Assembly: GCF_021952865.1 (NCBI RefSeq)
Contig: NZ_CP040792.1
Coordinates: 2,418,001-2,482,000 of the forward strand
Length of the DNA: 64,000 bases
From: Clavibacter californiensis
GTDB taxonomy: Bacteria > Actinomycetota > Actinomycetes > Actinomycetales > Microbacteriaceae
Reading direction: 5' to 3'
Part shown: one piece after another, positions 1 through 64,000 of the stretch
Position numbering within the stretch: the first letter of the stretch is position 1
Layout of the letters: each line of letters opens with the position of its first letter
The notes under the pieces: model-generated
Database searches by the model: none
The model's input: only the letters and a program-made list of their open reading frames with translations
Told to the model about the DNA's origin: nothing
Program-made: the position numbers and the translations under genes

Positions 1-930
1 GAGGCGGGTGAGGATCGGGCCGGTGCCCACCGCGGAGACGCCGGGCAGCAGCGCCGCCTCCTCGGCGAGGCGCGCGTCGTCGTAAGCCGGCGTGTCCATG
101 TCGGTCGAGGTGAGGCCCGCGACGGCGACGGATCCTCGCTCGTCCCACAGGGAGTCGAGGAGACGGACGGCCGCCATCATCGCGTCGGGGACGGCGCCGC
201 CGAACATGCCGGAGTGCGACGCGTGGTCGAGCGTGCGCACCGTGAGGCGGAACGTGACGTTGCCGCGGAGGGCGATCGTGATGGAGGGGGTGTCGACGTC
301 CCAGTTGTCGCTGTCGGCGACCACGATGACGTCGGCGGCGAGGGCGTCGTGGTGCGTGGCGAGGAAGTCGGAGAAGGAGCGGGATCCGGCCTCCTCCTCA
401 CCCTCGATGAAGACGGCGAGGCCGAGGTCGAGGTCGTCGCCCTCCGCCTCGACGAGCGCGCGGATGGCCGCCACGTGCGTCATGATGCCGGCCTTGTCGT
501 CGGAGGCCCCGCGCCCGTGCAGGCGGTCGCCGCGGAGGGTCGGCTCGAAGGGCGGCGTCTCCCAGTGCTCGTCCGCTCCGGGGGGCTGCACGTCGTGGTG
601 GGCGTAGAGGAGCACCGTGGGCTTGCCGTTCCGCGCGGCGCGCGTGGCGAGGACCGCGGGCTGCCCGTCGTCGCCCGAGGGTGTCGTGGCGCGGTGCACG
701 GAGACGTCGTCGAAGACGCCGAGCCCGGCGAGGAGCCCTGCCACGGCGTCCGCGCTGGCGGCGACGTGCGTCGGATCGAAGGCCGGCCAGGAGACGGAGG
801 GGATGCGCACGAGCGCCGAGAGCTCGGCGATCGTGCTGGGCAGCCCTCCCGCGACGGCGGCGGCGAGCCGGTCGACGACCTCCTGGTCCGGTGCGGTCAC
901 GGCGTCTGCGGAGGTGTCGGGAGGCGTCAT
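1..930 (-). CDS. M20-family metallopeptidase / dipeptidase (partial, C-terminus outside window)
   Basis: The 310 visible residues begin at an ATG at 930 and run off the left edge. They show the M20 zinc-peptidase pattern: YAHHDVQPPG around the first metal histidine, GRGASDDKAG around the bridging aspartate, and EGEEEAGS around the general-base glutamate. Members are cytoplasmic dipeptidases or aminoacylases that cleave small peptides with two zinc ions. The gene diverges from a DUF3043 gene with about 40 bp between starts. A TAAGAT hexamer lies seven bases before the ATG, which suggests a leaderless transcript. The family call is secure; the substrate is not known. Confidence 0.88.
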   Translation of the reverse strand, partial: MTPPDTSADAVTAPDQEVVDRLAAAVAGGLPSTIAELSALVRIPSVSWPAFDPTHVAASADAVAGLLAGLGVFDDVSVHRATTPSGDDGQPAVLATRAARNGKPTVLLYAHHDVQPPGADEHWETPPFEPTLRGDRLHGRGASDDKAGIMTHVAAIRALVEAEGDDLDLGLAVFIEGEEEAGSRSFSDFLATHHDALAADVIVVADSDNWDVDTPSITIALRGNVTFRLTVRTLDHASHSGMFGGAVPDAMMAAVRLLDSLWDERGSVAVAGLTSTDMDTPAYDDARLAEEAALLPGVSAVGTGPILTRL

Positions 931-937
931 GCAGGTA

Positions 938-943
938 ATCTTA
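938..943 (-). promoter_or_regulatory. Putative -10 element (TAAGAT) of the M20 peptidase
   Basis: On the minus strand TAAGAT ends seven bases before the ATG at 930, which places transcription start at or next to the start codon. No Shine-Dalgarno sequence is visible. A -10-like TAGATT (942-947) on the plus strand overlaps it and would serve the divergent DUF3043 gene. Confidence 0.5.
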
Positions 944-970
944 GATTCACTCCAGGCAAGGACGAGAGAC

Positions 971-1564
971 GTGGCGAAGCAGCACACCCCCGCAGAGACC
1001 CCCGCCGAGACGAGCGCCCCGGCGCCCGTCGACGGCCGCACGGCCGACGGGAAGAAGGGCCCCACCCCGACTCGTCGGGAGCGGGAGGCCGCGAACCTCC
1101 GCCCGCTCGTGCCCCAGGACCGCAAGCTCGCGGCGCAGCAGGCCAAGGAGAAGGCGCGCGAGGCGCGCGCCCGGGCCAACGCGGGCATGGCCGCCGGCGA
1201 CGAGCGCTACCTGCCCGTCCGCGACAAGGGCCCGCAGAAGCGGTTCGCCCGCGACGTGGTGGACGCACGCTGGAGCGTCGGCGAGCTGCTGCTCCCCGTG
1301 ATGGGCGTCGTCGTCGTGCTCACCTTCGTGCTGCCGAACCTGTCGGCGATCCCGCTGCTGTCGATCTACGTGTTCGTCATCGCCGCGATCATCGACGCCT
1401 ACTTCACCGGACGCCGCGTACGGGCAGCCATCGTCGCCCGCGTCGGCGCCGATCGCGTCGAGCGCGGGATCCGGTGGTACACGGGGATGCGCACGATCCA
1501 GATGCGGCCGATGCGCCTGCCCAAGCCCCAGGTGAAGCGGCGCGAGAAGGTCACCTTCAGCTGA
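971..1564 (+). CDS. DUF3043 membrane protein
   Basis: This 197-residue protein has a charged, Ala/Lys/Arg-rich N-terminal half and two hydrophobic segments near residues 108-150 (LLLPVMGVVVVLTFVLPNL, then a segment ending FVIAAIIDAYF). A basic tail follows. This matches the actinobacterial DUF3043 family, whose function is unknown. GTG at 971 was chosen because AAGGACGAG lies just upstream; the ATG at 929 in frame overlaps the divergent peptidase start. It is probably an inner-membrane protein with both ends in the cytoplasm. Confidence 0.8.
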   Translation: MAKQHTPAETPAETSAPAPVDGRTADGKKGPTPTRREREAANLRPLVPQDRKLAAQQAKEKAREARARANAGMAAGDERYLPVRDKGPQKRFARDVVDARWSVGELLLPVMGVVVVLTFVLPNLSAIPLLSIYVFVIAAIIDAYFTGRRVRAAIVARVGADRVERGIRWYTGMRTIQMRPMRLPKPQVKRREKVTFS

Positions 1565-1594
1565 TCGCGTGCACGCGCCGTCGGCGCGTGCGCG

Positions 1595-2629
1595 TCACCG
1601 TGTGCGGCGGATCCGCGCGAGGCCGGCGTTGACCGACCTCGCCCAGAGCGGACCGCGGTAGAGGAAGGCCGTGTAGCCCTGCACCAGGGTGGCGCCGGCG
1701 TCGAGCCGTGCCTGCACGTCCTCCGCCGTGTCCACGCCGCCGACGGAGATGACGCACGACTCGGCGGGCAGCGCGCGGCGCAGGATCCGGAGCACCTCGA
1801 GCGCGCGCGGGGCGAGCGGCGCCCCCGACAGCCCGCCCGCGCCTGCCGCCTCGACGACCGCGGCGTCCGTGCGCAGATCCGCGCGGGACAGCGTGGTGTT
1901 CGTGGCGATGACGCCCGCGAGGCCCAGCTCCGTGGCGAGCTCGGCGATCCGCTCGACCTCGGCGTCCTGCAGGTCGGGCGCGATCTTCACGAGCACCGGC
2001 ACGCCCTCCGCGGCGTCGCGGATGCTCGTGAGGAGGGGCCGGAGCAGCTCGATCTCCTGCAGCCCGCGGAGCCCCGGCGTGTTCGGCGAGCTGACGTTGA
2101 CCGCGAGGTAGTCGGCGACCGGGGCGACGAGGCGCGCGGACCGGACGTAGTCGGCGACGGCGTCGTCGACGGCCACGGCGCGGGTCTTGCCGATGTTGAC
2201 GCCGATGACGGGCCGGTCGCGCCGGGACCGCAGGCGACGGAGCCGGTCGGCGAGAGCGGCCGCTCCCCCGTTGTTGAAGCCCATGCGGTTGATGACGGCG
2301 CGGTCCTCGATCAGGCGGAACAGGCGCGGTCGCGGGTTGCCCGGCTGCGCCTCGGCCGTGACGGTGCCGACCTCGACGTGGCCGAAACCCAGCTGGCCGA
2401 GGCCGAGCACGGCCTGCGCGTCCTTGTCGAAGCCCGCGGCGACGCCGAACGGGGACGGGAAGCGGAGGCCGAGGGCGTCGACCGCGAGCGACGGATCCGG
2501 CGCCGTCAGCCGCCGGGCGATCCAGCCGAGGCCGGACGACGGGAGGAGGGCGATGGCCGTGGACGCGAGGTGGTGGGCGTCCTCCGGGTCCATGCGCGAC
2601 AGGACCGTGCGGAAGAGGAGGGGATACAT
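1595..2629 (-). CDS. pyrD: Dihydroorotate dehydrogenase (quinone), class 2
   Basis: The enzyme oxidises dihydroorotate to orotate in pyrimidine synthesis, using FMN and membrane quinone. The 344 residues show the class 2 pattern: an amphipathic N-terminus (MYPLLFRTVLSRMDPEDAH), GVAAGFDKDAQAV, NRMGFNNGG, NVSSPNTPGLR with the catalytic serine, VKIAPDL, ATNTTLSR, and the FMN phosphate loop ISVGGVDTAEDV. ATG at 2629 is preferred over GTG at 2635 because TAGCCT sits seven bases before it, which suits leaderless initiation. The length is normal for the class. Confidence 0.95.
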   Translation of the reverse strand: MYPLLFRTVLSRMDPEDAHHLASTAIALLPSSGLGWIARRLTAPDPSLAVDALGLRFPSPFGVAAGFDKDAQAVLGLGQLGFGHVEVGTVTAEAQPGNPRPRLFRLIEDRAVINRMGFNNGGAAALADRLRRLRSRRDRPVIGVNIGKTRAVAVDDAVADYVRSARLVAPVADYLAVNVSSPNTPGLRGLQEIELLRPLLTSIRDAAEGVPVLVKIAPDLQDAEVERIAELATELGLAGVIATNTTLSRADLRTDAAVVEAAGAGGLSGAPLAPRALEVLRILRRALPAESCVISVGGVDTAEDVQARLDAGATLVQGYTAFLYRGPLWARSVNAGLARIRRTR

Positions 2630-2636
2630 CGGCACC

Positions 2637-2642
2637 AGGCTA
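2637..2642 (-). promoter_or_regulatory. Putative -10 element (TAGCCT) of pyrD
   Basis: On the minus strand TAGCCT is followed by seven bases and then ATG at 2629. The spacing predicts an mRNA starting at the start codon and favours the ATG over the GTG two codons upstream. Confidence 0.45.
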
Positions 2643-2692
2643 GCGCCTGCGCGGGCGGCGTCCTGCGAGACGTACGCGGGACCCGCCGCGGG

Positions 2693-3166
2693 TCAGAGTG
2701 CGTCCGCGTCGGGGGTCGCGGCGTGCGCCACGCGGAGCTGCGCGATGGCCGACTCGAAGTCGTCGAGCGAGTCGAAGCCCTGGTAGACGCTGGCGAACCG
2801 GAGGTACGCGACCTCGTCCAGCTCGCGCAGCGGCGGCAGGATCGACAGGCCGATGTCGTTGGCCTCGATCTGCGACGCGCCGGTGGCCCGGATCGCCTCC
2901 TCCACCCGCTGCGCGAGGACCGCGAGGTCGGTGTCCGTCACGGGACGCCCCTGGCAGGCCTTCCGGACGCCGGTCACGATCTTCTCCCGGCTGAACGGCT
3001 CCACGACGCCGTTGCGCTTGATCACGCTGAGGCTCGCGGTCTCGGTGGTGCTGAAGCGGCGGCCGCACTCGGGGCACTGCCGGCGCCGGCGGATCGACAG
3101 GCCGTCGTCGCTCGTGCGGGAGTCGACGACGCGGGAGTCGGGGTGGCGGCAGAAGGGGCAGAACAT
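2693..3166 (-). CDS. nrdR: Transcriptional repressor NrdR
   Basis: NrdR is the ATP/dATP-sensing repressor of ribonucleotide reductase genes. The 157-residue protein starts with a zinc ribbon built from two Cys pairs (CPFC and CPEC, residues 3-34) containing the RVVDSR segment. An ATP-cone domain follows ([16 protein letters not shown] and onward) and ends with the usual [11 protein letters not shown] motif. It lies 17 bp downstream of hisD on the same strand, so the two are probably co-transcribed. No nrd genes lie in the window, so its targets are elsewhere. Confidence 0.96.
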
Positions 3167-3183
3167 GGTGTGGCCAGGATACG

Positions 3184-4488
3184 TCAGGGCGTGAGGCGCG
3201 CCGTCACCGCGTCGCCGTGCGCGGGCAGGTCCTCGGCTTGGCTGAGCGCGACGATCATCGGCTCGGCCTCACGCAGCGCATCGGCGTCGTAGCGCACCAC
3301 CTGCTGCGGGCGGAGGAACGTGTACGCGCCGAGGCCCGAGCCGAAGCGCGCCTGGCCGCCCGTGGGGAGGACGTGGTTGGATCCGGCGAGGTAGTCGCCG
3401 AGGCTCACCGGCGAGTGCGGGCCCAGGAAGATCGCGCCGGCGCTGTGCAGGTGCGCGAGCAGGGCGTCCGGGTCGGCGGTCTGGACGGAGAGGTGCTCGG
3501 GGCCGTATGCGTCGCTGTAGCGCGCGGCCGTGACGAGGTCGTCGACGACGAGGATCGCCGACTGCGGTCCGGTGAGCGCCTGGCCGACGCGGGCCGAGTG
3601 ACCCGTGGTCGCCGCCAGGGCCTCGACCTCGGCGTCGACCGCGCGCGCGAGCTCCGGCGAGTCGGTCACGAGGACGGAGGCCGCCATCTCGTCGTGCTCG
3701 GCCTGGCTGACGAGGTCGGCGGCCACGAGGCGGGGATCGGCGTGCGCGTCGGCGATGACGAGGATCTCGGTCGTGCCGGCCTCGGAGTCGATCCCGGTGA
3801 CGCCGCGGACGACGCGCTTGGCGGCCGCGACGTAGATGTTGCCGGGGCCCGTGACGACGTCGACGGGCTCGAGGCCGAGGTCCGGGACGCCGTGCGCGAA
3901 GGCCCCGATGGCCCCCGCGCCGCCCATCGAGTAGACCTCGTCGACGCCGAGCAGGCCAGCGGCGCCGAGGATGACGGGGTGCACGGATCCGCCGTGCGCC
4001 GCCTGCGCGGGCGAGGCGAGGGCGATGCTCGCGACGCCCGCGACCTGCGCGGCGACCACGTTCATCACGACGCTCGACGGGTAGACGGCCTTGCCACCGG
4101 GCACGTAGAGGCCGACGCGGCGGACGGGCTGCCAGCGCTGGACGATGGTGCCGCCGGGGACGACCGTGGTGGTGGTCTCCGGCGGGACCTGCGCGGCGGA
4201 GCCGAGGCGGACGCGGCGGATGGCCTCCTCGAGCGCGGCGCGGACGGCGGGGTCGAGGTCGTCGACGGCGGCGGCGATCGCGTCGGTGGGCACGCGCAGC
4301 GACCTCGGACGGACCCGGTCGAGCCGCTCCGCCTGATCGAGCAGGGCCGCGCTCCCCCGGGTGCGCACGTCCTCCACGAGCTCGCGCGCGACGTCGAGCG
4401 CGACGGCCACGTCGGTGACCGGACGCGGGAGGAGGTCGAGCAGGTCGGCGGTGCTGGGCGTGGTGCCGCGGAGGTCCTGGATGCGCAT
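3184..4488 (-). CDS. hisD: Histidinol dehydrogenase
   Basis: HisD carries out the last two steps of histidine synthesis, oxidising L-histidinol to L-histidine with NAD and zinc. The 434 residues include [18 protein letters not shown], the glycine-rich [22 protein letters not shown], and SQAEHDE, which contains metal and catalytic residues. Two tandem ATGs occur at 4491 and 4488. A GGAG five bases before 4488 favours the second; a TAGACT hexamer nine bases before 4491 suggests a very short leader. The gene diverges from the flavin reductase gene. Confidence 0.95.
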
Positions 4489-4500
4489 CATGACTCCGGA

Positions 4501-4506
4501 AGTCTA
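4501..4506 (-). promoter_or_regulatory. Putative -10 element (TAGACT) of hisD
   Basis: On the minus strand TAGACT lies nine bases before the first hisD ATG, so the leader would be zero to a few bases long. A partial GGAG is also present between it and the start. Confidence 0.4.
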
Positions 4507-4535
4507 CCGAGCGGGCGCCGGGCGGTTCCGGCGGC

Positions 4536-4541
4536 TAGCGT
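4536..4541 (+). promoter_or_regulatory. Putative -10 element (TAGCGT) of the flavin reductase gene
   Basis: TAGCGT is followed by eight bases and ATG at 4550 with no Shine-Dalgarno sequence. It faces the hisD -10 hexamer about 30 bp away. Confidence 0.4.
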
Positions 4542-4549
4542 CACCAGGC

Positions 4550-5065
4550 ATGGACGCGCACCCCGCCACCACGCTCGCCGAGGCCCCGGGCCAGGCCGCC
4601 TTCCGCACCGCGTTCCGGCGCCATGCCGCGGGCGTCGCGGTCGTCACGACCCGCGATCCCCAGGGCTCCCCCGTCGGCTTCACCGCGACATCGCTCGCCT
4701 CCGTGTCGGCGGATCCGCCGCTCGCCAGCTTCAGCCTGGCGCGCACGGCGTCGAGCGCCGCCGCGATCGCCGCCGCGGACCACGTCGCGATCCACGTGCT
4801 CGGCGCGCGCGACCGGCACCTCGCCGAGCGCCTCAGCGGCCCGGCATCCGAGCGCTTCGCCGGCGACCACTGGTCGACCGGCCCGCACGGCCTGCCCGTG
4901 CTCGCGGGCGGGACGGCGCTCCTCGTCGCCCGGATCGTCGAGCGGGTCCATGTGCACGACGCGATCGTCGTGATCGTGCGGATCGAGGACGGTGGAGCGG
5001 GCGTGGAGGACGAGCCGCTCGTCTACCACGCGCGCCGCTACCTCCGGCCGGGCGCCGAGGCCTGA
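4550..5065 (+). CDS. Flavin reductase-like FMN-binding split-barrel protein
   Basis: The 171 residues match the FlaRed/HpaC family: FRRHAAGVAVVTTRDPQGSPVGFTATS near the N-terminus, then ADPPLASFSLARTAS, and the C-terminal LVYHARRYLRPG. These small dimeric enzymes reduce FMN or FAD with NAD(P)H to feed two-component monooxygenases. No monooxygenase lies next to it, so its partner is unknown. The ATG at 4550 is the only start that gives a normal N-terminus. It is divergent from hisD and convergent with dnaE. Confidence 0.85.
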   Translation: MDAHPATTLAEAPGQAAFRTAFRRHAAGVAVVTTRDPQGSPVGFTATSLASVSADPPLASFSLARTASSAAAIAAADHVAIHVLGARDRHLAERLSGPASERFAGDHWSTGPHGLPVLAGGTALLVARIVERVHVHDAIVVIVRIEDGGAGVEDEPLVYHARRYLRPGAEA

Positions 5066-5096
5066 GCGCCGGCGCCCAGATCGGGCGAGCGGCGGA

Positions 5097-8000
5097 TCAC
5101 CCCAGGCAGTTCGGCCCGAGCAGCGACTTCAGCTCGCCGTAGAGGTCGGCGCTCACCGTGACCGGGTACGGGATCTCGAACACGCGCCCGCTGTCGCCCT
5201 TCACGAGCTGCAGCCGCACCTCGGTGTCGCCCGAGTGGCGGATGAGCACGTCGTTGAGGCCCATGACGGTCTCCGTCGTCGCGCGGTTCTCCGCGAGGCT
5301 GATGAGCAGCGGGCCGGACCCGAGGCTCTGCCCGAGGTCGGGCTGGAACATGGAGAAGGCATGGATGTTCATGCCGTCGTCGCGCGTGGAGACCCGGCCG
5401 CGGATCACCACAACGGTGTCGCTCTGCAGGGCCGGCGCGAACTCCTGGTACGCCTTGCCCATGAACATGCAGGTGATCTCGCCGCCGAAGTCCTCCAGCT
5501 GCACCATGCCGTACTGGTTGCCCGAGTTGCGCGCGGTGCGGTGCTGCACGCTGGTGAGGAGCCCCGCGAGCGTGACCGTCTCCCCGTCCATCGACGCGTC
5601 GGTCGCCAGCAGCTCGGCGATGCCCGTCGAGGCGAGCTTCGCCAGCGGGATCTCGAGGCCGGCCAGCGGGTGGTCGGAGACGTAGAGGCCGAGCATCTCC
5701 CGCTCGAACGCGAGCTTGTCGCGCTTGGCCCACTCCGGCCGCTCGGGCACCTTGCGCGCGTGCTGCGGCTCGTCCCACAGGCTGTCGAAGTCGAAGCCGA
5801 CCTGCCCGTTCATGGCGGCGCGCTTGTCGCTGACGGAGGCGTCGATCATGCCCTCGTGCACCTCGAGCAGCGCCCGGCGGGTGTCGCCCAGCGAGTCGAA
5901 CGCGCCCGCCTTGATGAGCGACTCCACGGTGCGCTTGTTCGCGACCGGCAGCGGCACCTTCTTGAGGAAGTCGTCGAAGGAATCGAAGGCGCCCTGCTCG
6001 GTGCGCGCGCCACGGAGCGCCTCGACGACGTTCGCGCCGACGTTCCGGACGGCGCCCAGGCCGAAGCGGATGTCGGCGCCCGCCGCCGCGAAGAACCCGA
6101 TCGACTCGTTGACGTCCGGCGGGAGCACCTTGATCCCCATGCGGCGGCACTCGTTGAGGTAGAGCGCCATCTTGTCCTTGGAGTCGCCGACGCTCGTGAG
6201 GAGCGCGGCCATGTACTCGGCCGGGTAGTGCGCCTTGAGGTACGCCGTCCAGTAGGAGACGACGCCGTAGGCCGCGGAGTGCGCCTTGTTGAACGCGTAG
6301 TCGGAGAACGGCAGCAGGATGTCCCAGAGGGCCTTGACCGCGGCCATCGAGTAGCCGTTGTCCTTCATGCCCTGCGAGAAGCCCTCGAACTGCTTGTCCA
6401 GCTCCGACTTCTTCTTCTTGCCCATGGCGCGGCGGAGGAGGTCGGCCTGCGCGAGCGTGAAGCCCGCGAGCTTCTGCGCCACCGACATGACCTGCTCCTG
6501 GTACACGATGAGGCCGTGCGTGGTGCCGAGCACCTCGCGCAGCGGCTCCTCGAGCTCCGGGTGGATCGGGGTGATCTCCTGCAGCCCGTTCTTCCGCAGC
6601 GCGTAGTTGGTGTGCGAGTTGGCGCCCATCGGGCCCGGCCGGTACAGCGCGATGACGGCCGAGATGTCCTCGAAGTTGTCGGGCTTCATCATGCGCAGGA
6701 GCGAGCGCATGGGCCCGCCGTCGAGCTGGAAGACGCCGAGGGTGTCGCCCCGGGCCAGCAGGTCGTACGCGCCCTGGTCGTCGAGCCCCAGGTCCTCGAG
6801 CACCAGCTTCTCGCCGCGGTTGGACTCGATGTTGTTGAGCGCGTCGTCGATGATCGTGAGGTTGCGCAGCCCCAGGAAGTCCATCTTGATGAGGCCGAGC
6901 GACTCGCAGGCGGGGTAGTCGAACTGCGTGACGATCTGGCCGTCCTGCTCCCGCTTCATGATCGGGATGATGTCGATGAGCGGCTCGCTCGACATGATGA
7001 CGCCGGCCGCGTGCACGCCCCACTGCCGCTTGAGGTTCTCGATGCCCTGCGCGGTCTCGAAGACCTTCTGCGCCTCGGGGTCCATCGCGAGCACCTCGCG
7101 GAAGTCGCCGGCCTCGCGGTAGCGCGGGTGGTCGGTGTCGAGGATGCCGGACAGCGGGATGTCCTTGCCCATGATCGCGGGCGGCATGGCCTTCGTGAGC
7201 TTGTCGCCCATGGAGAACGGGTAGCCGAGCACGCGGCTGGAGTCCTTCAGCGCCTGCTTCGCCTTGATGGTGCCGTACGTGACGATCTGCGCGACGCGCT
7301 CGTCGCCGTACTTGTCGGTCACGTAGCGGATGACCTCGCCGCGGCGACGGTCGTCGAAGTCGACGTCGAAGTCGGGCATGGAGACGCGGTCGGGGTTGAG
7401 GAACCGCTCGAAGAGGAGGCCGTGCTCCAGCGGGTCGAGGTCGGTGATGCCCATGGCATACGCGACCATCGAGCCGGCGCCCGAGCCGCGGCCGGGGCCC
7501 ACGCGGATCCCGTTCTCCTTCGACCAGTTGATGAAGTCGGCGACGACGAGGAAGTAGCCCGGGAAGCCCATCTGCGCGATGACCCCGACCTCGTAGTCGG
7601 CGCGCTTGCGCACGTCGTCCGAGAAGCCGCGCGGGTAGCGGCGCACGAGGCCGCGCTCGACCTCCTTGACGAACCAGGTCTGCTCGCTCTCGCCCTCGGG
7701 TACCGGGTAGCGCGGCATGTAGTTCGCGGACTCGTTGAACTGCACGTCGCACCGCTCGGCGATGAGCAGCGTGTTGTCGCACGCCTCCTCGTGGTCGCGG
7801 AAGAGGTGGCGCATCTGCTGCGCGGTCTTGAGGTAGAACTCGTCGGCGTCGAACTTGAAGCGGTTGGGGTCGTCGAGCGTCGTGCCGGACTGGACGCACA
7901 GGAGCGCCGCGTGGCTGGTCGCGTCGTGCTCGTGCGTGTAGTGCAGGTCGTTCGTGGCGACGAGCGGGAGGCCGAGGTCCTTCGCGAGCCGATGGAGGTC

Positions 8001-8609
8001 GGTCATGATCCGGCGCTCGATGCCGAGCCCGTGGTCCATGACCTCGCAGAAGTAGTTCTCGGCCCCGAAGATGTCGCGGAAGTCCGCCGCTGCCCTCACG
8101 GCCTCGTCGTACTGGCCGAGGCGGAGGCGCGTCTGCACCTCGCCGGACGGGCAGCCGGTGGTGGCGATGAGGCCCTTCGCGTAGGTGCTGAGCAGCTCGC
8201 GGTCCATGCGGGGCTTGAAGTAGTAGCCCTCGAGGGAGGCGCGCGACGAGAGGCGGAAGAGGTTGTGCATGCCCTCCGTCGTCTCGGCGAGCATCGTGAG
8301 GTGCGTGTAGGCACCGGATCCGGAGACGTCGTCCTGGCCTCCGTTGCCCCACCTGATGCGGGTGCGGTCGCTGCGGTGCGTGCCCGGCGTGATGTATGCC
8401 TCGGTGCCGATGATGGGCTTCACGCCCGCGGCCTTCGCCTGCTTCCAGAAGTCGAACGCGCCGAACACGTTGCCGTGGTCGGTGATCGCCACGGCCGGCA
8501 TCCCCTGCTCGGCCGCGGCCTGCACGAGCGGGCCGACGCGGGCCGCCCCGTCGAGCATCGAGTACTCGCTGTGGACGTGGAGGTGGACGAACGAGTCGTT
8601 GCGGGGCAC
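5097..8609 (-). CDS. dnaE: DNA polymerase III alpha subunit
   Basis: This is the replicative polymerase catalytic subunit, 1170 residues, normal for DnaE1. The N-terminal PHP domain keeps HLHVHSEYSMLDG (from residue 9) and AITDHGN. The polymerase core keeps GPGRGSGAGSMVAYAMGI and the catalytic aspartates of PDFDVDF (D413, D415, D417). A helix-hairpin-helix region and an OB-fold precede the C-terminus. It starts at GTG 8609 with AGAAGAG upstream. It follows the pseudouridine synthase gene on the same strand, with a 76-bp gap holding a small GC hairpin. Confidence 0.97.
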   Translation of the reverse strand: MPRNDSFVHLHVHSEYSMLDGAARVGPLVQAAAEQGMPAVAITDHGNVFGAFDFWKQAKAAGVKPIIGTEAYITPGTHRSDRTRIRWGNGGQDDVSGSGAYTHLTMLAETTEGMHNLFRLSSRASLEGYYFKPRMDRELLSTYAKGLIATTGCPSGEVQTRLRLGQYDEAVRAAADFRDIFGAENYFCEVMDHGLGIERRIMTDLHRLAKDLGLPLVATNDLHYTHEHDATSHAALLCVQSGTTLDDPNRFKFDADEFYLKTAQQMRHLFRDHEEACDNTLLIAERCDVQFNESANYMPRYPVPEGESEQTWFVKEVERGLVRRYPRGFSDDVRKRADYEVGVIAQMGFPGYFLVVADFINWSKENGIRVGPGRGSGAGSMVAYAMGITDLDPLEHGLLFERFLNPDRVSMPDFDVDFDDRRRGEVIRYVTDKYGDERVAQIVTYGTIKAKQALKDSSRVLGYPFSMGDKLTKAMPPAIMGKDIPLSGILDTDHPRYREAGDFREVLAMDPEAQKVFETAQGIENLKRQWGVHAAGVIMSSEPLIDIIPIMKREQDGQIVTQFDYPACESLGLIKMDFLGLRNLTIIDDALNNIESNRGEKLVLEDLGLDDQGAYDLLARGDTLGVFQLDGGPMRSLLRMMKPDNFEDISAVIALYRPGPMGANSHTNYALRKNGLQEITPIHPELEEPLREVLGTTHGLIVYQEQVMSVAQKLAGFTLAQADLLRRAMGKKKKSELDKQFEGFSQGMKDNGYSMAAVKALWDILLPFSDYAFNKAHSAAYGVVSYWTAYLKAHYPAEYMAALLTSVGDSKDKMALYLNECRRMGIKVLPPDVNESIGFFAAAGADIRFGLGAVRNVGANVVEALRGARTEQGAFDSFDDFLKKVPLPVANKRTVESLIKAGAFDSLGDTRRALLEVHEGMIDASVSDKRAAMNGQVGFDFDSLWDEPQHARKVPERPEWAKRDKLAFEREMLGLYVSDHPLAGLEIPLAKLASTGIAELLATDASMDGETVTLAGLLTSVQHRTARNSGNQYGMVQLEDFGGEITCMFMGKAYQEFAPALQSDTVVVIRGRVSTRDDGMNIHAFSMFQPDLGQSLGSGPLLISLAENRATTETVMGLNDVLIRHSGDTEVRLQLVKGDSGRVFEIPYPVTVSADLYGELKSLLGPNCLG

Positions 8610-8657
8610 GGGTCTCTTCTACTGATCGGTCGGCGGTGCAGCAATCATAGGCAGGCT

Positions 8658-8674
8658 CCCGGAGGCGCTCCGGG
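8658..8674 (-). terminator. Short GC hairpin between the pseudouridine synthase gene and dnaE
   Basis: CCCGGAG and CTCCGGG pair across a three-base loop just after the stop of the pseudouridine synthase gene. No U-tract follows, so termination would be weak or absent. Confidence 0.35.
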
Positions 8675-8685
8675 CGTGTCGCGCG

Positions 8686-9603
8686 TCAGTCCTCGAGGAC
8701 GTCCAGCGCGTGCTGCAGGTCGGCCGGGTACGTGCTCGAGAACGACGCCCGGTCCCCCGTCGCGGGATGCGTGATCTCGAGCCGCATCGCGTGCAGCCAC
8801 TGCCGGTGGAGGTCGAGCTGCGCCGAGATCGTGGGATCGGCGCCGTACATCGCGTCGCCCACGCAGGGGTGGCGCTGCGCGGCCATGTGCACGCGGATCT
8901 GGTGGGTCCGGCCGGTCTCCAGGTGCACCTCGAGCAGCGCCGCGCGCCGGAACGCCTCGAGCGTCTCGTAGTGCGTGACGGACGGCTTACCGTCGGCGGT
9001 GACCGCGAACTTCCAGTCGCTGCGGGGGTGGCGCCCGATGGGCGCGTCGATCGTGCCCGCGAGCGGATCCGGATGCCCCTGCACGACCGCGTGGTAGACC
9101 TTCTCGACCTCCCGGTCGTGGAACTGCCGCTTGAGCTCCGTGTACGCGCGCTCGGTCTTCGCCACCACCATGAGACCGCTGGTGCCCGCGTCGAGCCGGT
9201 GCACGATGCCCTGTCGCTCCTCCGCGCCCGAGGTGCTCAGGCGGAACCCGGCGGCGGCCAGCGCGCCCAGCACGGTCGGCCCCGTCCAGCCGACGCTCGG
9301 GTGCGCCGCGACGCCGACGGGCTTGTCGACCACCACGATGTCGTCGTCGTCGTGCACGATGCCGAGGTCGGGCACCGCGAGCGGCACGATGGTCGGCTCC
9401 TGCTTCGGCTGCCAGCTGACGGCGAGCATGGATCCGCCGACGAGCCGGTCGGACTTGCCCGCCTCCCGGCCGTCCTGCGTCACGCCGCCGGCCTCGGCGA
9501 CCTCGGCCGCGAAGCTGCGGGAGAAGCCGAGGAGGCGGGCGAGGCCGGCGTCGACGCGCTGTCCGTCGAGGCCGTCCGGGACGGGAATGGTGCGGTGCTC
9601 CAT
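8686..9603 (-). CDS. RluA/RluD-family rRNA pseudouridine synthase
   Basis: The 305 residues begin with an S4-like RNA-binding segment ([32 protein letters not shown]). The catalytic domain contains [19 protein letters not shown], where the aspartate of HRLDAGTSG is the nucleophile, and [14 protein letters not shown]. It converts uridine to pseudouridine in rRNA, most likely large-subunit rRNA if it is RluD-like. AGAGGT lies eight bases before the ATG. In many actinobacteria lspA lies directly upstream of this gene; here only 135 bp and a terminator separate it from divIVA. Confidence 0.9.
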
Positions 9604-9665
9604 CGGGTGACCTCTTCCGGTGCGGTGCTGGTGGTGCGGCGGTGACGCGGGCTGCGCGAACGACG

Positions 9666-9716
9666 ACGGCGACGCGGGACCCCGTCGCTCCTCGGAGCCG
9701 GGTCCCGCGCCGCCGT
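9666..9716 (-). terminator. Strong hairpin downstream of divIVA
   Basis: ACGGCGACGCGGGACCC (9666-9682) pairs with GGGTCCCGCGCCGCCGT (9700-9716): 17 bp with one mismatch and a 17-base loop. It lies 22 bp past the divIVA stop and probably ends the dcw transcript. No clear U-run follows. Confidence 0.65.
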
Positions 9717-9738
9717 CGGGCGTGCGGGTGGTGCGGTG

Positions 9739-10389
9739 CTAGTTGCCGAACGAGGCGGTGGCGGGCGCCTCGCTGGAACCGGCGGAGTCGAGCTCGCGCA
9801 GCTGGCCCTCGATGTAGCCCTTGAGCTTCGTGCGGTACTCGCGCTCGAAGGTGCGGAGCTCGTCGATGCGGCCCTCGAGGACCTGGCGCTCCTTCTCCAG
9901 GACGGCGGTCTTCGAGCGCTGCTCGGCCTCGGCCTCGGCGGCGATGCGGGCCGCGGTGGCGTGCGCCTCGGCGACGAGCGCGTCGCGCTTCTCGATGCCC
10001 TCGCGGACGTGCTCCTCGTGGAGCTTGCGGGCGAGCTTGAGGAGGCTGCTCGTGCTGGAGGTCTCGTCGTCCACGTCCGCGGGGGCGGCGGCGGCGGGCG
10101 CCTGCGCGACGACCGGGGCCGGCTCGGGCTCCGGGGTGGGCTCGGGCTCGACGACCACGGGGGCCTGCTCGACGGCGGCGGGAGCGGGGGTCTCGATGAC
10201 CGTGGTCGCGGCCGGGGCGGCGTCGCCCGAGCCGAGACGCTGGCGCAGCTCCTCGTTCTCCTGGTGGAGGCGTCGCAGCTCGACGACCACCTCGTCGAGG
10301 AAGTCGTCGACCTCGTCCTGGTCGTATCCCTCGCGGAACTTGGTCGGCTGGAAACGCTTGTTGACGACGTCTTCAGGAGTGAGAGCCAT
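9739..10389 (-). CDS. divIVA: DivIVA/Wag31 polar growth scaffold
   Basis: DivIVA binds curved membrane at the poles and septum and organises apical cell-wall growth in actinobacteria. The 216 residues start with the lipid-binding DivIVA box (LTPEDVVNKRFQPTKFREGY, then DQDEVDDFLDEVV) and a coiled coil. A Pro/Ala/Glu-rich linker and a second long charged coiled coil (RKLHEEHVREGIEKRDALVAEA onward) follow. ATG at 10389 has AGAGGTGG upstream. It is the last gene of the dcw cluster. In mycobacteria the homologue is phosphorylated by PASTA kinases; a PASTA kinase gene lies at 32.1 kb. Confidence 0.95.
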   Translation of the reverse strand: MALTPEDVVNKRFQPTKFREGYDQDEVDDFLDEVVVELRRLHQENEELRQRLGSGDAAPAATTVIETPAPAAVEQAPVVVEPEPTPEPEPAPVVAQAPAAAAPADVDDETSSTSSLLKLARKLHEEHVREGIEKRDALVAEAHATAARIAAEAEAEQRSKTAVLEKERQVLEGRIDELRTFEREYRTKLKGYIEGQLRELDSAGSSEAPATASFGN

Positions 10390-10528
10390 GGCCTGCCACC
10401 TCTTTTGTGCGTAGAGCGGGGTCCGCAGGTGCGGACGCGGGATTCGGGACAACGTGCGACCCAACGCTATCAGCGGAACGCGTCGCTCCGGGGACGGGAG
10501 CGCGGAACGGCGGAAGGAGCGCCGGGCG

Positions 10529-10834
10529 TCAGCCCGTGAAGCCGCGGACGACGTTGAGCAGGATGATCGCCACGAGCATCGTGATCATCCAGCCGAAGTC
10601 GAGCGCGACCGGGCCGAGGCGCAGCGGCGGGATCAGGCGCCGGACGAAGCCGATGGGCGGATCCGTGACCGTATACGAGGCCTCGGCGACGATGAGCATC
10701 GCGCCGCGCGGACGCCACTGCCGCGAGAGCGACTGGACCAGGTCCAGGACGAACCGGCCCCACATGCAGATGATGAACGCCAGGAGGGCGAACCACAGGA
10801 CGGTGGCGACGATGTTGACGATGATCACGGACAC
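10529..10834 (-). CDS. YggT-family membrane protein
   Basis: This 101-residue protein has two hydrophobic segments flanking a conserved loop: residues 4-30 (IVNIVATVLWFALLAFII and on), then SYTVTDPPIGFVRRLIPPLR, then GWMITMLVAIILLNVV. That is the YggT pattern found between sepF and divIVA in actinobacteria. Its biochemical role is unclear, though location ties it to division. The GTG start at 10834 sits only four bases after a 14-bp hairpin and has no visible ribosome-binding site; GTG at 10828 is an alternative. Confidence 0.88.
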   Translation of the reverse strand: MSVIIVNIVATVLWFALLAFIICMWGRFVLDLVQSLSRQWRPRGAMLIVAEASYTVTDPPIGFVRRLIPPLRLGPVALDFGWMITMLVAIILLNVVRGFTG

Positions 10835-10838
10835 AAGT

Positions 10839-10878
10839 ATGGCGGGCGCCGATGGGAGGTGCCGTCGGCGCCCGCCAT
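10839..10878 (-). terminator. Perfect 14-bp hairpin between sepF and yggT
   Basis: ATGGCGGGCGCCGA (10839-10852) pairs exactly with TCGGCGCCCGCCAT (10865-10878). It follows the sepF stop by 16 bp and ends four bases before the yggT GTG. It may attenuate transcription or limit yggT translation. Confidence 0.6.
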
Positions 10879-10894
10879 GGCGGTGCTCGGTGGA

Positions 10895-11392
10895 TCAGCG
10901 CCCGAAGAAGGAGGCCTCGACCTCGGCCTCGGTGGCCGACTGCTCGCCGGACACGGCGACGTGCGACGGCGAGAGGAGGAACACCTTGGCCGTGACGCGC
11001 TCGATCTTGCCGTAGAGGCCGATGGACAGGCCGCTGGCGAAGTCGATGAGGCGGCGGGCGTCGTCGTCTGTCATCTGCGAGAGGTTGATGATGACCGGCA
11101 CTCCCTCGCGGAAGTTCTCGGCGATGACCTGGGCGTCCTTGTAGGCCTTGGGGTGGACGGTGAGGATCTCGTTCATTTCAGCCGGCGCCGCATTCCTTGT
11201 GGTGGTCGAGGGCTTGTGCAGGGGGGTCACGGGTGCGCGCTTCGCCTGCTGCTGGGGAGCGGGGGCGGGCGTCGGGACGGCCTGGACGGGCGACTGCTGC
11301 TGCTGCTGCGCGGGCTGCTGGCCCTGCTGGTAGTCGAGCTCCTCGTCGGCGAGTCCCAGGTACACCATGGTCTTGCGAAGTGGGTTGGCCAT
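10895..11392 (-). CDS. sepF: SepF, FtsZ membrane anchor
   Basis: SepF tethers FtsZ to the membrane, which matters here because no ftsA exists in the cluster. The 165 residues start with the amphipathic anchor and family box [19 protein letters not shown] Gln/Pro/Ala linker follows, then the globular DUF552 domain ([20 protein letters not shown], then [15 protein letters not shown]). The second of two tandem ATGs (11392) is preferred because GAGG lies four bases before it. The linker is encoded by a CAG-rich tract (about 11288-11326) that may be prone to slippage. Confidence 0.95.
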
Positions 11393-11440
11393 CATTCCTC
11401 TTTCCGTTTCGGCCTGACGAACCGGACCGCACTCCCGACA

Positions 11441-12172
11441 TTAAGGGCCGTCGGGTCGCTTTCCCGTGATTGCCGACCCGATCCGAAGGTGTGTCGCGCC
11501 CTCGAGGAGCGCCTCGCGCAGGTCGCCGGACATGCCGGCGGAGATCGCGCCCGCATCGGGCAGGATGCGGCGCACGTCGTCCGAGATCCCCCGCAGCCGC
11601 GCGAAGGCACGGCGGGGCTCGCCGTCGTCGGGCGCGACCGCCATGACGCCGAGGACGCGGATGCCGGATGCGCCCGCCGCGTGCTCCGCGAGGGCCTCCG
11701 CCTCGGCGGGCCGGACGCCGCCCCGCCCGTCGTCATCGGTGAGGTTGACCTGCAGGAAGACGCGCGTCTCCTGCTCGTCGGACGCGAGCGCGTCGACGAG
11801 GGACGGGCGGTCGACCGAGTGGATCACCGAGGCGTAGCGCCTCACCTGCCTGGCCTTCTTGCCCTGCAGCTGGCCGACGAAGTGCCAGGCCACGCCCGCG
11901 CCCTCGAGCTCCGCGGCCTTGCCCTGCGCCTCCTGGTGCCGGCTCTCGCCGAGGTCGCGGACGCCGAGGTCGACGAGGGCGCTGAGGAGGGAGACGGGCT
12001 GGAACTTGGTGACCACGATCGTGGTCACCTCGTCGGGACGGCGGCCGGCCGCGCGGATCCCGTCGGCGACGTCCGCCTGCACGGACGCCCACCGCTCGGC
12101 GAGGCCGGGGTGGGCTTCGCCGGGGTGGGCGTCCGACGCGTGCGCGCCGCCTGTCTGCGGAGCGTCGGTCAC
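11441..12172 (-). CDS. YggS/PROSC-family PLP homeostasis protein
   Basis: The 243 residues form a PLP-binding TIM barrel: [29 protein letters not shown], where the lysine of VTKF is the expected PLP Schiff-base residue, then [26 protein letters not shown] and the phosphate site [22 protein letters not shown], split here for length. Family members buffer free PLP and affect amino-acid metabolism. The GTG start overlaps the ftsZ stop (GTGA). Many actinobacteria have yfiH between ftsZ and this gene; it is absent here. Confidence 0.92.
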
Positions 12173-13308
12173 TTCAGGAAGTCGGGGATGTCCAGGTCGT
12201 CGCCGTCGTCCTCGAACGTCGGGTCGCTCGCGGGGACGGACGCGACGGGCGCCTCCGCCTGCGGGCGCGCCGGCGCGGACTCGACGGCCTCGGGAGCGGC
12301 GACCGCTCCCCCGCCCGCGGCGACGAAGCCGCTGCGGCGGTTCTCGACCTTGGACGCCGGCTCGCCGCCGTCGAAGCCCGCCGCGATGACGGTGACGCGC
12401 ACCTCGTCGCCGAGGGTGTCGTCGATGACCGCGCCGAAGATGATGTTCGCCTCGGGGTGCACGGCCTCCTGCACGAGCTTGGCCGCGTCGTTGATCTCGA
12501 AGATGCCGAGGTTGGATCCGCCCTGGATCGAGAGGAGCACGCCATGGGCGCCCTCGATGCTCGCCTCGAGGAGGGGAGACGCGACCGCGAGCTCGGCGGC
12601 CTTGATGGACCGGTCGGCGCCGCGGGACGAGCCGATGCCCATGAGCGCGGATCCGGCACCCTGCATGACCGACTTGACGTCAGCGAAGTCGAGGTTGATG
12701 AGGCCGGGGGTCGTGATGAGGTCGGTGATGCCCTGGACACCCGCGAGGAGCACCTGGTCGGCCGTCGCGAAGGCCTCGAGCATGCTGATGCCGCGGTCGC
12801 TGATCTCCAGCAGGCGGTCGTTCGGGACGACGATGAGCGTGTCGACCTCGTTCTTCAGCGTCGCGACGCCGAGCTCGGCCTGGGCCGAGCGGCGCTTGCC
12901 CTCGAAGCCGAACGGCTTCGTCACGACGCCGATGGTCAGCGCGCCGATCGACTTCGCGATGCGGGCCACGACGGGCGCGCCGCCGGTGCCGGTGCCGCCG
13001 CCCTCGCCCGCGGTGACGAAGACCATGTCCGCGCCGGCCAGGGCCTCCTCGATCTCCTCCGCGTGGTCCTCGGCGGCGCGACGGCCGACCTCGGGGTCCG
13101 CGCCGGCGCCGAGGCCCCGGGTGATCTCGCGGCCGACGTCGAGCTTGACGTCGGCATCGCTCATGAGCAGCGCCTGGGCGTCGGTGTTGATCGCGATGAA
13201 CTCCACGCCCCGCAGACCGAGCTCGATCATGCGGTTGACGGCGTTCACGCCGCCACCGCCGATGCCGACGACCTTGATGACGGCGAGGTAGTTCTGGTTG
13301 TTCGACAC
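12169..13308 (-). CDS. ftsZ: Cell division protein FtsZ
   Basis: FtsZ is the tubulin-like GTPase that forms the Z ring. The 379 residues show [18 protein letters not shown], the tubulin signature [11 protein letters not shown], the T7-loop region [11 protein letters not shown], and the conserved C-terminal peptide [10 protein letters not shown] that docks SepF and other partners. The GTG start has GGAGG seven bases upstream. The 137-bp gap to ftsQ may carry its own promoter, as is usual for actinobacterial ftsZ. FtsR, encoded at 46.7 kb, is a candidate activator by analogy with Corynebacterium. Confidence 0.98.
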
Positions 13309-13445
13309 GACGGGCCTCCGCTAGAACCTTCGACCTCCGGTGGAGGCTTAGAGTTTACTCAGTATGCATTTCCTGATCCCGACGTTAGGGGGCTCGGGGT
13401 CGGCGCGACGACTCCCGTGCCGCGTGTCGCGAAGGCCGGGCGGGA

Positions 13446-14690
13446 TCAGGGTCCGGCGACCGGCGCGTCGGGCGCCGACACGTCGTAGGAGCCGACGTCC
13501 CCGCGGGCCTCGACCAGCGCCTGCAGCACCTGCGCCTTGTCGACCGAGCGCTCGCCGCTCCCCCACAGCACCTTCTTGCCGCTGCGGAGGGTGAGCATCA
13601 CGTCGTCGGTCGTGTTGGCCTGGATGCTGTCGACCTGCGGCAGGAAGTCGGCGGGCAGCGCGACCAGGACCGCCGCGGCCGCCTGGAAGCGCGGGGACGA
13701 GAAGTCGGCGCTCGGCAGGTCGATGAGGGGGTAGCCGTCCGGGCGCGCCGTCGCGCGCTCGATCGTGATGCCCGCGGGATCCACCAGGTCGAAGCCGGCG
13801 CCGGACTGGATCACGGCCACGGGTGTGCGCTCGACGATGCGGACCACGAGCGTCGACGGCGGACGGCTCTCGGTGCTGTAGCTGCGGATCAGCGGGAACG
13901 CGCGGAGCTCGTCGCCGACGCGGTCCAGGTCGACGAGCGGGAGCGGCGTGCCGACCTGGTCGGAGAGCGCCGCCTGGATGCTCGACGGGGACACGCGGTC
14001 CGCGCCCTCGACCTCGACGGTGCGGAGGGCGAGCAGCGGCGAATACACGGCGATGCCGACGACGATCGCGAGGGTGAGGACGGCGCCGAGCGCGCCGAGG
14101 AGCCCGGCGCGTCGACGGCGGGCGCGCTGCGTGAAGCGGCGCACCTCCTGGCGCTCGTAGCGCTGCCGCTCACGGCGGGCGCGGCGCAGCTGGCGTCGCG
14201 CCTCGGCGTCTCCGGTGGCCGCGCTCGCGGGGCGGGCCGGGCGGTGGGCCCGAGGGGTGGGCTCCCCGTCCGCGTCCGAGTGGGTGCGCCGGCGGAGCGG
14301 ACGGGCGGAAGCCGCGGTCTCCGCCGCTCCGCGTGCCCGAGCGCCCAGCCTGCCGGCCAGGCCGCCCGAGCGCGGCGGCGTCGGCTCGCGGCCCGTGCGC
14401 GGCGCGGGCGGCGCCTCGACCGGTGCCTGCGCGAGGTGCGGGAGGACGATGGGCTCGGTGTCGGGCTCGTCGTCGTCACGCCACGCCGCGCGGGGGCGCG
14501 GGCTCACGGGCGGCGTGGGCGCTGCCGGGGCGAGCGCGGGCGGCGTCCGCGCGGGCGCCACGGGCGCGGCGGGACGCGATCCGCGACCGCGACGGCTGCG
14601 CGCGTCCGCGCCCTCGGCGCCCTCGGCGGGCGCGGCGGGCGCGGGCGGCTTCGGGACCCGGGGCCGGTCGAAGCCCTCGGGCCGCTTCAC
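13446..14690 (-). CDS. ftsQ: Division protein FtsQ (POTRA domain) with long N-terminal extension
   Basis: The 414-residue protein has about 200 residues of Pro/Ala/Arg-rich cytoplasmic sequence. A membrane segment ([20 protein letters not shown]) and a periplasmic POTRA domain follow ([20 protein letters not shown], then [20 protein letters not shown]) and the FtsQ beta region ([18 protein letters not shown]). FtsQ bridges early and late divisome proteins with FtsL and FtsB. The extension is much longer than in E. coli (276 residues in total). The GTG start overlaps the murC stop. Confidence 0.92.
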
Positions 14691-16117
14691 TCGCGGGGCC
14701 GGGAGGACGCGGCGGGCTGCGGGGATCCGGCGGGACGCTCGAGCGCACCGATCACCTGCGGGATGATCCGGTACACGTCGCCGCAGCTGAGGGTCACGAT
14801 GAAGTCGCCGTCGCGCGCGATAGCCGCCGCGCGATCGGCCGCCTCCTGCCAGTCGGGCAGGTAGTCGACGTGGCCCGCGTCATGGAAGCGCTCGGAGACG
14901 AGGGCGCCGGTGACGCCGGGGATCGGGTCCTCGCGGGCGCCGAACACGTCGAGCACGATGGTGTGGTCGGCCAGCTCCTCGTAGACGCGCGCGAAGTCGC
15001 CGGCCATCATCTGCGTGCGGCTGTAGAGGTGCGGCTGGTGGACGGCGATGATCCGGCCCTCCCCCACGACCGTGCGCGCGGCCTCGAGCGCGGCGCGGAC
15101 CTCGGTGGGGTGGTGGGCGTAGTCGTCGTAGACGCTCACCCCGCGGACCTCCGCGTGCAGCTCGAACCGGCGGCCGGTGCCGGAGAAGCCAGCGAGGCCC
15201 GCGATGGCGTCGTCGGGATCCACGCCGAGGCCGACGAGCACGGCGTACGCGCCGGCCGCGTTGATCGCGTTGTGACGGCCGGGGACGCGGAGCGCGGCGC
15301 GGCGCGCGACGCCGTCGTGGGTGAGCGTGAAGGCGACGGGGCCGTCGGTGACGATGTCGGTGATCCGGATGTCGGCGGCCGGGTCCTCGCCGAACGTGAC
15401 GACGCGTCCCTCGATGCGGGCGGTCACGCGCCGGGCACCCGGGTCGTCGCTGGAGATGACGACGAGCTCCGACGCGGCCGACGCGAAGCGCACGAAGGCG
15501 TCGTCGAACGCCTCGTGCGAGCCGTAGTGGTCGAGGTGGTCGGCGTCGACGTTGGTGATGAGCGCGACGGACGTGTCGTAGAGGAGGAAGGAGCCGTCGG
15601 ACTCGTCGGCCTCGACGACGAACAGCTCCTCGGATCCGGGGGCGCTCGAGACGCCGAGCCCGCCGATCACGCCGCCGTTGACGAACGACGGGTCGCGGCC
15701 GGCCTCGAGGAGCGCGGTGACGATCATGCCCGTGGACGTGGTCTTGCCGTGGGCGCCCGCGACGGCCACGAGCCGCTGGCCGGAGATGAGCCACGCGAGC
15801 GCCTGCGAGCGGTGCAGGATCGGGAGGCCCCGCTCCTTCGCGAGCACGTACTCGGGGTTGTCCTGCCAGAGCGCGCCCGTGACGACGAGCGCGTCGGCGT
15901 CGCCCACGTGCGCGGCGTCGTGGCCGACGTGGATCTCGGCGCCCAGCTCCCGGAGCGCCTGGACGGCGTCGGAGTCACGGGAGTCGGATCCGGTGACCCG
16001 GTGCCCTGCCGCGAGGAACAGGCGCGCGATGCCGCTCATGCCGGACCCGCCGATGCCCACGAAGTGGACGCGCCCGAGCTCGGTCGGGATGTCCATGGTC
16101 AGGTCGGGTGCGATCAC
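14687..16117 (-). CDS. murC: UDP-N-acetylmuramate-L-alanine ligase
   Basis: MurC adds the first L-alanine to UDP-MurNAc using ATP. The 476 residues contain [19 protein letters not shown] (nucleotide-binding Rossmann start), the ATP loop [49 protein letters not shown] and the C-terminal [13 protein letters not shown] at 16117 has GAGGAG upstream. It sits between murG (42 bp) and ftsQ (4-bp overlap). Confidence 0.97.
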
Positions 16118-16159
16118 GTGCGGTCTCCTCGGGAGGGTGGGAAGCGGGGTGGGCGGCGG

Positions 16160-17263
16160 TCAGCGCCGCGCGGCGGGCCGGGACGGGCGGGCGGCGACGG
16201 CGTCGCGGACGAGGTCGGCCATGCGGGCCGCGCCGTCGCGCGTGCCGACGGAAGCCGCCGCCTGGGACATGCGCGTGAGCGCCGCCGGGTCGGACAGGAG
16301 CGGGAGGACGTGCGCGAGCACCCAGTCGGGCGTGAAGTCGGCGTCGGCCACGACGATGCCGCCGCCGGCCGCGACGACGCCGCGGACGTTCACGGCCTGC
16401 TCGCCGTTGCCCACGGGGTAGGGCACGTAGACCGCGGGGACGCCGACGCAGGTGAGCTCGGAGAGCGCGCCGGCGCCGGCGCGGGAGACGACGAGGTCGG
16501 CCGCGGCGATCGCGAGCTCCATCCGGTCGGAGTAGCCCACCACGTGGTAGCGCTCGACGCCCGGGTCGGTGAACTCCTGCGCGCCGCCGACGATGTGCAG
16601 GATCTGCGCACCCGTCGCGGTGATGCGCTCGGCCACCTGCACCACGGTGCGGTTGAGGCTGCGCGCGCCCGTGGATCCGCCCGTGACGAGGAGCGTCGGC
16701 CGGTCGGCGTCGAGGCCGAGCTCGGCGCGCGCGGCGTCGCGGGCTGCCACGCGGTCGAGGGTCGCGATCTCGCGGCGGAGCGGCATGCCGACCACCTGGG
16801 CGCGCGGGCCGAGCGCGGTGCCGGGGAACGTGATCCCGACCGCCGCGGCGACGCGAGCGCCGAGCCGGTTGGCGAGTCCCGGCGATGCGTTGGCCTCGTG
16901 CACGACGACGGGGACGCCCGAGCGGCGGGCGGCGACGTAGGCGGGCGCGGCCGCGTAGCCGCCGAAGCCGACGACGACGTCGATGCCGCGATCGGCGACC
17001 ATGCGGCGGATCTGCCCCACGGCCCGGGCGAAGGCCGGCGCGAAGCGCACGGCGGCCCCGTCGGGGCGGCGCGGGAACGGCAGGCGGGCGATGGTGAGCA
17101 GCTCGTAGCCGCGGGCGGGGACGAGCCGGGACTCGAGGCCCTCGCGCGTGCCGAGGACGAGGATCGTCGACCCCGGCTCGCGCGCGCGGAGCTCGTCGGC
17201 CACGGCGAGCAGCGGGTTGACGTGCCCCGCGGTGCCGCCGCCGGCGAGCAGGTAGACCGTCAC
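16160..17263 (-). CDS. murG: UDP-GlcNAc:lipid I N-acetylglucosaminyltransferase
   Basis: MurG converts lipid I to lipid II at the inner face of the membrane. The 367 residues include the N-terminal glycine loop LLAGGGTAGHVNPLLAVADEL, VVGFGGYAAAPAYVAARRSG, HEANASPGLANRLGAR, LLVTGGSTGARSLNRTV and VVSRAGAGALSELTCVGVPA, the UDP-GlcNAc binding part. The GTG start overlaps the ftsW stop (GTGA), so ftsW and murG are translationally coupled. Confidence 0.96.
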   Translation of the reverse strand: MTVYLLAGGGTAGHVNPLLAVADELRAREPGSTILVLGTREGLESRLVPARGYELLTIARLPFPRRPDGAAVRFAPAFARAVGQIRRMVADRGIDVVVGFGGYAAAPAYVAARRSGVPVVVHEANASPGLANRLGARVAAAVGITFPGTALGPRAQVVGMPLRREIATLDRVAARDAARAELGLDADRPTLLVTGGSTGARSLNRTVVQVAERITATGAQILHIVGGAQEFTDPGVERYHVVGYSDRMELAIAAADLVVSRAGAGALSELTCVGVPAVYVPYPVGNGEQAVNVRGVVAAGGGIVVADADFTPDWVLAHVLPLLSDPAALTRMSQAAASVGTRDGAARMADLVRDAVAARPSRPAARR

Positions 17264-18549
17264 GAGCGCATCCCGACGACGGCGGGCACGACGTCCGGCG
17301 ACTCCTCGGTCGTGGGCCTCCTGGCGAAGCCCAGCACGATGCCCATCGCCACGAGCGTCGTCACGAGCGACGACCCTCCGGACGACACGAACGGCAATGG
17401 CACCCCGAGCACCGGGAGCAGGTTGAGCACCACGGCGATGTTCACGAAGGCCTGCACGATGATCCAGGTCATGACGGCGCCCGTCGCGACGCGCGCGAAG
17501 GTGTCGGTGTTGGCGCGGATTACGCGGATGAAGCCGATGGCGAGCACCACGAACAGGAGGATGACGACGATCGCGCCGATGAGGCCGAGCTCCTCGCCGA
17601 TGATCGCGAAGATGTAGTCGTTGTCGGCCTCGGGCAGCCACATCCACTTGGCCTTCGAGTTGCCGAGGCCCACCCCGAAGATGCCGCCGGCCGCCAGCGC
17701 GTACAGGCCGTGCGTGGACTGCCAGCAGCCGCCCGCGTAGTCGCACTGGCCGGTGAGGAACTCGGTGACGCGGCGCATGCGGCTGTCGCTGATCACGGTC
17801 ATGAGCACCGCGAGCACCGAGCCGATCGTGAGCATGAGCGTGAGCTTGCCGATCGGGATCCCCGCGAAGAAGAGGGCGCCGAGCACGATGCTCGCCATGA
17901 TGATCACGGTCCCGAGGTCGCCGCCGAGCGCGACGAGGCCGACGGCCCCGCCCGCGACGGGCAGCACCGGGATGAGGATGTGCGGCCAGGTGCGCAGCAG
18001 GTGGCGCTTCCTCGCGAGGATGAACGCCAGCCAGATCACGAGGCCCACCTTGATGAGCTCGGCGGGCTGGAACGTCGTGCCCGCGATGCGGATCCAGCCG
18101 ATGTTCTCGCCGACCTTGACGCCCATGGGGCCGAACACCAGCAGCTGCACCGCGCTGGCCCCGATCAGCAGCACCCAGGCCCAGCGCTTCCAGAACATGG
18201 GCGGCACGAGCGAGACGAGGAGCATGAGCGGCACGCCGATGAGCGCGAACATGCCCTGCTTGAGGAAGATGCCGAAGAAGCCGCCGCCAGCGACGAACGA
18301 GTCGATGCTCGACGACGAGAGCACCATCACGAGGCCGAAGACGACCAGGAAGAGCGTCGTGCCGAGGAGCAGGAAGTAGGAGCCGCTCTCCGCGTGGAAG
18401 GCGCGGCCGAGGTGGATGCGGGCGGCGAGGCCGCGACGCTGCGTCCCCTCCTGCGCGTCGTCGACGGGCGACTCCGGGGTGCGCGGGCCGCGGGGGCCCG
18501 GCACGTCAGCCGCGCGAGGGGTCCGCGTCGTTCTCGGGGGCAGTGTCAT
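17260..18549 (-). CDS. ftsW: SEDS peptidoglycan glycosyltransferase FtsW
   Basis: FtsW polymerises lipid II at the septum together with FtsI. The protein has 429 residues and about ten membrane segments, starting near residue 60 (YFLLLGTTLFLVVFGLVMVL). SEDS features include PAELIKVGLVIWLAF, the family aspartate region (LGGDLGTVIIM), and the C-terminal GVPLPFVSSGGSSL. ATG at 18549 is chosen because GGGAGG lies eight bases upstream; GTG at 18558 would overlap that site. It overlaps the murD 3' end by 44 bp. Confidence 0.95.
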   Translation of the reverse strand: MTLPPRTTRTPRAADVPGPRGPRTPESPVDDAQEGTQRRGLAARIHLGRAFHAESGSYFLLLGTTLFLVVFGLVMVLSSSSIDSFVAGGGFFGIFLKQGMFALIGVPLMLLVSLVPPMFWKRWAWVLLIGASAVQLLVFGPMGVKVGENIGWIRIAGTTFQPAELIKVGLVIWLAFILARKRHLLRTWPHILIPVLPVAGGAVGLVALGGDLGTVIIMASIVLGALFFAGIPIGKLTLMLTIGSVLAVLMTVISDSRMRRVTEFLTGQCDYAGGCWQSTHGLYALAAGGIFGVGLGNSKAKWMWLPEADNDYIFAIIGEELGLIGAIVVILLFVVLAIGFIRVIRANTDTFARVATGAVMTWIIVQAFVNIAVVLNLLPVLGVPLPFVSSGGSSLVTTLVAMGIVLGFARRPTTEESPDVVPAVVGMRS

Positions 18550-20050
18550 CCGCCGCACCTCCCAGGTGGTGGTCGACCGCGGTCCGGAATCGGCGTCCTC
18601 GGTCGGCGTAGTCGGTGAATTGGTCCATGGATGCCGCCGCCGGGGCCAGGAGGACGGTGTCGCCCTCCCGGGCCACGCCCGCCGCGAGCCGCACGGCGGA
18701 CCGCATGACCTGTTCAGTGTCGCTCTCGGCCACCTCGAGGACGGTGACGTCGGGCGCGTGTCGCGCGAATGCCGCGAGGACCCCGGCGCGCTCGACGCCG
18801 ATGACGACCGCCGCGCGCAGGCGTGACGCGTGGGCGCGGATCAGGTCGTCGAGCTCGACGCCCTTGAGGAGGCCGCCGACGACCCACACCACGGAGGGGA
18901 AGGCCGCGAGCGACGCGGACGCCGCGTGCGGATTGGTGGCCTTCGAGTCGTCGACGAAGGCGACGCCGTCGCGCTCCCCGATCCGCTCGATGCGGTGGCT
19001 GTCGAGCTCGAAGCGCTGGAGCGCCTGCCGCACCACCGCCGGCGAGACGCCGTAGGACCGGGCGAGCGCGGCCGCGGCCAGGATGTTCTGCACGATGTGC
19101 GGTGCCGCGAGGCCCACCGCGCGCAGCTCGTCGAGCGTCGTCAGCTCGAGCGCGGAGGTGAGCCGCTCCTCGAGGAACGCGCGGTCGCAGAGGATCCCGT
19201 CGACGATGCCGAGGTCGCTCGGACCCGGCGCGTCGAGCCCGAACCCGATGGCGCGCGCGCCGTCCTGGACGTCCGCGTCGCGGAGCGCGTCCTCGGTCGC
19301 GCGGTCGGCGCGGTTGTAGACGCAGGCGACGCGCGTGTCGGCGTAGACCCGCCCCTTCGCGGCCGCGTAGGCCTGGCGGGAGCCGTGCCACTCGAGGTGG
19401 TCGTCGGCCAGGTTGAGGAAGGCGCTCGAGTAGGGCCGCACCTTGCGCATGTAGTGCAGCTGGTGGCTGGAGAGCTCGACGACGAGCACGTCGAAGCCGT
19501 CCGGGTGGCGGACGACGTCGAGCACGGGCAGGCCGATGTTGCCGCACGGGACCGCTCGCACCCCGCCCTCCTGGAGGAGCGCGGCCGTGAGCTGCGTGGT
19601 GGTGGTCTTGCCGTTGGTGCCGGTGATGGTGATCCACTCGGCGGGCGCGCCCGTCTTGTCGCGCACGCGCCAGGCGAGCTCGATGTCGCCCCACAGCGGG
19701 ATCCCCGCCTCCGTCGCCCATGCGGGCAGCGGGTGCGTCGGCGCGTAGCCGGGCGACACGACGACGAGCTCGGGCGCGAAGGCCACGAGCTCCCCGGGGA
19801 CGGGCTCCTCCTCGGTCGGCCGCACGAGGCGCCCGCCGATCACGTCGAGCAGCGCCAGCCGCTCGGGCGACGCGTCGGACGCGACCACGAGCACATCGGC
19901 GCCGAGCTCGACCAGCGTGTCGGCCACCGAGAAGCCGGTGCGCCCGAGGCCGAGGACGGCGACGCGGAGGCCGGTCCAGTCGTCGTGCCAGCTGTGCAGG
20001 GAGTCGGGTCGCGCGAGCGCCGTGCCGTCGTCGGAGGTGCCGTCTGTCAT
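18506..20050 (-). CDS. murD: UDP-MurNAc-L-Ala:D-glutamate ligase
   Basis: MurD adds D-glutamate to UDP-MurNAc-L-alanine. The 514 residues include the dinucleotide fold LRVAVLGLGRTGFSVADTL, ATP loop ITGTNGKTTTTQLT, NIGLPVLD, LSSHQLHYM, NLADDHLEWHGS, FVDDSKATNPHAA and VVGGLLKGVELDDL. ATG at 20050 immediately follows the mraY stop; ATG at 20068 inside mraY is possible. It is somewhat longer than E. coli MurD (438 residues). Confidence 0.96.
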   Translation of the reverse strand: MTDGTSDDGTALARPDSLHSWHDDWTGLRVAVLGLGRTGFSVADTLVELGADVLVVASDASPERLALLDVIGGRLVRPTEEEPVPGELVAFAPELVVVSPGYAPTHPLPAWATEAGIPLWGDIELAWRVRDKTGAPAEWITITGTNGKTTTTQLTAALLQEGGVRAVPCGNIGLPVLDVVRHPDGFDVLVVELSSHQLHYMRKVRPYSSAFLNLADDHLEWHGSRQAYAAAKGRVYADTRVACVYNRADRATEDALRDADVQDGARAIGFGLDAPGPSDLGIVDGILCDRAFLEERLTSALELTTLDELRAVGLAAPHIVQNILAAAALARSYGVSPAVVRQALQRFELDSHRIERIGERDGVAFVDDSKATNPHAASASLAAFPSVVWVVGGLLKGVELDDLIRAHASRLRAAVVIGVERAGVLAAFARHAPDVTVLEVAESDTEQVMRSAVRLAAGVAREGDTVLLAPAAASMDQFTDYADRGRRFRTAVDHHLGGAADDTAPENDADPSRG

Positions 20051-20052
20051 CT

Positions 20053-21162
20053 CTACTGCGTGATCCATTCCAGGTAGAAGGTGCCGACGCCCGCCGCCAC
20101 GAGCAGCCCGGCGATGATCCAGAAGCGCACGACGACCGTGACCTCCGCCCAGCCCTTCAGCTCGAAGTGGTGGTGCAGCGGGCTCATGAGGAAGATGCGC
20201 TTGCCGTGCGTGAGCTTGAAGTAGATGCGCTGCAGGACCACCGAGCCCGCGACGATCACGAACAGGCCGCCGATGAAGACCAGCAGCAGCTCGGTGCGGC
20301 TGAGGATCGCGAGGGCAGCCAGCGCGCCGCCGAGGCCCAGCGAGCCGGTGTCGCCCATGAAGATCTGCGCCGGCGACGTGTTCCACCAGAGGAAGCCGAT
20401 GAGCGCCCCGACGATGGAGGCCGCGATGATCGCGAGGTCGAGCGGGCTCGCCACCTCGTAGCAGCGGTACTCGTTCTGGTAGCTGGAGACGCTGTCGCAC
20501 GACTGGTTGAACTGCCAGAAGCCGATGATGACGTAGGAGCCGATCGAGAAGATCGACGCGCCCGCCGCGAGGCCGTCGAGGCCGTCGGCCACGTTCACGC
20601 CGTTCGAGGCGCTCGCGACGATGAGGCAGATCCAGACGATGAACAGGCCCGTGCCGATGACCGCGCCGAGCGCCATGAAGTCGAGCGGCAGGTCGCGGAA
20701 CAGGCTGATGGCGGTGGAAGCGGGCGTGAGGCCGGACACGGGGTCGCGCAGCGTGATGGCGAGCACCGCGAACACGGTCGCGACGATGACCTGGCCGGCG
20801 ATCTTCTGCCAGCCGCCGAGCCCGAGCGACTGCTGCTTGCGGGTCTTCAGGTAGTCGTCGAGGAAGCCGACGAAGCCGAGGCCGACCATCATGAACACGA
20901 CCAGCAGGCCCGACGGCGTCACGGGGTCGAAGCGGATCCCGTCCCACGTGAGCAGGTGCCCCACGAAGTAGCCGAGCACGCTCGCCAGGATGATGACGAT
21001 GCCGCCCATCGTGGCGGTGCCGCGCTTGGTGTGGTGGGTCTGCGGGCCGTCGTCGCGGATGAACTGGCCCCACTGCAGCCGGTGGAACAGCTTGATGAAC
21101 AGCGGCGTGAGGAAGAGCGTGAAGGCGAGCGAGAACGCGCCCGCGAAGAGGAGGGCTACCAC
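20053..21162 (-). CDS. mraY: Phospho-MurNAc-pentapeptide translocase
   Basis: MraY transfers phospho-MurNAc-pentapeptide to undecaprenyl phosphate, giving lipid I. The 369 residues have about ten membrane segments. Signatures are [58 protein letters not shown] and [16 protein letters not shown]. The GTG start overlaps the murF stop region by seven bases. Confidence 0.97.
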
Positions 21163-22565
21163 GCGTACTTCTCCCCCAGCTCGTCGCCGAGGAAGCGGAG
21201 CCCGGCGGAGTTCGAGGACTTCACGAGCACGAGGTCGCCGTCACGGAGGATCCGGTCGAGGATCTCGCGGGCCTCGGCCGCGTCCTCCGCGAAGATCGAC
21301 TCGCCGTCCCACGAGCCCTGCGCGATGGCCTCGAGGTGCAGGCGGCGCGCGGGGCGGCCGACCACCACGAGTTGACCGATGTTGAGGCGCACCGCGAGGA
21401 GGCCCACGCGGTCGTGCTCCTCCTCGGAGAACTCGCCGAGCTCGCTCATCTCGCCGAGCACGGCGACCGTGCGCTGCTCCGGTCCGCGGATCTGCGCGAG
21501 CGTGCGCAGCGCGGCCGCCATCGAGTCGGGGCTCGCGTTGTATGCGTCGTTGATCACCGTGACGCCGTTGCCGCCGAGCACCTCCATGCGCCAGCGCTCG
21601 GCGCGTTGCACGGTCTGGAGCGCGGAGACGATGGAGTCGCCGTCGACGCCGAGCGCCCAGGCGCCCGCCGCCGCGGCCAGCGCGTTGGTGACGTGGTGCT
21701 CGCCGAGCACGCGGAAGGACACCGGACGCTCAGAGCCGTCCGGCAGGTGGAGCGTGAAGGTCGTGCCCGCCGCCGAGGCGACGATGTCCGTGGCGCGGAC
21801 CGCGGCGCGCGCGTCGCGGCCGAACCAGAGCACGGGCGCCTCCGTCTTGTCGCTCATGGAGGAGACGCGCGGGTCGTCCGCGTTGAGGACGGCCGTGTCC
21901 TCCGGCAGCAGGTCCTTGACCATCTCGGTCTTCGTCACGAGCGTCCGCTCGATGCCGCCGAAGCCGCCCGCGTGGGCGAGCCCGACGGTGAGGACGATGC
22001 CGACGTCGGGCTTCGCCATGCGGATCAGCCGCGTGATCTCCCCGAGCCCGCTCGCGCCCATCTCCGCCACGAGGTACCGCGTGGTGCGCGTGACCTTGAG
22101 CATGGTCAGCGGCGCGCCGACCTCGTTGTTGAAGGACGCGACGGGCGACACGGTCTCGCCCTGCGTCGAGAGGATCGCGTGCAGCAGGTTTTTCGTGGTG
22201 GTCTTGCCGTTGGATCCGGTGACCGCCACCATCCGCAGGTCGCCGAGCGCGCGCACCCGCGCGACGACCTCGTGCGCGAGCCGGCCGAGCGCGTCGACGA
22301 CGTCGGGCACGAGCACCTGGGGCACGGGCAGGTCGAGCTCGCGCTCGACGAGGAGCAGGGCGGCGCCGGCCTCGACGGCCTGGGGCGCGAACAGGTGGCC
22401 GTCGGTCTCCTCGCCGGGCTTGGCGACGAAGATCCCGCCGGGGCCGATGAGCCGGCTGTCGGTGTCGACCGCGCCGTCGACGACGGTCTGCGCGGTCGCG
22501 TCGCCGCGCAGCAGGAGTCGGCCGTCGACCGCCTCGGCGATCTCGGCGAGGGTGAGGGCGATCAT
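21156..22565 (-). CDS. murF: UDP-MurNAc-tripeptide:D-Ala-D-Ala ligase
   Basis: MurF completes the UDP-MurNAc pentapeptide by adding D-Ala-D-Ala. The 469 residues include the N-terminal domain [24 protein letters not shown] loop [43 protein letters not shown] and [13 protein letters not shown]. The start at 22565 overlaps nothing: it begins one base after the murE stop. The order murE-murF-mraY is standard. Confidence 0.96.
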
Positions 22566-22566
22566 G

Positions 22567-24120
22567 TCAGCTCCAGCCTGCGTCGCGGAGTGCCGCGCGC
22601 GCGTCGTCACGGGCGGAGAACGGGATCTTGCGCCCGGCCACCTCGTGGTAGTCCTCGTGCCCGGGTCCGGCGACGAGGATGGTGTCGCCCTCGCCGACCA
22701 GCGACACCGCGGTGCGGATCGCCGTGGCGGGGTCGGGCACCTCGTGGATCTCGCGGTCGGGGACCGCGGCCCTCGCACCCGCGATGAGGCTCGCCCGGAT
22801 GGACGCCGGGTCCTCGTAGCGGGGGTGGTAGTCGGTGATGACCACGACGTCGGCGAGGCGGGCCGCGATCGCGCCCATCTCGGCGCGCTTCGTGGTGTCA
22901 CGGTCGCCGTCGGCGCCGAACACCATCACGAGCTTCCCGGGCGTGAACGGACGCAGAGCCTGCAGCGTCTGCTCGAAGGCGTCGGGCGTGTGCCCGTAGT
23001 CGACGAAGAAGAGGGGGCCGGTCTCGCCGGAGACGCGCTCGGCGCGACCCGGGATGTACGCCCGGATGCCGCCGTCGCGGTCGAGCACGTGGGCGACCGC
23101 GTCGAGGTCGTAGCCCGACTCGACGAGCATCACGATGGCGAGCCCCGCGTTGGCGGCCATGAACCAGCCGGGGACGGGCACGCGCGAGACGAGCACGCGG
23201 TTGTCGGGACCCTCGAGGCGGAAGCCCGTGGAGTCGGGCGTCTGCTCGAGCACCGTGACGGTCCAGTCGGCGTCGACGCCGGGCCTCGAGGCGATCGTGG
23301 TCATCGGGATGCGGGATCCGTCGACGATGCGCTGACCCCACTCGGTGTCGAGCGAGACGACGCCGCGGCGCGCGCGGTCGGGGTCGAAGAACGCGGCCTT
23401 GGCATCGAAGTACTCCTCGAAGTCCGCGTAGTCGTCGAGGTGGTCGTGGCTGAGGTTGATGAACGCGGCCACGTCGAACACCAGGCCGTCGACGCGGTGC
23501 CGGGTGAGGGCCTGCGCCGACACCTCGATCGTCACGGCGCGGACCTCCGCCTCGCGCATGCGGGCGAGGAGCGCGTGCAGCTCGCTCGCCTCGGGCGTGG
23601 TGAGGCGGCTGGTGATGCTCTCCTCGCCGATGCGGCGCTCGGCCGTGGAGGTGAGCCCGGTCACCACGCCGAGCTGGCGGAGCAGGCCGTCGAGCAGGTA
23701 CACCACGCTCGTCTTGCCGTTCGTGCCCGTCACGCCGTAGAGCGTCGCCGGGTTCTCGGCCGAGCGGTGGACCCACGCGGAGATGTCGCCGAGGGCGGCC
23801 CGGGGGTCGGGCGTGAGGATCACCGGGAGGCCGGAGCCCTGGGCGTCGGCGAGCCCGTCGGGGTCGGTCAGCACCGCGACCGCGCCGCTCGCGGCCGCAT
23901 CGGCGGCGAAGCGGGCGCCGTGCACGCGGATCCCGCGGAGACCGACGTAGAGGTCGCCCGGCTGCACGTCGCCGGAGGACAGCGTGACGCCCGTGACCTC
24001 CACGTCGTCCACGTCGCCGACGACGTCGAGCGCGAAGTCGCTCACCAGGCCGGACAGCGACCGTGCGACGGGATGCTCGGGGCGGAGGGCGGGGGTGGCA
24101 GGGGAGGTCATCGCCCTCAT
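22567..24120 (-). CDS. murE: MurE, UDP-MurNAc-L-Ala-D-Glu:diamino-acid ligase with altered substrate motif
   Basis: MurE adds the third amino acid of the stem peptide. The 517 residues keep DVQPGDLYVGLRG, the ATP loop GVTGTNGKTSVVYLLDGLL, TTPEASELH, NLSHDHLDDYADFEEY and VFGADGDRDTTKRAEMG. The loop that reads the incoming amino acid is DNPR in meso-DAP enzymes; here it reads DYHPRYEDP (Y431, H432, P433, R434). Clavibacter is known to use 2,4-diaminobutyrate at this position, so an altered motif fits. The ATG at 24111 is an alternative start, with GAGG three bases before it. Confidence 0.94.
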   Translation of the reverse strand: MRAMTSPATPALRPEHPVARSLSGLVSDFALDVVGDVDDVEVTGVTLSSGDVQPGDLYVGLRGIRVHGARFAADAAASGAVAVLTDPDGLADAQGSGLPVILTPDPRAALGDISAWVHRSAENPATLYGVTGTNGKTSVVYLLDGLLRQLGVVTGLTSTAERRIGEESITSRLTTPEASELHALLARMREAEVRAVTIEVSAQALTRHRVDGLVFDVAAFINLSHDHLDDYADFEEYFDAKAAFFDPDRARRGVVSLDTEWGQRIVDGSRIPMTTIASRPGVDADWTVTVLEQTPDSTGFRLEGPDNRVLVSRVPVPGWFMAANAGLAIVMLVESGYDLDAVAHVLDRDGGIRAYIPGRAERVSGETGPLFFVDYGHTPDAFEQTLQALRPFTPGKLVMVFGADGDRDTTKRAEMGAIAARLADVVVITDYHPRYEDPASIRASLIAGARAAVPDREIHEVPDPATAIRTAVSLVGEGDTILVAGPGHEDYHEVAGRKIPFSARDDARAALRDAGWS

Positions 24121-24123
24121 CTC

Positions 24124-25905
24124 TCAGTAGGTCGTCGGGAGGTTCGGGGACGGCACGGTGGAGGGGGGCACCCGGTACGTCTTCAGGACCTGGGACATGA
24201 TCTTCTGGAAGACGGGCGCCGCGGCCGCCGAGGACTTCATGGTATCCGGATTGGCCAGGCTGATCGACACGACGTACTGGGGGTCCTCGGCCGGCGCGAG
24301 GCCCGCGATCGACACCAGGTAGTTCTTGCCGTACTTGCCGTCGGCCTCCGCGACCTGCGCGGTGCCGGACTTCGCCGCGACCCTGTAGCCGGGGATCGTG
24401 AGGTCCTTGGAGAGGTGGCCGTCGGTGACGACCGTCTCGAGCATGTTCACGGTCGAGTCGGCGGCCTGGGGCGAGACGACCTGCGTGCCCTGGGTCGAAG
24501 GCTGGTCCGTGACGGTGCCGTCGGCGGCCTTGCAGCCGGAGACGAGCGACAGCGGCAGCTTGACGCCGTGGTTGCCGATGGTCTGGTAGATGCTCGCGAC
24601 CTGCAGCGCCGTGGTCGTGAGGCCCTGGCCGAACATGGTCGCGTAGTTGGTCTGCGGGTCCCACTCCTGCCACGGCCGGATCAGGCCGCTGCTCTCGCCG
24701 GGGAAGCCGAGGCCGGTATCGCCGCCCACCCCGAACGCCCTGAGGTAGTCGTAGCGGTCCTCGGCGGAGAGGCGCTCGCCGAGCGCTGAGATGCCCGTGT
24801 TCGAGGAGTCCATGAGCACGCCCGCGAGCGTGAAGTGCAGGTCGGGGTGCACGTAGCTGTCGCTGAGCTTCACGTTCGGACGCGTGAACGTGTAGGGCGC
24901 GACCACGTGCGTGCCCGCGTCGGCCTTGCCGGAGTCGAGGAGCGCGGCGGCGGTCACGGCCTTGAGGGTGGATCCCGGCTCGAACGGAGAGCTGAACGCG
25001 CGGCTCCCCCGGTCCTCGGGCTTCGTCGCCGACACGTCGTTGGGGTCGACGGACGGGTACTCGGCGACCGCGAGGACCTTGCCCGTCTTCACCTCGACGA
25101 TGGTCGCGTGCCCGTAGTCGGCGCCGACCTTCACGGCCTGCTCGGCGACGGCGGTCTGCGCGAAGTACTCGAGGTCCGTGTCGATGTTGGTCAGCACGTC
25201 GCTGCCGTCCTTGGCCGGCTTCTGCGTGACGGTGCTGCCGGTGATGGGCACGCCGTCCGCGCCGCGCTCGTAGGTCTGGGCGCCGTCCTGGGCGGCGAGG
25301 CAGGAGTCGTACTCCTGCTCGAGCCCGGCCTTGATCGTCCCGTCGCCCGCGATGTAGCCGAGGATGCTGCCCGCGATCTGGCCGTTGGGGTAGGTGCGGC
25401 TCGATACGGCTTGGAAGTAGATCCACGGGATCTTGAGGTCCCGGATGGCGAGGTACGCGTCGACGTCCACGCCCTTGGTCACGTAGCCGAACAGCGACTT
25501 GGGGTCCTTGGCGAGCGCTCCCGTGATGAGCCCGTGGATCTCCTCGGGCTTCTGCCCGGTGATCGCGCCCAGCTGCGCCTCGGCGTCCGCGAGCGACACG
25601 TCCTGCTTCACGGGCTTGCCGTCGTCGCCGGTGACCGTCCGCGTGAAGTCGCCGGCCTTGGACGGATCCATCGTCACGTCGTAGCGGAGCACGCTGTCCG
25701 CGAGCACCTTGCCGTCGGCGTCGTAGATGCTGCCGCGGACGCCGGGCAGCGTCTGCGAGATGGCCCTCTTGCCGAGCGCCTCCTCGTTGAGCTCCGTGGC
25801 CTGCACGACCTGGATGTCGATGAGCTTGACGACGAAGACCCCGATGACGGCGAGGATCGCGATGAGGGAGAAGGCGATGCGCCGTCGGTTCGAGATCGTG
25901 CTCAC
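24124..25905 (-). CDS. ftsI: Septal class B penicillin-binding protein FtsI/PBP3
   Basis: FtsI is the septal transpeptidase that cross-links peptidoglycan made by FtsW. The 593-residue protein has a short cytoplasmic tail, one membrane anchor (IAFSLIAILAVIGVFVVKLI), a pedestal domain starting RGSIYDADGKVLA, and a transpeptidase domain with SxxK in EPGSTLKAV, SxN in DSSNTGI and KTG-type KSGTAQVAE. GTG at 25905 has AGAGGA upstream. It lies between ftsL and murE as usual. Confidence 0.96.
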   Translation of the reverse strand: MSTISNRRRIAFSLIAILAVIGVFVVKLIDIQVVQATELNEEALGKRAISQTLPGVRGSIYDADGKVLADSVLRYDVTMDPSKAGDFTRTVTGDDGKPVKQDVSLADAEAQLGAITGQKPEEIHGLITGALAKDPKSLFGYVTKGVDVDAYLAIRDLKIPWIYFQAVSSRTYPNGQIAGSILGYIAGDGTIKAGLEQEYDSCLAAQDGAQTYERGADGVPITGSTVTQKPAKDGSDVLTNIDTDLEYFAQTAVAEQAVKVGADYGHATIVEVKTGKVLAVAEYPSVDPNDVSATKPEDRGSRAFSSPFEPGSTLKAVTAAALLDSGKADAGTHVVAPYTFTRPNVKLSDSYVHPDLHFTLAGVLMDSSNTGISALGERLSAEDRYDYLRAFGVGGDTGLGFPGESSGLIRPWQEWDPQTNYATMFGQGLTTTALQVASIYQTIGNHGVKLPLSLVSGCKAADGTVTDQPSTQGTQVVSPQAADSTVNMLETVVTDGHLSKDLTIPGYRVAAKSGTAQVAEADGKYGKNYLVSIAGLAPAEDPQYVVSISLANPDTMKSSAAAAPVFQKIMSQVLKTYRVPPSTVPSPNLPTTY

Positions 25906-25994
25906 TCGGGGTTCCTCTCGATGCCTGCGAAGCGGTGCGGTGCTCCGTGGGAGCGGTGTCGTGCGCTTGCCCGCGCCTCACGGCGCGGACGGGA

Positions 25995-26669
25995 TCAGCG
26001 GGTCTGCGGGGTCGGGATCGACGTGGCCGACGCTAGCCCGGAGGCCGCGCCGGACGCGGGAGGCGCGCTCGGGGCCCCGGCGGTCACCCCGCCCGAGGCC
26101 TCGGCGGAGCCCGGGATGGCGGAGCCGGGGTCGACCGCGGCGGCACCGTCCTGCGCCGTCGCGGCCTGCAGCGCGGCCGCGCGCTTCGTCGGGTCGCTCT
26201 CGATGGTGAGCGGGACCCCGGAGAGGAGCGAGTTGCCGATGAGGGTGTCGGCGGTGAGCGCCGTGGTGGCGCCGTCCTTCGCCTGCGGGGTGCCCTGGAT
26301 CGTGCCGTCGAGCGAGAGGAAGGAGGGCGACGCGCTGGCGACCATGCCGAGGGCCTGGGCGTTCCGCGCCAGGTTCTGCGGGGACGACAGCCGGTCGACG
26401 TCCTCGGTCAGCGCCTGGTGGGTGCGGTCCAGCTCCTTCTGCTGCTGCTGCAGGGACTGGATCGCGTACGCCCCGTCGGACAGGCCGATCGAGAGCAGGA
26501 GCTGCGCGAGGAGGACGGCGAAGAGCCCGCCCACCACGATCACGGCGTAGACGGTGCGCGGGCGGGCGCGACGCTGGCCCCGCGTGGCGACGACCTCGAT
26601 GTGGCGGGTGGGCGGCTCGGCGGACGGCCGGATCCGGGGACGCGCGGTCGCGCGTGCTGCATCGGTCAT
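25995..26669 (-). CDS. ftsL: FtsL-like division protein
   Basis: The 224-residue protein has a basic N-terminus and one membrane segment near residues 45-68 ([20 protein letters not shown]). A short periplasmic coiled coil follows ([20 protein letters not shown]), then [20 protein letters not shown], the septum-formation-initiator-like region. The tail is low in complexity (Ala/Gly/Ser/Pro). Position between rsmH and ftsI, topology and coiled coil support FtsL. The long tail is not typical. The start overlaps the rsmH stop (ATGA). Confidence 0.8.
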
Positions 26670-27622
26670 GCGTGTCGCCTCCTGGCTCGTTCGGCGGCGC
26701 GCAACCGGACGGAAGCGGCGCGGGGGTTCTGGGCGATCTCGTGCTGGTCCGCGAGCTCGGCGCCGCGGACGAGGAGCTTCAGCTCCGGACGGTGCTCGGG
26801 GAGCTCGACGGGGAGCCCGACGGGCGCGGTGCTCGTGGACCTCCCGCGCAGCTCGCGCTTCACGATGCGGTCCTCCAGCGACTGGTACGACTCGACGACC
26901 ACGCGGCCGCCGACGGCCAGCCGGTCGATCGCGGCCGGCATCGCTCGCGCGAGCACGCTCAGCTCCTGGTTGACCTCGATGCGCAGCGCCTGGAAGACGC
27001 GCTTGGCCGGGTGCCCGGCACGCTGGACCGCGGCAGGGGTCGCTTGCTGGATGATCTCCACGAGGCGCGCCGACGTGGTGATCGGCTCCACCTCGCGCGC
27101 CTGGACGATGCGGCTGGCGTAGCGGGGGGCGAGCTTCTCCTCGCCGTAGTCGTAGAAGATCCGGCGCAGCTCGAGCTCGTCGTACTCCGCCACCACCTGG
27201 GCGGCGGTCAGGCCCGCGGTCCCGTCCATGCGCATGTCGAGGGGCGCGTCCTGCGAGTAGGAGAAGCCGCGCTCGACGCGGTCGAGCTGGAGCGACGAGA
27301 CGCCCAGGTCGAAGAACACGCCCTGCACCTCTCCGATCCCCAGCCCGTCGAGCGCGCGCCCGATGCCGTCGTAGACCGTGTGGACGAGGTGGACGCGGTC
27401 GCCGAAGCGCGCGAGCCGCTCCCCCGCGATGGCGAGGGCGTCGGGGTCGCGGTCGAGCCCGACCAGACGGAGGCCAGGCAGCGCGTCGAGGAACGCCTCG
27501 GAGTGGCCGGCCATGCCGAGGGTGGCGTCGACGAGCACGGCGCCCTCGCCCTGGAGGCCGGGGGCGAGCAGCTCGAGGCACCGCTCGAGGAGGACGGGGG
27601 TGTGGATGTCGTCGAGGGCCAT
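26666..27622 (-). CDS. rsmH: 16S rRNA (cytosine-1402-N4)-methyltransferase RsmH
   Basis: RsmH (MraW) methylates C1402 of 16S rRNA using S-adenosylmethionine. The 318 residues start [18 protein letters not shown], then the SAM loop [28 protein letters not shown], the family box [20 protein letters not shown], and [12 protein letters not shown]. The ATG start and 957-bp length are normal. It is the second gene of the dcw operon, 103 bp after mraZ. Confidence 0.96.
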
Positions 27623-27725
27623 GGCATCCCGCTGTCCTGTCCGCGGCTCCTGATCCCCATCCGTCCCGACCTGCCACCGGGGAAGTGCGGCAGGGCGTCG
27701 GACGGCTGGGAGTCAGGGGCCGGGG

Positions 27726-28157
27726 TCAGAACAGTCCGGGGATCACCTCCTCCGCGGTGTCGGCGAACGCGCTCTCGTTGGCGGTGAGGTACTCGTCCCA
27801 CGTGCCGGCGTCCCAGATCTCGACGCGGCTGCCCGCGCCGATGACCGCGAGCTCGCGGTCGAGGCCCGCGTAGGTGCGGAGCGCCTGCGGGATGGTGATG
27901 CGGTGCTGCTTGTCCGGCGTCTCGGCGTTCGCCCCGGACAGGAAGACGCGCATGTAGTCCCGCGCCTGCTTGCTCGCGAGGGGCGCCTGGCGCATCCGGT
28001 CGTGCAGCTCCTCGAACTCGCGCGTGGTGAACACGTAGATGCAGCGGTCCTGGCCGCGCGTCATGACGACGCCGCCCTCGAGCTCGTCGCGGAACTTCGC
28101 GGGGAGGATGAGCCGCCCCTTGTCGTCGAGACGAGGCGAATGGGTGCCGAGGAACAC
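27726..28157 (-). CDS. mraZ: MraZ transcriptional regulator
   Basis: MraZ is an AbrB-fold, ring-forming DNA-binding protein that represses its own dcw promoter in the bacteria studied. The 143 residues contain two SpoVT/AbrB-like halves: [20 protein letters not shown] near the N-terminus and [20 protein letters not shown] in the second half. The start is a GTG preceded by AGGGGG. A 10-bp-period direct-repeat array lies 41 bp upstream and is its likely autoregulatory operator. Confidence 0.96.
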
Positions 28158-28197
28158 ACCGACACCCCCTGTCTCTCCGGCCGTGGTTCAGGACTTG

Positions 28198-28223
28198 CTC
28201 CACTTTACTCCACAGCCCTCCAC
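28198..28223 (-). promoter_or_regulatory. MraZ-box array upstream of mraZ
   Basis: On the minus strand GTGGAG occurs three times exactly 10 bp apart (plus-strand CTCCAC at 28198, 28208 and 28218). A degenerate fourth copy (CTGGCG) lies at 28228-28233. Short direct repeats on a 10-bp period before mraZ are the known binding pattern of MraZ in E. coli and Mycoplasma, so autoregulation of the dcw operon is likely. Confidence 0.75.
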
Positions 28224-28295
28224 CCACCGCCAGGGACGCGAGGTGAATTCGCGGGGACCGTCCCCCGATCCCAGTGATCTGCTGGCCCTTCTCGT

Positions 28296-28311
28296 GGGGA
28301 GGGATGTGGAG
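28296..28311 (+). repeat. MraZ-box-like pair on the plus strand
   Basis: GGGGAG (28296-28301) and GTGGAG (28306-28311) are spaced 10 bp apart, in the opposite orientation to the array next to mraZ. A related copy with GGGGAG then GTGGGC lies at 28388-28403. Confidence 0.45.
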
Positions 28312-28420
28312 GGCATTGCGACGACCGGCGCGCCGCGGACACGCAGAAGCGCCCCACGGGCGGTCCGAGGACGGCCGGCGGGGCGCTGGGGAGGGATGTG
28401 GGCGACGGAGGGGACAGGAG

Positions 28421-28453
28421 AAGGGGCCGATCCCTGTTCGGGATCGGCCCCTT
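28421..28453 (-). terminator. Terminator of the DUF3040 gene
   Basis: AAGGGGCCGATCCC (28421-28434) and GGGATCGGCCCCTT (28440-28453) form a perfect 14-bp stem with loop TGTTC. It lies about 50 bp past the DUF3040 stop. The symmetric flanking A and T bases could allow function in both directions. Confidence 0.75.
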
Positions 28454-28461
28454 CGGGTCGA

Positions 28462-28477
28462 GTGGAGGGCGGTGGAG
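28462..28477 (+). repeat. Second plus-strand GTGGAG pair with 10-bp period
   Basis: GTGGAG occurs at 28462-28467 and again at 28472-28477, exactly 10 bp apart and matching the core repeat of the mraZ array. It lies between the hairpin and the DUF3040 stop codon. Confidence 0.5.
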
Positions 28478-28501
28478 GAACGCCTCAGTCGGACGTCAGT
28501 C

Positions 28502-28888
28502 CTAACCGCCCTGGCGCTTCTCCCAGCGCTCGTTGATCCGGTCCATGAAGGAGGACGACGAGGCAGGACGCTTGGCACCGCCTCGGCCGGGCGCAGGAGC
28601 GGACGTGGACGACGACGCACCGGCAGCCGCATCGCGCGGGCTGAAGATGAGGAGCGCTCCGACGATCATGACCGCGAAGCCGAGGATGCCGATGATGGCC
28701 AGCTTGGTGATGACCCCGGCGGCCAGGGCGGCGATGCCGACGACTATGACGAGCACCCCGACCACGACCATCGTGTAGTTCGGTCTGCTGCGGCGACCGC
28801 TGACGGTCGCCACGAAGTCTGCGTCGTTGTGATAGAGACTGCGCTCCATCTCCTCCAGCAGGCGCTGCTCTTGCTCGGAAAGCGGCAT
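28502..28888 (-). CDS. DUF3040 membrane protein
   Basis: The 128-residue protein begins with the DUF3040 signature MPLSEQEQRLLEEMERSLYHND. Two hydrophobic segments follow (YTMVVVGVLVIVVGIAAL and LAIIGILGFAVMIVGALLIF), then a Ser/Ala/Pro-rich tail ending DRINERWEKRQGG. Its function is unknown. The M. tuberculosis homologue (Rv2169c) is also close to mraZ. The second of two ATGs (28888) has better spacing to GAGGGG. Confidence 0.9.
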   Translation of the reverse strand: MPLSEQEQRLLEEMERSLYHNDADFVATVSGRRSRPNYTMVVVGVLVIVVGIAALAAGVITKLAIIGILGFAVMIVGALLIFSPRDAAAGASSSTSAPAPGRGGAKRPASSSSFMDRINERWEKRQGG

Positions 28889-28956
28889 CATGTTCCCCTC
28901 AGGCTCGGGACGACGCGTTGGTGTTCACCCGTGAATTCTAGCTCCCTGCCCCTGGC

Positions 28957-28962
28957 TAGGCT
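28957..28962 (+). promoter_or_regulatory. Putative -10 element (TAGGCT) of the polyprenyl synthase gene
   Basis: TAGGCT is followed by six bases and then GTG at 28969, with no room for a ribosome-binding site. This is a clear candidate for a leaderless mRNA. Confidence 0.55.
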
Positions 28963-28968
28963 AGGCGG

Positions 28969-30090
28969 GTGCCCGAAAGCGACCGCCTCGTCAGCCACGT
29001 CCAGACCCGCCTCGACGACTTCCTGACGGCGCAGGCGGCGGGACTCCGGGAGATCAGCTCGGATCTTGTGCCCATCCAGGAGTTCTCCTCGGATCTGCTG
29101 AGAGGCGGCAAGCGGTTCCGCGCGCAGTTCTGCTACTGGGGTTGGCGTTCGGTCATCGACCTCGAGCCCTCTCCAGCCGGACGCCCCCAGGGCGAGGAGC
29201 GTCCGGGGTACCGCGCTGTCGTCGGCGTCGCCGCGGGCCTCGAGATCTTCCACGCCGCAGCGCTCGTCCACGACGACATCATCGACCGCTCCGACACGCG
29301 TCGCGGCCGGCCCGCCGCGCACCGCCGCTTCGAGGCGCTGCACGCCGCCGGCGGCTGGGTCGGATCCTCGCCGCGCTTCGGCGAGGCAGGCGCGACCCTC
29401 CTCGGCGACCTGCTCCTGGGTTGGAGCGACGAGCTCCTCATCGACTCGCTCCTCGCACTCGCGGACGGGTCGGCGGCGCGCGCCACCCGCGCCGAGCTCG
29501 CCACGATGCGGACCCAGGTCACGCTCGGCCAGTACCTCGACGTGCTCGAGGAGGTCGCGTGGCCGACCGTGCCAGAGGCGGACACGCTCGCCCGCGCCCA
29601 CAACGTGATCGTCTACAAGTCCGCGAAGTACAGCATCGAGGCCCCGCTCGTCGTCGGCGCGAGCCTGGCCGGGGCGACGCCCGAGCAGGTCGCGGCCCTA
29701 CGTGCCGTCGGACTGCCGCTCGGCATAGCGTTCCAGCTGCGCGACGACGTGCTCGGCGTCTTCGGCGACAGTGCCGTGACCGGGAAGCCGAGCGGAGACG
29801 ACCTCCGCGAGGGCAAGCGCACCGTCCTCATCGCGCTGGCTCGCCGCCGGCTCCCGGACGGGGTGCGCCGCACGGTGGACGCGCTCCTCGGCGATCCGGA
29901 CCTCGACGACGAGCAGATCCGCGTGCTCCAGTCGATCCTGCGCGAGAGCGGGGCCCTCGACGAGGTCGAGGGGATGATCGCGCGTCACGTACGCGAGTCG
30001 CTGGCGGCGCTGCGTGAGGCACCCATCGGCTCCCGCGCGAGGAACCAGCTCGAGCTGCTCGTCGACAGCGTCACGCGCCGCGTCACCTGA
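28969..30090 (+). CDS. Polyprenyl (geranylgeranyl-type) diphosphate synthase
   Basis: This trans-prenyltransferase condenses isopentenyl diphosphate with allylic diphosphates. The 373 residues include GGKRFRAQFCYWGW, the first aspartate-rich motif in VHDDIIDRSDTRRGRPA, GATLLGDLLLGWSDEL, YKSAKYSIEAPL and the second aspartate motif FQLRDDVLGVFGD. The chain length of the product is not readable, but gene order (Rv2173 IdsA2-like, next to an Rv2175c homologue) suggests C15-C20. The GTG start fits the leaderless promoter. Confidence 0.92.
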   Translation: MPESDRLVSHVQTRLDDFLTAQAAGLREISSDLVPIQEFSSDLLRGGKRFRAQFCYWGWRSVIDLEPSPAGRPQGEERPGYRAVVGVAAGLEIFHAAALVHDDIIDRSDTRRGRPAAHRRFEALHAAGGWVGSSPRFGEAGATLLGDLLLGWSDELLIDSLLALADGSAARATRAELATMRTQVTLGQYLDVLEEVAWPTVPEADTLARAHNVIVYKSAKYSIEAPLVVGASLAGATPEQVAALRAVGLPLGIAFQLRDDVLGVFGDSAVTGKPSGDDLREGKRTVLIALARRRLPDGVRRTVDALLGDPDLDDEQIRVLQSILRESGALDEVEGMIARHVRESLAALREAPIGSRARNQLELLVDSVTRRVT

Positions 30091-30141
30091 TCGCGATCAG
30101 AGCGGCTCGCGCCGGATGGTCGACGATCGCGATGGAGGGGA

Positions 30142-30483
30142 TCAGGCGCTGGCCTGGGCCACGCGCCGCACCTCGGCCTTGCGCCCGGCGAGCAGGGCAT
30201 CCACGGGGGCCGCACCGAGGCTCGGCTCATCCGTGAGGAGCCAGTGCATGGCCTCCTCGTCGGTGAAGCCGTTGTCGCCGAGCACCATGATCGTGCCCCG
30301 CAGCTCGGACAGCGGCTCGCCGTCCCGCAGGAAGACGGCCGGCACCTTGAGCACTCCGTCTAGACGGACGGCCAACAGGCGCCTGTCCTCGATGAGCCGA
30401 CGCACGCGGCTGACGGTGAGACCCAGGAGGTCGACGAGATCGGGGACGGTCAACCACTCACGGTCGGAATAGGGCTCGTTCAC
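30142..30483 (-). CDS. Rv2175c-family DNA-binding protein
   Basis: The 113-residue protein has an N-terminal helix-turn-helix region (WLTVPDLVDLLGLTVSRVRRLIEDRRL) and a C-terminal domain (LRGTIMVLGDNGFTDEEAMHWLLTDEPSLG) typical of the Rv2175c family. In M. tuberculosis Rv2175c binds DNA and is phosphorylated by the adjacent kinase PknL. Here a PASTA kinase gene lies 1.6 kb away, so the same regulator-kinase link is likely. Its targets are unknown. The start is GTG. Confidence 0.88.
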   Translation of the reverse strand: MNEPYSDREWLTVPDLVDLLGLTVSRVRRLIEDRRLLAVRLDGVLKVPAVFLRDGEPLSELRGTIMVLGDNGFTDEEAMHWLLTDEPSLGAAPVDALLAGRKAEVRRVAQASA

Positions 30484-30696
30484 GCCTCACATGCTGGCAC
30501 GTCCGGAGCCGACACCGGGACCCGGTGCCCCGGCGACGACACGCTTCGGGTCGTCGATCCGCTGCCCATCCGCCGAAGACGCGTGTCGCTGTTCACTCCA
30601 GTCACACCCGTCCCTTATGTGCGCTTTTCTCTCGCTGCGTGTTAACGTGGAACACCTGCATCAGGGAATCGAGCACGACGGCCGGAGTAGACCAGC

Positions 30697-31998
30697 ATGC
30701 CCATGACTGAACCCACCTCTCCCCGCGACCCCAGCCGGTCATCGGACACCGCAACGGGACGCTCGGCGAACCGCCGATCCAAGGCGTTGCTCGCGACCAT
30801 GCCCATCGTGCTCGTCGGCTCCCTCGCGGTGAGCCTCGGCATGGCGACGCCCGCCGAGGCCGCCCCCGTCAAGCGCGTGCCGAAGGCCAAGTCCGGTGCG
30901 ACGCAGACCAAGCTCCCCCGCGTCGCGGCTCCGACGGCGGCTGCGACGGCAGCTCCGATGGCAGCTCCGGCGGCGGCGCCCATGGTCGCGGCGCCCGCCA
31001 CCTACGTGGTCGAGCAGGGCGACACCGTCTCCACCATCGCCGGGCGCTTCGGCCTCTCCACCGCATCCGTGCTCGCGCAGAACGGCCTCGGCTGGAAGAC
31101 GACCATCTTCCCCGGCCAGACGCTCACGCTCGGCGGCTCCGGTACCGGCGCCTCGACGGCGGCTCCCGCCGCGGCCTCGAGCGGAGCTGGCGCGAGCTAC
31201 ACGGTGGTCGCGGGCGACACCGTGACCGGCATCGCCGGGAAGCACGGCGTCTCGACGTCGTCGGTCCTCCAGGCGAACGGCCTGCAGGCGACGAGCACCA
31301 TCTTCCCCGGCAACCGCCTCACCATCCCGGGAGCCGGATCCACCGCGACGTCGGCGCCCTCGACTCCCGCCAGCGCATCGCCCGCCGCGAAGCAGGGCCT
31401 CTCCGGCACGTACACGATCGCGACCGGCGACACCCTGCACAGCATCGCGACGAAGTCGGGCGTCACCGTGCAGGACCTCCTCAACGCCAACGGGCTCAAC
31501 TGGTCGAGCATCATCTACGCGGGCAGCAAGCTCACCATCCCGCACGCGTCGACGGCGGTGGTGCAGGTCGCGTCGCTCGACGGGACCACGATCATGACCG
31601 ACGAGATGCGCCGCAACGCGCGCGTCATCGTCGAGGTCGGGCGCTCCGCAGGCGTGAGCGACTACGGGCTCGTCATCGCGCTCGCGACCGCCGCGCAGGA
31701 GTCCACGCTCCGCAACCTCGACTGGGGCGACCGCGACTCCATCGGGCTGTTCCAGCAGCGCCCGAGCCAGGGCTGGGGCGAGCCCGCGGACCTCAACGAC
31801 CCCGTGTACGCGTCGCAGGCGTTCTTCGGCGGCAGCGTGAACCCGAACCCTGGCGCCACGCGCGGTCTCCTCGACATCCCGGGCTGGAAGTCGATGACCG
31901 TCACGCAGGCGGCGCAGGCCGTGCAGTACTCCGCGTACCCGGACGCGTACGCCAAGTGGGAGGCATCCGCCTGGGCCTGGCTCGACGAGATCGGCTGA
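30697..31998 (+). CDS. Secreted triple-LysM protein with lysozyme-like C-terminal domain
   Basis: The 433 residues start with a basic region and a signal segment (ALLATMPIVLVGSLAVSLGM, then ATPAEAAP). Three LysM domains follow at about 104-148, 167-210 and 238-282, each starting with a YxVxxGDT-type core (TYVVEQGDTVSTIA, SYTVVAGDTVTGIA, TYTIATGDTLHSIA). The C-terminal domain (ARVIVEVGRSAGVSDYGLVI, then ATAAQESTLRNLDWGDRDS and IGLFQQRPSQGWG) resembles lytic transglycosylase/lysozyme folds; E in AQEST may be catalytic. It probably binds and remodels peptidoglycan outside the cell. GGAG lies nine bases before the ATG. Confidence 0.82.
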   Translation: MPMTEPTSPRDPSRSSDTATGRSANRRSKALLATMPIVLVGSLAVSLGMATPAEAAPVKRVPKAKSGATQTKLPRVAAPTAAATAAPMAAPAAAPMVAAPATYVVEQGDTVSTIAGRFGLSTASVLAQNGLGWKTTIFPGQTLTLGGSGTGASTAAPAAASSGAGASYTVVAGDTVTGIAGKHGVSTSSVLQANGLQATSTIFPGNRLTIPGAGSTATSAPSTPASASPAAKQGLSGTYTIATGDTLHSIATKSGVTVQDLLNANGLNWSSIIYAGSKLTIPHASTAVVQVASLDGTTIMTDEMRRNARVIVEVGRSAGVSDYGLVIALATAAQESTLRNLDWGDRDSIGLFQQRPSQGWGEPADLNDPVYASQAFFGGSVNPNPGATRGLLDIPGWKSMTVTQAAQAVQYSAYPDAYAKWEASAWAWLDEIG

Positions 31999-32068
31999 CG
32001 CCGATCCTGAGGCGCACCCGCGCGGCGGCGCACCGGTGTGCCGAGGGGGCCCCGACACCCACGATCCC

Positions 32069-32074
32069 TAGACT
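32069..32074 (+). promoter_or_regulatory. Putative -10 element (TAGACT) of the PASTA kinase gene
   Basis: TAGACT is followed by six bases and GTG at 32081, the same spacing as at the polyprenyl synthase gene. A leaderless mRNA is predicted. Confidence 0.55.
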
Positions 32075-32080
32075 CGTCCA

Positions 32081-34030
<1,950 letters not shown>

Positions 34031-34046
34031 TCTGCCCTGGCGCTCA

Positions 34047-34088
34047 TGACGACGCCCCGCAGCCCAGAGGGCCGCGGGGCATCGTCGT
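34047..34088. terminator. Bidirectional terminator between the kinase gene and the DAHP synthase gene
   Basis: GCCCCGC and GCGGGGC form the core stem, extended by a partly paired ATGACGAC/TCGTCGT outer stem. It lies between two convergent stop codons 68 bp apart. Confidence 0.65.
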
Positions 34089-34098
34089 GCGGGCAGGC

Positions 34099-35469
34099 TC
34101 AGCCGCGCGCGGCGGCCAGCTCCTCGGCGACGAGGAAGGCGAGCTCGAGGCTCTGCATGTGGTTGAGCCGCGGGTCGCACAGCGACTCGTAGCGCGTGGC
34201 CAGCGTCGCCTCGTCGATGTGCTCGGATCCGCCCAGGCACTCGGTGACGTCGTCGCCGGTGAGCTCGATGTGGATCCCGCCGGGATGCGTGCCCGCCGCC
34301 CGGTGCGCCTGGAAGAAGCCCTGCACCTCGTCGACGACGTCGTCGAAGCGCCGGGTCTTGTAGCCGGTGGGCGTGGTGAGGCCGTTCCCGTGCATGGGGT
34401 CGGTGACCCAGAGGGGATTCGCGTCCGACGCCTTGACGGCCTCGAGCAGGGGCGGCAGCGCGTCGCGGATGCGTCCGGCGCCCATGCGCGTGATGAAGGT
34501 AAGGCGACCGGGCTCCCGCTCCGGGTCGAGCTTCTCGATGAGCTCGTGCACGGTCTCCGGGGTGGTCGACGGCCCGAGCTTGACGCCGAGCGGGTTGCGC
34601 ACGCGCGACAGGAAGTCGACATGCGCCCCGTCGAGGTCGCGCGTGCGCTCCCCGATCCAGATGAAGTGCGCCGACGTGTTGTACGGCGTGCCGGTGCGCG
34701 AGTCGATGCGGGTCATGGGCCGCTCGTAGTCCATGAGGAGGCCCTCGTGGCCGGTGTAGAACTCGACGCGCTTGAGGTCGTCGAAGTCGGCGCCCGCAGC
34801 CTCCATGAACTTGATGGCGCGGTCGATGTCGCGCGCGAGCTGCTCGTAGCGCTGGTTCGCCGGGTTGGCGGCGAAGCCCTTGTTCCAGCTGTGCACCTCG
34901 CGGAGGTCGGCGAAGCCGCCCTGCGTGAAGGCGCGGATGAGGTTCAGGGTCGAGGCGGCCGTGTGGTACCCCTTCACGAGGCGCGCGGGATCCGCCGCGC
35001 GCGACTCGGGCGTGAAGTCGTAGCCGTTGACGATGTCGCCGCGGTACGCGGGCAGCGTCAGGTCGCCGCGCGTCTCGGAGTCGCTCGAGCGGGGCTTCGC
35101 GAACTGACCCGCCATGCGGCCCATCTTCACGACGGGCATGGCCGCGCCGTACGTGAGGACCACGGCCATCTGCAGGACGGTCTTCACGCGGTTGCGGATG
35201 GCGTCGGCGGTGGCGCCCGCGAAGGTCTCCGCGCAGTCGCCGCCCTGGAGGAGGAACGCGCGGCCGTCCGCGGCGGCGGCGAGGCGCGAGCGCAGGAGGT
35301 CCACCTCGCCGGCGAAGACGAGGGGCGGCAGCAGGGCGATCTCGGCGGACGCGGCGTGCACGGCCGCGGCATCCGGCCACTGCGGCTGCTGCTTGACCTC
35401 GAGGGTGCGCCAGTGGTCGAGGCCCGCGAGGACGTCGGGATGGGCGGGGACGAGGTGCTCAGAGGCCAC
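34099..35469 (-). CDS. Class II 3-deoxy-7-phosphoheptulonate (DAHP) synthase
   Basis: This first shikimate-pathway enzyme joins phosphoenolpyruvate and erythrose 4-phosphate. The 456 residues are of the plant-like class II: LLQGGDCAETFAGATADAIR with the metal cysteine, MPVVKMGRMAGQFAKPRSS, AYRGDIVNGYDF, SAHFIWIGERTRDLDGAHV, GVKLGPSTTPE, WVTDPMHGNG and HIELTGDDVTECLGG. In M. tuberculosis the homologue aroG (Rv2178c) is also near pknL. The GTG start has only a weak ribosome-binding site. Confidence 0.95.
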   Translation of the reverse strand: MASEHLVPAHPDVLAGLDHWRTLEVKQQPQWPDAAAVHAASAEIALLPPLVFAGEVDLLRSRLAAAADGRAFLLQGGDCAETFAGATADAIRNRVKTVLQMAVVLTYGAAMPVVKMGRMAGQFAKPRSSDSETRGDLTLPAYRGDIVNGYDFTPESRAADPARLVKGYHTAASTLNLIRAFTQGGFADLREVHSWNKGFAANPANQRYEQLARDIDRAIKFMEAAGADFDDLKRVEFYTGHEGLLMDYERPMTRIDSRTGTPYNTSAHFIWIGERTRDLDGAHVDFLSRVRNPLGVKLGPSTTPETVHELIEKLDPEREPGRLTFITRMGAGRIRDALPPLLEAVKASDANPLWVTDPMHGNGLTTPTGYKTRRFDDVVDEVQGFFQAHRAAGTHPGGIHIELTGDDVTECLGGSEHIDEATLATRYESLCDPRLNHMQSLELAFLVAEELAAARG

Positions 35470-35528
35470 GGTGGGATCCCGGTTCGTGTCGTGCGCGTGG
35501 TGCGCGGTGGAGGCTGTGCGGGAGACGG

Positions 35529-36218
35529 TCAGCGGGCCGCGCTCGCGCGCTTCTCCTTGACCGAGGTCGCATAGACGTCGACGTACTCTTGGCCGCTCAG
35601 CCTGGAGAGCTCGTACATGATCTCGTCGGTGATGGAGCGGAGGATGAAGCGGTCTCCCTCGAGGCCCGCGAACCTACTGAAATCTAGCGGCTCGCCGATG
35701 ACCACACCAATCCGGCGGACCTTCGGGATGCGGGTGCCGATGGGCATGACCTTCTCGGTGTCGATCATCGCGATCGGGACGACCGGGACGTCGCCCTCGA
35801 GGATCATGCGGGCCACTCCCGTGCGGCCGCGGTACATGCGGCCGTCGGGGCTGCGCGTGCCCTCGGGGTAGATCCCGAGCATGCGGCCCTCGGCGAGCAC
35901 GCGGAGGCCCGTGTTGAGGGACGCCTCGGAGGCCTTGCCGCCGGAGCGGTCGATGGGGAGCATGCCCGTGGCCGTGAAGAACATCTTGGTCGCCCAGCCC
36001 TTGAGGCCGGTTCCCGTGAAGTAGTCGCTCTTCGCGAGGAACACGAGGTTGCGGTCCACCAGCAGCGGCAGGAAGACCGAGTCGATGAACGAGAGGTGGT
36101 TGCTCGCGAGGATCACGCCGCCCTTGGCGGGGATGTTCTCGACCCCGGTGACCCAGGGCCGGAACGTGCTCCGGAGGAGGGGTCCGGCGACCAGGTTCTT
36201 CATGAACCAGTAGAACAT
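35529..36218 (-). CDS. 1-acyl-sn-glycerol-3-phosphate acyltransferase family
   Basis: The 229-residue protein carries PlsC acyltransferase motifs: block I in ASNHLSFIDSVFLP (NHxxxxD form), the FLAKSDYF/MLPIDRSGG region, EGTRSPDGRMYRG (block III) and DVPVVPIAMID (block IV). It most likely acylates lysophosphatidic acid for phospholipid synthesis at the membrane. GGAAGG lies about nine bases before the ATG. It follows the glucokinase gene by 78 bp; position resembles Rv2182c near aroG. Confidence 0.9.
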   Translation of the reverse strand: MFYWFMKNLVAGPLLRSTFRPWVTGVENIPAKGGVILASNHLSFIDSVFLPLLVDRNLVFLAKSDYFTGTGLKGWATKMFFTATGMLPIDRSGGKASEASLNTGLRVLAEGRMLGIYPEGTRSPDGRMYRGRTGVARMILEGDVPVVPIAMIDTEKVMPIGTRIPKVRRIGVVIGEPLDFSRFAGLEGDRFILRSITDEIMYELSRLSGQEYVDVYATSVKEKRASAAR

Positions 36219-36296
36219 CGTCGGTCACCTTCCGGATGGGGTCGCATCCAGCATAGGCGGCCGGGCACGCGCGACGCCGCAGGCCGGCGCCCGGGG

Positions 36297-37262
36297 TCAG
36301 GCCCTGTGGCGCAGCGCGGCCGCGTGGCGACGGGCGAGGTCCGCCGCGCCGACGACGCCGGCGTCGTTGACGAGCTCGGCGATGCGGAACTCCGGCTCCG
36401 GGTGGTAGCCGCGGGCCGGGAGGTGCCCGAGGTAGGCCTCGCGGATCGGGTCGAGCAGCAGGTCGCCCGCCTGCGCGACGCCGCCGCCGATCACGAACAT
36501 CTGGGGGTCGAGGATCGCGCCGATGCTCGCGGCGGCCTCGCCGAGCCAGCCGCCGAGGCGGCGGAGGGCGAGGAGGGCGCCGGGGTCGCCGGCCTGGATG
36601 AGGTCGCTGACGTCGTGGCCGGTGAGCGTGCCCACCTCGCGGCGGCGGGCGGCGAGGCCCTCGCCGTGCGTGCCGCCGAGGTCGGCCAGCTCGTCGGCGG
36701 TGCGCAGGAGCGCGCGGCCGGATCCGTACTGCTCGATGCAGCCGCGGGCGCCGCAGCCGCAGGGCAGGCCGTCGGGCACGACGCGCATGTGGCCGAGCTC
36801 CGCGCCCGCACCGAAGCCGCCGCGGAACAGCCGGTCGTCCGCGACGATCGCGCCGCCGACGCCCGTGCCGATGGTGAGGGTCACCATGTCGCTGACGAGA
36901 CGGCCCGCCCCGTAGCGGAACTCGGCCCATCCGGCGGCGTTCGCGTCGTTCTCGATGACGATGGGGAGGTCGATGCGGCTGCGCAGCTTCTCGCGCACCG
37001 GCTCGTTGCGCCAGTTGATGTTCGGGGCGTAGTAGACGGTGGACTGCGCGGCGTCGATGAAGCCGGCAGCCGCGACGCCGACCGCGACGACGTCGGGGTG
37101 CAGGGCGCGGAGCCGCTCGACCATGCCGACGACGGCCTCGACGATCGCGTCCGGGCTGCTCGCCTCGGTGGGCGTGCGCTCCTCCGCCGCGATGACGCCG
37201 AGCTCGTCGACCACCGCCCCCGCGATCTTGGTCCCGCCGATGTCGATCCCTATTGCATGCAC
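36297..37262 (-). CDS. ROK-family glucokinase
   Basis: The 321 residues show the ROK family layout: ATP phosphate loop IGIDIGGTKIAGAVVDELG at the N-terminus, substrate aspartate region VIENDANAAGWAEF, TIGTGVGGAIVADDRLFRG, and the zinc motif GLPCGCGARGCIEQYGSG. It probably phosphorylates glucose with ATP. There is no N-terminal winged helix, so it is an enzyme and not a ROK repressor. The start is GTG at 37262 with AGGAAGG nine bases upstream. Confidence 0.91.
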   Translation of the reverse strand: MHAIGIDIGGTKIAGAVVDELGVIAAEERTPTEASSPDAIVEAVVGMVERLRALHPDVVAVGVAAAGFIDAAQSTVYYAPNINWRNEPVREKLRSRIDLPIVIENDANAAGWAEFRYGAGRLVSDMVTLTIGTGVGGAIVADDRLFRGGFGAGAELGHMRVVPDGLPCGCGARGCIEQYGSGRALLRTADELADLGGTHGEGLAARRREVGTLTGHDVSDLIQAGDPGALLALRRLGGWLGEAAASIGAILDPQMFVIGGGVAQAGDLLLDPIREAYLGHLPARGYHPEPEFRIAELVNDAGVVGAADLARRHAAALRHRA

Positions 37263-37355
37263 TCCGCGGGCCCTTCCTCATCGTCTCGCCCGTCGATCCT
37301 ACTGACGTGCCGGACGCCCCCGACCGGGGACGAGCGCCCGGGAGTCCCCCGCCGA

Positions 37356-37361
37356 TAGGCT
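37356..37361 (+). promoter_or_regulatory. Putative -10 element (TAGGCT) of the acyl-CoA synthetase gene
   Basis: TAGGCT lies 34 bases before the GTG start, which has its own ribosome-binding site, so this promoter would give a conventional short leader. Confidence 0.4.
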
Positions 37362-37395
37362 GACCACATCCATTTCCGGTACCGAGGGAGTTGCC

Positions 37396-39222
37396 GTGGA
37401 ACAGCACACCATGCCCGCCGCCGTCGAGGCGAGACCCGACGACAACATCACCGACGTCCTGGTGCACCGGGTGAGGACGAGCCCCGACGCTGCGCTGTTC
37501 GCGCTTCCGGACGGGAGCGGGGGCTGGAGCGACGTGTCGGCTGCCGAGTTCCACCGTCAGGTCGTCGCCCTCGCCAAGGGCCTCGTGGTGGCGGGGATCG
37601 AGCCGGGCGAGCGCATCGGCATGATGTGCCGGACCCGCTACGAGTGGACGCTCGTCGACTTCGCGGTGTTCTTCGCGGGCGCCGTCCTCGTGCCCGTCTA
37701 CGAGACCTCCTCGCCCGGCCAGGTGCACTGGAACATGCAGGACTCCGGCGCGGTCGCGATGATCCTCGAGACGGCCGAGCACTTCTCGCGCTTCGACGAG
37801 GTGCACCCGGAGCTGCCGGCGGTGCGTCGCGTCTGGCAGATCGACCTCGGCGACCTGGACAAGCTCGCCGAGCAGGGCGTCGACGTGCCGGACGCCGAGA
37901 TCGAGCGTCGCCGGAACATCGCCGTCGGCTCGGACATGGCGACCCTCATCTACACGTCCGGCACCACGGGCAGGCCCAAGGGCTGCATCCTCACGCATGC
38001 GAACTTCGTCGAGCTCTCGCGCAACGCCGAGGTGGCGATGGAGGAGGTCGTGCAGGTCGGAGCGTCGACGCTCCTGTTCATCACGACGGCGCACGTGTTC
38101 GCGCGCTTCATCTCGATCCTCAACGTGCAGGCCGGCGTGAAGACCGGGCACCAGGCCGACACCACGCAGCTGCTGCCCGCGCTCGCGTCGTTCAAGCCGA
38201 CGTTCCTGCTCGCGGTGCCGCGCGTGTTCGAGAAGGTCTACAACTCCTCGGAGCAGAAGGCCGAGGGCGCCGGCCGCGGGAAGGTCTTCCGCAAGGCCGC
38301 CGAGGTCGCGTACGCGCACTCGGTCGCCGTCGACGCCGGCTCGGTGCCGCTGGCGCTGAAGCTCCAGTACAAGCTCTTCGACGCGCTCGTGTACTCCAAG
38401 ATCCGGCAGGCGATGGGCGGGCGCGTGCGCTTCGCCGTCAGCGGATCCGCGCCCCTGGGCCTCCGGCTCGGGCACTTCTACCGGTCGCTCGGCCTCACGA
38501 TCCTCGAGGGCTACGGCCTCACCGAGACGACCGCACCGGTCAGCGTCAACCTCGTGAAGGGCTTCCGCATCGGCACCGTCGGCCCCGCGCTGCCGGGCGT
38601 CTCCACGCGGATCACCGACGAGGGCGAGATCGAGGTCAAGGGCGTCAACGTCTTCGACGGGTACTGGCAGGACGAGGAGGCGACCGCGGCCGTCTTCGAC
38701 GACGGCTGGTTCCGCACGGGCGACCTCGGGAGCTACGACGCCGACGGCTACCTCACCATCACGGGCCGCAAGAAGGAGATCATCGTCACCGCGGGCGGCA
38801 AGAACGTCGCCCCGGCTGCGCTCGAGGACCCCATCCGCGCGAACCCGCTCGTCGGGCAGGTCGTGGTGGCGGGCGACCGGCGACCGTTCATCTCGGCGCT
38901 CATCACGCTGGATCCCGAGATGCTCAGGGTCTGGCTCGCGAACAACGGCCAGGATGCCGCGATGACGCTCGAGCAGGCGTCGCAGAACCCGGCGGTGCTG
39001 GCCGAGGTGCAGCGCGCGGTCGACGCGGCCAACGCGACGGTGTCGCGCGCGGAGTCCATCCGGAAGTTCGTCGTGCTGCCCGTGGAGCTGACCGAGGCGG
39101 CCGGGCACCTGACGCCCAAGCTCAGCATCAAGCGCCAGGTGGTGCTGGACGCCTTCGCCGACGTCATCACCCGGATCTACGAGGCGGCACCGACCACGGA
39201 GGGGCACTCGCTGGTCCACTGA
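37396..39222 (+). CDS. Long-chain fatty-acyl-CoA synthetase
   Basis: This AMP-forming enzyme activates fatty acids as acyl-CoA. The 608 residues include the AMP-binding loop LIYTSGTTGRPKGCILTH, VPRVFEKVYNSSEQKAEG (long-chain family), GYGLTETTAPVSVNL, DGWFRTGDLGSYDADGYL, and GRKKEIIVTAGGKNVAPAAL with the C-terminal hinge. The catalytic lysine of A10 is near LTPKLSIKRQ. The closest known neighbourhood match is FadD15 (Rv2187). The GTG start has GGGAG six bases upstream. Confidence 0.94.
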   Translation: MEQHTMPAAVEARPDDNITDVLVHRVRTSPDAALFALPDGSGGWSDVSAAEFHRQVVALAKGLVVAGIEPGERIGMMCRTRYEWTLVDFAVFFAGAVLVPVYETSSPGQVHWNMQDSGAVAMILETAEHFSRFDEVHPELPAVRRVWQIDLGDLDKLAEQGVDVPDAEIERRRNIAVGSDMATLIYTSGTTGRPKGCILTHANFVELSRNAEVAMEEVVQVGASTLLFITTAHVFARFISILNVQAGVKTGHQADTTQLLPALASFKPTFLLAVPRVFEKVYNSSEQKAEGAGRGKVFRKAAEVAYAHSVAVDAGSVPLALKLQYKLFDALVYSKIRQAMGGRVRFAVSGSAPLGLRLGHFYRSLGLTILEGYGLTETTAPVSVNLVKGFRIGTVGPALPGVSTRITDEGEIEVKGVNVFDGYWQDEEATAAVFDDGWFRTGDLGSYDADGYLTITGRKKEIIVTAGGKNVAPAALEDPIRANPLVGQVVVAGDRRPFISALITLDPEMLRVWLANNGQDAAMTLEQASQNPAVLAEVQRAVDAANATVSRAESIRKFVVLPVELTEAAGHLTPKLSIKRQVVLDAFADVITRIYEAAPTTEGHSLVH

Positions 39223-39229
39223 CCGGAGC

Positions 39230-39255
39230 GACGGCCCGCGCACGCGCGGGCCGTC
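39230..39255. terminator. Bidirectional terminator between the acyl-CoA synthetase gene and def
   Basis: GACGGCCCGCG and CGCGGGCCGTC form a perfect 11-bp stem with loop CACG, centred between convergent stop codons. Confidence 0.75.
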
Positions 39256-39258
39256 GGC

Positions 39259-39750
39259 TCAGAACCAGTCGGACTCGCGCACCTGCTTCATGGCCTCGCG
39301 GCGGCGCTGCTTGTCGAGCCGATCGAGGTAGACGAGGCCGTCGAGGTGGTCGACCTCGTGCTGGAAGGCCTGCGCGAGAACGCCCGTGCCCTCGATGCGG
39401 ACGGGCTTCCCGTCGAGGTCGATGCCGGTGATGACGGCCTCGGGGTGGCGCATGGTGGGGAACCAGAGGCCCGGCACCGAGAGGCAGCCCTCGTCGACGA
39501 GGACCGCCTCGCCGCGCAGCTCCTCGATCACGGGGTTCAGGACGTAGCCGAAGGCCGGCCCCACGTTGTAGCTGAAGGCGCGGAGGTTCACGCCGATCTG
39601 CGCGGCGGCCACCCCGGCACGGCCGTCAGGCCGGACGCTGTCGAGGAGGTCCTCGACCAGGGCGCGCACGCCCTCGTCGATCTCGTGGATCTCCGAGGAG
39701 ACGGTCTTCAGCACCGGATCGCCGAACAGGCGGATCTGTCGTTCAGTCAT
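39259..39750 (-). CDS. def: Peptide deformylase
   Basis: Def removes the formyl group from the N-terminal methionine of new proteins. The 163 residues include GRAGVAAAQIGVN (motif 1, usually GxGLAAxQ), EGCLSVPGLWF (motif 2, metal cysteine) and QHEVDHLDGLVY (motif 3, HExxH). All metal ligands are present. In motif 1 the usual leucine is valine. GGAAGC is seven bases before the ATG. Confidence 0.95.
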   Translation of the reverse strand: MTERQIRLFGDPVLKTVSSEIHEIDEGVRALVEDLLDSVRPDGRAGVAAAQIGVNLRAFSYNVGPAFGYVLNPVIEELRGEAVLVDEGCLSVPGLWFPTMRHPEAVITGIDLDGKPVRIEGTGVLAQAFQHEVDHLDGLVYLDRLDKQRRREAMKQVRESDWF

Positions 39751-39781
39751 TCTCTGCTTCCGTGGGTCCTGCGGGCCTCGA

Positions 39782-41266
39782 TCAGGGTCGATCGGCGCCC
39801 GCGGGCGCGAGGCCCGGTCTATTCTCCCGTGCCCAGTCGGCCACCGCGGACTCGGCGGCGAGCAGCGCGTTCTCGACGATCTCCGTCACGGCCGGGTGCG
39901 GCCAGTACTGCGCCCGGGCGAGGCCCGTCACGGGGTGGCCGAGGCTGGCGGCCATGAGGAGCGGCTGGATCAGCGCCGCCGAGTCCGAGCCGATGATGTG
40001 CGCGCCGAGGATGGTGCCGCCGTCGCGCGGATCCACCACGAGCTTGCAGAACGACGTCGTGTCCTCGAGCGCCCAGCCCCACGCGGTGGACGAGTAGGGC
40101 TGCTCGATCGTGACGACGGGTCCGGCCTCGCGGGCCTCCGCCTCCGTGAGCCCGAAGGAGCCGATCTGCGGGCGCGAGAAGACCGCCTGCGGCACGGGCC
40201 CGGGCGCTCCCCCGATGAGGTCGTCCGGGTGCAGCAGGTTGTGCTGCACGAGGCGCGCCTGGTGGTTGGCGACGTGCTTGAGCTGGTGGTCGGCGCTGAT
40301 GTCGCCGAGCGCGAAGACGCCGGGCACCGGCTGGCCCCCTGCGAGCACGCGCTGCCGGTCGTCGACCACGATGCGGCCGTCCTCGTGCAGGTCGTAGCCC
40401 GCGTTCCCGACGGCGAGCGTGTCCGTGTTGGGGACGCGGCCGAGCGCGACGAGCACGGCCTCCGTCTCGACCAGGTGGCCGGAGGCGAGGCGCGAGCGGA
40501 GCACGTCGCCGTCGCGCTCGATCTCCTCGACCTCGCAGTCGGTGATGACGTCCCACTGCGTGCGCGCGAGCGTCGTGAAGCGCGTCGAGACGTCGGCGTC
40601 GAGGTTGCCGAGCAGGTGCGCGGAGCGGGCGACCTGCGTCACGTGGACGCCGAGGTGGCTGAAGACGTGCGCGAACTCGGCCGCCACGTAGCCGCCGCCC
40701 ACGATGAGGAGCGAGGCGGGGAGCTGGGCGATGCGCATGATCGAGTCGGAGTCGTGGATGTCGGGGTCGGGCGCGTAGACGGCCTGCAGCGGCCGGGGCC
40801 GGGAGCCGGCGGCGAGGACGATGCGGTCGGCGGTGATCCGCTGCCCGCTCGCCGACACCAGCACGCCCGGCGCCTCGAAGCCGACGCTCTCGCGCAGCAG
40901 GGTCACGTTGTCCATGCCGCTCTCGCGCCACTCGCGGCCGCCCTCGCTGATGGCGTCGATGCGGCCGAACACCCGCGCGCTGATCGCGGGCCAGTCCACG
41001 GCGTCCACCGACGCGCGGATGCCGAGCGCGGCGCCGTCGCGCGTCTCCGCGGCGACGTCCGCCACGTGCACGAGCATCTTCGTGGGGATGCAGCCGGCGT
41101 TGAGGCACGTCCCGCCGAAGTGCTCGCCGTCGTCGACGAGCAGCACGCGCTGGTCGGCGAAGCGCTCGTCGACGATCGAGTTGCCGGATCCCGCACCCAC
41201 GATCACGAGGTCGTAGCGGTCGGCCTGCTGCTGGTCCTGCGGGCTGTCGGTCATCTCGTGGCTCAT
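39782..41266 (-). CDS. mtr: Mycothione reductase (FAD/NAD(P) disulfide reductase)
   Basis: This flavoenzyme reduces mycothiol disulfide with NADPH, maintaining the actinobacterial thiol pool. The 494 residues contain the FAD loop LVIVGAGSGNSIVDERF, the redox disulfide FGGTCLNAGCIPTKM, the NADPH loop LLIVGGGYVAAEFAHVFS, GVFALGDISADHQLKHVANH, and the C-terminal interface HPAVTEIVENAL with the catalytic His-Glu pair. The GAGSGN variant of the first loop is typical of mycothione reductases, as opposed to lipoamide dehydrogenases. The start could also be ATG 41254. It lies four bases after pyc. Confidence 0.85.
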   Translation of the reverse strand: MSHEMTDSPQDQQQADRYDLVIVGAGSGNSIVDERFADQRVLLVDDGEHFGGTCLNAGCIPTKMLVHVADVAAETRDGAALGIRASVDAVDWPAISARVFGRIDAISEGGREWRESGMDNVTLLRESVGFEAPGVLVSASGQRITADRIVLAAGSRPRPLQAVYAPDPDIHDSDSIMRIAQLPASLLIVGGGYVAAEFAHVFSHLGVHVTQVARSAHLLGNLDADVSTRFTTLARTQWDVITDCEVEEIERDGDVLRSRLASGHLVETEAVLVALGRVPNTDTLAVGNAGYDLHEDGRIVVDDRQRVLAGGQPVPGVFALGDISADHQLKHVANHQARLVQHNLLHPDDLIGGAPGPVPQAVFSRPQIGSFGLTEAEAREAGPVVTIEQPYSSTAWGWALEDTTSFCKLVVDPRDGGTILGAHIIGSDSAALIQPLLMAASLGHPVTGLARAQYWPHPAVTEIVENALLAAESAVADWARENRPGLAPAGADRP

Positions 41267-41269
41267 CTC

Positions 41270-44200
41270 CTAGGGCTCGACGACGACGAGCAGGTCGCCC
41301 GCGTCGACCTGCTGCGTGGTCGGCACCGCGAGGCGCGCGACGCGTCCCGCGACGGGCGACGTGATGGCCGCCTCCATCTTCATCGCCTCGATGGACGCGA
41401 CGGGCTGGCCGGCGGCGACGACCTGGCCCTCCTCCACCTTCAGCGTGACGACGCCGGAGAACGGCGCCGAGACGTGGCCGGGCTTCGCCGGGTCGCCGCG
41501 CTCGGCGGCGGTCGTGGTGACGGCGATGCCGCGGTCGCGCACGAACACGGGGCGGAGCTGGCCGTTCATGACGACCATGACGGTCCGCATGCCCGACTCG
41601 TCGGCGTCGCCCACGGCCTCCAGGGCGATGAGGACCTCGACGCCCCGGCTGATCCGCACCGCGTGCTCCTGCCCCGGGCGCAGGCCGTGCAGGTAGTCGT
41701 CCGTGTCGAGCACGGAGAGGTCGCCGAACAGCTCGCGGATGGTCTCGAACTGCTCCGTCGGCTGCGGGAAGAGGAGGTGGTTGAGCGTGCGGCGCCGGGC
41801 GGCTCCCGGTGCCTCGAGGGCGGCGCGGTCCTCGGCGGACACGGGTGTGACGCCGATGCGCACGTCGCGTCCCTGGAGGACCCGGGTGCGGAACGGCTCC
41901 GGCCAACCGCCGGGCAGGTCGCCCAGCTCGCCCGCCATGAAGCCGATCACCGAGTCGGGGATGTCGTAGTCCTGCGGGTTCCGCTCGAAGTCGGCCGGGT
42001 CGGCCTTCGAGGCGGCCAGCTGGAGGGCGAGGTCGCCGACCACCTTGGACGACGGCGTGACCTTGGGGATCCGGCCGAGGATCCGGTCGGCCGCGGCGTA
42101 CATGTCCTCGATGAGCTCGAAGTCGTCGGCGAGGCCGAGGGCGATCGCCTGCTGCCGCAGGTTCGAGAGCTGACCGCCCGGGATCTCGTGCCGGTAGACG
42201 CGCCCGGTCGGGCCGGCGAGCCCGGACTCGAACGGCCGGTACAGGCGGCGGACCGCCTCCCAGTACGGCTCGAGGTCGCTGACCGCGTCGAGCGAGAGGC
42301 CCGTGTCGCGCTCGGTGTCGGCGAGGGCGGCGACGAGCGCGGACGCGGACGGCTGGCTGGTGGTGCCCGACATGGGAGCGCTCGCGACGTCGACAGCGTC
42401 GGCCCCGGCGCGGCTGGCCGCGAGCAGGGTCGCGAGCTGGCCGCCCGCCGTGTCGTGCGTGTGCACGTGCACGGGCAGGTCGAACTCGCGGCGGAGCGCG
42501 GTGACGAGCTTCTCGGCGGCCGCCGGCCGCAGGAGCCCGGCCATGTCCTTGATCGCGAGGACGTGCGCGCCCGCCGCCACGCTGCGCTCGGCGAGGCCCA
42601 GGTAGTAGTCGAGCGTGTAGAGGTCCTCGGCGGGATCCAGCAGGTTGCCCGTGTAGCAGAGGGCGACCTCGGCGACCGTGGTGCCGGTGGCGAGGACGGA
42701 GTCGATCGCGGGCCGCATCCGCTCGACGTCGTTGAGAGCATCGAAGATGCGGAACACGTCGACGCCCGTGGCCGCAGCCTCCTGCACGAACGCGTCGGTG
42801 ACCTCCGTCGGATACGGCGTGTAGCCGACGGTGTTGGCGCCGCGCAGCAGCATCTGGATCGCGACGTTCGGCAGCGCCTCCCGCAGCGACGCGAGCCGCT
42901 CCCACGGGTCCTCGCCGAGGAAGCGCAGCGCGACGTCGTATGTGGCGCCGCCCCAGGCCTCGACGGAGAGGAGTTCGGGCGTCGTGCGCGCGACGTACGG
43001 GGCGACCGCCACGAGGTCGCGCGTGCGGACGCGCGTGGCCAGCAGCGACTGGTGGGCGTCGCGGAACGTCGTCTCCGTGACCGCGAGGGCGGTCTGCGCG
43101 CGCAGGGCCTCGGCGAAGCCGCGCGGTCCGAGCTCGAGGAGCCGCTGGCGGGATCCCGCGGGCGCGGGCTGCCGGAGGTCGACGTCGGGCAGCTTGTCGG
43201 CGGGCCGGACCACCGCGGTGCGCGGCCCGTTCGGCTGGTTGACGGTGACGTCCGCGAGCCAGTTGAGGATCTTCGTCCCGCGGTCCTTCGACACGTTGCT
43301 GCGCACCAGCCCCGGCCGCTCGTCGATGAAGGACGTGCTGATGTCGCCCGCCTGGAAGTCGGGGTCGTCGAGCACGCCCTGGAGGAACGGGATGTTCGTG
43401 GAGACGCCGCGGATCCGGAACTCGGCGAGGGCGCGCTTGGCCCGCGTCACGGCCGCCGGGAAGTCACGCCCGCGGCACGTGAGCTTCGCGAGCATCGAGT
43501 CGAAGTGCGGGCTGATCTGCGCGCCGGTCGCGACCGTGCCGCCGTCGATGCGGATCCCGCCGCCGCCCGGCGAGCGGTACGTCGTGATCTTGCCGGTGTC
43601 CGGGCGGAAGCCCTGCGCCGGGTCCTCGGTGGTGATGCGGCACTGGAGCGCCGCGCCGCGCAGCACGATCGCGTCCTGGAGGAGGCCGAGACCCGCGAGC
43701 GTCTCCCCCGCCGCGATGCGCATCTGCGACTGCACGAGGTCGACGTCCGTCACCTCCTCGGTCACGGTGTGCTCGACCTGGATGCGCGGGTTCATCTCGA
43801 TGAAGACGTGCTGCCCGGCGCGCGGCCCGTCGGTGTCGAGCAGGAACTCGACCGTGCCTGCGTTGACGTAGCCGATGCTCCGGGCGAAGGCGATCGCGTG
43901 CGCGTGCATGGCGTCGCGGATCGCGGGATCCAGGTTCGGCGCGGGCGCGATCTCCACGACCTTCTGGTGCCGGCGCTGGACCGAGCAGTCGCGCTCGAAG
44001 AGGTGCACCGTCTCCCCCGCCGCGTCGGCGAGGATCTGCACCTCGATGTGCCTAGGCCGGAGCACTGCCTGCTCGAGGAACATGGTCGGGTCGCCGAAGG
44101 CGCTGTCCGCCTCGCGCATCGCCGCGCGCAGCGCGTCCTCCAGGTCCTCCGCGCGCTCGACGCGCCGCATGCCGCGGCCGCCGCCGCCCGCGACGGCCTT

Positions 44201-44671
44201 GGCGAAGATCGGGAAGCCGATGCCCGCCGCCTGCTCGAGCAGCAGCTCCACATCGGTCGACGGCGGCGTCGACGCGAGGACCGGCACGCCGGCCGCGGTC
44301 GCGTGCTCCTTGGCCGTGACCTTGTTGCCCGCCATCTCGAGCACGCCGGCGTCGGGGCCGATGAAGACGATGCCGTTCGCCGCCGCGGCGCGGGCCAGGT
44401 CCGGGTTCTCCGACAGGAAGCCGTACCCCGGGTAGATCGCGTCGGCGCCCGACTCCCTCGCGACGCGGATGATCTCGTCGACGTCGAGGTAGGCCCGGAC
44501 GGGGTGACCCTCCTCGCCGATCAGGTACGCCTCGTCCGCCTTGAGGCGGTGCAGCGAGTGCCGGTCCTCGTGCGGGTAGACGGCGACCGTGCGGGCGCCC
44601 AGCTCGACGGCGGCGCGGAAGGCGCGGATCGCGATCTCCCCGCGGTTGGCGACCAGGATCTTCTGGAACAT
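41270..44671 (-). CDS. pyc: Pyruvate carboxylase
   Basis: This biotin enzyme makes oxaloacetate from pyruvate and bicarbonate, replenishing the TCA cycle. The 1133 residues are arranged in standard order: biotin carboxylase (from KILVANRGEIAIRAFRAA; ATP loop AVAGGGGRGMRRV; FIEMNPRIQVEHTVTEEV), carboxyltransferase (WGGATYDVALRFLGEDPW; metal site HVHTHDTAGGQLAT), and a C-terminal biotinyl domain with EAMKMEA, biotinylated lysine K1098. ATG at 44671 has GAGAGG seven bases upstream. Confidence 0.96.
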   Translation of the reverse strand: MFQKILVANRGEIAIRAFRAAVELGARTVAVYPHEDRHSLHRLKADEAYLIGEEGHPVRAYLDVDEIIRVARESGADAIYPGYGFLSENPDLARAAAANGIVFIGPDAGVLEMAGNKVTAKEHATAAGVPVLASTPPSTDVELLLEQAAGIGFPIFAKAVAGGGGRGMRRVERAEDLEDALRAAMREADSAFGDPTMFLEQAVLRPRHIEVQILADAAGETVHLFERDCSVQRRHQKVVEIAPAPNLDPAIRDAMHAHAIAFARSIGYVNAGTVEFLLDTDGPRAGQHVFIEMNPRIQVEHTVTEEVTDVDLVQSQMRIAAGETLAGLGLLQDAIVLRGAALQCRITTEDPAQGFRPDTGKITTYRSPGGGGIRIDGGTVATGAQISPHFDSMLAKLTCRGRDFPAAVTRAKRALAEFRIRGVSTNIPFLQGVLDDPDFQAGDISTSFIDERPGLVRSNVSKDRGTKILNWLADVTVNQPNGPRTAVVRPADKLPDVDLRQPAPAGSRQRLLELGPRGFAEALRAQTALAVTETTFRDAHQSLLATRVRTRDLVAVAPYVARTTPELLSVEAWGGATYDVALRFLGEDPWERLASLREALPNVAIQMLLRGANTVGYTPYPTEVTDAFVQEAAATGVDVFRIFDALNDVERMRPAIDSVLATGTTVAEVALCYTGNLLDPAEDLYTLDYYLGLAERSVAAGAHVLAIKDMAGLLRPAAAEKLVTALRREFDLPVHVHTHDTAGGQLATLLAASRAGADAVDVASAPMSGTTSQPSASALVAALADTERDTGLSLDAVSDLEPYWEAVRRLYRPFESGLAGPTGRVYRHEIPGGQLSNLRQQAIALGLADDFELIEDMYAAADRILGRIPKVTPSSKVVGDLALQLAASKADPADFERNPQDYDIPDSVIGFMAGELGDLPGGWPEPFRTRVLQGRDVRIGVTPVSAEDRAALEAPGAARRRTLNHLLFPQPTEQFETIRELFGDLSVLDTDDYLHGLRPGQEHAVRISRGVEVLIALEAVGDADESGMRTVMVVMNGQLRPVFVRDRGIAVTTTAAERGDPAKPGHVSAPFSGVVTLKVEEGQVVAAGQPVASIEAMKMEAAITSPVAGRVARLAVPTTQQVDAGDLLVVVEP

Positions 44672-44737
44672 GGCGGGGCCTCTCGTCGGATGGGGCTCGG
44701 GCACCCCCGCGTTTAGGTCTTCCCAGAGTATCGACGG

Positions 44738-44743
44738 TAGCCT
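44738..44743 (+). promoter_or_regulatory. Putative -10 element (TAGCCT) of the ParA-like gene
   Basis: TAGCCT is followed by seven bases and GTG at 44751, with no ribosome-binding site; a leaderless transcript is predicted. The intergenic space to the divergent pyc gene is only 79 bp. Confidence 0.5.
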
Positions 44744-44750
44744 CTCCCAC

Positions 44751-45563
44751 GTGCATGTACTGAGCGTCAGCTCCCTCAAGGGGGGCGTGGGAAAGACCAC
44801 AGTGACCCTGGGACTGGCGTCCGCCGCCTTCTCCCGCGGCTTGAGGACCCTCGTGGTCGACCTCGACCCGCAGGCGGACGTGTCCACGGGCATGGACATC
44901 CAGGTCGCCGGCCACCTCAACGTCGCCGACGTGCTGGCCTCCCCCAAGGAGAAGATCGTCCGCGCGGCCATCGCGCCCAGCGGCTGGACCAAGGGCCGCA
45001 CCGGCACCATCGACGTCATGATCGGCAGCCCGTCGGCCATCAACTTCGACGGACCGCACCCCAGCATCCGCGACATCTGGAAGCTCGAGGAGGCGCTGGC
45101 CAACGTCGAGGCCGACTACGACCTCGTGCTCATCGACTGCGCGCCCTCCCTCAACGCCCTCACGCGCACCGCGTGGGCGGCGAGCGATCGCGTCACCGTC
45201 GTCACCGAGCCCGGCCTCTTCTCCGTCGCCGCCGCCGACCGCGCGCTGCGCGCCATCGAGGAGATCCGCCGCGGCCTCTCCCCGCGCCTGCAGCCCCTCG
45301 GCATCATCGTCAACCGCGCACGCGTGCAGTCGCTCGAGCACCAGTTCCGCATCAAGGAGCTCCGCGACATGTTCGGCCCGCTCGTGCTGAGCCCGCAGCT
45401 GCCCGAGCGCACCTCGCTCCAGCAGGCCCAGGGTGCCGCGAAGCCGCTCCACGTGTGGCCGGGCGAGAGCGCCCAGGAGATGGCGCGCAACTTCGACCAG
45501 CTCCTCGAGCGCATCATGCGCACGGCGAAGATCGGCGACTACGCGGAGAACGCCGCGCGCTGA
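44751..45563 (+). CDS. Orphan ParA/Soj-like P-loop ATPase
   Basis: The 270 residues begin with the deviant Walker A SSLKGGVGKTTVTLGLASA and include VVDLDPQADVSTGMD (Walker A' and switch) and YDLVLIDCAPSLNALTRTAW (Walker B). The fold is that of ParA, positioning chromosomes, plasmids or protein clusters. No parB or parS-like repeats are nearby, so it is probably not the main chromosome segregation ATPase. It may be a division or positioning factor, comparable to PldP-type orphans. The GTG start fits the leaderless -10 element. Confidence 0.85.
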   Translation: MHVLSVSSLKGGVGKTTVTLGLASAAFSRGLRTLVVDLDPQADVSTGMDIQVAGHLNVADVLASPKEKIVRAAIAPSGWTKGRTGTIDVMIGSPSAINFDGPHPSIRDIWKLEEALANVEADYDLVLIDCAPSLNALTRTAWAASDRVTVVTEPGLFSVAAADRALRAIEEIRRGLSPRLQPLGIIVNRARVQSLEHQFRIKELRDMFGPLVLSPQLPERTSLQQAQGAAKPLHVWPGESAQEMARNFDQLLERIMRTAKIGDYAENAAR

Positions 45564-45576
45564 TCCGCTCGCCCTC

Positions 45577-45609
45577 CGGACGCCGCTCCTCCTCGAGGGG
45601 CGGCGTCCG
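45577..45609 (+). terminator. Terminator downstream of the ParA-like gene
   Basis: CGGACGCCGCTCC (45577-45589) pairs with GGGGCGGCGTCCG (45597-45609) with one mismatch and a seven-base loop, followed by TCGTCT. Confidence 0.65.
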
Positions 45610-45757
45610 TCGTCTGCGGATCGTGCGCCCGGACCCCTGTCGGACGGGGGCGTGAGCACGTGCGGATCGACAGGACCGACGCCGCTGCGCTCCGCGCATG
45701 TCGGATGGGGCCGCTGGCCGTGGAGGGGTGTGCGGCAGGTGGAGCGGGCGCGCGGGT

Positions 45758-46300
45758 CTAGGACGCCTTGACGGCGCGGCGGGCCGCGAGCTCGTCGGTG
45801 GGATCCACGGTCTGCGTGTCGATCTCGACGAGGGAGTGCTCGACCTCGCGGAGGACCTTGCCGACGGCGATGCCGAAGACGCCCTGGCCGCGGCTCACGA
45901 GGTCGATGACCTCGTCGTTGCTGGTGCAGAGGTAGACGCTGGCGCCGTCGCTCATGAGCGTGGTCTGCGCGAGGTCGACGACGCCGGACTCGCGGAGCTG
46001 GTTCACGGCGGTGCGGATCTGCTGCAGGGAGATGCCGGTGTCGAGGAGGCGCTTGACGAGCTTGAGGACGAGGATGTCGCGGAAGCCGTAGAGGCGCTGC
46101 GTGCCGGAGCCGGAGGCCCCGCGGACGGTGGGCTCGACCAGGCCGGTGCGGGCCCAGTAGTCGAGCTGGCGGTACGTGATCCCCGCTGCCCGTGCGGCGA
46201 CGGCGCCCCGGTATCCGGCGCTCGCGTCCATCTCGGGGAGGCCGTCGGTGAAGAGCAGACCGAGGTCGTAGCGCCCGGAGTCCGGGGTGGAGTCGCTCAT
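45758..46300 (-). CDS. MerR-family regulator (Rv1830-like)
   Basis: The 180 residues have a MerR DNA-binding domain (AAGITYRQLDYWARTGLVEP, then RLYGFRDILVLKLVKRLLDT and GISLQQIRTAV). A C-terminal domain of unknown ligand follows (QTTLMSDGASVYLCTSNDEV, then GVFGIAVGKVLREVEHSLVE). This layout matches M. tuberculosis Rv1830, which is encoded close to garA. No metal-binding cysteines are apparent. ATG at 46300 is preferred to GTG 46315 because GGAAGG lies seven bases before it. Targets cannot be read from the sequence. Confidence 0.85.
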   Translation of the reverse strand: MSDSTPDSGRYDLGLLFTDGLPEMDASAGYRGAVAARAAGITYRQLDYWARTGLVEPTVRGASGSGTQRLYGFRDILVLKLVKRLLDTGISLQQIRTAVNQLRESGVVDLAQTTLMSDGASVYLCTSNDEVIDLVSRGQGVFGIAVGKVLREVEHSLVEIDTQTVDPTDELAARRAVKAS

Positions 46301-46657
46301 CGTTCTGCCTTCCACCCCTCAGCGCTCGCCCCGGTGGGGTTCTCGCGCTGCTCGGGTCGGTTCGTCGGGATCGTGCTCTCACGGTAGCGGGGCCCGCGGG
46401 CCCGATCAACGACATCCGGCGGAAGCGCCCGGCGTGTCGTCCCGGCCCTCCGCCGCGCCCCCGTCGGGGGTGCGCATCGACCGGTCCCGACGGGCCCCTC
46501 CGGCGTGCGGACGGCCCCGTGCGGACACGTCAGCCTACCGGCCGCGTCCGTCGGCGCGAGCCCGATCAGGACGAGAGGCGGCCGAGGGCGGACCTCCGCG
46601 CAAGCGCGACCTCAGGACGACAGGCGGCCGAGGGCGGACCTCCGCGCGAGCACGACC
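46301..46657. other. 357-bp intergenic region: promoter of the MerR gene and tandem repeats
   Basis: No gene is apparent. The right part consists of 46-bp tandem repeats; the left part holds GC-rich inverted repeats (GGGGCCCGCGGGCCC near 46389-46403). In M. tuberculosis a bifunctional nuclease gene (Rv1829) occupies this position; no trace of it is visible. Confidence 0.65.
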
Positions 46658-46686
46658 TCAGGACGACAGGCGGCCGAGGGCGGACC
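46567..46686. repeat. 46-bp tandem direct repeat, about 2.6 copies, extending into ftsR
   Basis: Copies start at 46567, 46613 and 46659 with the core AGGCGGCCGAGGGCGGACC. The first two full copies differ at only three or four positions. The third, partial copy is the 3' end of ftsR, including its stop codon, so the array looks like repeated duplication of that gene end. The unit is not a multiple of three. Confidence 0.85.
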
Positions 46687-47359
46687 GGATGAGGCTCCCA
46701 CGCACGACCTCGAGCTGCGTGGCGATCTCGCGCGCGAGCTCCGCGGCATGCGCCCGGCTCGACGCGTCGCGTCGGCGGGAGACGGGCACCAGGGCCGACT
46801 CGATGAGGCTCAGCTCGCGCTCGGCAGCCTGGCGGAAGCCGCGGAGGTGACGCGGCTCGATGCCGGTGCGCTGCAGCTCGACGAGCGCGCGCATCACCTG
46901 CACCGCCTCCTCGCCGTACACCTCCGCGGGCATGAGCACGCCAGCCGTGATGGCGTCGCCGAGGAGCGGGGCGGTGGCGCCGGACTCGCGCACGAGCTCC
47001 GCCCGGCTGTAGCGGCGCTCCTGGTCGAGCATGGAGACGGTCGGGACGGGGGCGCCGCCGGGAAGGGCGGGCGAGAGCCCGGCATCGAGGTCGTGCAGGT
47101 AGGAGCGGATGACCTTGAGCGGCAGGTAGTGGTCGCGCTGCATCCCGAGGACGGTGCGCAGGCGCTCGACGTCGGCGGGGCTGAACTTGCGGTAGCCGGA
47201 CTCCGTGCGGGACGGCTGCACCAGCCCCTGCTCCTCGAGGAAGCGGAGCTTGCTGTTGGTGAGGTCGGGGAACTCAGGCGTGAGGCGCGCCAGCACCTGC
47301 CCGATGCTGAGGAGACCGGGGGTGCGGGCTGGCGTCGACCGGGCGGCGGACGCCGTCAC
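46658..47359 (-). CDS. ftsR: MerR-family regulator FtsR (Rv1828-like)
   Basis: The 233 residues include an N-terminal MerR winged helix (LLSIGQVLARLTPEFPDLTN, SKLRFLEEQGLVQPSRTESG, YRKFSPADVERLRTVLGMQR) and a second helical domain. This is the pattern of Rv1828 of M. tuberculosis and FtsR of Corynebacterium glutamicum, which activates ftsZ and affects cell width. The GTG start overlaps the garA stop by one base (TAGTG), so both are co-transcribed. Its stop codon lies in the tandem repeat. Function in ftsZ control is inferred from the family. Confidence 0.88.
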   Translation of the reverse strand: MTASAARSTPARTPGLLSIGQVLARLTPEFPDLTNSKLRFLEEQGLVQPSRTESGYRKFSPADVERLRTVLGMQRDHYLPLKVIRSYLHDLDAGLSPALPGGAPVPTVSMLDQERRYSRAELVRESGATAPLLGDAITAGVLMPAEVYGEEAVQVMRALVELQRTGIEPRHLRGFRQAAERELSLIESALVPVSRRRDASSRAHAAELAREIATQLEVVRGSLIRSALGRLSS

Positions 47360-47841
47360 TACTCGTTCGTCCGGCCGACGAGGTCGGTGCGCGACGCGTA
47401 GAACGTGAGGCGGAACTTGCCGACCTGCACCTCCGCGCCGTCCTGGAGGAGCGCGGTGTCGATCCGCACGCCGTCGAAGTAGGTGCCGTTGAGCGAGCCG
47501 AGGTCCTTGACCTGGAACGACGTGCCCTGCCGGACGAACTCCGCATGGCGGCGCGACACGGTGACGTCGTCGAGGAAGATGTCGGCGTCGGGGTGGCGAC
47601 CGGCCACGGTCACGTCGGCGTCGAGGAGGAAGCGCGCGCCCTGGTTGGGGCCGCGGCGGACCACGAGGAGGGCGGATCCCGAGGGGAGCGCCGTGACGGC
47701 GTCCTTCTCCTCGGCCGATACGGCGCCGTCGAGGCCCGCGAGGGCCGCTCCGAGCTCGTCGCGGAAGGTGGCCGTGGTGTCCGTGCTCGTGTACTGCTCG
47801 GGCACGCGCGTGGCGCCGTGACCCTCTTCGCGTCCATCCAT
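47359..47841 (-). CDS. garA: FHA-domain regulator GarA/OdhI
   Basis: GarA/OdhI binds and inhibits 2-oxoglutarate dehydrogenase and controls glutamate metabolism; phosphorylation by PknB/PknG-type kinases switches it off. The 160 residues have an N-terminal tail with a candidate phospho-threonine motif (STDTTATFRDEL). A C-terminal FHA domain follows with GRHPDADIFLDDVTVSRRHAE, then VKDLGSLNGTYFDG. ATG at 47841 has a near-perfect AGGAGG nine bases upstream. The group garA-ftsR-MerR matches Rv1827-Rv1830. Confidence 0.93.
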   Translation of the reverse strand: MDGREEGHGATRVPEQYTSTDTTATFRDELGAALAGLDGAVSAEEKDAVTALPSGSALLVVRRGPNQGARFLLDADVTVAGRHPDADIFLDDVTVSRRHAEFVRQGTSFQVKDLGSLNGTYFDGVRIDTALLQDGAEVQVGKFRLTFYASRTDLVGRTNE

Positions 47842-47929
47842 GGTCGTACCTCCTGTGACCTGACAGCGTAACGGATCGGACTCGGCCGGGACCACGGCGG
47901 GCGGCACCCGGGCGTGGCCCCGGTCCGGG

Positions 47930-49315
47930 TCACCGGGCGGTGCCGCGCGGCTCGTCGCCGAGCTCACCCGCCCGCATGACGTCGGCCTCGAGCGCCTCGG
48001 CCGGGGCCTTCAGCTCGTCCCCGTGCTCGGTGCCCATGGTCTTCTCGTCGAACGGGTCGCCGCCGCCGAGGACGAGGGCGACGCGGTCGGCGTCGATGCC
48101 GCGGGTCCAGGTGCCGATGAGGAGCGTGGCGACCGCGTTCCCGGTGAAGTTCGTGAGCGCGCGTGCCTCCGACATGAAGCGGTCGATGCCGACGATGAGG
48201 CCGACGCCGTCCACGAGGTCGGGGCGGTGCGACTGCAGGCCGCCCGCGAGGGTCGCGAGGCCGGCGCCCGTGACGCCCGCCGCGCCCTTCGACGCGATGA
48301 TCATGAAGACGAGGAGCGACACCTGCTCGCCGAGGGCCAGCGGGCTGCCGAGGGCGCTGGCGATGAAGAGCGACGCCATCGTGAGGTAGATGGCCGTGCC
48401 GTCGAGGTTGAACGAGTAGCCCGTGGGGACCGTGATGCCGACGACGGGCTTCGAGACGCCGACGTGCTCCATCTTCGCGATGAGGCGCGGCAGCGCGACC
48501 TCGGAGGAGGACGTGGACACGATGAGGAGGTACTCGCGGCCGAGGTACTTCATGAGCGTGAAGATGCTTACGCGGGTGACGAACCAGAGGAGCGAGCCGA
48601 GGATCACGACGATGAACAGCGCGCACGTGATGTAGAAGCCGATCATGAGGGTCGCGAGGCTGATGACCGCCTGGAACCCGGTGGCGCCGACGACCGCCGC
48701 GATCGCGCCGAACGCGCCGAGCGGGGCCACCCACATCACCATGCTGAGGATGCGGAACACGAGGATCTGGATGTTGCGGATCCCCTCGAGCACGGGCTCG
48801 CCGCGCTTCCCGAGCTGCTGCAGGGCGAAGCCGACGAGGAGCGCCACGAAGAGCGTCTGCAGGATGCTGCCCGAGGTGAGCGACGACAGCAGCGACGTGG
48901 GGATGATCGAGAGGAGGAAGTCCGTCTCGCCCGCCGCCTCCGTCGAGCCCTCCGGCGCGCGCAGGCCGCTGAGGTCGAGGCCCTCGCCCGGGTGGATGAG
49001 GTTGCCGACCACGAGGCCGATCGCGAGCGCGAACGTCGACATGACGATGAAGTAGAGGAGCGCGAGCCCGCCGACCCGACCGACCGTGGCGGCCTTCGCG
49101 ACCGAGCCGACGCCGAGCACGATGGTGCAGAAGATGATGGGCGCGATCATCATCTTGATGAGGGCGACGAACGCGTCGCCGACGGGCTTCAGGGCGACGC
49201 CCGTCTCGGGGGCGACGAGCCCGACCGTGATGCCGAGCAGCACCGCGATGATGACGGCGATGTAGAGGTAGTGCTGGCGGTCCAGGCGTCGGAGCGCGGC
49301 GATGGGGTTGGTCAT
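47930..49315 (-). CDS. dctA: Dicarboxylate:cation symporter (DctA family)
   Basis: This 461-residue inner-membrane protein of the DAACS family probably imports C4-dicarboxylates (succinate, fumarate, malate) with protons or sodium. Motifs are IAPIIFCTIVLGVGSV, a serine-rich hairpin STSSSEVALPRLIAKME, the NMDGT-like FNLDGTAIYLTMA (here NLDGT), and a C-terminal hairpin IGIDRFMSEARALTNFTGN. ATG at 49315 gives a standard N-terminus. It is divergent from a DcuS-type two-component system, its likely regulator. Confidence 0.92.
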   Translation of the reverse strand: MTNPIAALRRLDRQHYLYIAVIIAVLLGITVGLVAPETGVALKPVGDAFVALIKMMIAPIIFCTIVLGVGSVAKAATVGRVGGLALLYFIVMSTFALAIGLVVGNLIHPGEGLDLSGLRAPEGSTEAAGETDFLLSIIPTSLLSSLTSGSILQTLFVALLVGFALQQLGKRGEPVLEGIRNIQILVFRILSMVMWVAPLGAFGAIAAVVGATGFQAVISLATLMIGFYITCALFIVVILGSLLWFVTRVSIFTLMKYLGREYLLIVSTSSSEVALPRLIAKMEHVGVSKPVVGITVPTGYSFNLDGTAIYLTMASLFIASALGSPLALGEQVSLLVFMIIASKGAAGVTGAGLATLAGGLQSHRPDLVDGVGLIVGIDRFMSEARALTNFTGNAVATLLIGTWTRGIDADRVALVLGGGDPFDEKTMGTEHGDELKAPAEALEADVMRAGELGDEPRGTAR

Positions 49316-49381
49316 GGGACGTCCTTGTCTCGTGAGCGGCGCCCGCGCACGGGTGCGCGGACGGTCCTCGACAGGATGGCC

Positions 49382-49408
49382 CACACGCGGGGGCGCTCCC
49401 GCGTTGTG
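49382..49408. promoter_or_regulatory. Inverted repeat in the dctA / sensor kinase intergenic region
   Basis: ACGCGGG (49385-49391) and CCCGCGT (49398-49404) form an inverted repeat extended by CAC/GTG edges. It is followed by CATAAT (49411-49416), a -10-like hexamer for the sensor kinase gene. A candidate binding site for the response regulator controlling dctA. Confidence 0.4.
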
Positions 49409-49455
49409 TTCATAATGTTCCTGCCGGGTGCCGGCCGCGGACGCGAGGGGGCAGC

Positions 49456-51210
49456 ATGGCCGGACGCGCGTTCGCCGACCGGCTCCGCCACCCGCTCTCG
49501 GGCCTCCGGGTGGGACTCCCCCGCGGGATCGCCGCACGCCTCCTGGTCGTCCAGCTCGCGGTCCTGCTCCTCGTCGCGGTCGTCGCCACCGCGGCGCTGT
49601 GGGCGGACTCCCGGCAGCGCGCCGAGCAGGCCGCCGCCGACCGGAGCCTGGCCGTCGCGACGACCGTGGCCGACTCGCCGCGCGTGGCGGAGGGGCTCGC
49701 GTCCGCGGATCCCACGGCGGCCCTCCTCGACTACTCGCTCGACGTGACGCGCGACACCGGGGTCGACTTCGTCACGATCATGGACCGCGACACCGTGCGC
49801 GTGACCCACCCGGACCCGGGCGAGATCGGCCGCAGGTACCTCGGCACCACGGGCCCCGCGCTCGCCGGGCGGTCGATGACCGAGACCTTCACGGGGACGC
49901 TCGGGCCGAGCGTGCGCGCGGTCGTCCCCGTGCGCGACGCGGACGGCGGCATCGTCGGGCTGGTCGCGGCGGGCGTGACCGTCGACCGCGTCACCGAGGT
50001 GCTCGGGGCGCGACTCCCCGGGCTCGTCGGCACGGTCGGGGCGCTCGCGCTGCTCCTCGCGGCGGGGGCCGTGCTCCTCAGCAGGTCCCTGGAACGGACG
50101 ACGTGGGGGCTCGGGCCCGAGGAGATGGCGCGCATGCTCGCCTACTACGAGTCGGTGCTGCACTCGGTCGGCGAGGGCATCGTGCTCGTCGACCGCGACC
50201 GGCGGCTCGTGCTCCACAACGACCAGGCGGCCGAGCTGCTCGACCTCGAGCTGGATCCCGCCACCGGTCCCGTCGAGATACGCGAGCTGGGGCTGCCGCC
50301 CGCGATCGAGCGGCTGCTCGTCGCGGGGACGACGGCCGACGAGGTCGTGCACCTGCCCAGCGGGCGCGTCCTCGTGGTCACGCAGCGGCCGGCGCTGCCC
50401 ACCGGCCGCACCGGGAGCGCCGCGCGGCTGGGGACGGTGACGACGCTGCGGGACCGGACGGAGATCCAGCGCCTCTCGGGCGAGCTCGCGACGCTGCGGA
50501 CCCTCTCGGACGCCATGCGGGCGCAGACCCACGAGTTCGCGAACCGGCTGCACACCATCGTGTCGCTCATCGAGCTGGAGCGGCCGCGCGAGGCGCTCGC
50601 GCTCGCGGCCGCGGAGCTCGAGACGGACAGGCGGGCATCGGAGGGCGGGCTGGCGGCGGACGCGGATCCCGTCGTCCGGGCGCTCGTGCGCGGCAAGACC
50701 GCGCAGGCGGCCGAGCGCGGCGTGGAGCTCTCCGTGCGGGTGGCCGACGGCACGGGCGACCCGGGCGTGCCTGCGACCGAGCTCGTGACGATCGTCGGGA
50801 ACCTCGTCGACAACGCGATCGACGCGGCGGCGGATCCGTCGGTCGCCACGGCGCGCGGGGACGACCGCGGCCGCGTCGAGCTCTCGCTGTCGCGGACCGA
50901 CGCGGGCGGGCTCGTCGTCGAGGTGGCGGACGACGGACCGGGCGTGGATCCCGCGGTGCGGCCGCGCGTGCTGGAGTTCGGGGTCACGACCAAGGCGGGC
51001 GACGCCGGGCCGCGCGGCGTGGGACTCGCGCTCGTGGCCCGCTCGGCCGCACGGCTCGGCGGACGGGTCGAGGTGGGCGACGCGGACGTGCGGCTGGGCG
51101 GGGCGCGCGTGCGCGTCGTGCTGCCCGCGGATCCCGCCGACGCCCCCGGAGAGGACCCGGCCGTCGTGCCCGAGGGCGCCGACGCCCGCGACGGCGGGGT
51201 GCGCGCGTGA
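49456..51210 (+). CDS. CitA/DcuS-type sensor histidine kinase
   Basis: The 584-residue membrane kinase has a first membrane segment near residues 30-52 (LLVVQLAVLLLVAVVATAAL) and an extracytoplasmic PAS-like sensor (about 55-185; VDFVTIMDRDTVRVTHPDP). A second segment follows (VGTVGALALLLAAGAVLL), then a cytoplasmic PAS, and the kinase core with phospho-acceptor QTHEFANRLHTIVSLIE, GNLVDNAIDAA and DDGPGVDPAV. This architecture senses C4-dicarboxylates or citrate. It overlaps the response regulator (GTGA) and is divergent from dctA. ATG 49456 has GAGGGGGC upstream. Confidence 0.92.
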   Translation: MAGRAFADRLRHPLSGLRVGLPRGIAARLLVVQLAVLLLVAVVATAALWADSRQRAEQAAADRSLAVATTVADSPRVAEGLASADPTAALLDYSLDVTRDTGVDFVTIMDRDTVRVTHPDPGEIGRRYLGTTGPALAGRSMTETFTGTLGPSVRAVVPVRDADGGIVGLVAAGVTVDRVTEVLGARLPGLVGTVGALALLLAAGAVLLSRSLERTTWGLGPEEMARMLAYYESVLHSVGEGIVLVDRDRRLVLHNDQAAELLDLELDPATGPVEIRELGLPPAIERLLVAGTTADEVVHLPSGRVLVVTQRPALPTGRTGSAARLGTVTTLRDRTEIQRLSGELATLRTLSDAMRAQTHEFANRLHTIVSLIELERPREALALAAAELETDRRASEGGLAADADPVVRALVRGKTAQAAERGVELSVRVADGTGDPGVPATELVTIVGNLVDNAIDAAADPSVATARGDDRGRVELSLSRTDAGGLVVEVADDGPGVDPAVRPRVLEFGVTTKAGDAGPRGVGLALVARSAARLGGRVEVGDADVRLGGARVRVVLPADPADAPGEDPAVVPEGADARDGGVRA

Positions 51211-51911
51211 TCCGCGTGCTGGTCGTCGACGACGACGTGCTGACCGCGGAAGCCCACTCCCTCTACGTCGGCCGGCTCGACGGCTTCGAGGTGGCGGGCG
51301 TCGCGCACACGGGCGGCGAGGCGCTGCGGCTCGTCGCGGAGGCCGGGACCGACGGAATCGACCTCGTGCTGCTCGACATGACGCTGCCCGACATGCACGG
51401 GCTCGAGGTGTGCCGCAGGCTTCGGGCGGCCGGGCGCGCGACCGACGTCGTGGCCGTGACCGCCGTGCGCGACCAGGCCGTCGTGCGCAGCTCGGTGACC
51501 GCGGGCATCGTGCAGTACCTCATCAAGCCGTTCACGTTCGCGGCGTTCGCGGAGAAGATGGCGGCCTACGTCGGCTACCGCGAGGGGCTCGGGGCGGGCA
51601 GCGGGAGCACCACCCAGCTGCAGGTGGACCGGGCGCTCGCGGCGCTGCGCTCCCCCGCGTCCGACTCCCGCCTGCCGAAGGGCATGTCGGCGGAGACCCT
51701 CGACCTCGTGCGCGGGATCGCGCGGGGCGACGGCGCGACGACCGGCGGCGCGGACGGCGTCTCCGCGGCGGAGGTCTCGGGCGCGCTCGACATGTCGCGC
51801 GTGACGGCACGCCGCTACCTCGAGTACCTCGCCGACGTGGGCCAGGTGGAGCGGGTGCCGCGATACGGGACCCCCGGCCGGCCCGAGCTCGGGTACCGCT
51901 GGACGAGCTGA
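51207..51911 (+). CDS. DcuR/CitB-type response regulator
   Basis: The 234 residues form a receiver domain (RVLVVDDDVLTAEAHSLYV; phospho-acceptor in DLVLLDMTLPDMHGLEVCRR; GIVQYLIKPFTFAAFAEKM). A C-terminal helix-turn-helix follows (GVSAAEVSGALDMSRVTARR, YLEYLADVGQVERVP), typical of CitB/DcuR. The GTG start overlaps the kinase stop by four bases. Its likely target is the dctA promoter. Confidence 0.92.
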   Translation: MIRVLVVDDDVLTAEAHSLYVGRLDGFEVAGVAHTGGEALRLVAEAGTDGIDLVLLDMTLPDMHGLEVCRRLRAAGRATDVVAVTAVRDQAVVRSSVTAGIVQYLIKPFTFAAFAEKMAAYVGYREGLGAGSGSTTQLQVDRALAALRSPASDSRLPKGMSAETLDLVRGIARGDGATTGGADGVSAAEVSGALDMSRVTARRYLEYLADVGQVERVPRYGTPGRPELGYRWTS

Positions 51912-52004
51912 CGCACGCTACGGCACGCGACGCGGTCGCGCGAGCCCGCCGCCGGATCCGCCGCGACCCATGACGATGTCGCCGCCCCGTGCGAGTCTCG
52001 GGTC

Positions 52005-53051
52005 ATGAGACGCACCATCCTCCCGCCGTACCTGCTGATCCGCCTCGCCGAGGCCGACCCCGATCGCTTGGCCGCCGCCCGCCAGGCCGCTCGCCGCGCC
52101 CTCCGCGACCAGGGACCGCTCATCCACGACCGCCGCGGTCCGGGTGCGGCGCCGGACGCGTCGGCGCTGGCCGGGCGGGACCCGTCCGGGATCCACCGCA
52201 CCATCTCCGACGCCGGGAACCGCGAGGAGCTGCCCGGCCGCACGGTGCGCGTCGAGGGCGCGCCCGACACGGGCGACGCCCAGGTCGACGAGGCCTACGC
52301 GGGGCTCGGCGCCACCTACTCGCTCTTCTCCGAGGTCTACGGACGGGAGTCGCTCGACGACCGCGGCCTGCCGCTGCTCGCGACCGTGCACTACGGCGAG
52401 GAGTACGACAACGCGTTCTGGGACGGCACGCGCATGGTCTTCGGCGACGGCGACGGCGAGGTGTTCGCGCCGTTCACCCGGTCGCTCACGGTCATCGGGC
52501 ACGAGCTGACGCACGGGGTCACGGAGCTCACGCTCGGCCTCGTCTACCAGGGCCAGTCGGGTGCGCTCAACGAGTCGATCTCCGACGTGTTCGGCGTGCT
52601 CGTGGAGCAGCACGCGCTCGGGCAGACGGCCGACGAGGCCAGCTGGCTCGTCGGCGCGGAGCTGTTCCTCGAGCGGTCGACGGGCCTGGCGCTCCGCTCG
52701 ATGAGCGCGCCCGGCACCGCGTACGACGACGACGTGCTCGGGAAGGACCCGCAGCCCGGCCACATGGACGACTACGTGGAGACCCAGGAGGACAACGGCG
52801 GCGTCCACATCAACTCGGGGATCCCCAACCGCGCGTTCTTCCTCGCCGCCACGGCGATCGGCGGCACGGCCTGGGAGGGCGCGGGCCGCGTCTGGTACGA
52901 CGTGATCGAGTCCGGCGCCGTGCGCGCCGACGCCGACTTCGCGGCGTTCGCCCGCGCCACGATCGACGCGGCGGCGGCGCGGTACGGTGAGGGCGCGTCC
53001 GAGGTCGCCGCGGTCCAGGCGGCGTGGGAGGGCGTCGGGATCGAGGTCTAG
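52005..53051 (+). CDS. M4 metallopeptidase, protealysin type (no signal peptide)
   Basis: The 348 residues have no signal peptide. The N-terminus RTILPPYLLIRLAE is the short protealysin-like propeptide with its Pro-Pro motif. The catalytic domain holds VIGHELTHGVTELTLG (zinc histidines and base), LNESISDVFGV (third ligand glutamate) and the proton-donor region GGVHINSGIPNRAF. Length and motifs fit thermolysin-like intracellular or non-classically secreted proteases. The next gene encodes a candidate emfourin inhibitor of this enzyme, starting at once after its stop. Confidence 0.92.
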   Translation: MRRTILPPYLLIRLAEADPDRLAAARQAARRALRDQGPLIHDRRGPGAAPDASALAGRDPSGIHRTISDAGNREELPGRTVRVEGAPDTGDAQVDEAYAGLGATYSLFSEVYGRESLDDRGLPLLATVHYGEEYDNAFWDGTRMVFGDGDGEVFAPFTRSLTVIGHELTHGVTELTLGLVYQGQSGALNESISDVFGVLVEQHALGQTADEASWLVGAELFLERSTGLALRSMSAPGTAYDDDVLGKDPQPGHMDDYVETQEDNGGVHINSGIPNRAFFLAATAIGGTAWEGAGRVWYDVIESGAVRADADFAAFARATIDAAAARYGEGASEVAAVQAAWEGVGIEV

Positions 53052-53333
53052 GTGGAGATCGCCGTGTCGCGCACGGGCGGGGTGGCGGGCATGACCCGCA
53101 CCTGGTCGGTGCGCGTGGACGACGGCCAGGACGGGGCGGCCGACTGGAGCGCGCTCGTCGACGCATGCCCATGGGACGAGCCCGCCGTGCCGACCCCCGG
53201 CACCGACCGCTTCGTCTACCTCGTGCGCGCGGGCGACCGCGAGGCGCGACTCGGCGAGGCCGCGGTCGACGGCGCGTGGCGTCGGCTCGTCGACCGGGTG
53301 CGCGACGCGTCCCGTGAGAGCCTCGGAGGATGA
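53052..53333 (+). CDS. Emfourin-type protealysin inhibitor
   Basis: The 93-residue protein starts with VSRTGGVAGMTRTWSVRVDD and continues with ADWSALVDACPW and TDRFVYLVRAGDREARLGEA, the pattern of emfourin (M4-peptidase inhibitor) proteins. Emfourin genes are known to pair with protealysin genes and the proteins block the active site. The start is GTG, directly after the protease stop, and the end overlaps the next gene by four bases. It would keep the protease inactive in the cytoplasm. Confidence 0.82.
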   Translation: MEIAVSRTGGVAGMTRTWSVRVDDGQDGAADWSALVDACPWDEPAVPTPGTDRFVYLVRAGDREARLGEAAVDGAWRRLVDRVRDASRESLGG

Positions 53334-54190
53334 CCCCGCCCCCCTCCGCTGACGACCGCTACGGACAGGACGTGCTCGCCCCGGGCTGGCGTGGCCCCGC
53401 GAAGAAGGCCCCGCGGCCGCAGGACGCGACGCGCGACCTCGTGGTCGAGGAGCTGTCGACCGGGTTCTGCGGCGCGATCGTGCGGGTCGAGTCCGGGATG
53501 GTCGTGCTCGAGGACTTCCGCCGGAAGCAGCGCACGTTCCCGCTCGGCGGCTCCTTCCTGCTCGAGGGCGAGCCCGTCGCGCTGCGCGTCCCGCGGGCCG
53601 CGCCCGCCGGACCAGCGCGCACCGCGTCCGGCTCGCTCGCGGTCGCCGACGCCACGGCCCGCGTGGCCCTGCCCAGCCGGATCTTCGTGGAGGGCCGGCA
53701 CGACGCCGAGCTCGTGGAGAAGGTGTGGGGCGAGGACCTCCGGATCGAGGGCGTCGTCGTCGAGTACCTCGAGGGCGTCGACCACCTCGACGAGGAGCTC
53801 GACCGCTTCCGACCGGGCGCGGGCCGCCGGGTCGGCGTGCTCGTCGACCACCTCGTGCCCGGATCCAAGGAGAGCCGGATCGCCGAGGCCGTCGCCCGCG
53901 GGCCGCACCGCGCGCACGCGCTCGTGGTCGGCCACCCGTACGTCGACGTGTGGCAGTCGGTGAAGCCCGGGCGTCTCGGGCTCCGCGAGTGGCCCGTCAT
54001 CCCGCGGAACGTGGAGTGGAAGCACGGCATATGCGCCGCGCTCGGCTGGCCGCACGAGGAGCAGGCGGACATCGCGCGTGCGTGGCAGCGGATCCTCGGG
54101 CAGGTGCGCTCGTACCAGGACCTCGAGCCCGCGCTCCTCGGCCGGGTGGAGCAGCTCATCGACTTCGTGACGGACCCCGCCGGACGCTAG
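53330..54190 (+). CDS. DUF3097 family protein
   Basis: The 286-residue protein matches DUF3097 of actinobacteria: DRYGQDVLAPGWRGPAKKAP at the start, a beta-rich first domain (GFCGAIVRVESGMVVLEDFR), and a Toprim-like second domain (IFVEGRHDAELVEKVWGEDL, then RVGVLVDHLVPGSKESRIAE and HPYVDVWQSVKP). The acidic residues of EGRHDAE and DHLVPGS suggest a metal-binding Toprim fold; function is unknown. The ATG start overlaps the emfourin stop. Confidence 0.85.
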   Translation: MTPPPSADDRYGQDVLAPGWRGPAKKAPRPQDATRDLVVEELSTGFCGAIVRVESGMVVLEDFRRKQRTFPLGGSFLLEGEPVALRVPRAAPAGPARTASGSLAVADATARVALPSRIFVEGRHDAELVEKVWGEDLRIEGVVVEYLEGVDHLDEELDRFRPGAGRRVGVLVDHLVPGSKESRIAEAVARGPHRAHALVVGHPYVDVWQSVKPGRLGLREWPVIPRNVEWKHGICAALGWPHEEQADIARAWQRILGQVRSYQDLEPALLGRVEQLIDFVTDPAGR

Positions 54191-54235
54191 CGTCGGGGCA
54201 CCGGGGGCGAGGCGCGAGGCGCGGGGCGCCGCGGC

Positions 54236-55309
54236 TCAGGCGGGTGCCGCCGCCGTGTCGCCCATCCGCACGCGCACCGGCAGCACGACGCTCGCCGGCG
54301 CCCGGCCCGCGAGCAGCTCGCCGACCATGCGCCCGGCGCGCACCCCGCGGTCATGCAGCGGCTGCTCCACGGTCGTGAGCTGGCGCTCGAGCCACGGCAG
54401 GTGCGCGCCGTCGAAGCCCGTGACGGTGAGGTCCTCCGGCACGCGCAGCCCGCGGGCGGCGGCGGCGCGGATCGTGCTCGCGGCGAGCATGTCGTTCTGG
54501 GCGAGGATCGCCGTCGGCCGCGACGGCAGGTCGAGCAGCACGCCGGCGGCACGCTCCCCCGCCTCCAGGTCGCGCCCGCCCGCCTCGACGCGGACGGCGT
54601 CGGGGAAGACGCTCCACGCCGCGCGGAGCCGCTCCCGGATCGTGCGGTTGACGATCTCCTCGAGGTCGCGCCCCACGGGGATCACGGGGCCGGGCGGGCC
54701 GTCCTCCTCGATCCGCGTGGTGCGCATCAGCACGGCGACGTGGCGATGGCCGAGGGCGCGCACGTGGCGCGCGAGCTCGCCCATGCCGCGGGCGTCGTCG
54801 ATGTCGACCACGGCCACGCCCTCCCCGTGCGGCCCCTCGACGCCGACCATGGGGATCCTGCGCGCGCGCAGCCCGGGGAGGAGCGCATCCACCTCCTCGC
54901 CGCGGGTGAGGAAGACCACGGCGTCGACGGGCATGCCCTCGAGCAGCGGCGCGGATCCCTCACGCGGCTCGCGGCGGCCCGGCAGCAGCAGCTGGCCCAC
55001 GTCGAGCTCGTCGAGCGCCTCGCTGAGGCCCGCCATGGTCGCGAGCGCGACCGGGTTCTGGAAGGCGCGGCGGATGCTGCCCGCGACGACGACGCCGACG
55101 ATGCCGGAGCGTCCGCTCTTCAGGGACCTGGCCGTGGGATCCGGCCCCGCGTAGCCGATGCTGGCGGCGGCGCGCAGGATCCGCGCGCGCGTGGCCGGCG
55201 TGATCGAGCCGGTGCTGCGATACGCGAGCGACGCCGTGGAGGTGGAGACGCCCGCGAGAGCGGCCACGTCGGCGAGGGTCACGGAGGTGCGCGGCGAGTT
55301 CCTCCTCAT
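54236..55309 (-). CDS. LacI-family transcriptional regulator of the adjacent ABC/GDPD operon
   Basis: The 357 residues have an N-terminal LacI helix-turn-helix (VTLADVAALAGVSTSTASLA, then TPATRARILRAAASIGY) and a periplasmic-binding-protein-like effector domain (SGIVGVVVAGSIRRAFQNPV; TAILAQNDMLAASTIRAA; VPEDLTVTGFDGAHLPWL). It diverges from the solute-binding-protein operon, 154 bp away, and is most likely its repressor. The ATG start is preceded by TAGGGT at seven bases, a leaderless arrangement. The effector is unknown, presumably the imported compound or its product. Confidence 0.9.
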   Translation of the reverse strand: MRRNSPRTSVTLADVAALAGVSTSTASLAYRSTGSITPATRARILRAAASIGYAGPDPTARSLKSGRSGIVGVVVAGSIRRAFQNPVALATMAGLSEALDELDVGQLLLPGRREPREGSAPLLEGMPVDAVVFLTRGEEVDALLPGLRARRIPMVGVEGPHGEGVAVVDIDDARGMGELARHVRALGHRHVAVLMRTTRIEEDGPPGPVIPVGRDLEEIVNRTIRERLRAAWSVFPDAVRVEAGGRDLEAGERAAGVLLDLPSRPTAILAQNDMLAASTIRAAAARGLRVPEDLTVTGFDGAHLPWLERQLTTVEQPLHDRGVRAGRMVGELLAGRAPASVVLPVRVRMGDTAAAPA

Positions 55310-55316
55310 GCCGCCC

Positions 55317-55322
55317 ACCCTA
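55317..55322 (-). promoter_or_regulatory. Putative -10 element (TAGGGT) of the lacI-type gene
   Basis: On the minus strand TAGGGT is followed by seven bases and ATG at 55309, consistent with leaderless initiation. Confidence 0.45.
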
Positions 55323-55411
55323 TTCACGGCCGGCTCCCCGGCACGCCCGTTCGCCCTCGGGGACCGGGATCGCAACGCCCCGTTCACGTCCGGGCCACCG
55401 GAGGACCACAC

Positions 55412-55436
55412 CATCGAAACGATGCGATCCGCATCG
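55412..55436. promoter_or_regulatory. Candidate LacI-type operator, nested inverted repeats
   Basis: CATCG-AAA-CGATG (55412-55424) and CGATGCG-ATC-CGCATCG (55420-55436) share the central half-site. Three alternating CGATG/CATCG half-sites lie 28-52 bp before the solute-binding protein start, where bound repressor would block transcription. Confidence 0.55.
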
Positions 55437-55463
55437 ATCCCCCAGCAGAAGGACACCCGACAC

Positions 55464-56630
55464 GTGATCCCCCGCCGTTCCCTCCTCGCCCTCGCCGCCG
55501 CCGCGTCCGCCGCGGTCGCGCTCGCGGGCTGCGCTCCCACCACGAGCACGCAGGCCCAGGCCCAGAACCACGCCGTCACCGACGCGTCGGGCACCGCCCG
55601 CGTCTTCATCTCCGGCGACACCAACGTCCAGGCCCTCTGGGACGACGGGATCATCCCCGCGTTCGAGAAGGCGAACCCCGGCGCATCGGTCACCACGACG
55701 CTCGACCTCCACGGCGAGCACGACGCACAGACCATGGCCACGCTCACGAGCTCGGTGCAGGGCGGATCCGACCCCGGCTACGACCTCATCGACGCGGGCT
55801 TCACCGCGGCGGCCGGCACCGGCGGGCTCCTCGCGCCCGTCTCGGCCGACACCATCCCGAACCTCGCGACCGTGCCGGAGACGACCGTGCAGTCCGGCGG
55901 CGGCTTCGGGATCCCCTACCGCGCCTCCTCCGTGCTCCTCGCCTACGACTCCACGAAGGTCCAGTCCCCGCCGAAGACCCTCGCGGACCTGCTCTCCTGG
56001 ATCCAGGCCAACCCCGGCCAGTTCGCCTACAACTCCCCCTCCACCGGCGGATCCGGCCAGGCGTTCGTCACGACCGTCCTCGACACGCACGTCGACGACG
56101 CCACGCGCGAGAAGATGACGACCGGCTACGACCAGTCGCTCGAGAGCGCGTGGGACGCCGGCTTCGACGAGCTCAAGGGGCTGGACCCCGCCATGTACCA
56201 GGGCGGCGTGTACCCCAACGGCAACAACCAGGTGCTCGACCTGCTCGGCACGGGCGCCATCGAGATGGCCCCGGTCTGGAGCGACCAGGTCATCACGGCG
56301 CAGAAGTCGGGCACGCTCCCGTCGACCGTGAAGTACGCGCAGATCTCCGACCCCGCCTTCACGGGCAGCGCGTCCTTCCTCGGCATCCCGAAGACGGCCG
56401 AGCACGCGGACGTCGCGCAGAAGCTGGCCGACTACGTGCTCTCCGCCGAGGGCCAGGCCATCATCGCCAGCACCATCGCGGGCTACCCCGTGATCTCGCT
56501 CGACCAGGTGCCCGATGACCTGAAAGCCCAGTTCGCCTCGGCCGACCCCTCGACGCTCCGCCCCGGCTACTACAGCAAGATGGCGTCGGACATGTCGAAC
56601 CTCTGGGACCAGAAGGTCCCCGGCCAGTGA
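55464..56630 (+). CDS. ABC transporter solute-binding lipoprotein
   Basis: The 388-residue protein begins MIPRRSLLALAAAAS and has a lipobox ending LAGC (lipidated C23). The rest is an extracellular solute-binding protein (ALWDDGIIPAFEKANPGASV; GIPYRASSVLLAYDSTKVQS; FLGIPKTAEHADVAQKLADY) of the Fe3+/thiamine/phosphonate-like group. GTG 55464 gives a proper signal peptide, with AAGGAC upstream; ATG 55422 is in frame but poorly placed. Substrate prediction comes from the enzyme encoded last in the operon. The permease gene overlaps its stop (GTGA). Confidence 0.88.
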   Translation: MIPRRSLLALAAAASAAVALAGCAPTTSTQAQAQNHAVTDASGTARVFISGDTNVQALWDDGIIPAFEKANPGASVTTTLDLHGEHDAQTMATLTSSVQGGSDPGYDLIDAGFTAAAGTGGLLAPVSADTIPNLATVPETTVQSGGGFGIPYRASSVLLAYDSTKVQSPPKTLADLLSWIQANPGQFAYNSPSTGGSGQAFVTTVLDTHVDDATREKMTTGYDQSLESAWDAGFDELKGLDPAMYQGGVYPNGNNQVLDLLGTGAIEMAPVWSDQVITAQKSGTLPSTVKYAQISDPAFTGSASFLGIPKTAEHADVAQKLADYVLSAEGQAIIASTIAGYPVISLDQVPDDLKAQFASADPSTLRPGYYSKMASDMSNLWDQKVPGQ

Positions 56631-57580
56631 CGGCCGTCCGGACGGCGGATCCCGCCGCCCGGGCCGCCAGCGCGCGGCGGGTCTCCCCGGAGACCCGCCG
56701 CGCCGGCGTCGGCCTGGCTCTCGCCCTCCCGCCCGCGCTCCTGCTCGCGTTCTTCGTCGGGATCCCCGTCGTCCTCGCGATCGGCTTCAGCCTCGGCCAC
56801 ACGGGCGGGCTCAACAGCACCATCGCCACGATCGGCCTCGGCACGCGCACCGCCACGAGCTGGTGGGGCACGCTCGACGCCTACGTCGACGTGTTCACCG
56901 ACCCGCGGTTCCTCCGCGACCTCGGCGTCACGGTGCTCGTGACGGTGATCTCCACCGCGATCGTGATCGCCCTGTCGCTCGCGATCGCGCTCAACCTGCG
57001 CCTCCGCGGCGGCCGCCTCGCGTCGGTGTTCGCGGGGCTCGCGATCGTCCCGCTCTTCATCCCCGTCGTCATCGCGTCGTGGGCGATCCTCACCTTCTAC
57101 TCGGGCGACGGCTTCGTCCGCACGGTCTTCGCGCTCGTCGGCCTCGAGGGGCCGACCTGGGGCTACACGACGGTGGCGGTGGTCATCGGATCCGTGTGGA
57201 CGAGCCTCCCGTTCGCCACGCTCATGGCGACCTCCGGCGTGCAGGGCATCCCCGACGCCATGATCGAGGCCGCACGCGACGCGGGCGCCTCGACCTGGGC
57301 CATCGTCACGCGGGTGCTCGTGCCGCTCGCCGCGATCCCGCTCGTCATCGCCACGACCTTCACGGCGATCGGCGTGCTCGGCTCCTTCACGGTGCCGTAC
57401 TTCACCGGCCCCAACGCGCCCAGCATGCTCGGCGTCGACATCTCGAAGTACTTCACGGGCTTCAACCACCCGCAGCAGTCGATCGTGATGGCCGTCGTGG
57501 TGTTCGTGCTCGCGTCCGGCATCGCGTTCCTCTACGTGCGGGCCAACTTCCGCTCCGCGAAGAAGGAGGGCCGGGTCTGA
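56627..57580 (+). CDS. ABC transporter permease 1
   Basis: The 317-residue protein has about six membrane segments, starting with LALALPPALLLAFFVGIPVV. It carries the EAA-type cytoplasmic loop (AMIEAARDAGASTWAIVTRV) that contacts the ATPase. It is of the MalF/PotB-like permease family. The GTG start overlaps the solute-binding protein stop, and its stop overlaps the next start by one base. Confidence 0.92.
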   Translation: MTAVRTADPAARAASARRVSPETRRAGVGLALALPPALLLAFFVGIPVVLAIGFSLGHTGGLNSTIATIGLGTRTATSWWGTLDAYVDVFTDPRFLRDLGVTVLVTVISTAIVIALSLAIALNLRLRGGRLASVFAGLAIVPLFIPVVIASWAILTFYSGDGFVRTVFALVGLEGPTWGYTTVAVVIGSVWTSLPFATLMATSGVQGIPDAMIEAARDAGASTWAIVTRVLVPLAAIPLVIATTFTAIGVLGSFTVPYFTGPNAPSMLGVDISKYFTGFNHPQQSIVMAVVVFVLASGIAFLYVRANFRSAKKEGRV

Positions 57581-58395
57581 TGCGTGCCCTCCTCTCCGCC
57601 CGCGGCTGGATCCAGGCCGCGCTGTTCGCGGTCGTCGCGGTGTTCATCCTCGGCCCGCTGCTCTGGCTCGCGGCGCACGCGTTCGCGACGAGCTGGGACT
57701 ACCCGAGCCTCGTGCCCGCCGGCCTGACGCTCGACTGGTGGCGCGTGGTGCTCGAGGACGCCGAGCTCGCCGCGGCCGTCCGCAACTCGCTGTACTTCGC
57801 GCCCATCACGGTGCTCGTCTCGGCGCTCGTCTGCCTGCCGGCCGCGTACGCGTTCTCCCGGTTCCAGTTCCCCGGCCGGCGGATCCTGCTGGTGGGCCTC
57901 TTCGCCACCAACGCGTTCCCCAAGATGGGGCTCTTCGTGTCGATGGCGTCGCTGTTCTACGGGCTGCACCTCATGAACACGGTCACGGGCATCGTCATCG
58001 TGCAGCTGATCGGCACGGTCGTGTTCATGACCTGGATCCCGGCCGCCGCGTTCAGCGCCGTGCCGCGCTCCCTCGAGGAGGCCGCGCGCGACGCGGGCGC
58101 AGGACGCGTGCGGACCTTCCTGCACGTGACCCTGCCGCTCGCGCTGCCCGGGATCCTCGTGGCCGTGCTCATGTCGTTCCTCGCCGCGTTCGACGAGGCG
58201 CAGGGCACGTACCTCGTGGGCGCGCCCGTCTACATGACGATGCCGACCGAGATGTACTCGCTCGTCCTCAACCACCCGAAGCAGGTCGCCGCCGTGTTCG
58301 CGATCCTCCTCTCCGTCCCCTCCGTCGCCCTCCTCCTGCTCGCCCGCCGCCACATCATGGGCGGGCGTCTGGCCGAGGGCTTCCAGATCCGTTAG
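57580..58395 (+). CDS. ABC transporter permease 2
   Basis: The 271-residue protein has about six membrane segments (first AALFAVVAVFILGPLLWLAA) and the ATPase-contact loop LEEAARDAGAGRVRTFLHV. It pairs with the preceding permease to form the channel. Stop and start share one base (TGATG). Confidence 0.92.
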   Translation: MRALLSARGWIQAALFAVVAVFILGPLLWLAAHAFATSWDYPSLVPAGLTLDWWRVVLEDAELAAAVRNSLYFAPITVLVSALVCLPAAYAFSRFQFPGRRILLVGLFATNAFPKMGLFVSMASLFYGLHLMNTVTGIVIVQLIGTVVFMTWIPAAAFSAVPRSLEEAARDAGAGRVRTFLHVTLPLALPGILVAVLMSFLAAFDEAQGTYLVGAPVYMTMPTEMYSLVLNHPKQVAAVFAILLSVPSVALLLLARRHIMGGRLAEGFQIR

Positions 58396-58402
58396 GCCGG
58401 TC

Positions 58403-59554
58403 ATGACCGCATCCGCCCCCACCTCCCCCACCGCCGCTCTCCCGCGCGCGCACGACGACGGCACCGGGACCGCCGCGCCGTCCGGCCTCGTCGTCGCCGG
58501 GCTCTCCAAGGACCTCGGCGGCCGCACCATCGTCGACGACCTCCACCTCGACGTCGCGCGCGGCGAGCTCGTCGCGCTCCTCGGCCCGTCCGGCTGCGGC
58601 AAGACCACCACGCTCCGCATGATCGCCGGGTTCCTCGAGCCCGACCGCGGATCCGTGGTCATCGGCGGCCGCGACGTCACCGCCGCCGGCCCCGCCAAGC
58701 GGCCGAGCGCGATGGTGTTCCAGAACTACGCGCTCTGGCCGCACCTCACCGTGTTCAAGAACGTCGCCTTCCCGCTCACGCTGAAGAAGCTGTCCAAGGA
58801 CGAGATCACCCGTCGGGTCATGGCCGCGCTCGAGACCGTGAACCTCGGGCACCACGCCCACTCGCGCCCCACGCAGGTCTCCGGCGGCGAGCAGCAGCGC
58901 GCGGCGCTCGCCCGGGCGATCGTGCAGGAGCCCGACCTGCTGCTCCTCGACGAGCCGCTGTCGAACCTCGACGCCAAGCTGCGCGTGAAGGTGCGCGAGG
59001 AGATCCGCGACATCCAGCAGCGGCTGCGGATCACGACCGTCATGGTCACGCACGACCAGGACGAGGCGCTCGCCATCTCCGACCGCGTCGCCGTGATGCA
59101 CCAGGGCCGCATCGAGCAGGTGTCGGCCCCCACGGAGCTCTACGCCCGGCCGCGGACCCTCGTGGTCGCGTCGTTCATCGGCAGCATGAACCTGCTGCCG
59201 ACGCCGCGCCTGCAGGGCACGACGCCCGAGACCCTCACAGCCGGCCCGCCCGTGGCGTTCGCGCCCACCTCCGCCGACGCCGACGTCTGGGCCGTCCGCC
59301 CCGAGGACGTGACCTACGCGCCGCGCGGGATCCGGCCCGAGACCGACGCGACCTCCGTGGTCGTGCGCCGGGTGCTGCCGCACGGCCACTTCCAGGAGCT
59401 CGTCCTGGACGCGGGCGGCGTGGAGGTGCGCGCGCTCGTGACCGCATCCGCGCCCGCGGTCGGCGAGGCCGGCACCGTGACGCTCCGCGCGGTGCGGCAC
59501 TACCGCGGCGGGGTCCTGGTGCCGGACGGCGCCACGGCGGGCGACGCGCGATGA
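58403..59554 (+). CDS. ABC transporter ATP-binding protein
   Basis: The 383-residue ATPase has Walker A LGPSGCGKTTTLRMIAG, Q-loop VFQNYALWPHLTVF, signature VSGGEQQRAALARAIV, Walker B LLLLDEPLSNLDAKL and the switch histidine in VMVTHDQDEAL. A C-terminal TOBE-like regulatory domain follows (VWAVRPEDVTYAPRGIRPET). It energises the upstream permeases. Its last four bases overlap the start of the GDPD-IMPase gene, which indicates coupled expression. Confidence 0.94.
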   Translation: MTASAPTSPTAALPRAHDDGTGTAAPSGLVVAGLSKDLGGRTIVDDLHLDVARGELVALLGPSGCGKTTTLRMIAGFLEPDRGSVVIGGRDVTAAGPAKRPSAMVFQNYALWPHLTVFKNVAFPLTLKKLSKDEITRRVMAALETVNLGHHAHSRPTQVSGGEQQRAALARAIVQEPDLLLLDEPLSNLDAKLRVKVREEIRDIQQRLRITTVMVTHDQDEALAISDRVAVMHQGRIEQVSAPTELYARPRTLVVASFIGSMNLLPTPRLQGTTPETLTAGPPVAFAPTSADADVWAVRPEDVTYAPRGIRPETDATSVVVRRVLPHGHFQELVLDAGGVEVRALVTASAPAVGEAGTVTLRAVRHYRGGVLVPDGATAGDAR

Positions 59555-61128
59555 CGGCCGCGACCGCCCACCGCGGCGACTCCTCCCGGCAGCGCGAGAA
59601 CACGCTGGCGGCCATCCTCTCGGCGGCTGAGGCCGGTGCCCGGACGGTCGAGGTCGACGTGCACGTCACGCGCGACGGCCAGGTCGTCCTCCTCCACGAC
59701 GACACCCTCGAGCGCCTGTGGGGCGTCGACGCGCGCGTCGCGGACCTCGACCTCGCCGACGTGCGCGCGCTCGGCGGCGGGGAACTCCGCATCCCGCTCC
59801 TCGCCGAGGCGCTCGAGCTCCTGGCGGGCACGGACGTCGAGCTCGTGATCGACATGGCGTCCGGGGATCCGGCCGCCGCCGCGCACGCGGTCGTCCGGGC
59901 CGCCCCGCGCACGCCGCGGGTGGCCTGGTGCGGGCACCTCGACGGCATGCGCGTGATCCGCGAGCTCGACCCCGCGGCCGCCATCTGGCTGCCGTGGGCC
60001 GACCCCCAGCCGCCCACCGCGGACGATCTCGCGGAGCTCCGGCCCGCCGTCGTCAACATGCCGCACCTCCTCGTCGGCCGCGCGCTCGTGGACGCCGTGC
60101 ACGCGCTCGGCGCGGGCGTCACCTGCTGGACCGTGGACGAGCCCGCCCAGATGGAGTGGCTGGCGTCGATCGGCGTCGACGCGATCACCACGAACGAGCT
60201 GGCGACGCTCCTCGACGTGCTCGCGCGCCGGGAGGCCGACCCCGCCGCCGCGGACGCCCGCGCGACCGCGCCCGCCGCGGAGCGGACCCGCGCCCGTGCC
60301 GCGGCGCGCGACCTCGCGGGGCGGGCGGTCCACCACGTCCGCTCGCACGAGGTCGGGGCCGTGACGACGAAGGCGAACCCCGCCGACCACGTGACGGAGA
60401 TCGACCGGGCCGTCGAGCGCGACGTGCGCGCGGTCGTCGGGGCGCAGTTCCCGCACCACGTGCTCGTCGGCGAGGAGTACGGCGGCGAGGCCGTGCCCGG
60501 CCGCCCGTGCTGGTACCTCGACCCCGTCGACGGCACCGCGAACCTCGCCAACGGCGTGCCGTGGACGAGCTTCTCGCTCGCCCTCGTGGTCGACAGCGAG
60601 CCCGTCGTGGGCGTCGTGGCGGATCCCTGGCGCGGCACGGTCGTCGAGGCCGCCGCGGGCGAGGGCGCCTGGTCCGCCGGCGCGCGCCTCGACCTGCGGG
60701 CGACGCCGGGCGGCGTCCACGTGCCCGACGCGGATCCCCTCCGCGGCCGCATGGTGAGCACCGAGCTCGCGGGGCACGCGCCGTGGCCGGGGATGCTGCC
60801 GCTGCTCGACGCGCTCGCCGCGCGGTACTGCACGCTGCGGATCATGGGGTCGGGCACGCTCACGGTCGCGGGCATCGCGCTCGGCCACGGCGCGGGCGCG
60901 GTGATCGGCGCGTTCGGCCCCGTCGACCACCTCGCGGCGACGCTCATCGTGCGCGAGGCAGGCGGCGTCGTGCTCGACGCGGAAGGCGAGGACACGCTGT
61001 TCCCGGTGTCGGGCGGCGTGCTCGCGGCCCGCGACCCGGAGACCGCACGGGCCCTGCACGCGCTCTGGCGCGCCGGGATCGTCGAGGCGACCTCCGCCGC
61101 GCTGCCGACGCGCGCTCCGGCCGCCTAG
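59551..61128 (+). CDS. Fused glycerophosphodiester phosphodiesterase - inositol monophosphatase
   Basis: The 525 residues join two enzymes. Residues about 5-235 form a GDPD TIM barrel: HRG at 7-9, ENT at 16-18, metal residues E34 and D36, catalytic H49 in LLHDDTLER, and VTCWTVDEPAQMEWLASIGV. The usual late E-x-K pair is D101-M-A103. Residues about 250-515 form an IMPase-like Mg phosphatase: E308 and E309 in VGEEYGG, DPVDGTANLANG from D324, and D459 in GPVDHLAATLIVREAGG. All phosphatase metal ligands are present. The expected route is diester cleavage, then phosphate removal, for example glycerophosphoinositol to inositol. Start and stop overlap both neighbours by four bases. Confidence 0.9.
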   Translation: MTAATAHRGDSSRQRENTLAAILSAAEAGARTVEVDVHVTRDGQVVLLHDDTLERLWGVDARVADLDLADVRALGGGELRIPLLAEALELLAGTDVELVIDMASGDPAAAAHAVVRAAPRTPRVAWCGHLDGMRVIRELDPAAAIWLPWADPQPPTADDLAELRPAVVNMPHLLVGRALVDAVHALGAGVTCWTVDEPAQMEWLASIGVDAITTNELATLLDVLARREADPAAADARATAPAAERTRARAAARDLAGRAVHHVRSHEVGAVTTKANPADHVTEIDRAVERDVRAVVGAQFPHHVLVGEEYGGEAVPGRPCWYLDPVDGTANLANGVPWTSFSLALVVDSEPVVGVVADPWRGTVVEAAAGEGAWSAGARLDLRATPGGVHVPDADPLRGRMVSTELAGHAPWPGMLPLLDALAARYCTLRIMGSGTLTVAGIALGHGAGAVIGAFGPVDHLAATLIVREAGGVVLDAEGEDTLFPVSGGVLAARDPETARALHALWRAGIVEATSAALPTRAPAA

Positions 61129-62087
61129 CCCGCGTCGCGGTCCGCGCGCGCGTCGAGCAGCGCGCGGACCCGGCCGGGCCCGACGACGCGTGCGCCGAGC
61201 GCCTCGACGCGGGCGACGAGACCGCGGTCGGCCGTGACCACCAGGACCTCGCGCCCGGCGTCGCGCGCCGCGCCGACGACGCGCACGATCTCGCCGTCGC
61301 CGTCGCCGTCGGCTGGCGCGGCGACCACCGCGACACCGGGCGCGCGGAGCGTGGGCGACGCGGCAGCCGCGGCGGGCTCCGCCGGGAGCGACGCGTCGCG
61401 CGCGTCCCCCTCCACGACCGCCACGACGTCGGGCCAGCGCACGGCGCCCGGCAGGTCGAGCGCCGCGGCGGGCAGGCCGTCGCGCGCGAGCGCGTCGAGC
61501 GCGGCGAGGAGGCGGGCGGTGGATCCGGCGCGGTCGCGCCACCAGCCGTCCGGCCGGGAGCCGAGCAGGTTGGCGGTGTCGACGACCAGCGTGACCTCGC
61601 GCGCGAGCTCTCCGTGCAGCATGGGCCAGGCGCGGCCGAAGCCCGGGTGCAGCTCGAGCCCGTCGACCTCGACCACGGGCACCCAGCGCAGCTCGATGCT
61701 CTCGGCGTCCGCGACGCGGGGCTCGAACGGGCGGATGGTGCGCGCCGTGACGGTCGTGTAGCTCCAGAAGCCGAGGTCGAGCACGGTCGCCAGCACGGGG
61801 CGGATCCCCGCGGGCGGCACCCCCGCCTCCTCGGCGGCCTCGCGCGCGGCGCCGTCCACGGCGGACTCGCCCGCGTGACGTGCGCCGCCGGGCAGGCCCC
61901 ACGTGCCGCCATGGTGGCTCCATGCGACCCGGTGCTGGAGCAGGACGCCGCGATCCGGGTCGTGCACGAGCAGCCCGGCGGCGCCGAACGCGCCCCAGAA
62001 CCGCTGGCCCTCGGGGCTCTCGACCCATGCGTCGCCGCTGTCGCGATGCGCCCCGCGCGGGAGCTCGGGCGGGCGGTCGGCGGTCAT
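61125..62087 (-). CDS. NUDIX hydrolase fused to NYN/PIN-like domain
   Basis: Residues about 30-180 of 320 form a NUDIX domain: GLPGGARHAGESAVDGAARE then AAEEAG, the GX5EX7REUXEEXG box in slightly altered form, and WVPVVEVDGLELHPGF. After residue about 185 the sequence LVVDTANLLGSRPDGWWRDR starts a PIN/NYN-like ribonuclease domain that ends LVVTADRGLVARVEALGARV. The second domain has conserved acidic residues (D of VVDTAN, D of TADRG). NUDIX enzymes cleave nucleoside diphosphates linked to other groups; the pairing suggests RNA or nucleotide turnover. The stop shares CTAG with the fusion enzyme gene (tail-to-tail). Confidence 0.82.
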   Translation of the reverse strand: MTADRPPELPRGAHRDSGDAWVESPEGQRFWGAFGAAGLLVHDPDRGVLLQHRVAWSHHGGTWGLPGGARHAGESAVDGAAREAAEEAGVPPAGIRPVLATVLDLGFWSYTTVTARTIRPFEPRVADAESIELRWVPVVEVDGLELHPGFGRAWPMLHGELAREVTLVVDTANLLGSRPDGWWRDRAGSTARLLAALDALARDGLPAAALDLPGAVRWPDVVAVVEGDARDASLPAEPAAAAASPTLRAPGVAVVAAPADGDGDGEIVRVVGAARDAGREVLVVTADRGLVARVEALGARVVGPGRVRALLDARADRDAG

Positions 62088-62115
62088 GGATCCACCATCT
62101 CACGGGCACCTTCGA

Positions 62116-62121
62116 TAACGT
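62116..62121 (+). promoter_or_regulatory. Putative -10 element (TAACGT) of the repeat-protein gene
   Basis: TAACGT is followed by six bases and ATG at 62128, again a leaderless arrangement. Confidence 0.5.
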
Positions 62122-62127
62122 CGGGGC

Positions 62128-62607
62128 ATGTCGTGCATCAGGTTCACCACCGCCGCGCAGCTCGAGGCCCTGCACCGGACCGCGCCCGCCGTCCTCACCG
62201 CGGAGCAGGCCGCCGCGCTGCATCCCGCGCCCGAGGTCACGCCCAGCAAGATCCGCCGGCTCCGCCTGCTCGCCGAGCACCGCGACCCCAAGGTGCGCGA
62301 GAGCGTGGCGAGCAGCCTGCACGCTCCGCTCGACGTGCAGCAGGCGCTCGCCCGCGACGCCGACGAGGGCGTGCGCGCGTGCCTGGCGCGCAACCCGCAG
62401 GCGCCGGCTGCCGTGCTCACGATGCTGGTGGGCGACACCTCCGAGCGCGTGCGCTCCTGGCTCGCCGTCAACGACGCGACGCCGCGCGCTGCGGTCGCGA
62501 TGCTCGAGTGCGACGAGTCGCCCGCGGTGCGCGACCTGCTGCGGTGGCGCGAGGCGCACATCGAGACCCCTGCCGAGCCGGAGCCCGCCGAGGTCGTCGG
62601 GCGCTGA
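62128..62607 (+). CDS. Small alpha-helical repeat protein (LRV/HEAT-like)
   Basis: The 159 residues contain about four related helical units, each about 24 residues long, with the pattern VR..LA.N...P..V...L..D (RLLAEHRDPKVRESVASSLH; ACLARNPQAPAAVLTMLVGD; SWLAVNDATPRAAVAMLECD). This resembles leucine-rich-repeat-variant or HEAT-like proteins that bind partners. One cysteine occurs near the N-terminus, so there is no Fe-S cluster motif as in classic LRV proteins. I do not recognise a function. It diverges from the NUDIX-NYN gene. Confidence 0.7.
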   Translation: MSCIRFTTAAQLEALHRTAPAVLTAEQAAALHPAPEVTPSKIRRLRLLAEHRDPKVRESVASSLHAPLDVQQALARDADEGVRACLARNPQAPAAVLTMLVGDTSERVRSWLAVNDATPRAAVAMLECDESPAVRDLLRWREAHIETPAEPEPAEVVGR

Positions 62608-62647
62608 CCCCGGCGGACATCACCCGGCGCGCATCACGCGCGGCGCG

Positions 62648-63664
62648 TCAGTCCCGCCCCTCCGCCACGTCGCGCGCCTTCGCCGTGCTGCGCCGGTCGC
62701 CCGGGTAGTGCACGGGCCGCATCCCGAGCACGATCTTGCCGCGCGCGTGCCGGCGCTCCAGGTCGTCGAACGCCTCCTGGACCTCGGCCAGCGGGTAGAA
62801 GCCCGAGACGAGCACGTCGACCTCGCGCTTGGCCGCGAGCTCCGCGACCGTCGCGAGCGTGCGGGAGCGATGGACGTCGTCCTCGTCCACGGGCGGCAGG
62901 ACGGCCTCGAGCTCGATCGCCCGACGGTCGTCGCTCGAGCTGAAGCGCTTGCCCGCCACGCCCAGCTCCTCGGCCACGTCCTCGCCGCCGCCGAAGTTGT
63001 CGACGAAGCCCTGCACGCCGTTCGGCGCCGCCGCGCGGATCCGGTCGGCCAGGCCGTCGCCGTAGACGACCGGGGTGACCCCGATCTGGCGCAGGTAGTC
63101 GAAGTTCCGCTCGCCGCACGTGCCGATGACACGGGCACCGCGCCTCATGGCGAGCTGCGCCTCGATGCTGCCGACGCCGCCGGCCGCCGCGGTGACGACG
63201 AGCGTGTCGCCCTCGGCGACCGTGACCGCGTGCAGCACGTCGTGCGCGACGAGCCCGGCGAGGAAGAGGCCGCCCGCGACCTCCCACGGGAGCTGCGCGG
63301 GCTTCAGGACGACGTTGCCCGCGGGCACGACCACGTGCGTCGCGTGCGCGGCCATGACGGTGTGGCCGAGGACGTCCTGCCCCTTCTTGAAGCGCGTGAC
63401 GCCCTCGCCGACCGCCGCGATGCATCCGGCGAAGTCGCTGCCCTGGCCGTTGGGGAACGCGGTCGGCACCTCGTCGGGGAAGCGGCCCTGGCGGATGTAC
63501 GCCTCGATGTGGTTGATGCCCGCCGCGAAGACCTCGACGAGCACCTCGCCGGGGCCGGGTGAGGGACGCGGGACGTCGACGACCTCGAGGACGTCGACGC
63601 CGCCGAAGGATCCGAACTGCACCTGCTGGCTGGTTGATCGCGATGAAGGGCTCATGGGCGTCAT
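62648..63664 (-). CDS. Zinc-independent NADPH:quinone oxidoreductase-like (MDR superfamily)
   Basis: The 338 residues show the medium-chain dehydrogenase/reductase fold: substrate domain with GEVLVEVFAAGINHIEAYIR and FPNGQGSDFAGCIAAVGEGV, and nucleotide domain with TLVVTAAAGGVGSIEAQLAM (the GxGxxG-like loop), RVIGTCGERNFDYLRQIGV and SGFYPLAEVQEAFDDLERRH. Catalytic zinc ligands are absent, as in quinone oxidoreductases. The likely role is NADPH-dependent reduction of quinones or enones. ATG 63664 has GGAG seven bases upstream. Confidence 0.88.
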   Translation of the reverse strand: MTPMSPSSRSTSQQVQFGSFGGVDVLEVVDVPRPSPGPGEVLVEVFAAGINHIEAYIRQGRFPDEVPTAFPNGQGSDFAGCIAAVGEGVTRFKKGQDVLGHTVMAAHATHVVVPAGNVVLKPAQLPWEVAGGLFLAGLVAHDVLHAVTVAEGDTLVVTAAAGGVGSIEAQLAMRRGARVIGTCGERNFDYLRQIGVTPVVYGDGLADRIRAAAPNGVQGFVDNFGGGEDVAEELGVAGKRFSSSDDRRAIELEAVLPPVDEDDVHRSRTLATVAELAAKREVDVLVSGFYPLAEVQEAFDDLERRHARGKIVLGMRPVHYPGDRRSTAKARDVAEGRD

Positions 63665-63771
63665 CCTGCCGCTCCCGCCCGCGACGCGCGAGGGCACGGA
63701 GCCGATCGTGAGACCTCGTTCGTAGACTGGACGCGGCCGGCATGCCAGGAGTCGGCCGCGATCGGAGTCAC

Positions 63772-64000
63772 GTGCAGAGGATCCTCGGTGGCGTGCGCCT
63801 GGTCGCCGCGATCGTCGTGGTCGTCGCGCTCGCGGGCGACTTCGACTACGTGCAGGGCTTCACGACCTTCGCGGCCGAGAACTGGTTCAGCTACTTCACG
63901 ACGCAGAGCGGGATGGCCGGTGTCGTCGTGCTCGCCGCCTCCGGGCTGCAGGCCCTCCGCGGCCGCGCCGAGCCGCCGCTCATGGCCGCGGTGCGCGCGG
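63772..64000 (+). CDS. Pr6Pr-family membrane protein (partial, C-terminus outside window)
   Basis: The 76 visible residues begin with a hydrophobic helix (ILGGVRLVAAIVVVVALAGDF) and continue with AENWFSYFTTQSGMAGVVVL, a motif (NWFSYFTxQS) found in bacterial Pr6Pr-type multi-pass proteins. The gene runs off the right edge. GTG 63772 has GGAG four bases upstream; ATG 63742 is in frame and a TAGACT lies 13 bases before it. Function is unknown. Confidence 0.62.
   Translation, partial: MQRILGGVRLVAAIVVVVALAGDFDYVQGFTTFAAENWFSYFTTQSGMAGVVVLAASGLQALRGRAEPPLMAAVRA

What the first reader, a model, noticed from the sequence alone, without database searches (positions are those of the whole stretch)
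54236..61128. Predicted glycerophosphodiester uptake and two-step hydrolysis locus with a GDPD-IMPase fusion
A LacI-type regulator diverges from an operon encoding a lipoprotein solute-binding protein, two permeases, an ABC ATPase and one polypeptide that fuses a glycerophosphodiester phosphodiesterase to an inositol-monophosphatase-like domain. Seen: all genes overlap or nearly touch. Known: GDPD enzymes cleave glycerophosphodiesters; IMPases remove phosphate from inositol phosphates and related polyols. Inferred: the imported substrate is a glycerophosphodiester such as glycerophosphoinositol, cut to a phosphomonoester and then dephosphorylated in the same protein, releasing usable polyol and phosphate. 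I am not aware of a described system of this layout, and it would suit a plant-associated bacterium scavenging host phospholipid products.
Basis: partly seen in the sequence, partly recalled or inferred. Interest (0 to 1): 0.85.

Follow-up and report, generated by a model that had tools for sequence, protein, structure and literature searches.

The report
Phosphodiester importer with two-step enzyme
A bacterium of the Clavibacter group carries a self-regulated gene set that probably imports a small phosphate-bridged sugar or polyol compound and then cuts it and removes the phosphate with one fused enzyme, by the same logic as the known agrocinopine system of Agrobacterium but with different parts.

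Summary
The locus is real. A divergent LacI regulator faces a tightly overlapping operon: lipoprotein SBP, two permeases, ATPase, and one protein joining a GDPD to an IMPase-family domain. In 40 related actinobacterial loci, 38 keep the fusion in one frame and 37 have all four transporter genes directly upstream; Microlunatus has the two enzymes as neighbouring separate genes. A 16-bp operator lies in the intergenic gap, is unique in the genome at one mismatch, and occurs in all 18 relatives with this LacI. Some distant transporter relatives (6 of 10 looked at) also sit beside a GDPD and/or IMPase. Import followed by two-step hydrolysis of a phosphodiester is therefore well supported by comparison, though nothing has been assayed. 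Glycerophosphoinositol as the substrate is not established: the residue that marks inositol-1-phosphate specificity (Glu213 of human IMPase) is Ile or Val in 36 of 36 aligned. A few relatives carry IolE/IolG-like genes nearby, so inositol is not excluded. The layout has a published precedent: the Agrobacterium acc (agrocinopine) operon has importer + GDPD-family AccF + IMPase-like AccG. This is a new variant of a known kind, not an orthologue of acc. Plant association is not specific.

The parts
54236..55309 (-). LacI-family transcriptional regulator, 357 aa, divergent from the operon
   Evidence: Pfam PF00356 and PF13377; homologues of 59-98% identity in 18 of 40 related loci
55369..55384 (+). 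weak second operator-like site (3 mismatches)
   Evidence: at 3 mismatches such matches are expected by chance in the window (mean 3.45), so weak on its own; a second intact site lies in the same gap of several relatives
55413..55428 (+). predicted LacI operator ATCGAAACGATGCGAT
   Evidence: only match in the own genome at up to 1 mismatch; pattern present in all 18 LacI-bearing loci and in none of the 22 other loci of the 40
55464..56630 (+). lipoprotein solute-binding protein, SBP_bac_8 family, 388 aa
   Evidence: Pfam; lipobox LAGC by eye; AlphaFold2 mean pLDDT 84.8, residues 1-38 under 50; fold of sugar and sugar-phosphate binders
56627..57580 (+). ABC permease 1
   Evidence: PF00528
57580..58395 (+). 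ABC permease 2
   Evidence: PF00528; 43% identity to the Rhizobium permease of an IMPase-linked transporter
58403..59554 (+). ABC ATPase
   Evidence: PF00005; best NCBIfam PhnT2 345.7 bits, below its cut-off 457.7
59551..61128 (+). bifunctional protein: GDPD domain (about residues 1-229), helical linker, IMPase-family domain (about 243-515); no signal peptide seen by eye
   Evidence: Pfam; model pLDDT 91.0; structural matches; catalytic residues

Best explanation
This is a locally regulated nutrient-scavenging operon for a small, polar phosphodiester. The lipoprotein SBP and the two-permease, one-ATPase importer bring the intact diester into the cell. There the GDPD domain cuts the diester to an alcohol plus a phosphomonoester, and the fused IMPase-family domain removes the phosphate. 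Polyol or sugar and phosphate become available, and no awkward sugar- or polyol-phosphate builds up. The LacI protein represses only this operon through the operator in the shared intergenic gap, and probably senses the diester or one of its products. It works like the agrocinopine (Acc) system without being an orthologue of it. Shown by sequence: operon, domains, intact catalytic residues, conserved gene linkage, unique operator-like site. Inferred: transport direction and ligand class, the order of the two hydrolyses, repression. Open: the exact substrate. A glycosyl or polyol phosphodiester whose cleavage leaves a monoester other than the plain sn-glycerol-3-phosphate that cells already use seems most likely, because the dedicated glycerophosphodiester operon ugp carries no phosphatase gene.
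For: Fusion in one frame in 38 of 40 related loci, and full transporter directly upstream in 37 of 40, plus 1 cut by the contig end. Microlunatus L069 has separate GDPD and IMPase genes at the same place, and its IMPase falls in the same fully supported clade. Distant transporter homologues lie beside a GDPD in Deinococcus and Enterococcus, GDPD plus IMPase in Rhizobium WL3, Ketogulonicigenium and Alloyangia, and IMPase in Sinorhizobium. GDPD residues H7, R8, E16, N17, E34, D36, H49 are 36 of 36; IMPase D324, D327, G328, T329, D459 are 36 of 36 and E308 is 35 of 36. Of 4 fusions seen without a transporter, 2 have lost catalytic residues (Sinomonas L056 at E308; L124 at His7 and Asp101) and 2 have not (L122, L123). 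The operator-like site is unique and tracks LacI in 18 of 18. SBP Arg153 of the PYR motif is kept in all GDPD/IMPase-linked SBPs aligned and lost in L102, L103 and YnjB. Precedent for the logic: PMC4526662.
Confidence: 0.7

Rival explanations
1. Glycerophosphoinositol (or another inositol phosphodiester) system: the diester is cut to inositol-1-phosphate or inositol, and inositol feeds the iol pathway.
For: IolE-like genes adjoin the operon in 3 of 40 loci (L043, L052, L058), with IolG-like and CehA/McbA genes in L052 and L058. Gfo/Idh/MocA and sugar-phosphate isomerase genes lie near the transporter relatives L081, L103 and L104. The own genome has iolG (373.1 bits, cut-off 355) and iolD (817.2 bits, cut-off 715) elsewhere.
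Against: The IMPase position equal to human Glu213 is Ile in 27 and Val in 9 of 36; PMC2080633 (one passage) gives Glu or Gln there for inositol-1-phosphate-specific enzymes. The IolE-like proteins score 142-145 bits, far below the TIGR04379 cut-off 290. In 37 of 40 loci no such neighbour was found in the sequence held; 12 of the 40 loci are shorter than 21 kb, so some flanks are short.
Confidence: 0.2
2. Ugp-like general glycerophosphodiester scavenging (glycerophosphocholine, -ethanolamine, -glycerol), with the IMPase domain removing phosphate from sn-glycerol-3-phosphate to give glycerol.
Against: The UgpB model is not among the NCBIfam matches of this SBP at E <= 0.001; ugp has no phosphatase; the fused domain is conserved in 38 of 40 loci, so dephosphorylation seems to be needed.
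Confidence: 0.2
3. Agrocinopine-like sugar phosphodiester (sugar-2-phosphate or related) made by plants, microbes or cell-wall polymers.
For: Same enzyme pair as AccF/AccG; AccG also lacks the Glu at position 213, having Ser; PMC4526662 reports that AccF cleavage leaves an unusual sugar-2-phosphate.
Against: AccF and AccG are only family-level relatives (40% over 94 aa; 31% over 213 aa); importer and regulator classes differ; no synthase for such a compound was sought.
Confidence: 0.3
4. An iron, thiamine or polyamine importer that happens to lie next to an unrelated enzyme.
For: Best PDB sequence matches of the SBP include ferric-binding HitA (E 1.5e-8); NCBIfam gives weak thiamine-SBP and polyamine-transporter matches below cut-off.
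Against: The region NNYYWYT of HitA, which I recall as holding the iron tyrosines, aligns to PVWSDQ with no Tyr; linkage to the fusion in 37 of 40 loci and to GDPD/IMPase in other phyla.
Confidence: 0.05

Closest known systems
acc operon (agrocinopine catabolism) of Agrobacterium pTiC58
   Same: regulator, SBP, two permeases, ABC ATPase function, a GDPD-family phosphodiesterase (AccF) and an IMPase-family (putative) phosphatase (AccG) in one operon; import then diester then monoester hydrolysis (PMC4526662, abstract and passages)
   Different: AccF and AccG are separate proteins; two ATPases, one annotated as oligopeptide/dipeptide type; the regulator is DeoR/GlpR; AccF/AccG are only distant relatives; the IMPase domains do not group with AccG, whose branch is long
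Rhizobium WL3 / Ketogulonicigenium / Alloyangia SBP-permease-ATPase-GDPD with IMPase
   Same: same transporter family (SBP 30-33% identity) and same enzyme pair at the same place
   Different: enzymes not fused; the WL3 GDPD is hardly alignable; IMPases keep Glu at position 213 and form another clade
Deinococcus aetherius and Enterococcus casseliflavus GDPD transporters
   Same: same transporter family next to a GDPD that also has Asp in place of the third Glu
   Different: no IMPase in the gene table shown; a CehA/McbA metallohydrolase instead
E. coli ugpBAECQ
   Same: ABC importer with a terminal GDPD
   Different: other SBP class, no phosphatase, GDPD with IEIK
AfuABC sugar-phosphate importer
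   Different: ligands are sugar monophosphates; no GDPD mentioned in the passages read
Xanthosan system XanT-XanP of Xanthomonas
   Same: uptake and hydrolysis of a sugar phosphodiester as nutrient (PMC12807533, outline and passages)
   Different: TonB-dependent transporter and 2H-phosphoesterase; other protein families

Membership tests
GDPD family (PF03009) | Pfam match and catalytic His/Arg, Glu-Asn, Glu-x-Asp, His-Asp | tested here: met
   (1.9e-37); H7 R8 E16 N17 E34 D36 H49 D50 36 of 36
GDPD family, UgpQ/AccF-like motif IE(I/L)K | third Glu and Lys two residues later (metal role recalled, not from a call) | tested here: not met
   D101 in 36 of 36; Lys absent (A 6, D 26, E 2, T 2); UgpQ and AccF have E..K
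IMPase family (PF00459) | Pfam match; metal ligands Glu70, Asp90, Asp93, Asp220 (human numbering, PMC4954947 passages) | tested here: met
   E308 35/36, D324, D327, D459 36/36
inositol-1-phosphate-specific IMPase | Glu or Gln at human position 213 (PMC2080633, one passage) | tested here: not met
   Ile 27, Val 9 of 36
HisN histidinol phosphatase | NCBIfam TIGR02067 above cut-off | tested here: not met
   99.1 bits against 275.15
acc operon | GDPD-family plus IMPase-family enzymes in an importer operon | tested here: met
acc operon | importer with two ATPases (one annotated oligopeptide/dipeptide type) and DeoR/GlpR regulator | tested here: not met
acc operon | orthology of AccF/AccG | tested here: not met
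   40% over 94 aa, 31% over 213 aa; AccG outside the clade in the tree, on a long branch; no tree was made for AccF
acc operon | pyranose-2-phosphate ligand | not testable with these tools
   needs binding and enzyme assays
Ugp importer | UgpB-type SBP | tested here: not met
   PRK10974 not among NCBIfam matches of the SBP at E <= 0.001
Fbp/Hit ferric importer | Tyr pair for Fe3+ (role recalled) | tested here: not met
   HitA YYW region aligns to VWSDQ
2-aminoethylphosphonate PhnSTUV/PhnT2-U2 | NCBIfam equivalogs above cut-off | tested here: not met
   PhnT2 345.7 of 457.7; PhnU2 61.8 of 593.25; PhnS 25.0 of 395.3 bits
YnjBCD | PRK11622 above cut-off | tested here: not met
   101.3 of 203 bits; 20% identity to YnjB

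The most novel reading that the evidence does not exclude
The operon represents an undescribed, widespread class of dedicated phosphodiester importers, seen here in Actinomycetota, Deinococcota, Bacillota and Alphaproteobacteria. Each is coupled to a GDPD with Asp in place of the third Glu and to an exchangeable phosphatase (IMPase or, perhaps, CehA/McbA). These would feed on a common but unrecognised glycosyl or polyol phosphodiester, so that an agrocinopine-like phosphodiester diet exists far beyond Agrobacterium and crown galls.
Probability: 0.35. Interest if true: 0.72.

Novelty: new variant of a known kind. Interest (0 to 1): 0.48.

Why it matters
Fusing the two hydrolytic steps in one protein, encoded with its own importer and a local repressor, gives a direct handle on an unknown nutrient. 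It points a family of transporters now annotated only as 'extracellular solute-binding protein' or resembling iron/2-AEP systems towards phosphodiester uptake, and shows that the enzyme logic known from agrocinopine catabolism occurs, with other parts, in many bacteria outside Agrobacterium.
Full report
OBSERVATION. The window lies in an unnamed 3.24 Mb genome. The fusion's nearest relatives are Clavibacter (83-94% identity), and 6 other genomes listed as the same genus have it. Junctions overlap by 4, 1 and 4 bases, with one gap of 7 bases. A convergent NUDIX gene (61125-62087) follows.

CONSERVATION. A scan of genome contigs gave 50 loci. Ten (L070-L079, nine titled Streptomyces and one Actinacidiphila) match the GDPD part only. 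Of the other 40 (L030-L069), 38 have both domains in one frame; this counts L061, cut by the contig end, and L063, whose IMPase part is broken into two frames. The exceptions are L069 (Microlunatus: two neighbouring genes) and L067 (IMPase part only; 373 N in the locus). All four transporter genes lie directly upstream in 37 of 40; the SBP is cut off by the contig start in L049; none is found in L056 and L067. Among 299 genomes of the family, 24 match at E <= 1e-30, one of them (G244) by the GDPD part only. Three of these fusions have no transporter gene of this type within the 20-kb stretches read (L122-L124). Of the four fusions thus seen without a transporter (L056, L122-L124), two have lost catalytic residues, L056 at E308 and L124 at His7 and Asp101, and two have all those checked. 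This fits a job that depends on uptake, but the number is small.

REGULATION. The 154-bp gap between LacI and SBP holds ATCGAAACGATGCGAT at 55413-55428. With up to one mismatch it is the only such site in the genome. The related pattern is in all 18 loci that carry this LacI (59-98% identity) and in none of the 22 others of the 40. The pattern was built from these same gaps, so the 18 of 18 is partly by construction; the uniqueness in the genome is not. I infer a dedicated single-operon repressor. Loci without this LacI (Arthrobacter, Cryobacterium and others) may use another regulator; this was not followed.

WHAT IT WORKS LIKE. The acc operon of pTiC58 has the same logic: importer, GDPD-family AccF and IMPase-family AccG. 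Membership fails: importer class, regulator class and, as far as tested, enzyme lineage differ. The fusion and the SBP_bac_8-type importer make this a variant. The xanthosan system (PMC12807533, outline and passages) shows that phosphodiester nutrition exists elsewhere, with other protein families.

SUBSTRATE. For inositol: iolG and iolD of the own genome are above cut-off, an IolE-like gene adjoins iolG, and three of 40 operon loci have IolE-like neighbours. Against: residue 213, IolE-like scores at half of the cut-off, and 37 of 40 loci in which no such neighbour was found, 12 of the 40 being held with short flanks. For plain glycerophosphodiesters: the GDPD family and the Ugp precedent; against: the conserved phosphatase. 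I cannot decide, and leave the ligand class as glycosyl or polyol phosphodiester.

VERDICT. Real, conserved and probably a two-step phosphodiester scavenging system (0.7); new variant of a known kind; glycerophosphoinositol only one candidate (0.2).

Noticed in passing
61125-62087 (-): A 320-aa protein whose NUDIX domain covers only residues 36-145; the rest has no Pfam match. The acc operon of pTiC58 also carries a NUDIX gene right after accG; possibly coincidence, as this NUDIX gene was found beside the fusion only in the Clavibacter-group loci among the 79 searched.
   Followed up: no
52005-53051 (+), 53330-54190 (+): A protein that looks like a thermolysin-type metalloprotease (from its sequence, recalled motif, not searched) and a DUF3097 protein. 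DUF3097 is also near the transporter-less fusions L122-L124.
   Followed up: partly
49456-51911 (+): A sensor kinase and response regulator pair that looks like the DcuS/CitA type (sequence only, recalled).
   Followed up: no
L052 12449-21518 and L058 11519-19996: Downstream of the operon: MgtC-like gene, IolE-like, IolG-like, a second sugar-type ABC importer and a CehA/McbA protein.
   Followed up: partly
L117 (own genome, C1:1180000-1199999): IolG above cut-off and IolE-like gene beside frames that resemble triose-phosphate isomerase, dihydroxyacetone kinase and a GntR regulator (read by eye).
   Followed up: no
L080, L082: A Rhizobium IMPase convergent to the transporter sits at the end of a cluster with phosphotriesterase, BtpA/SgcQ, TenA and ribokinase genes; in L082 a LacI regulator stands at its start.
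   Followed up: no
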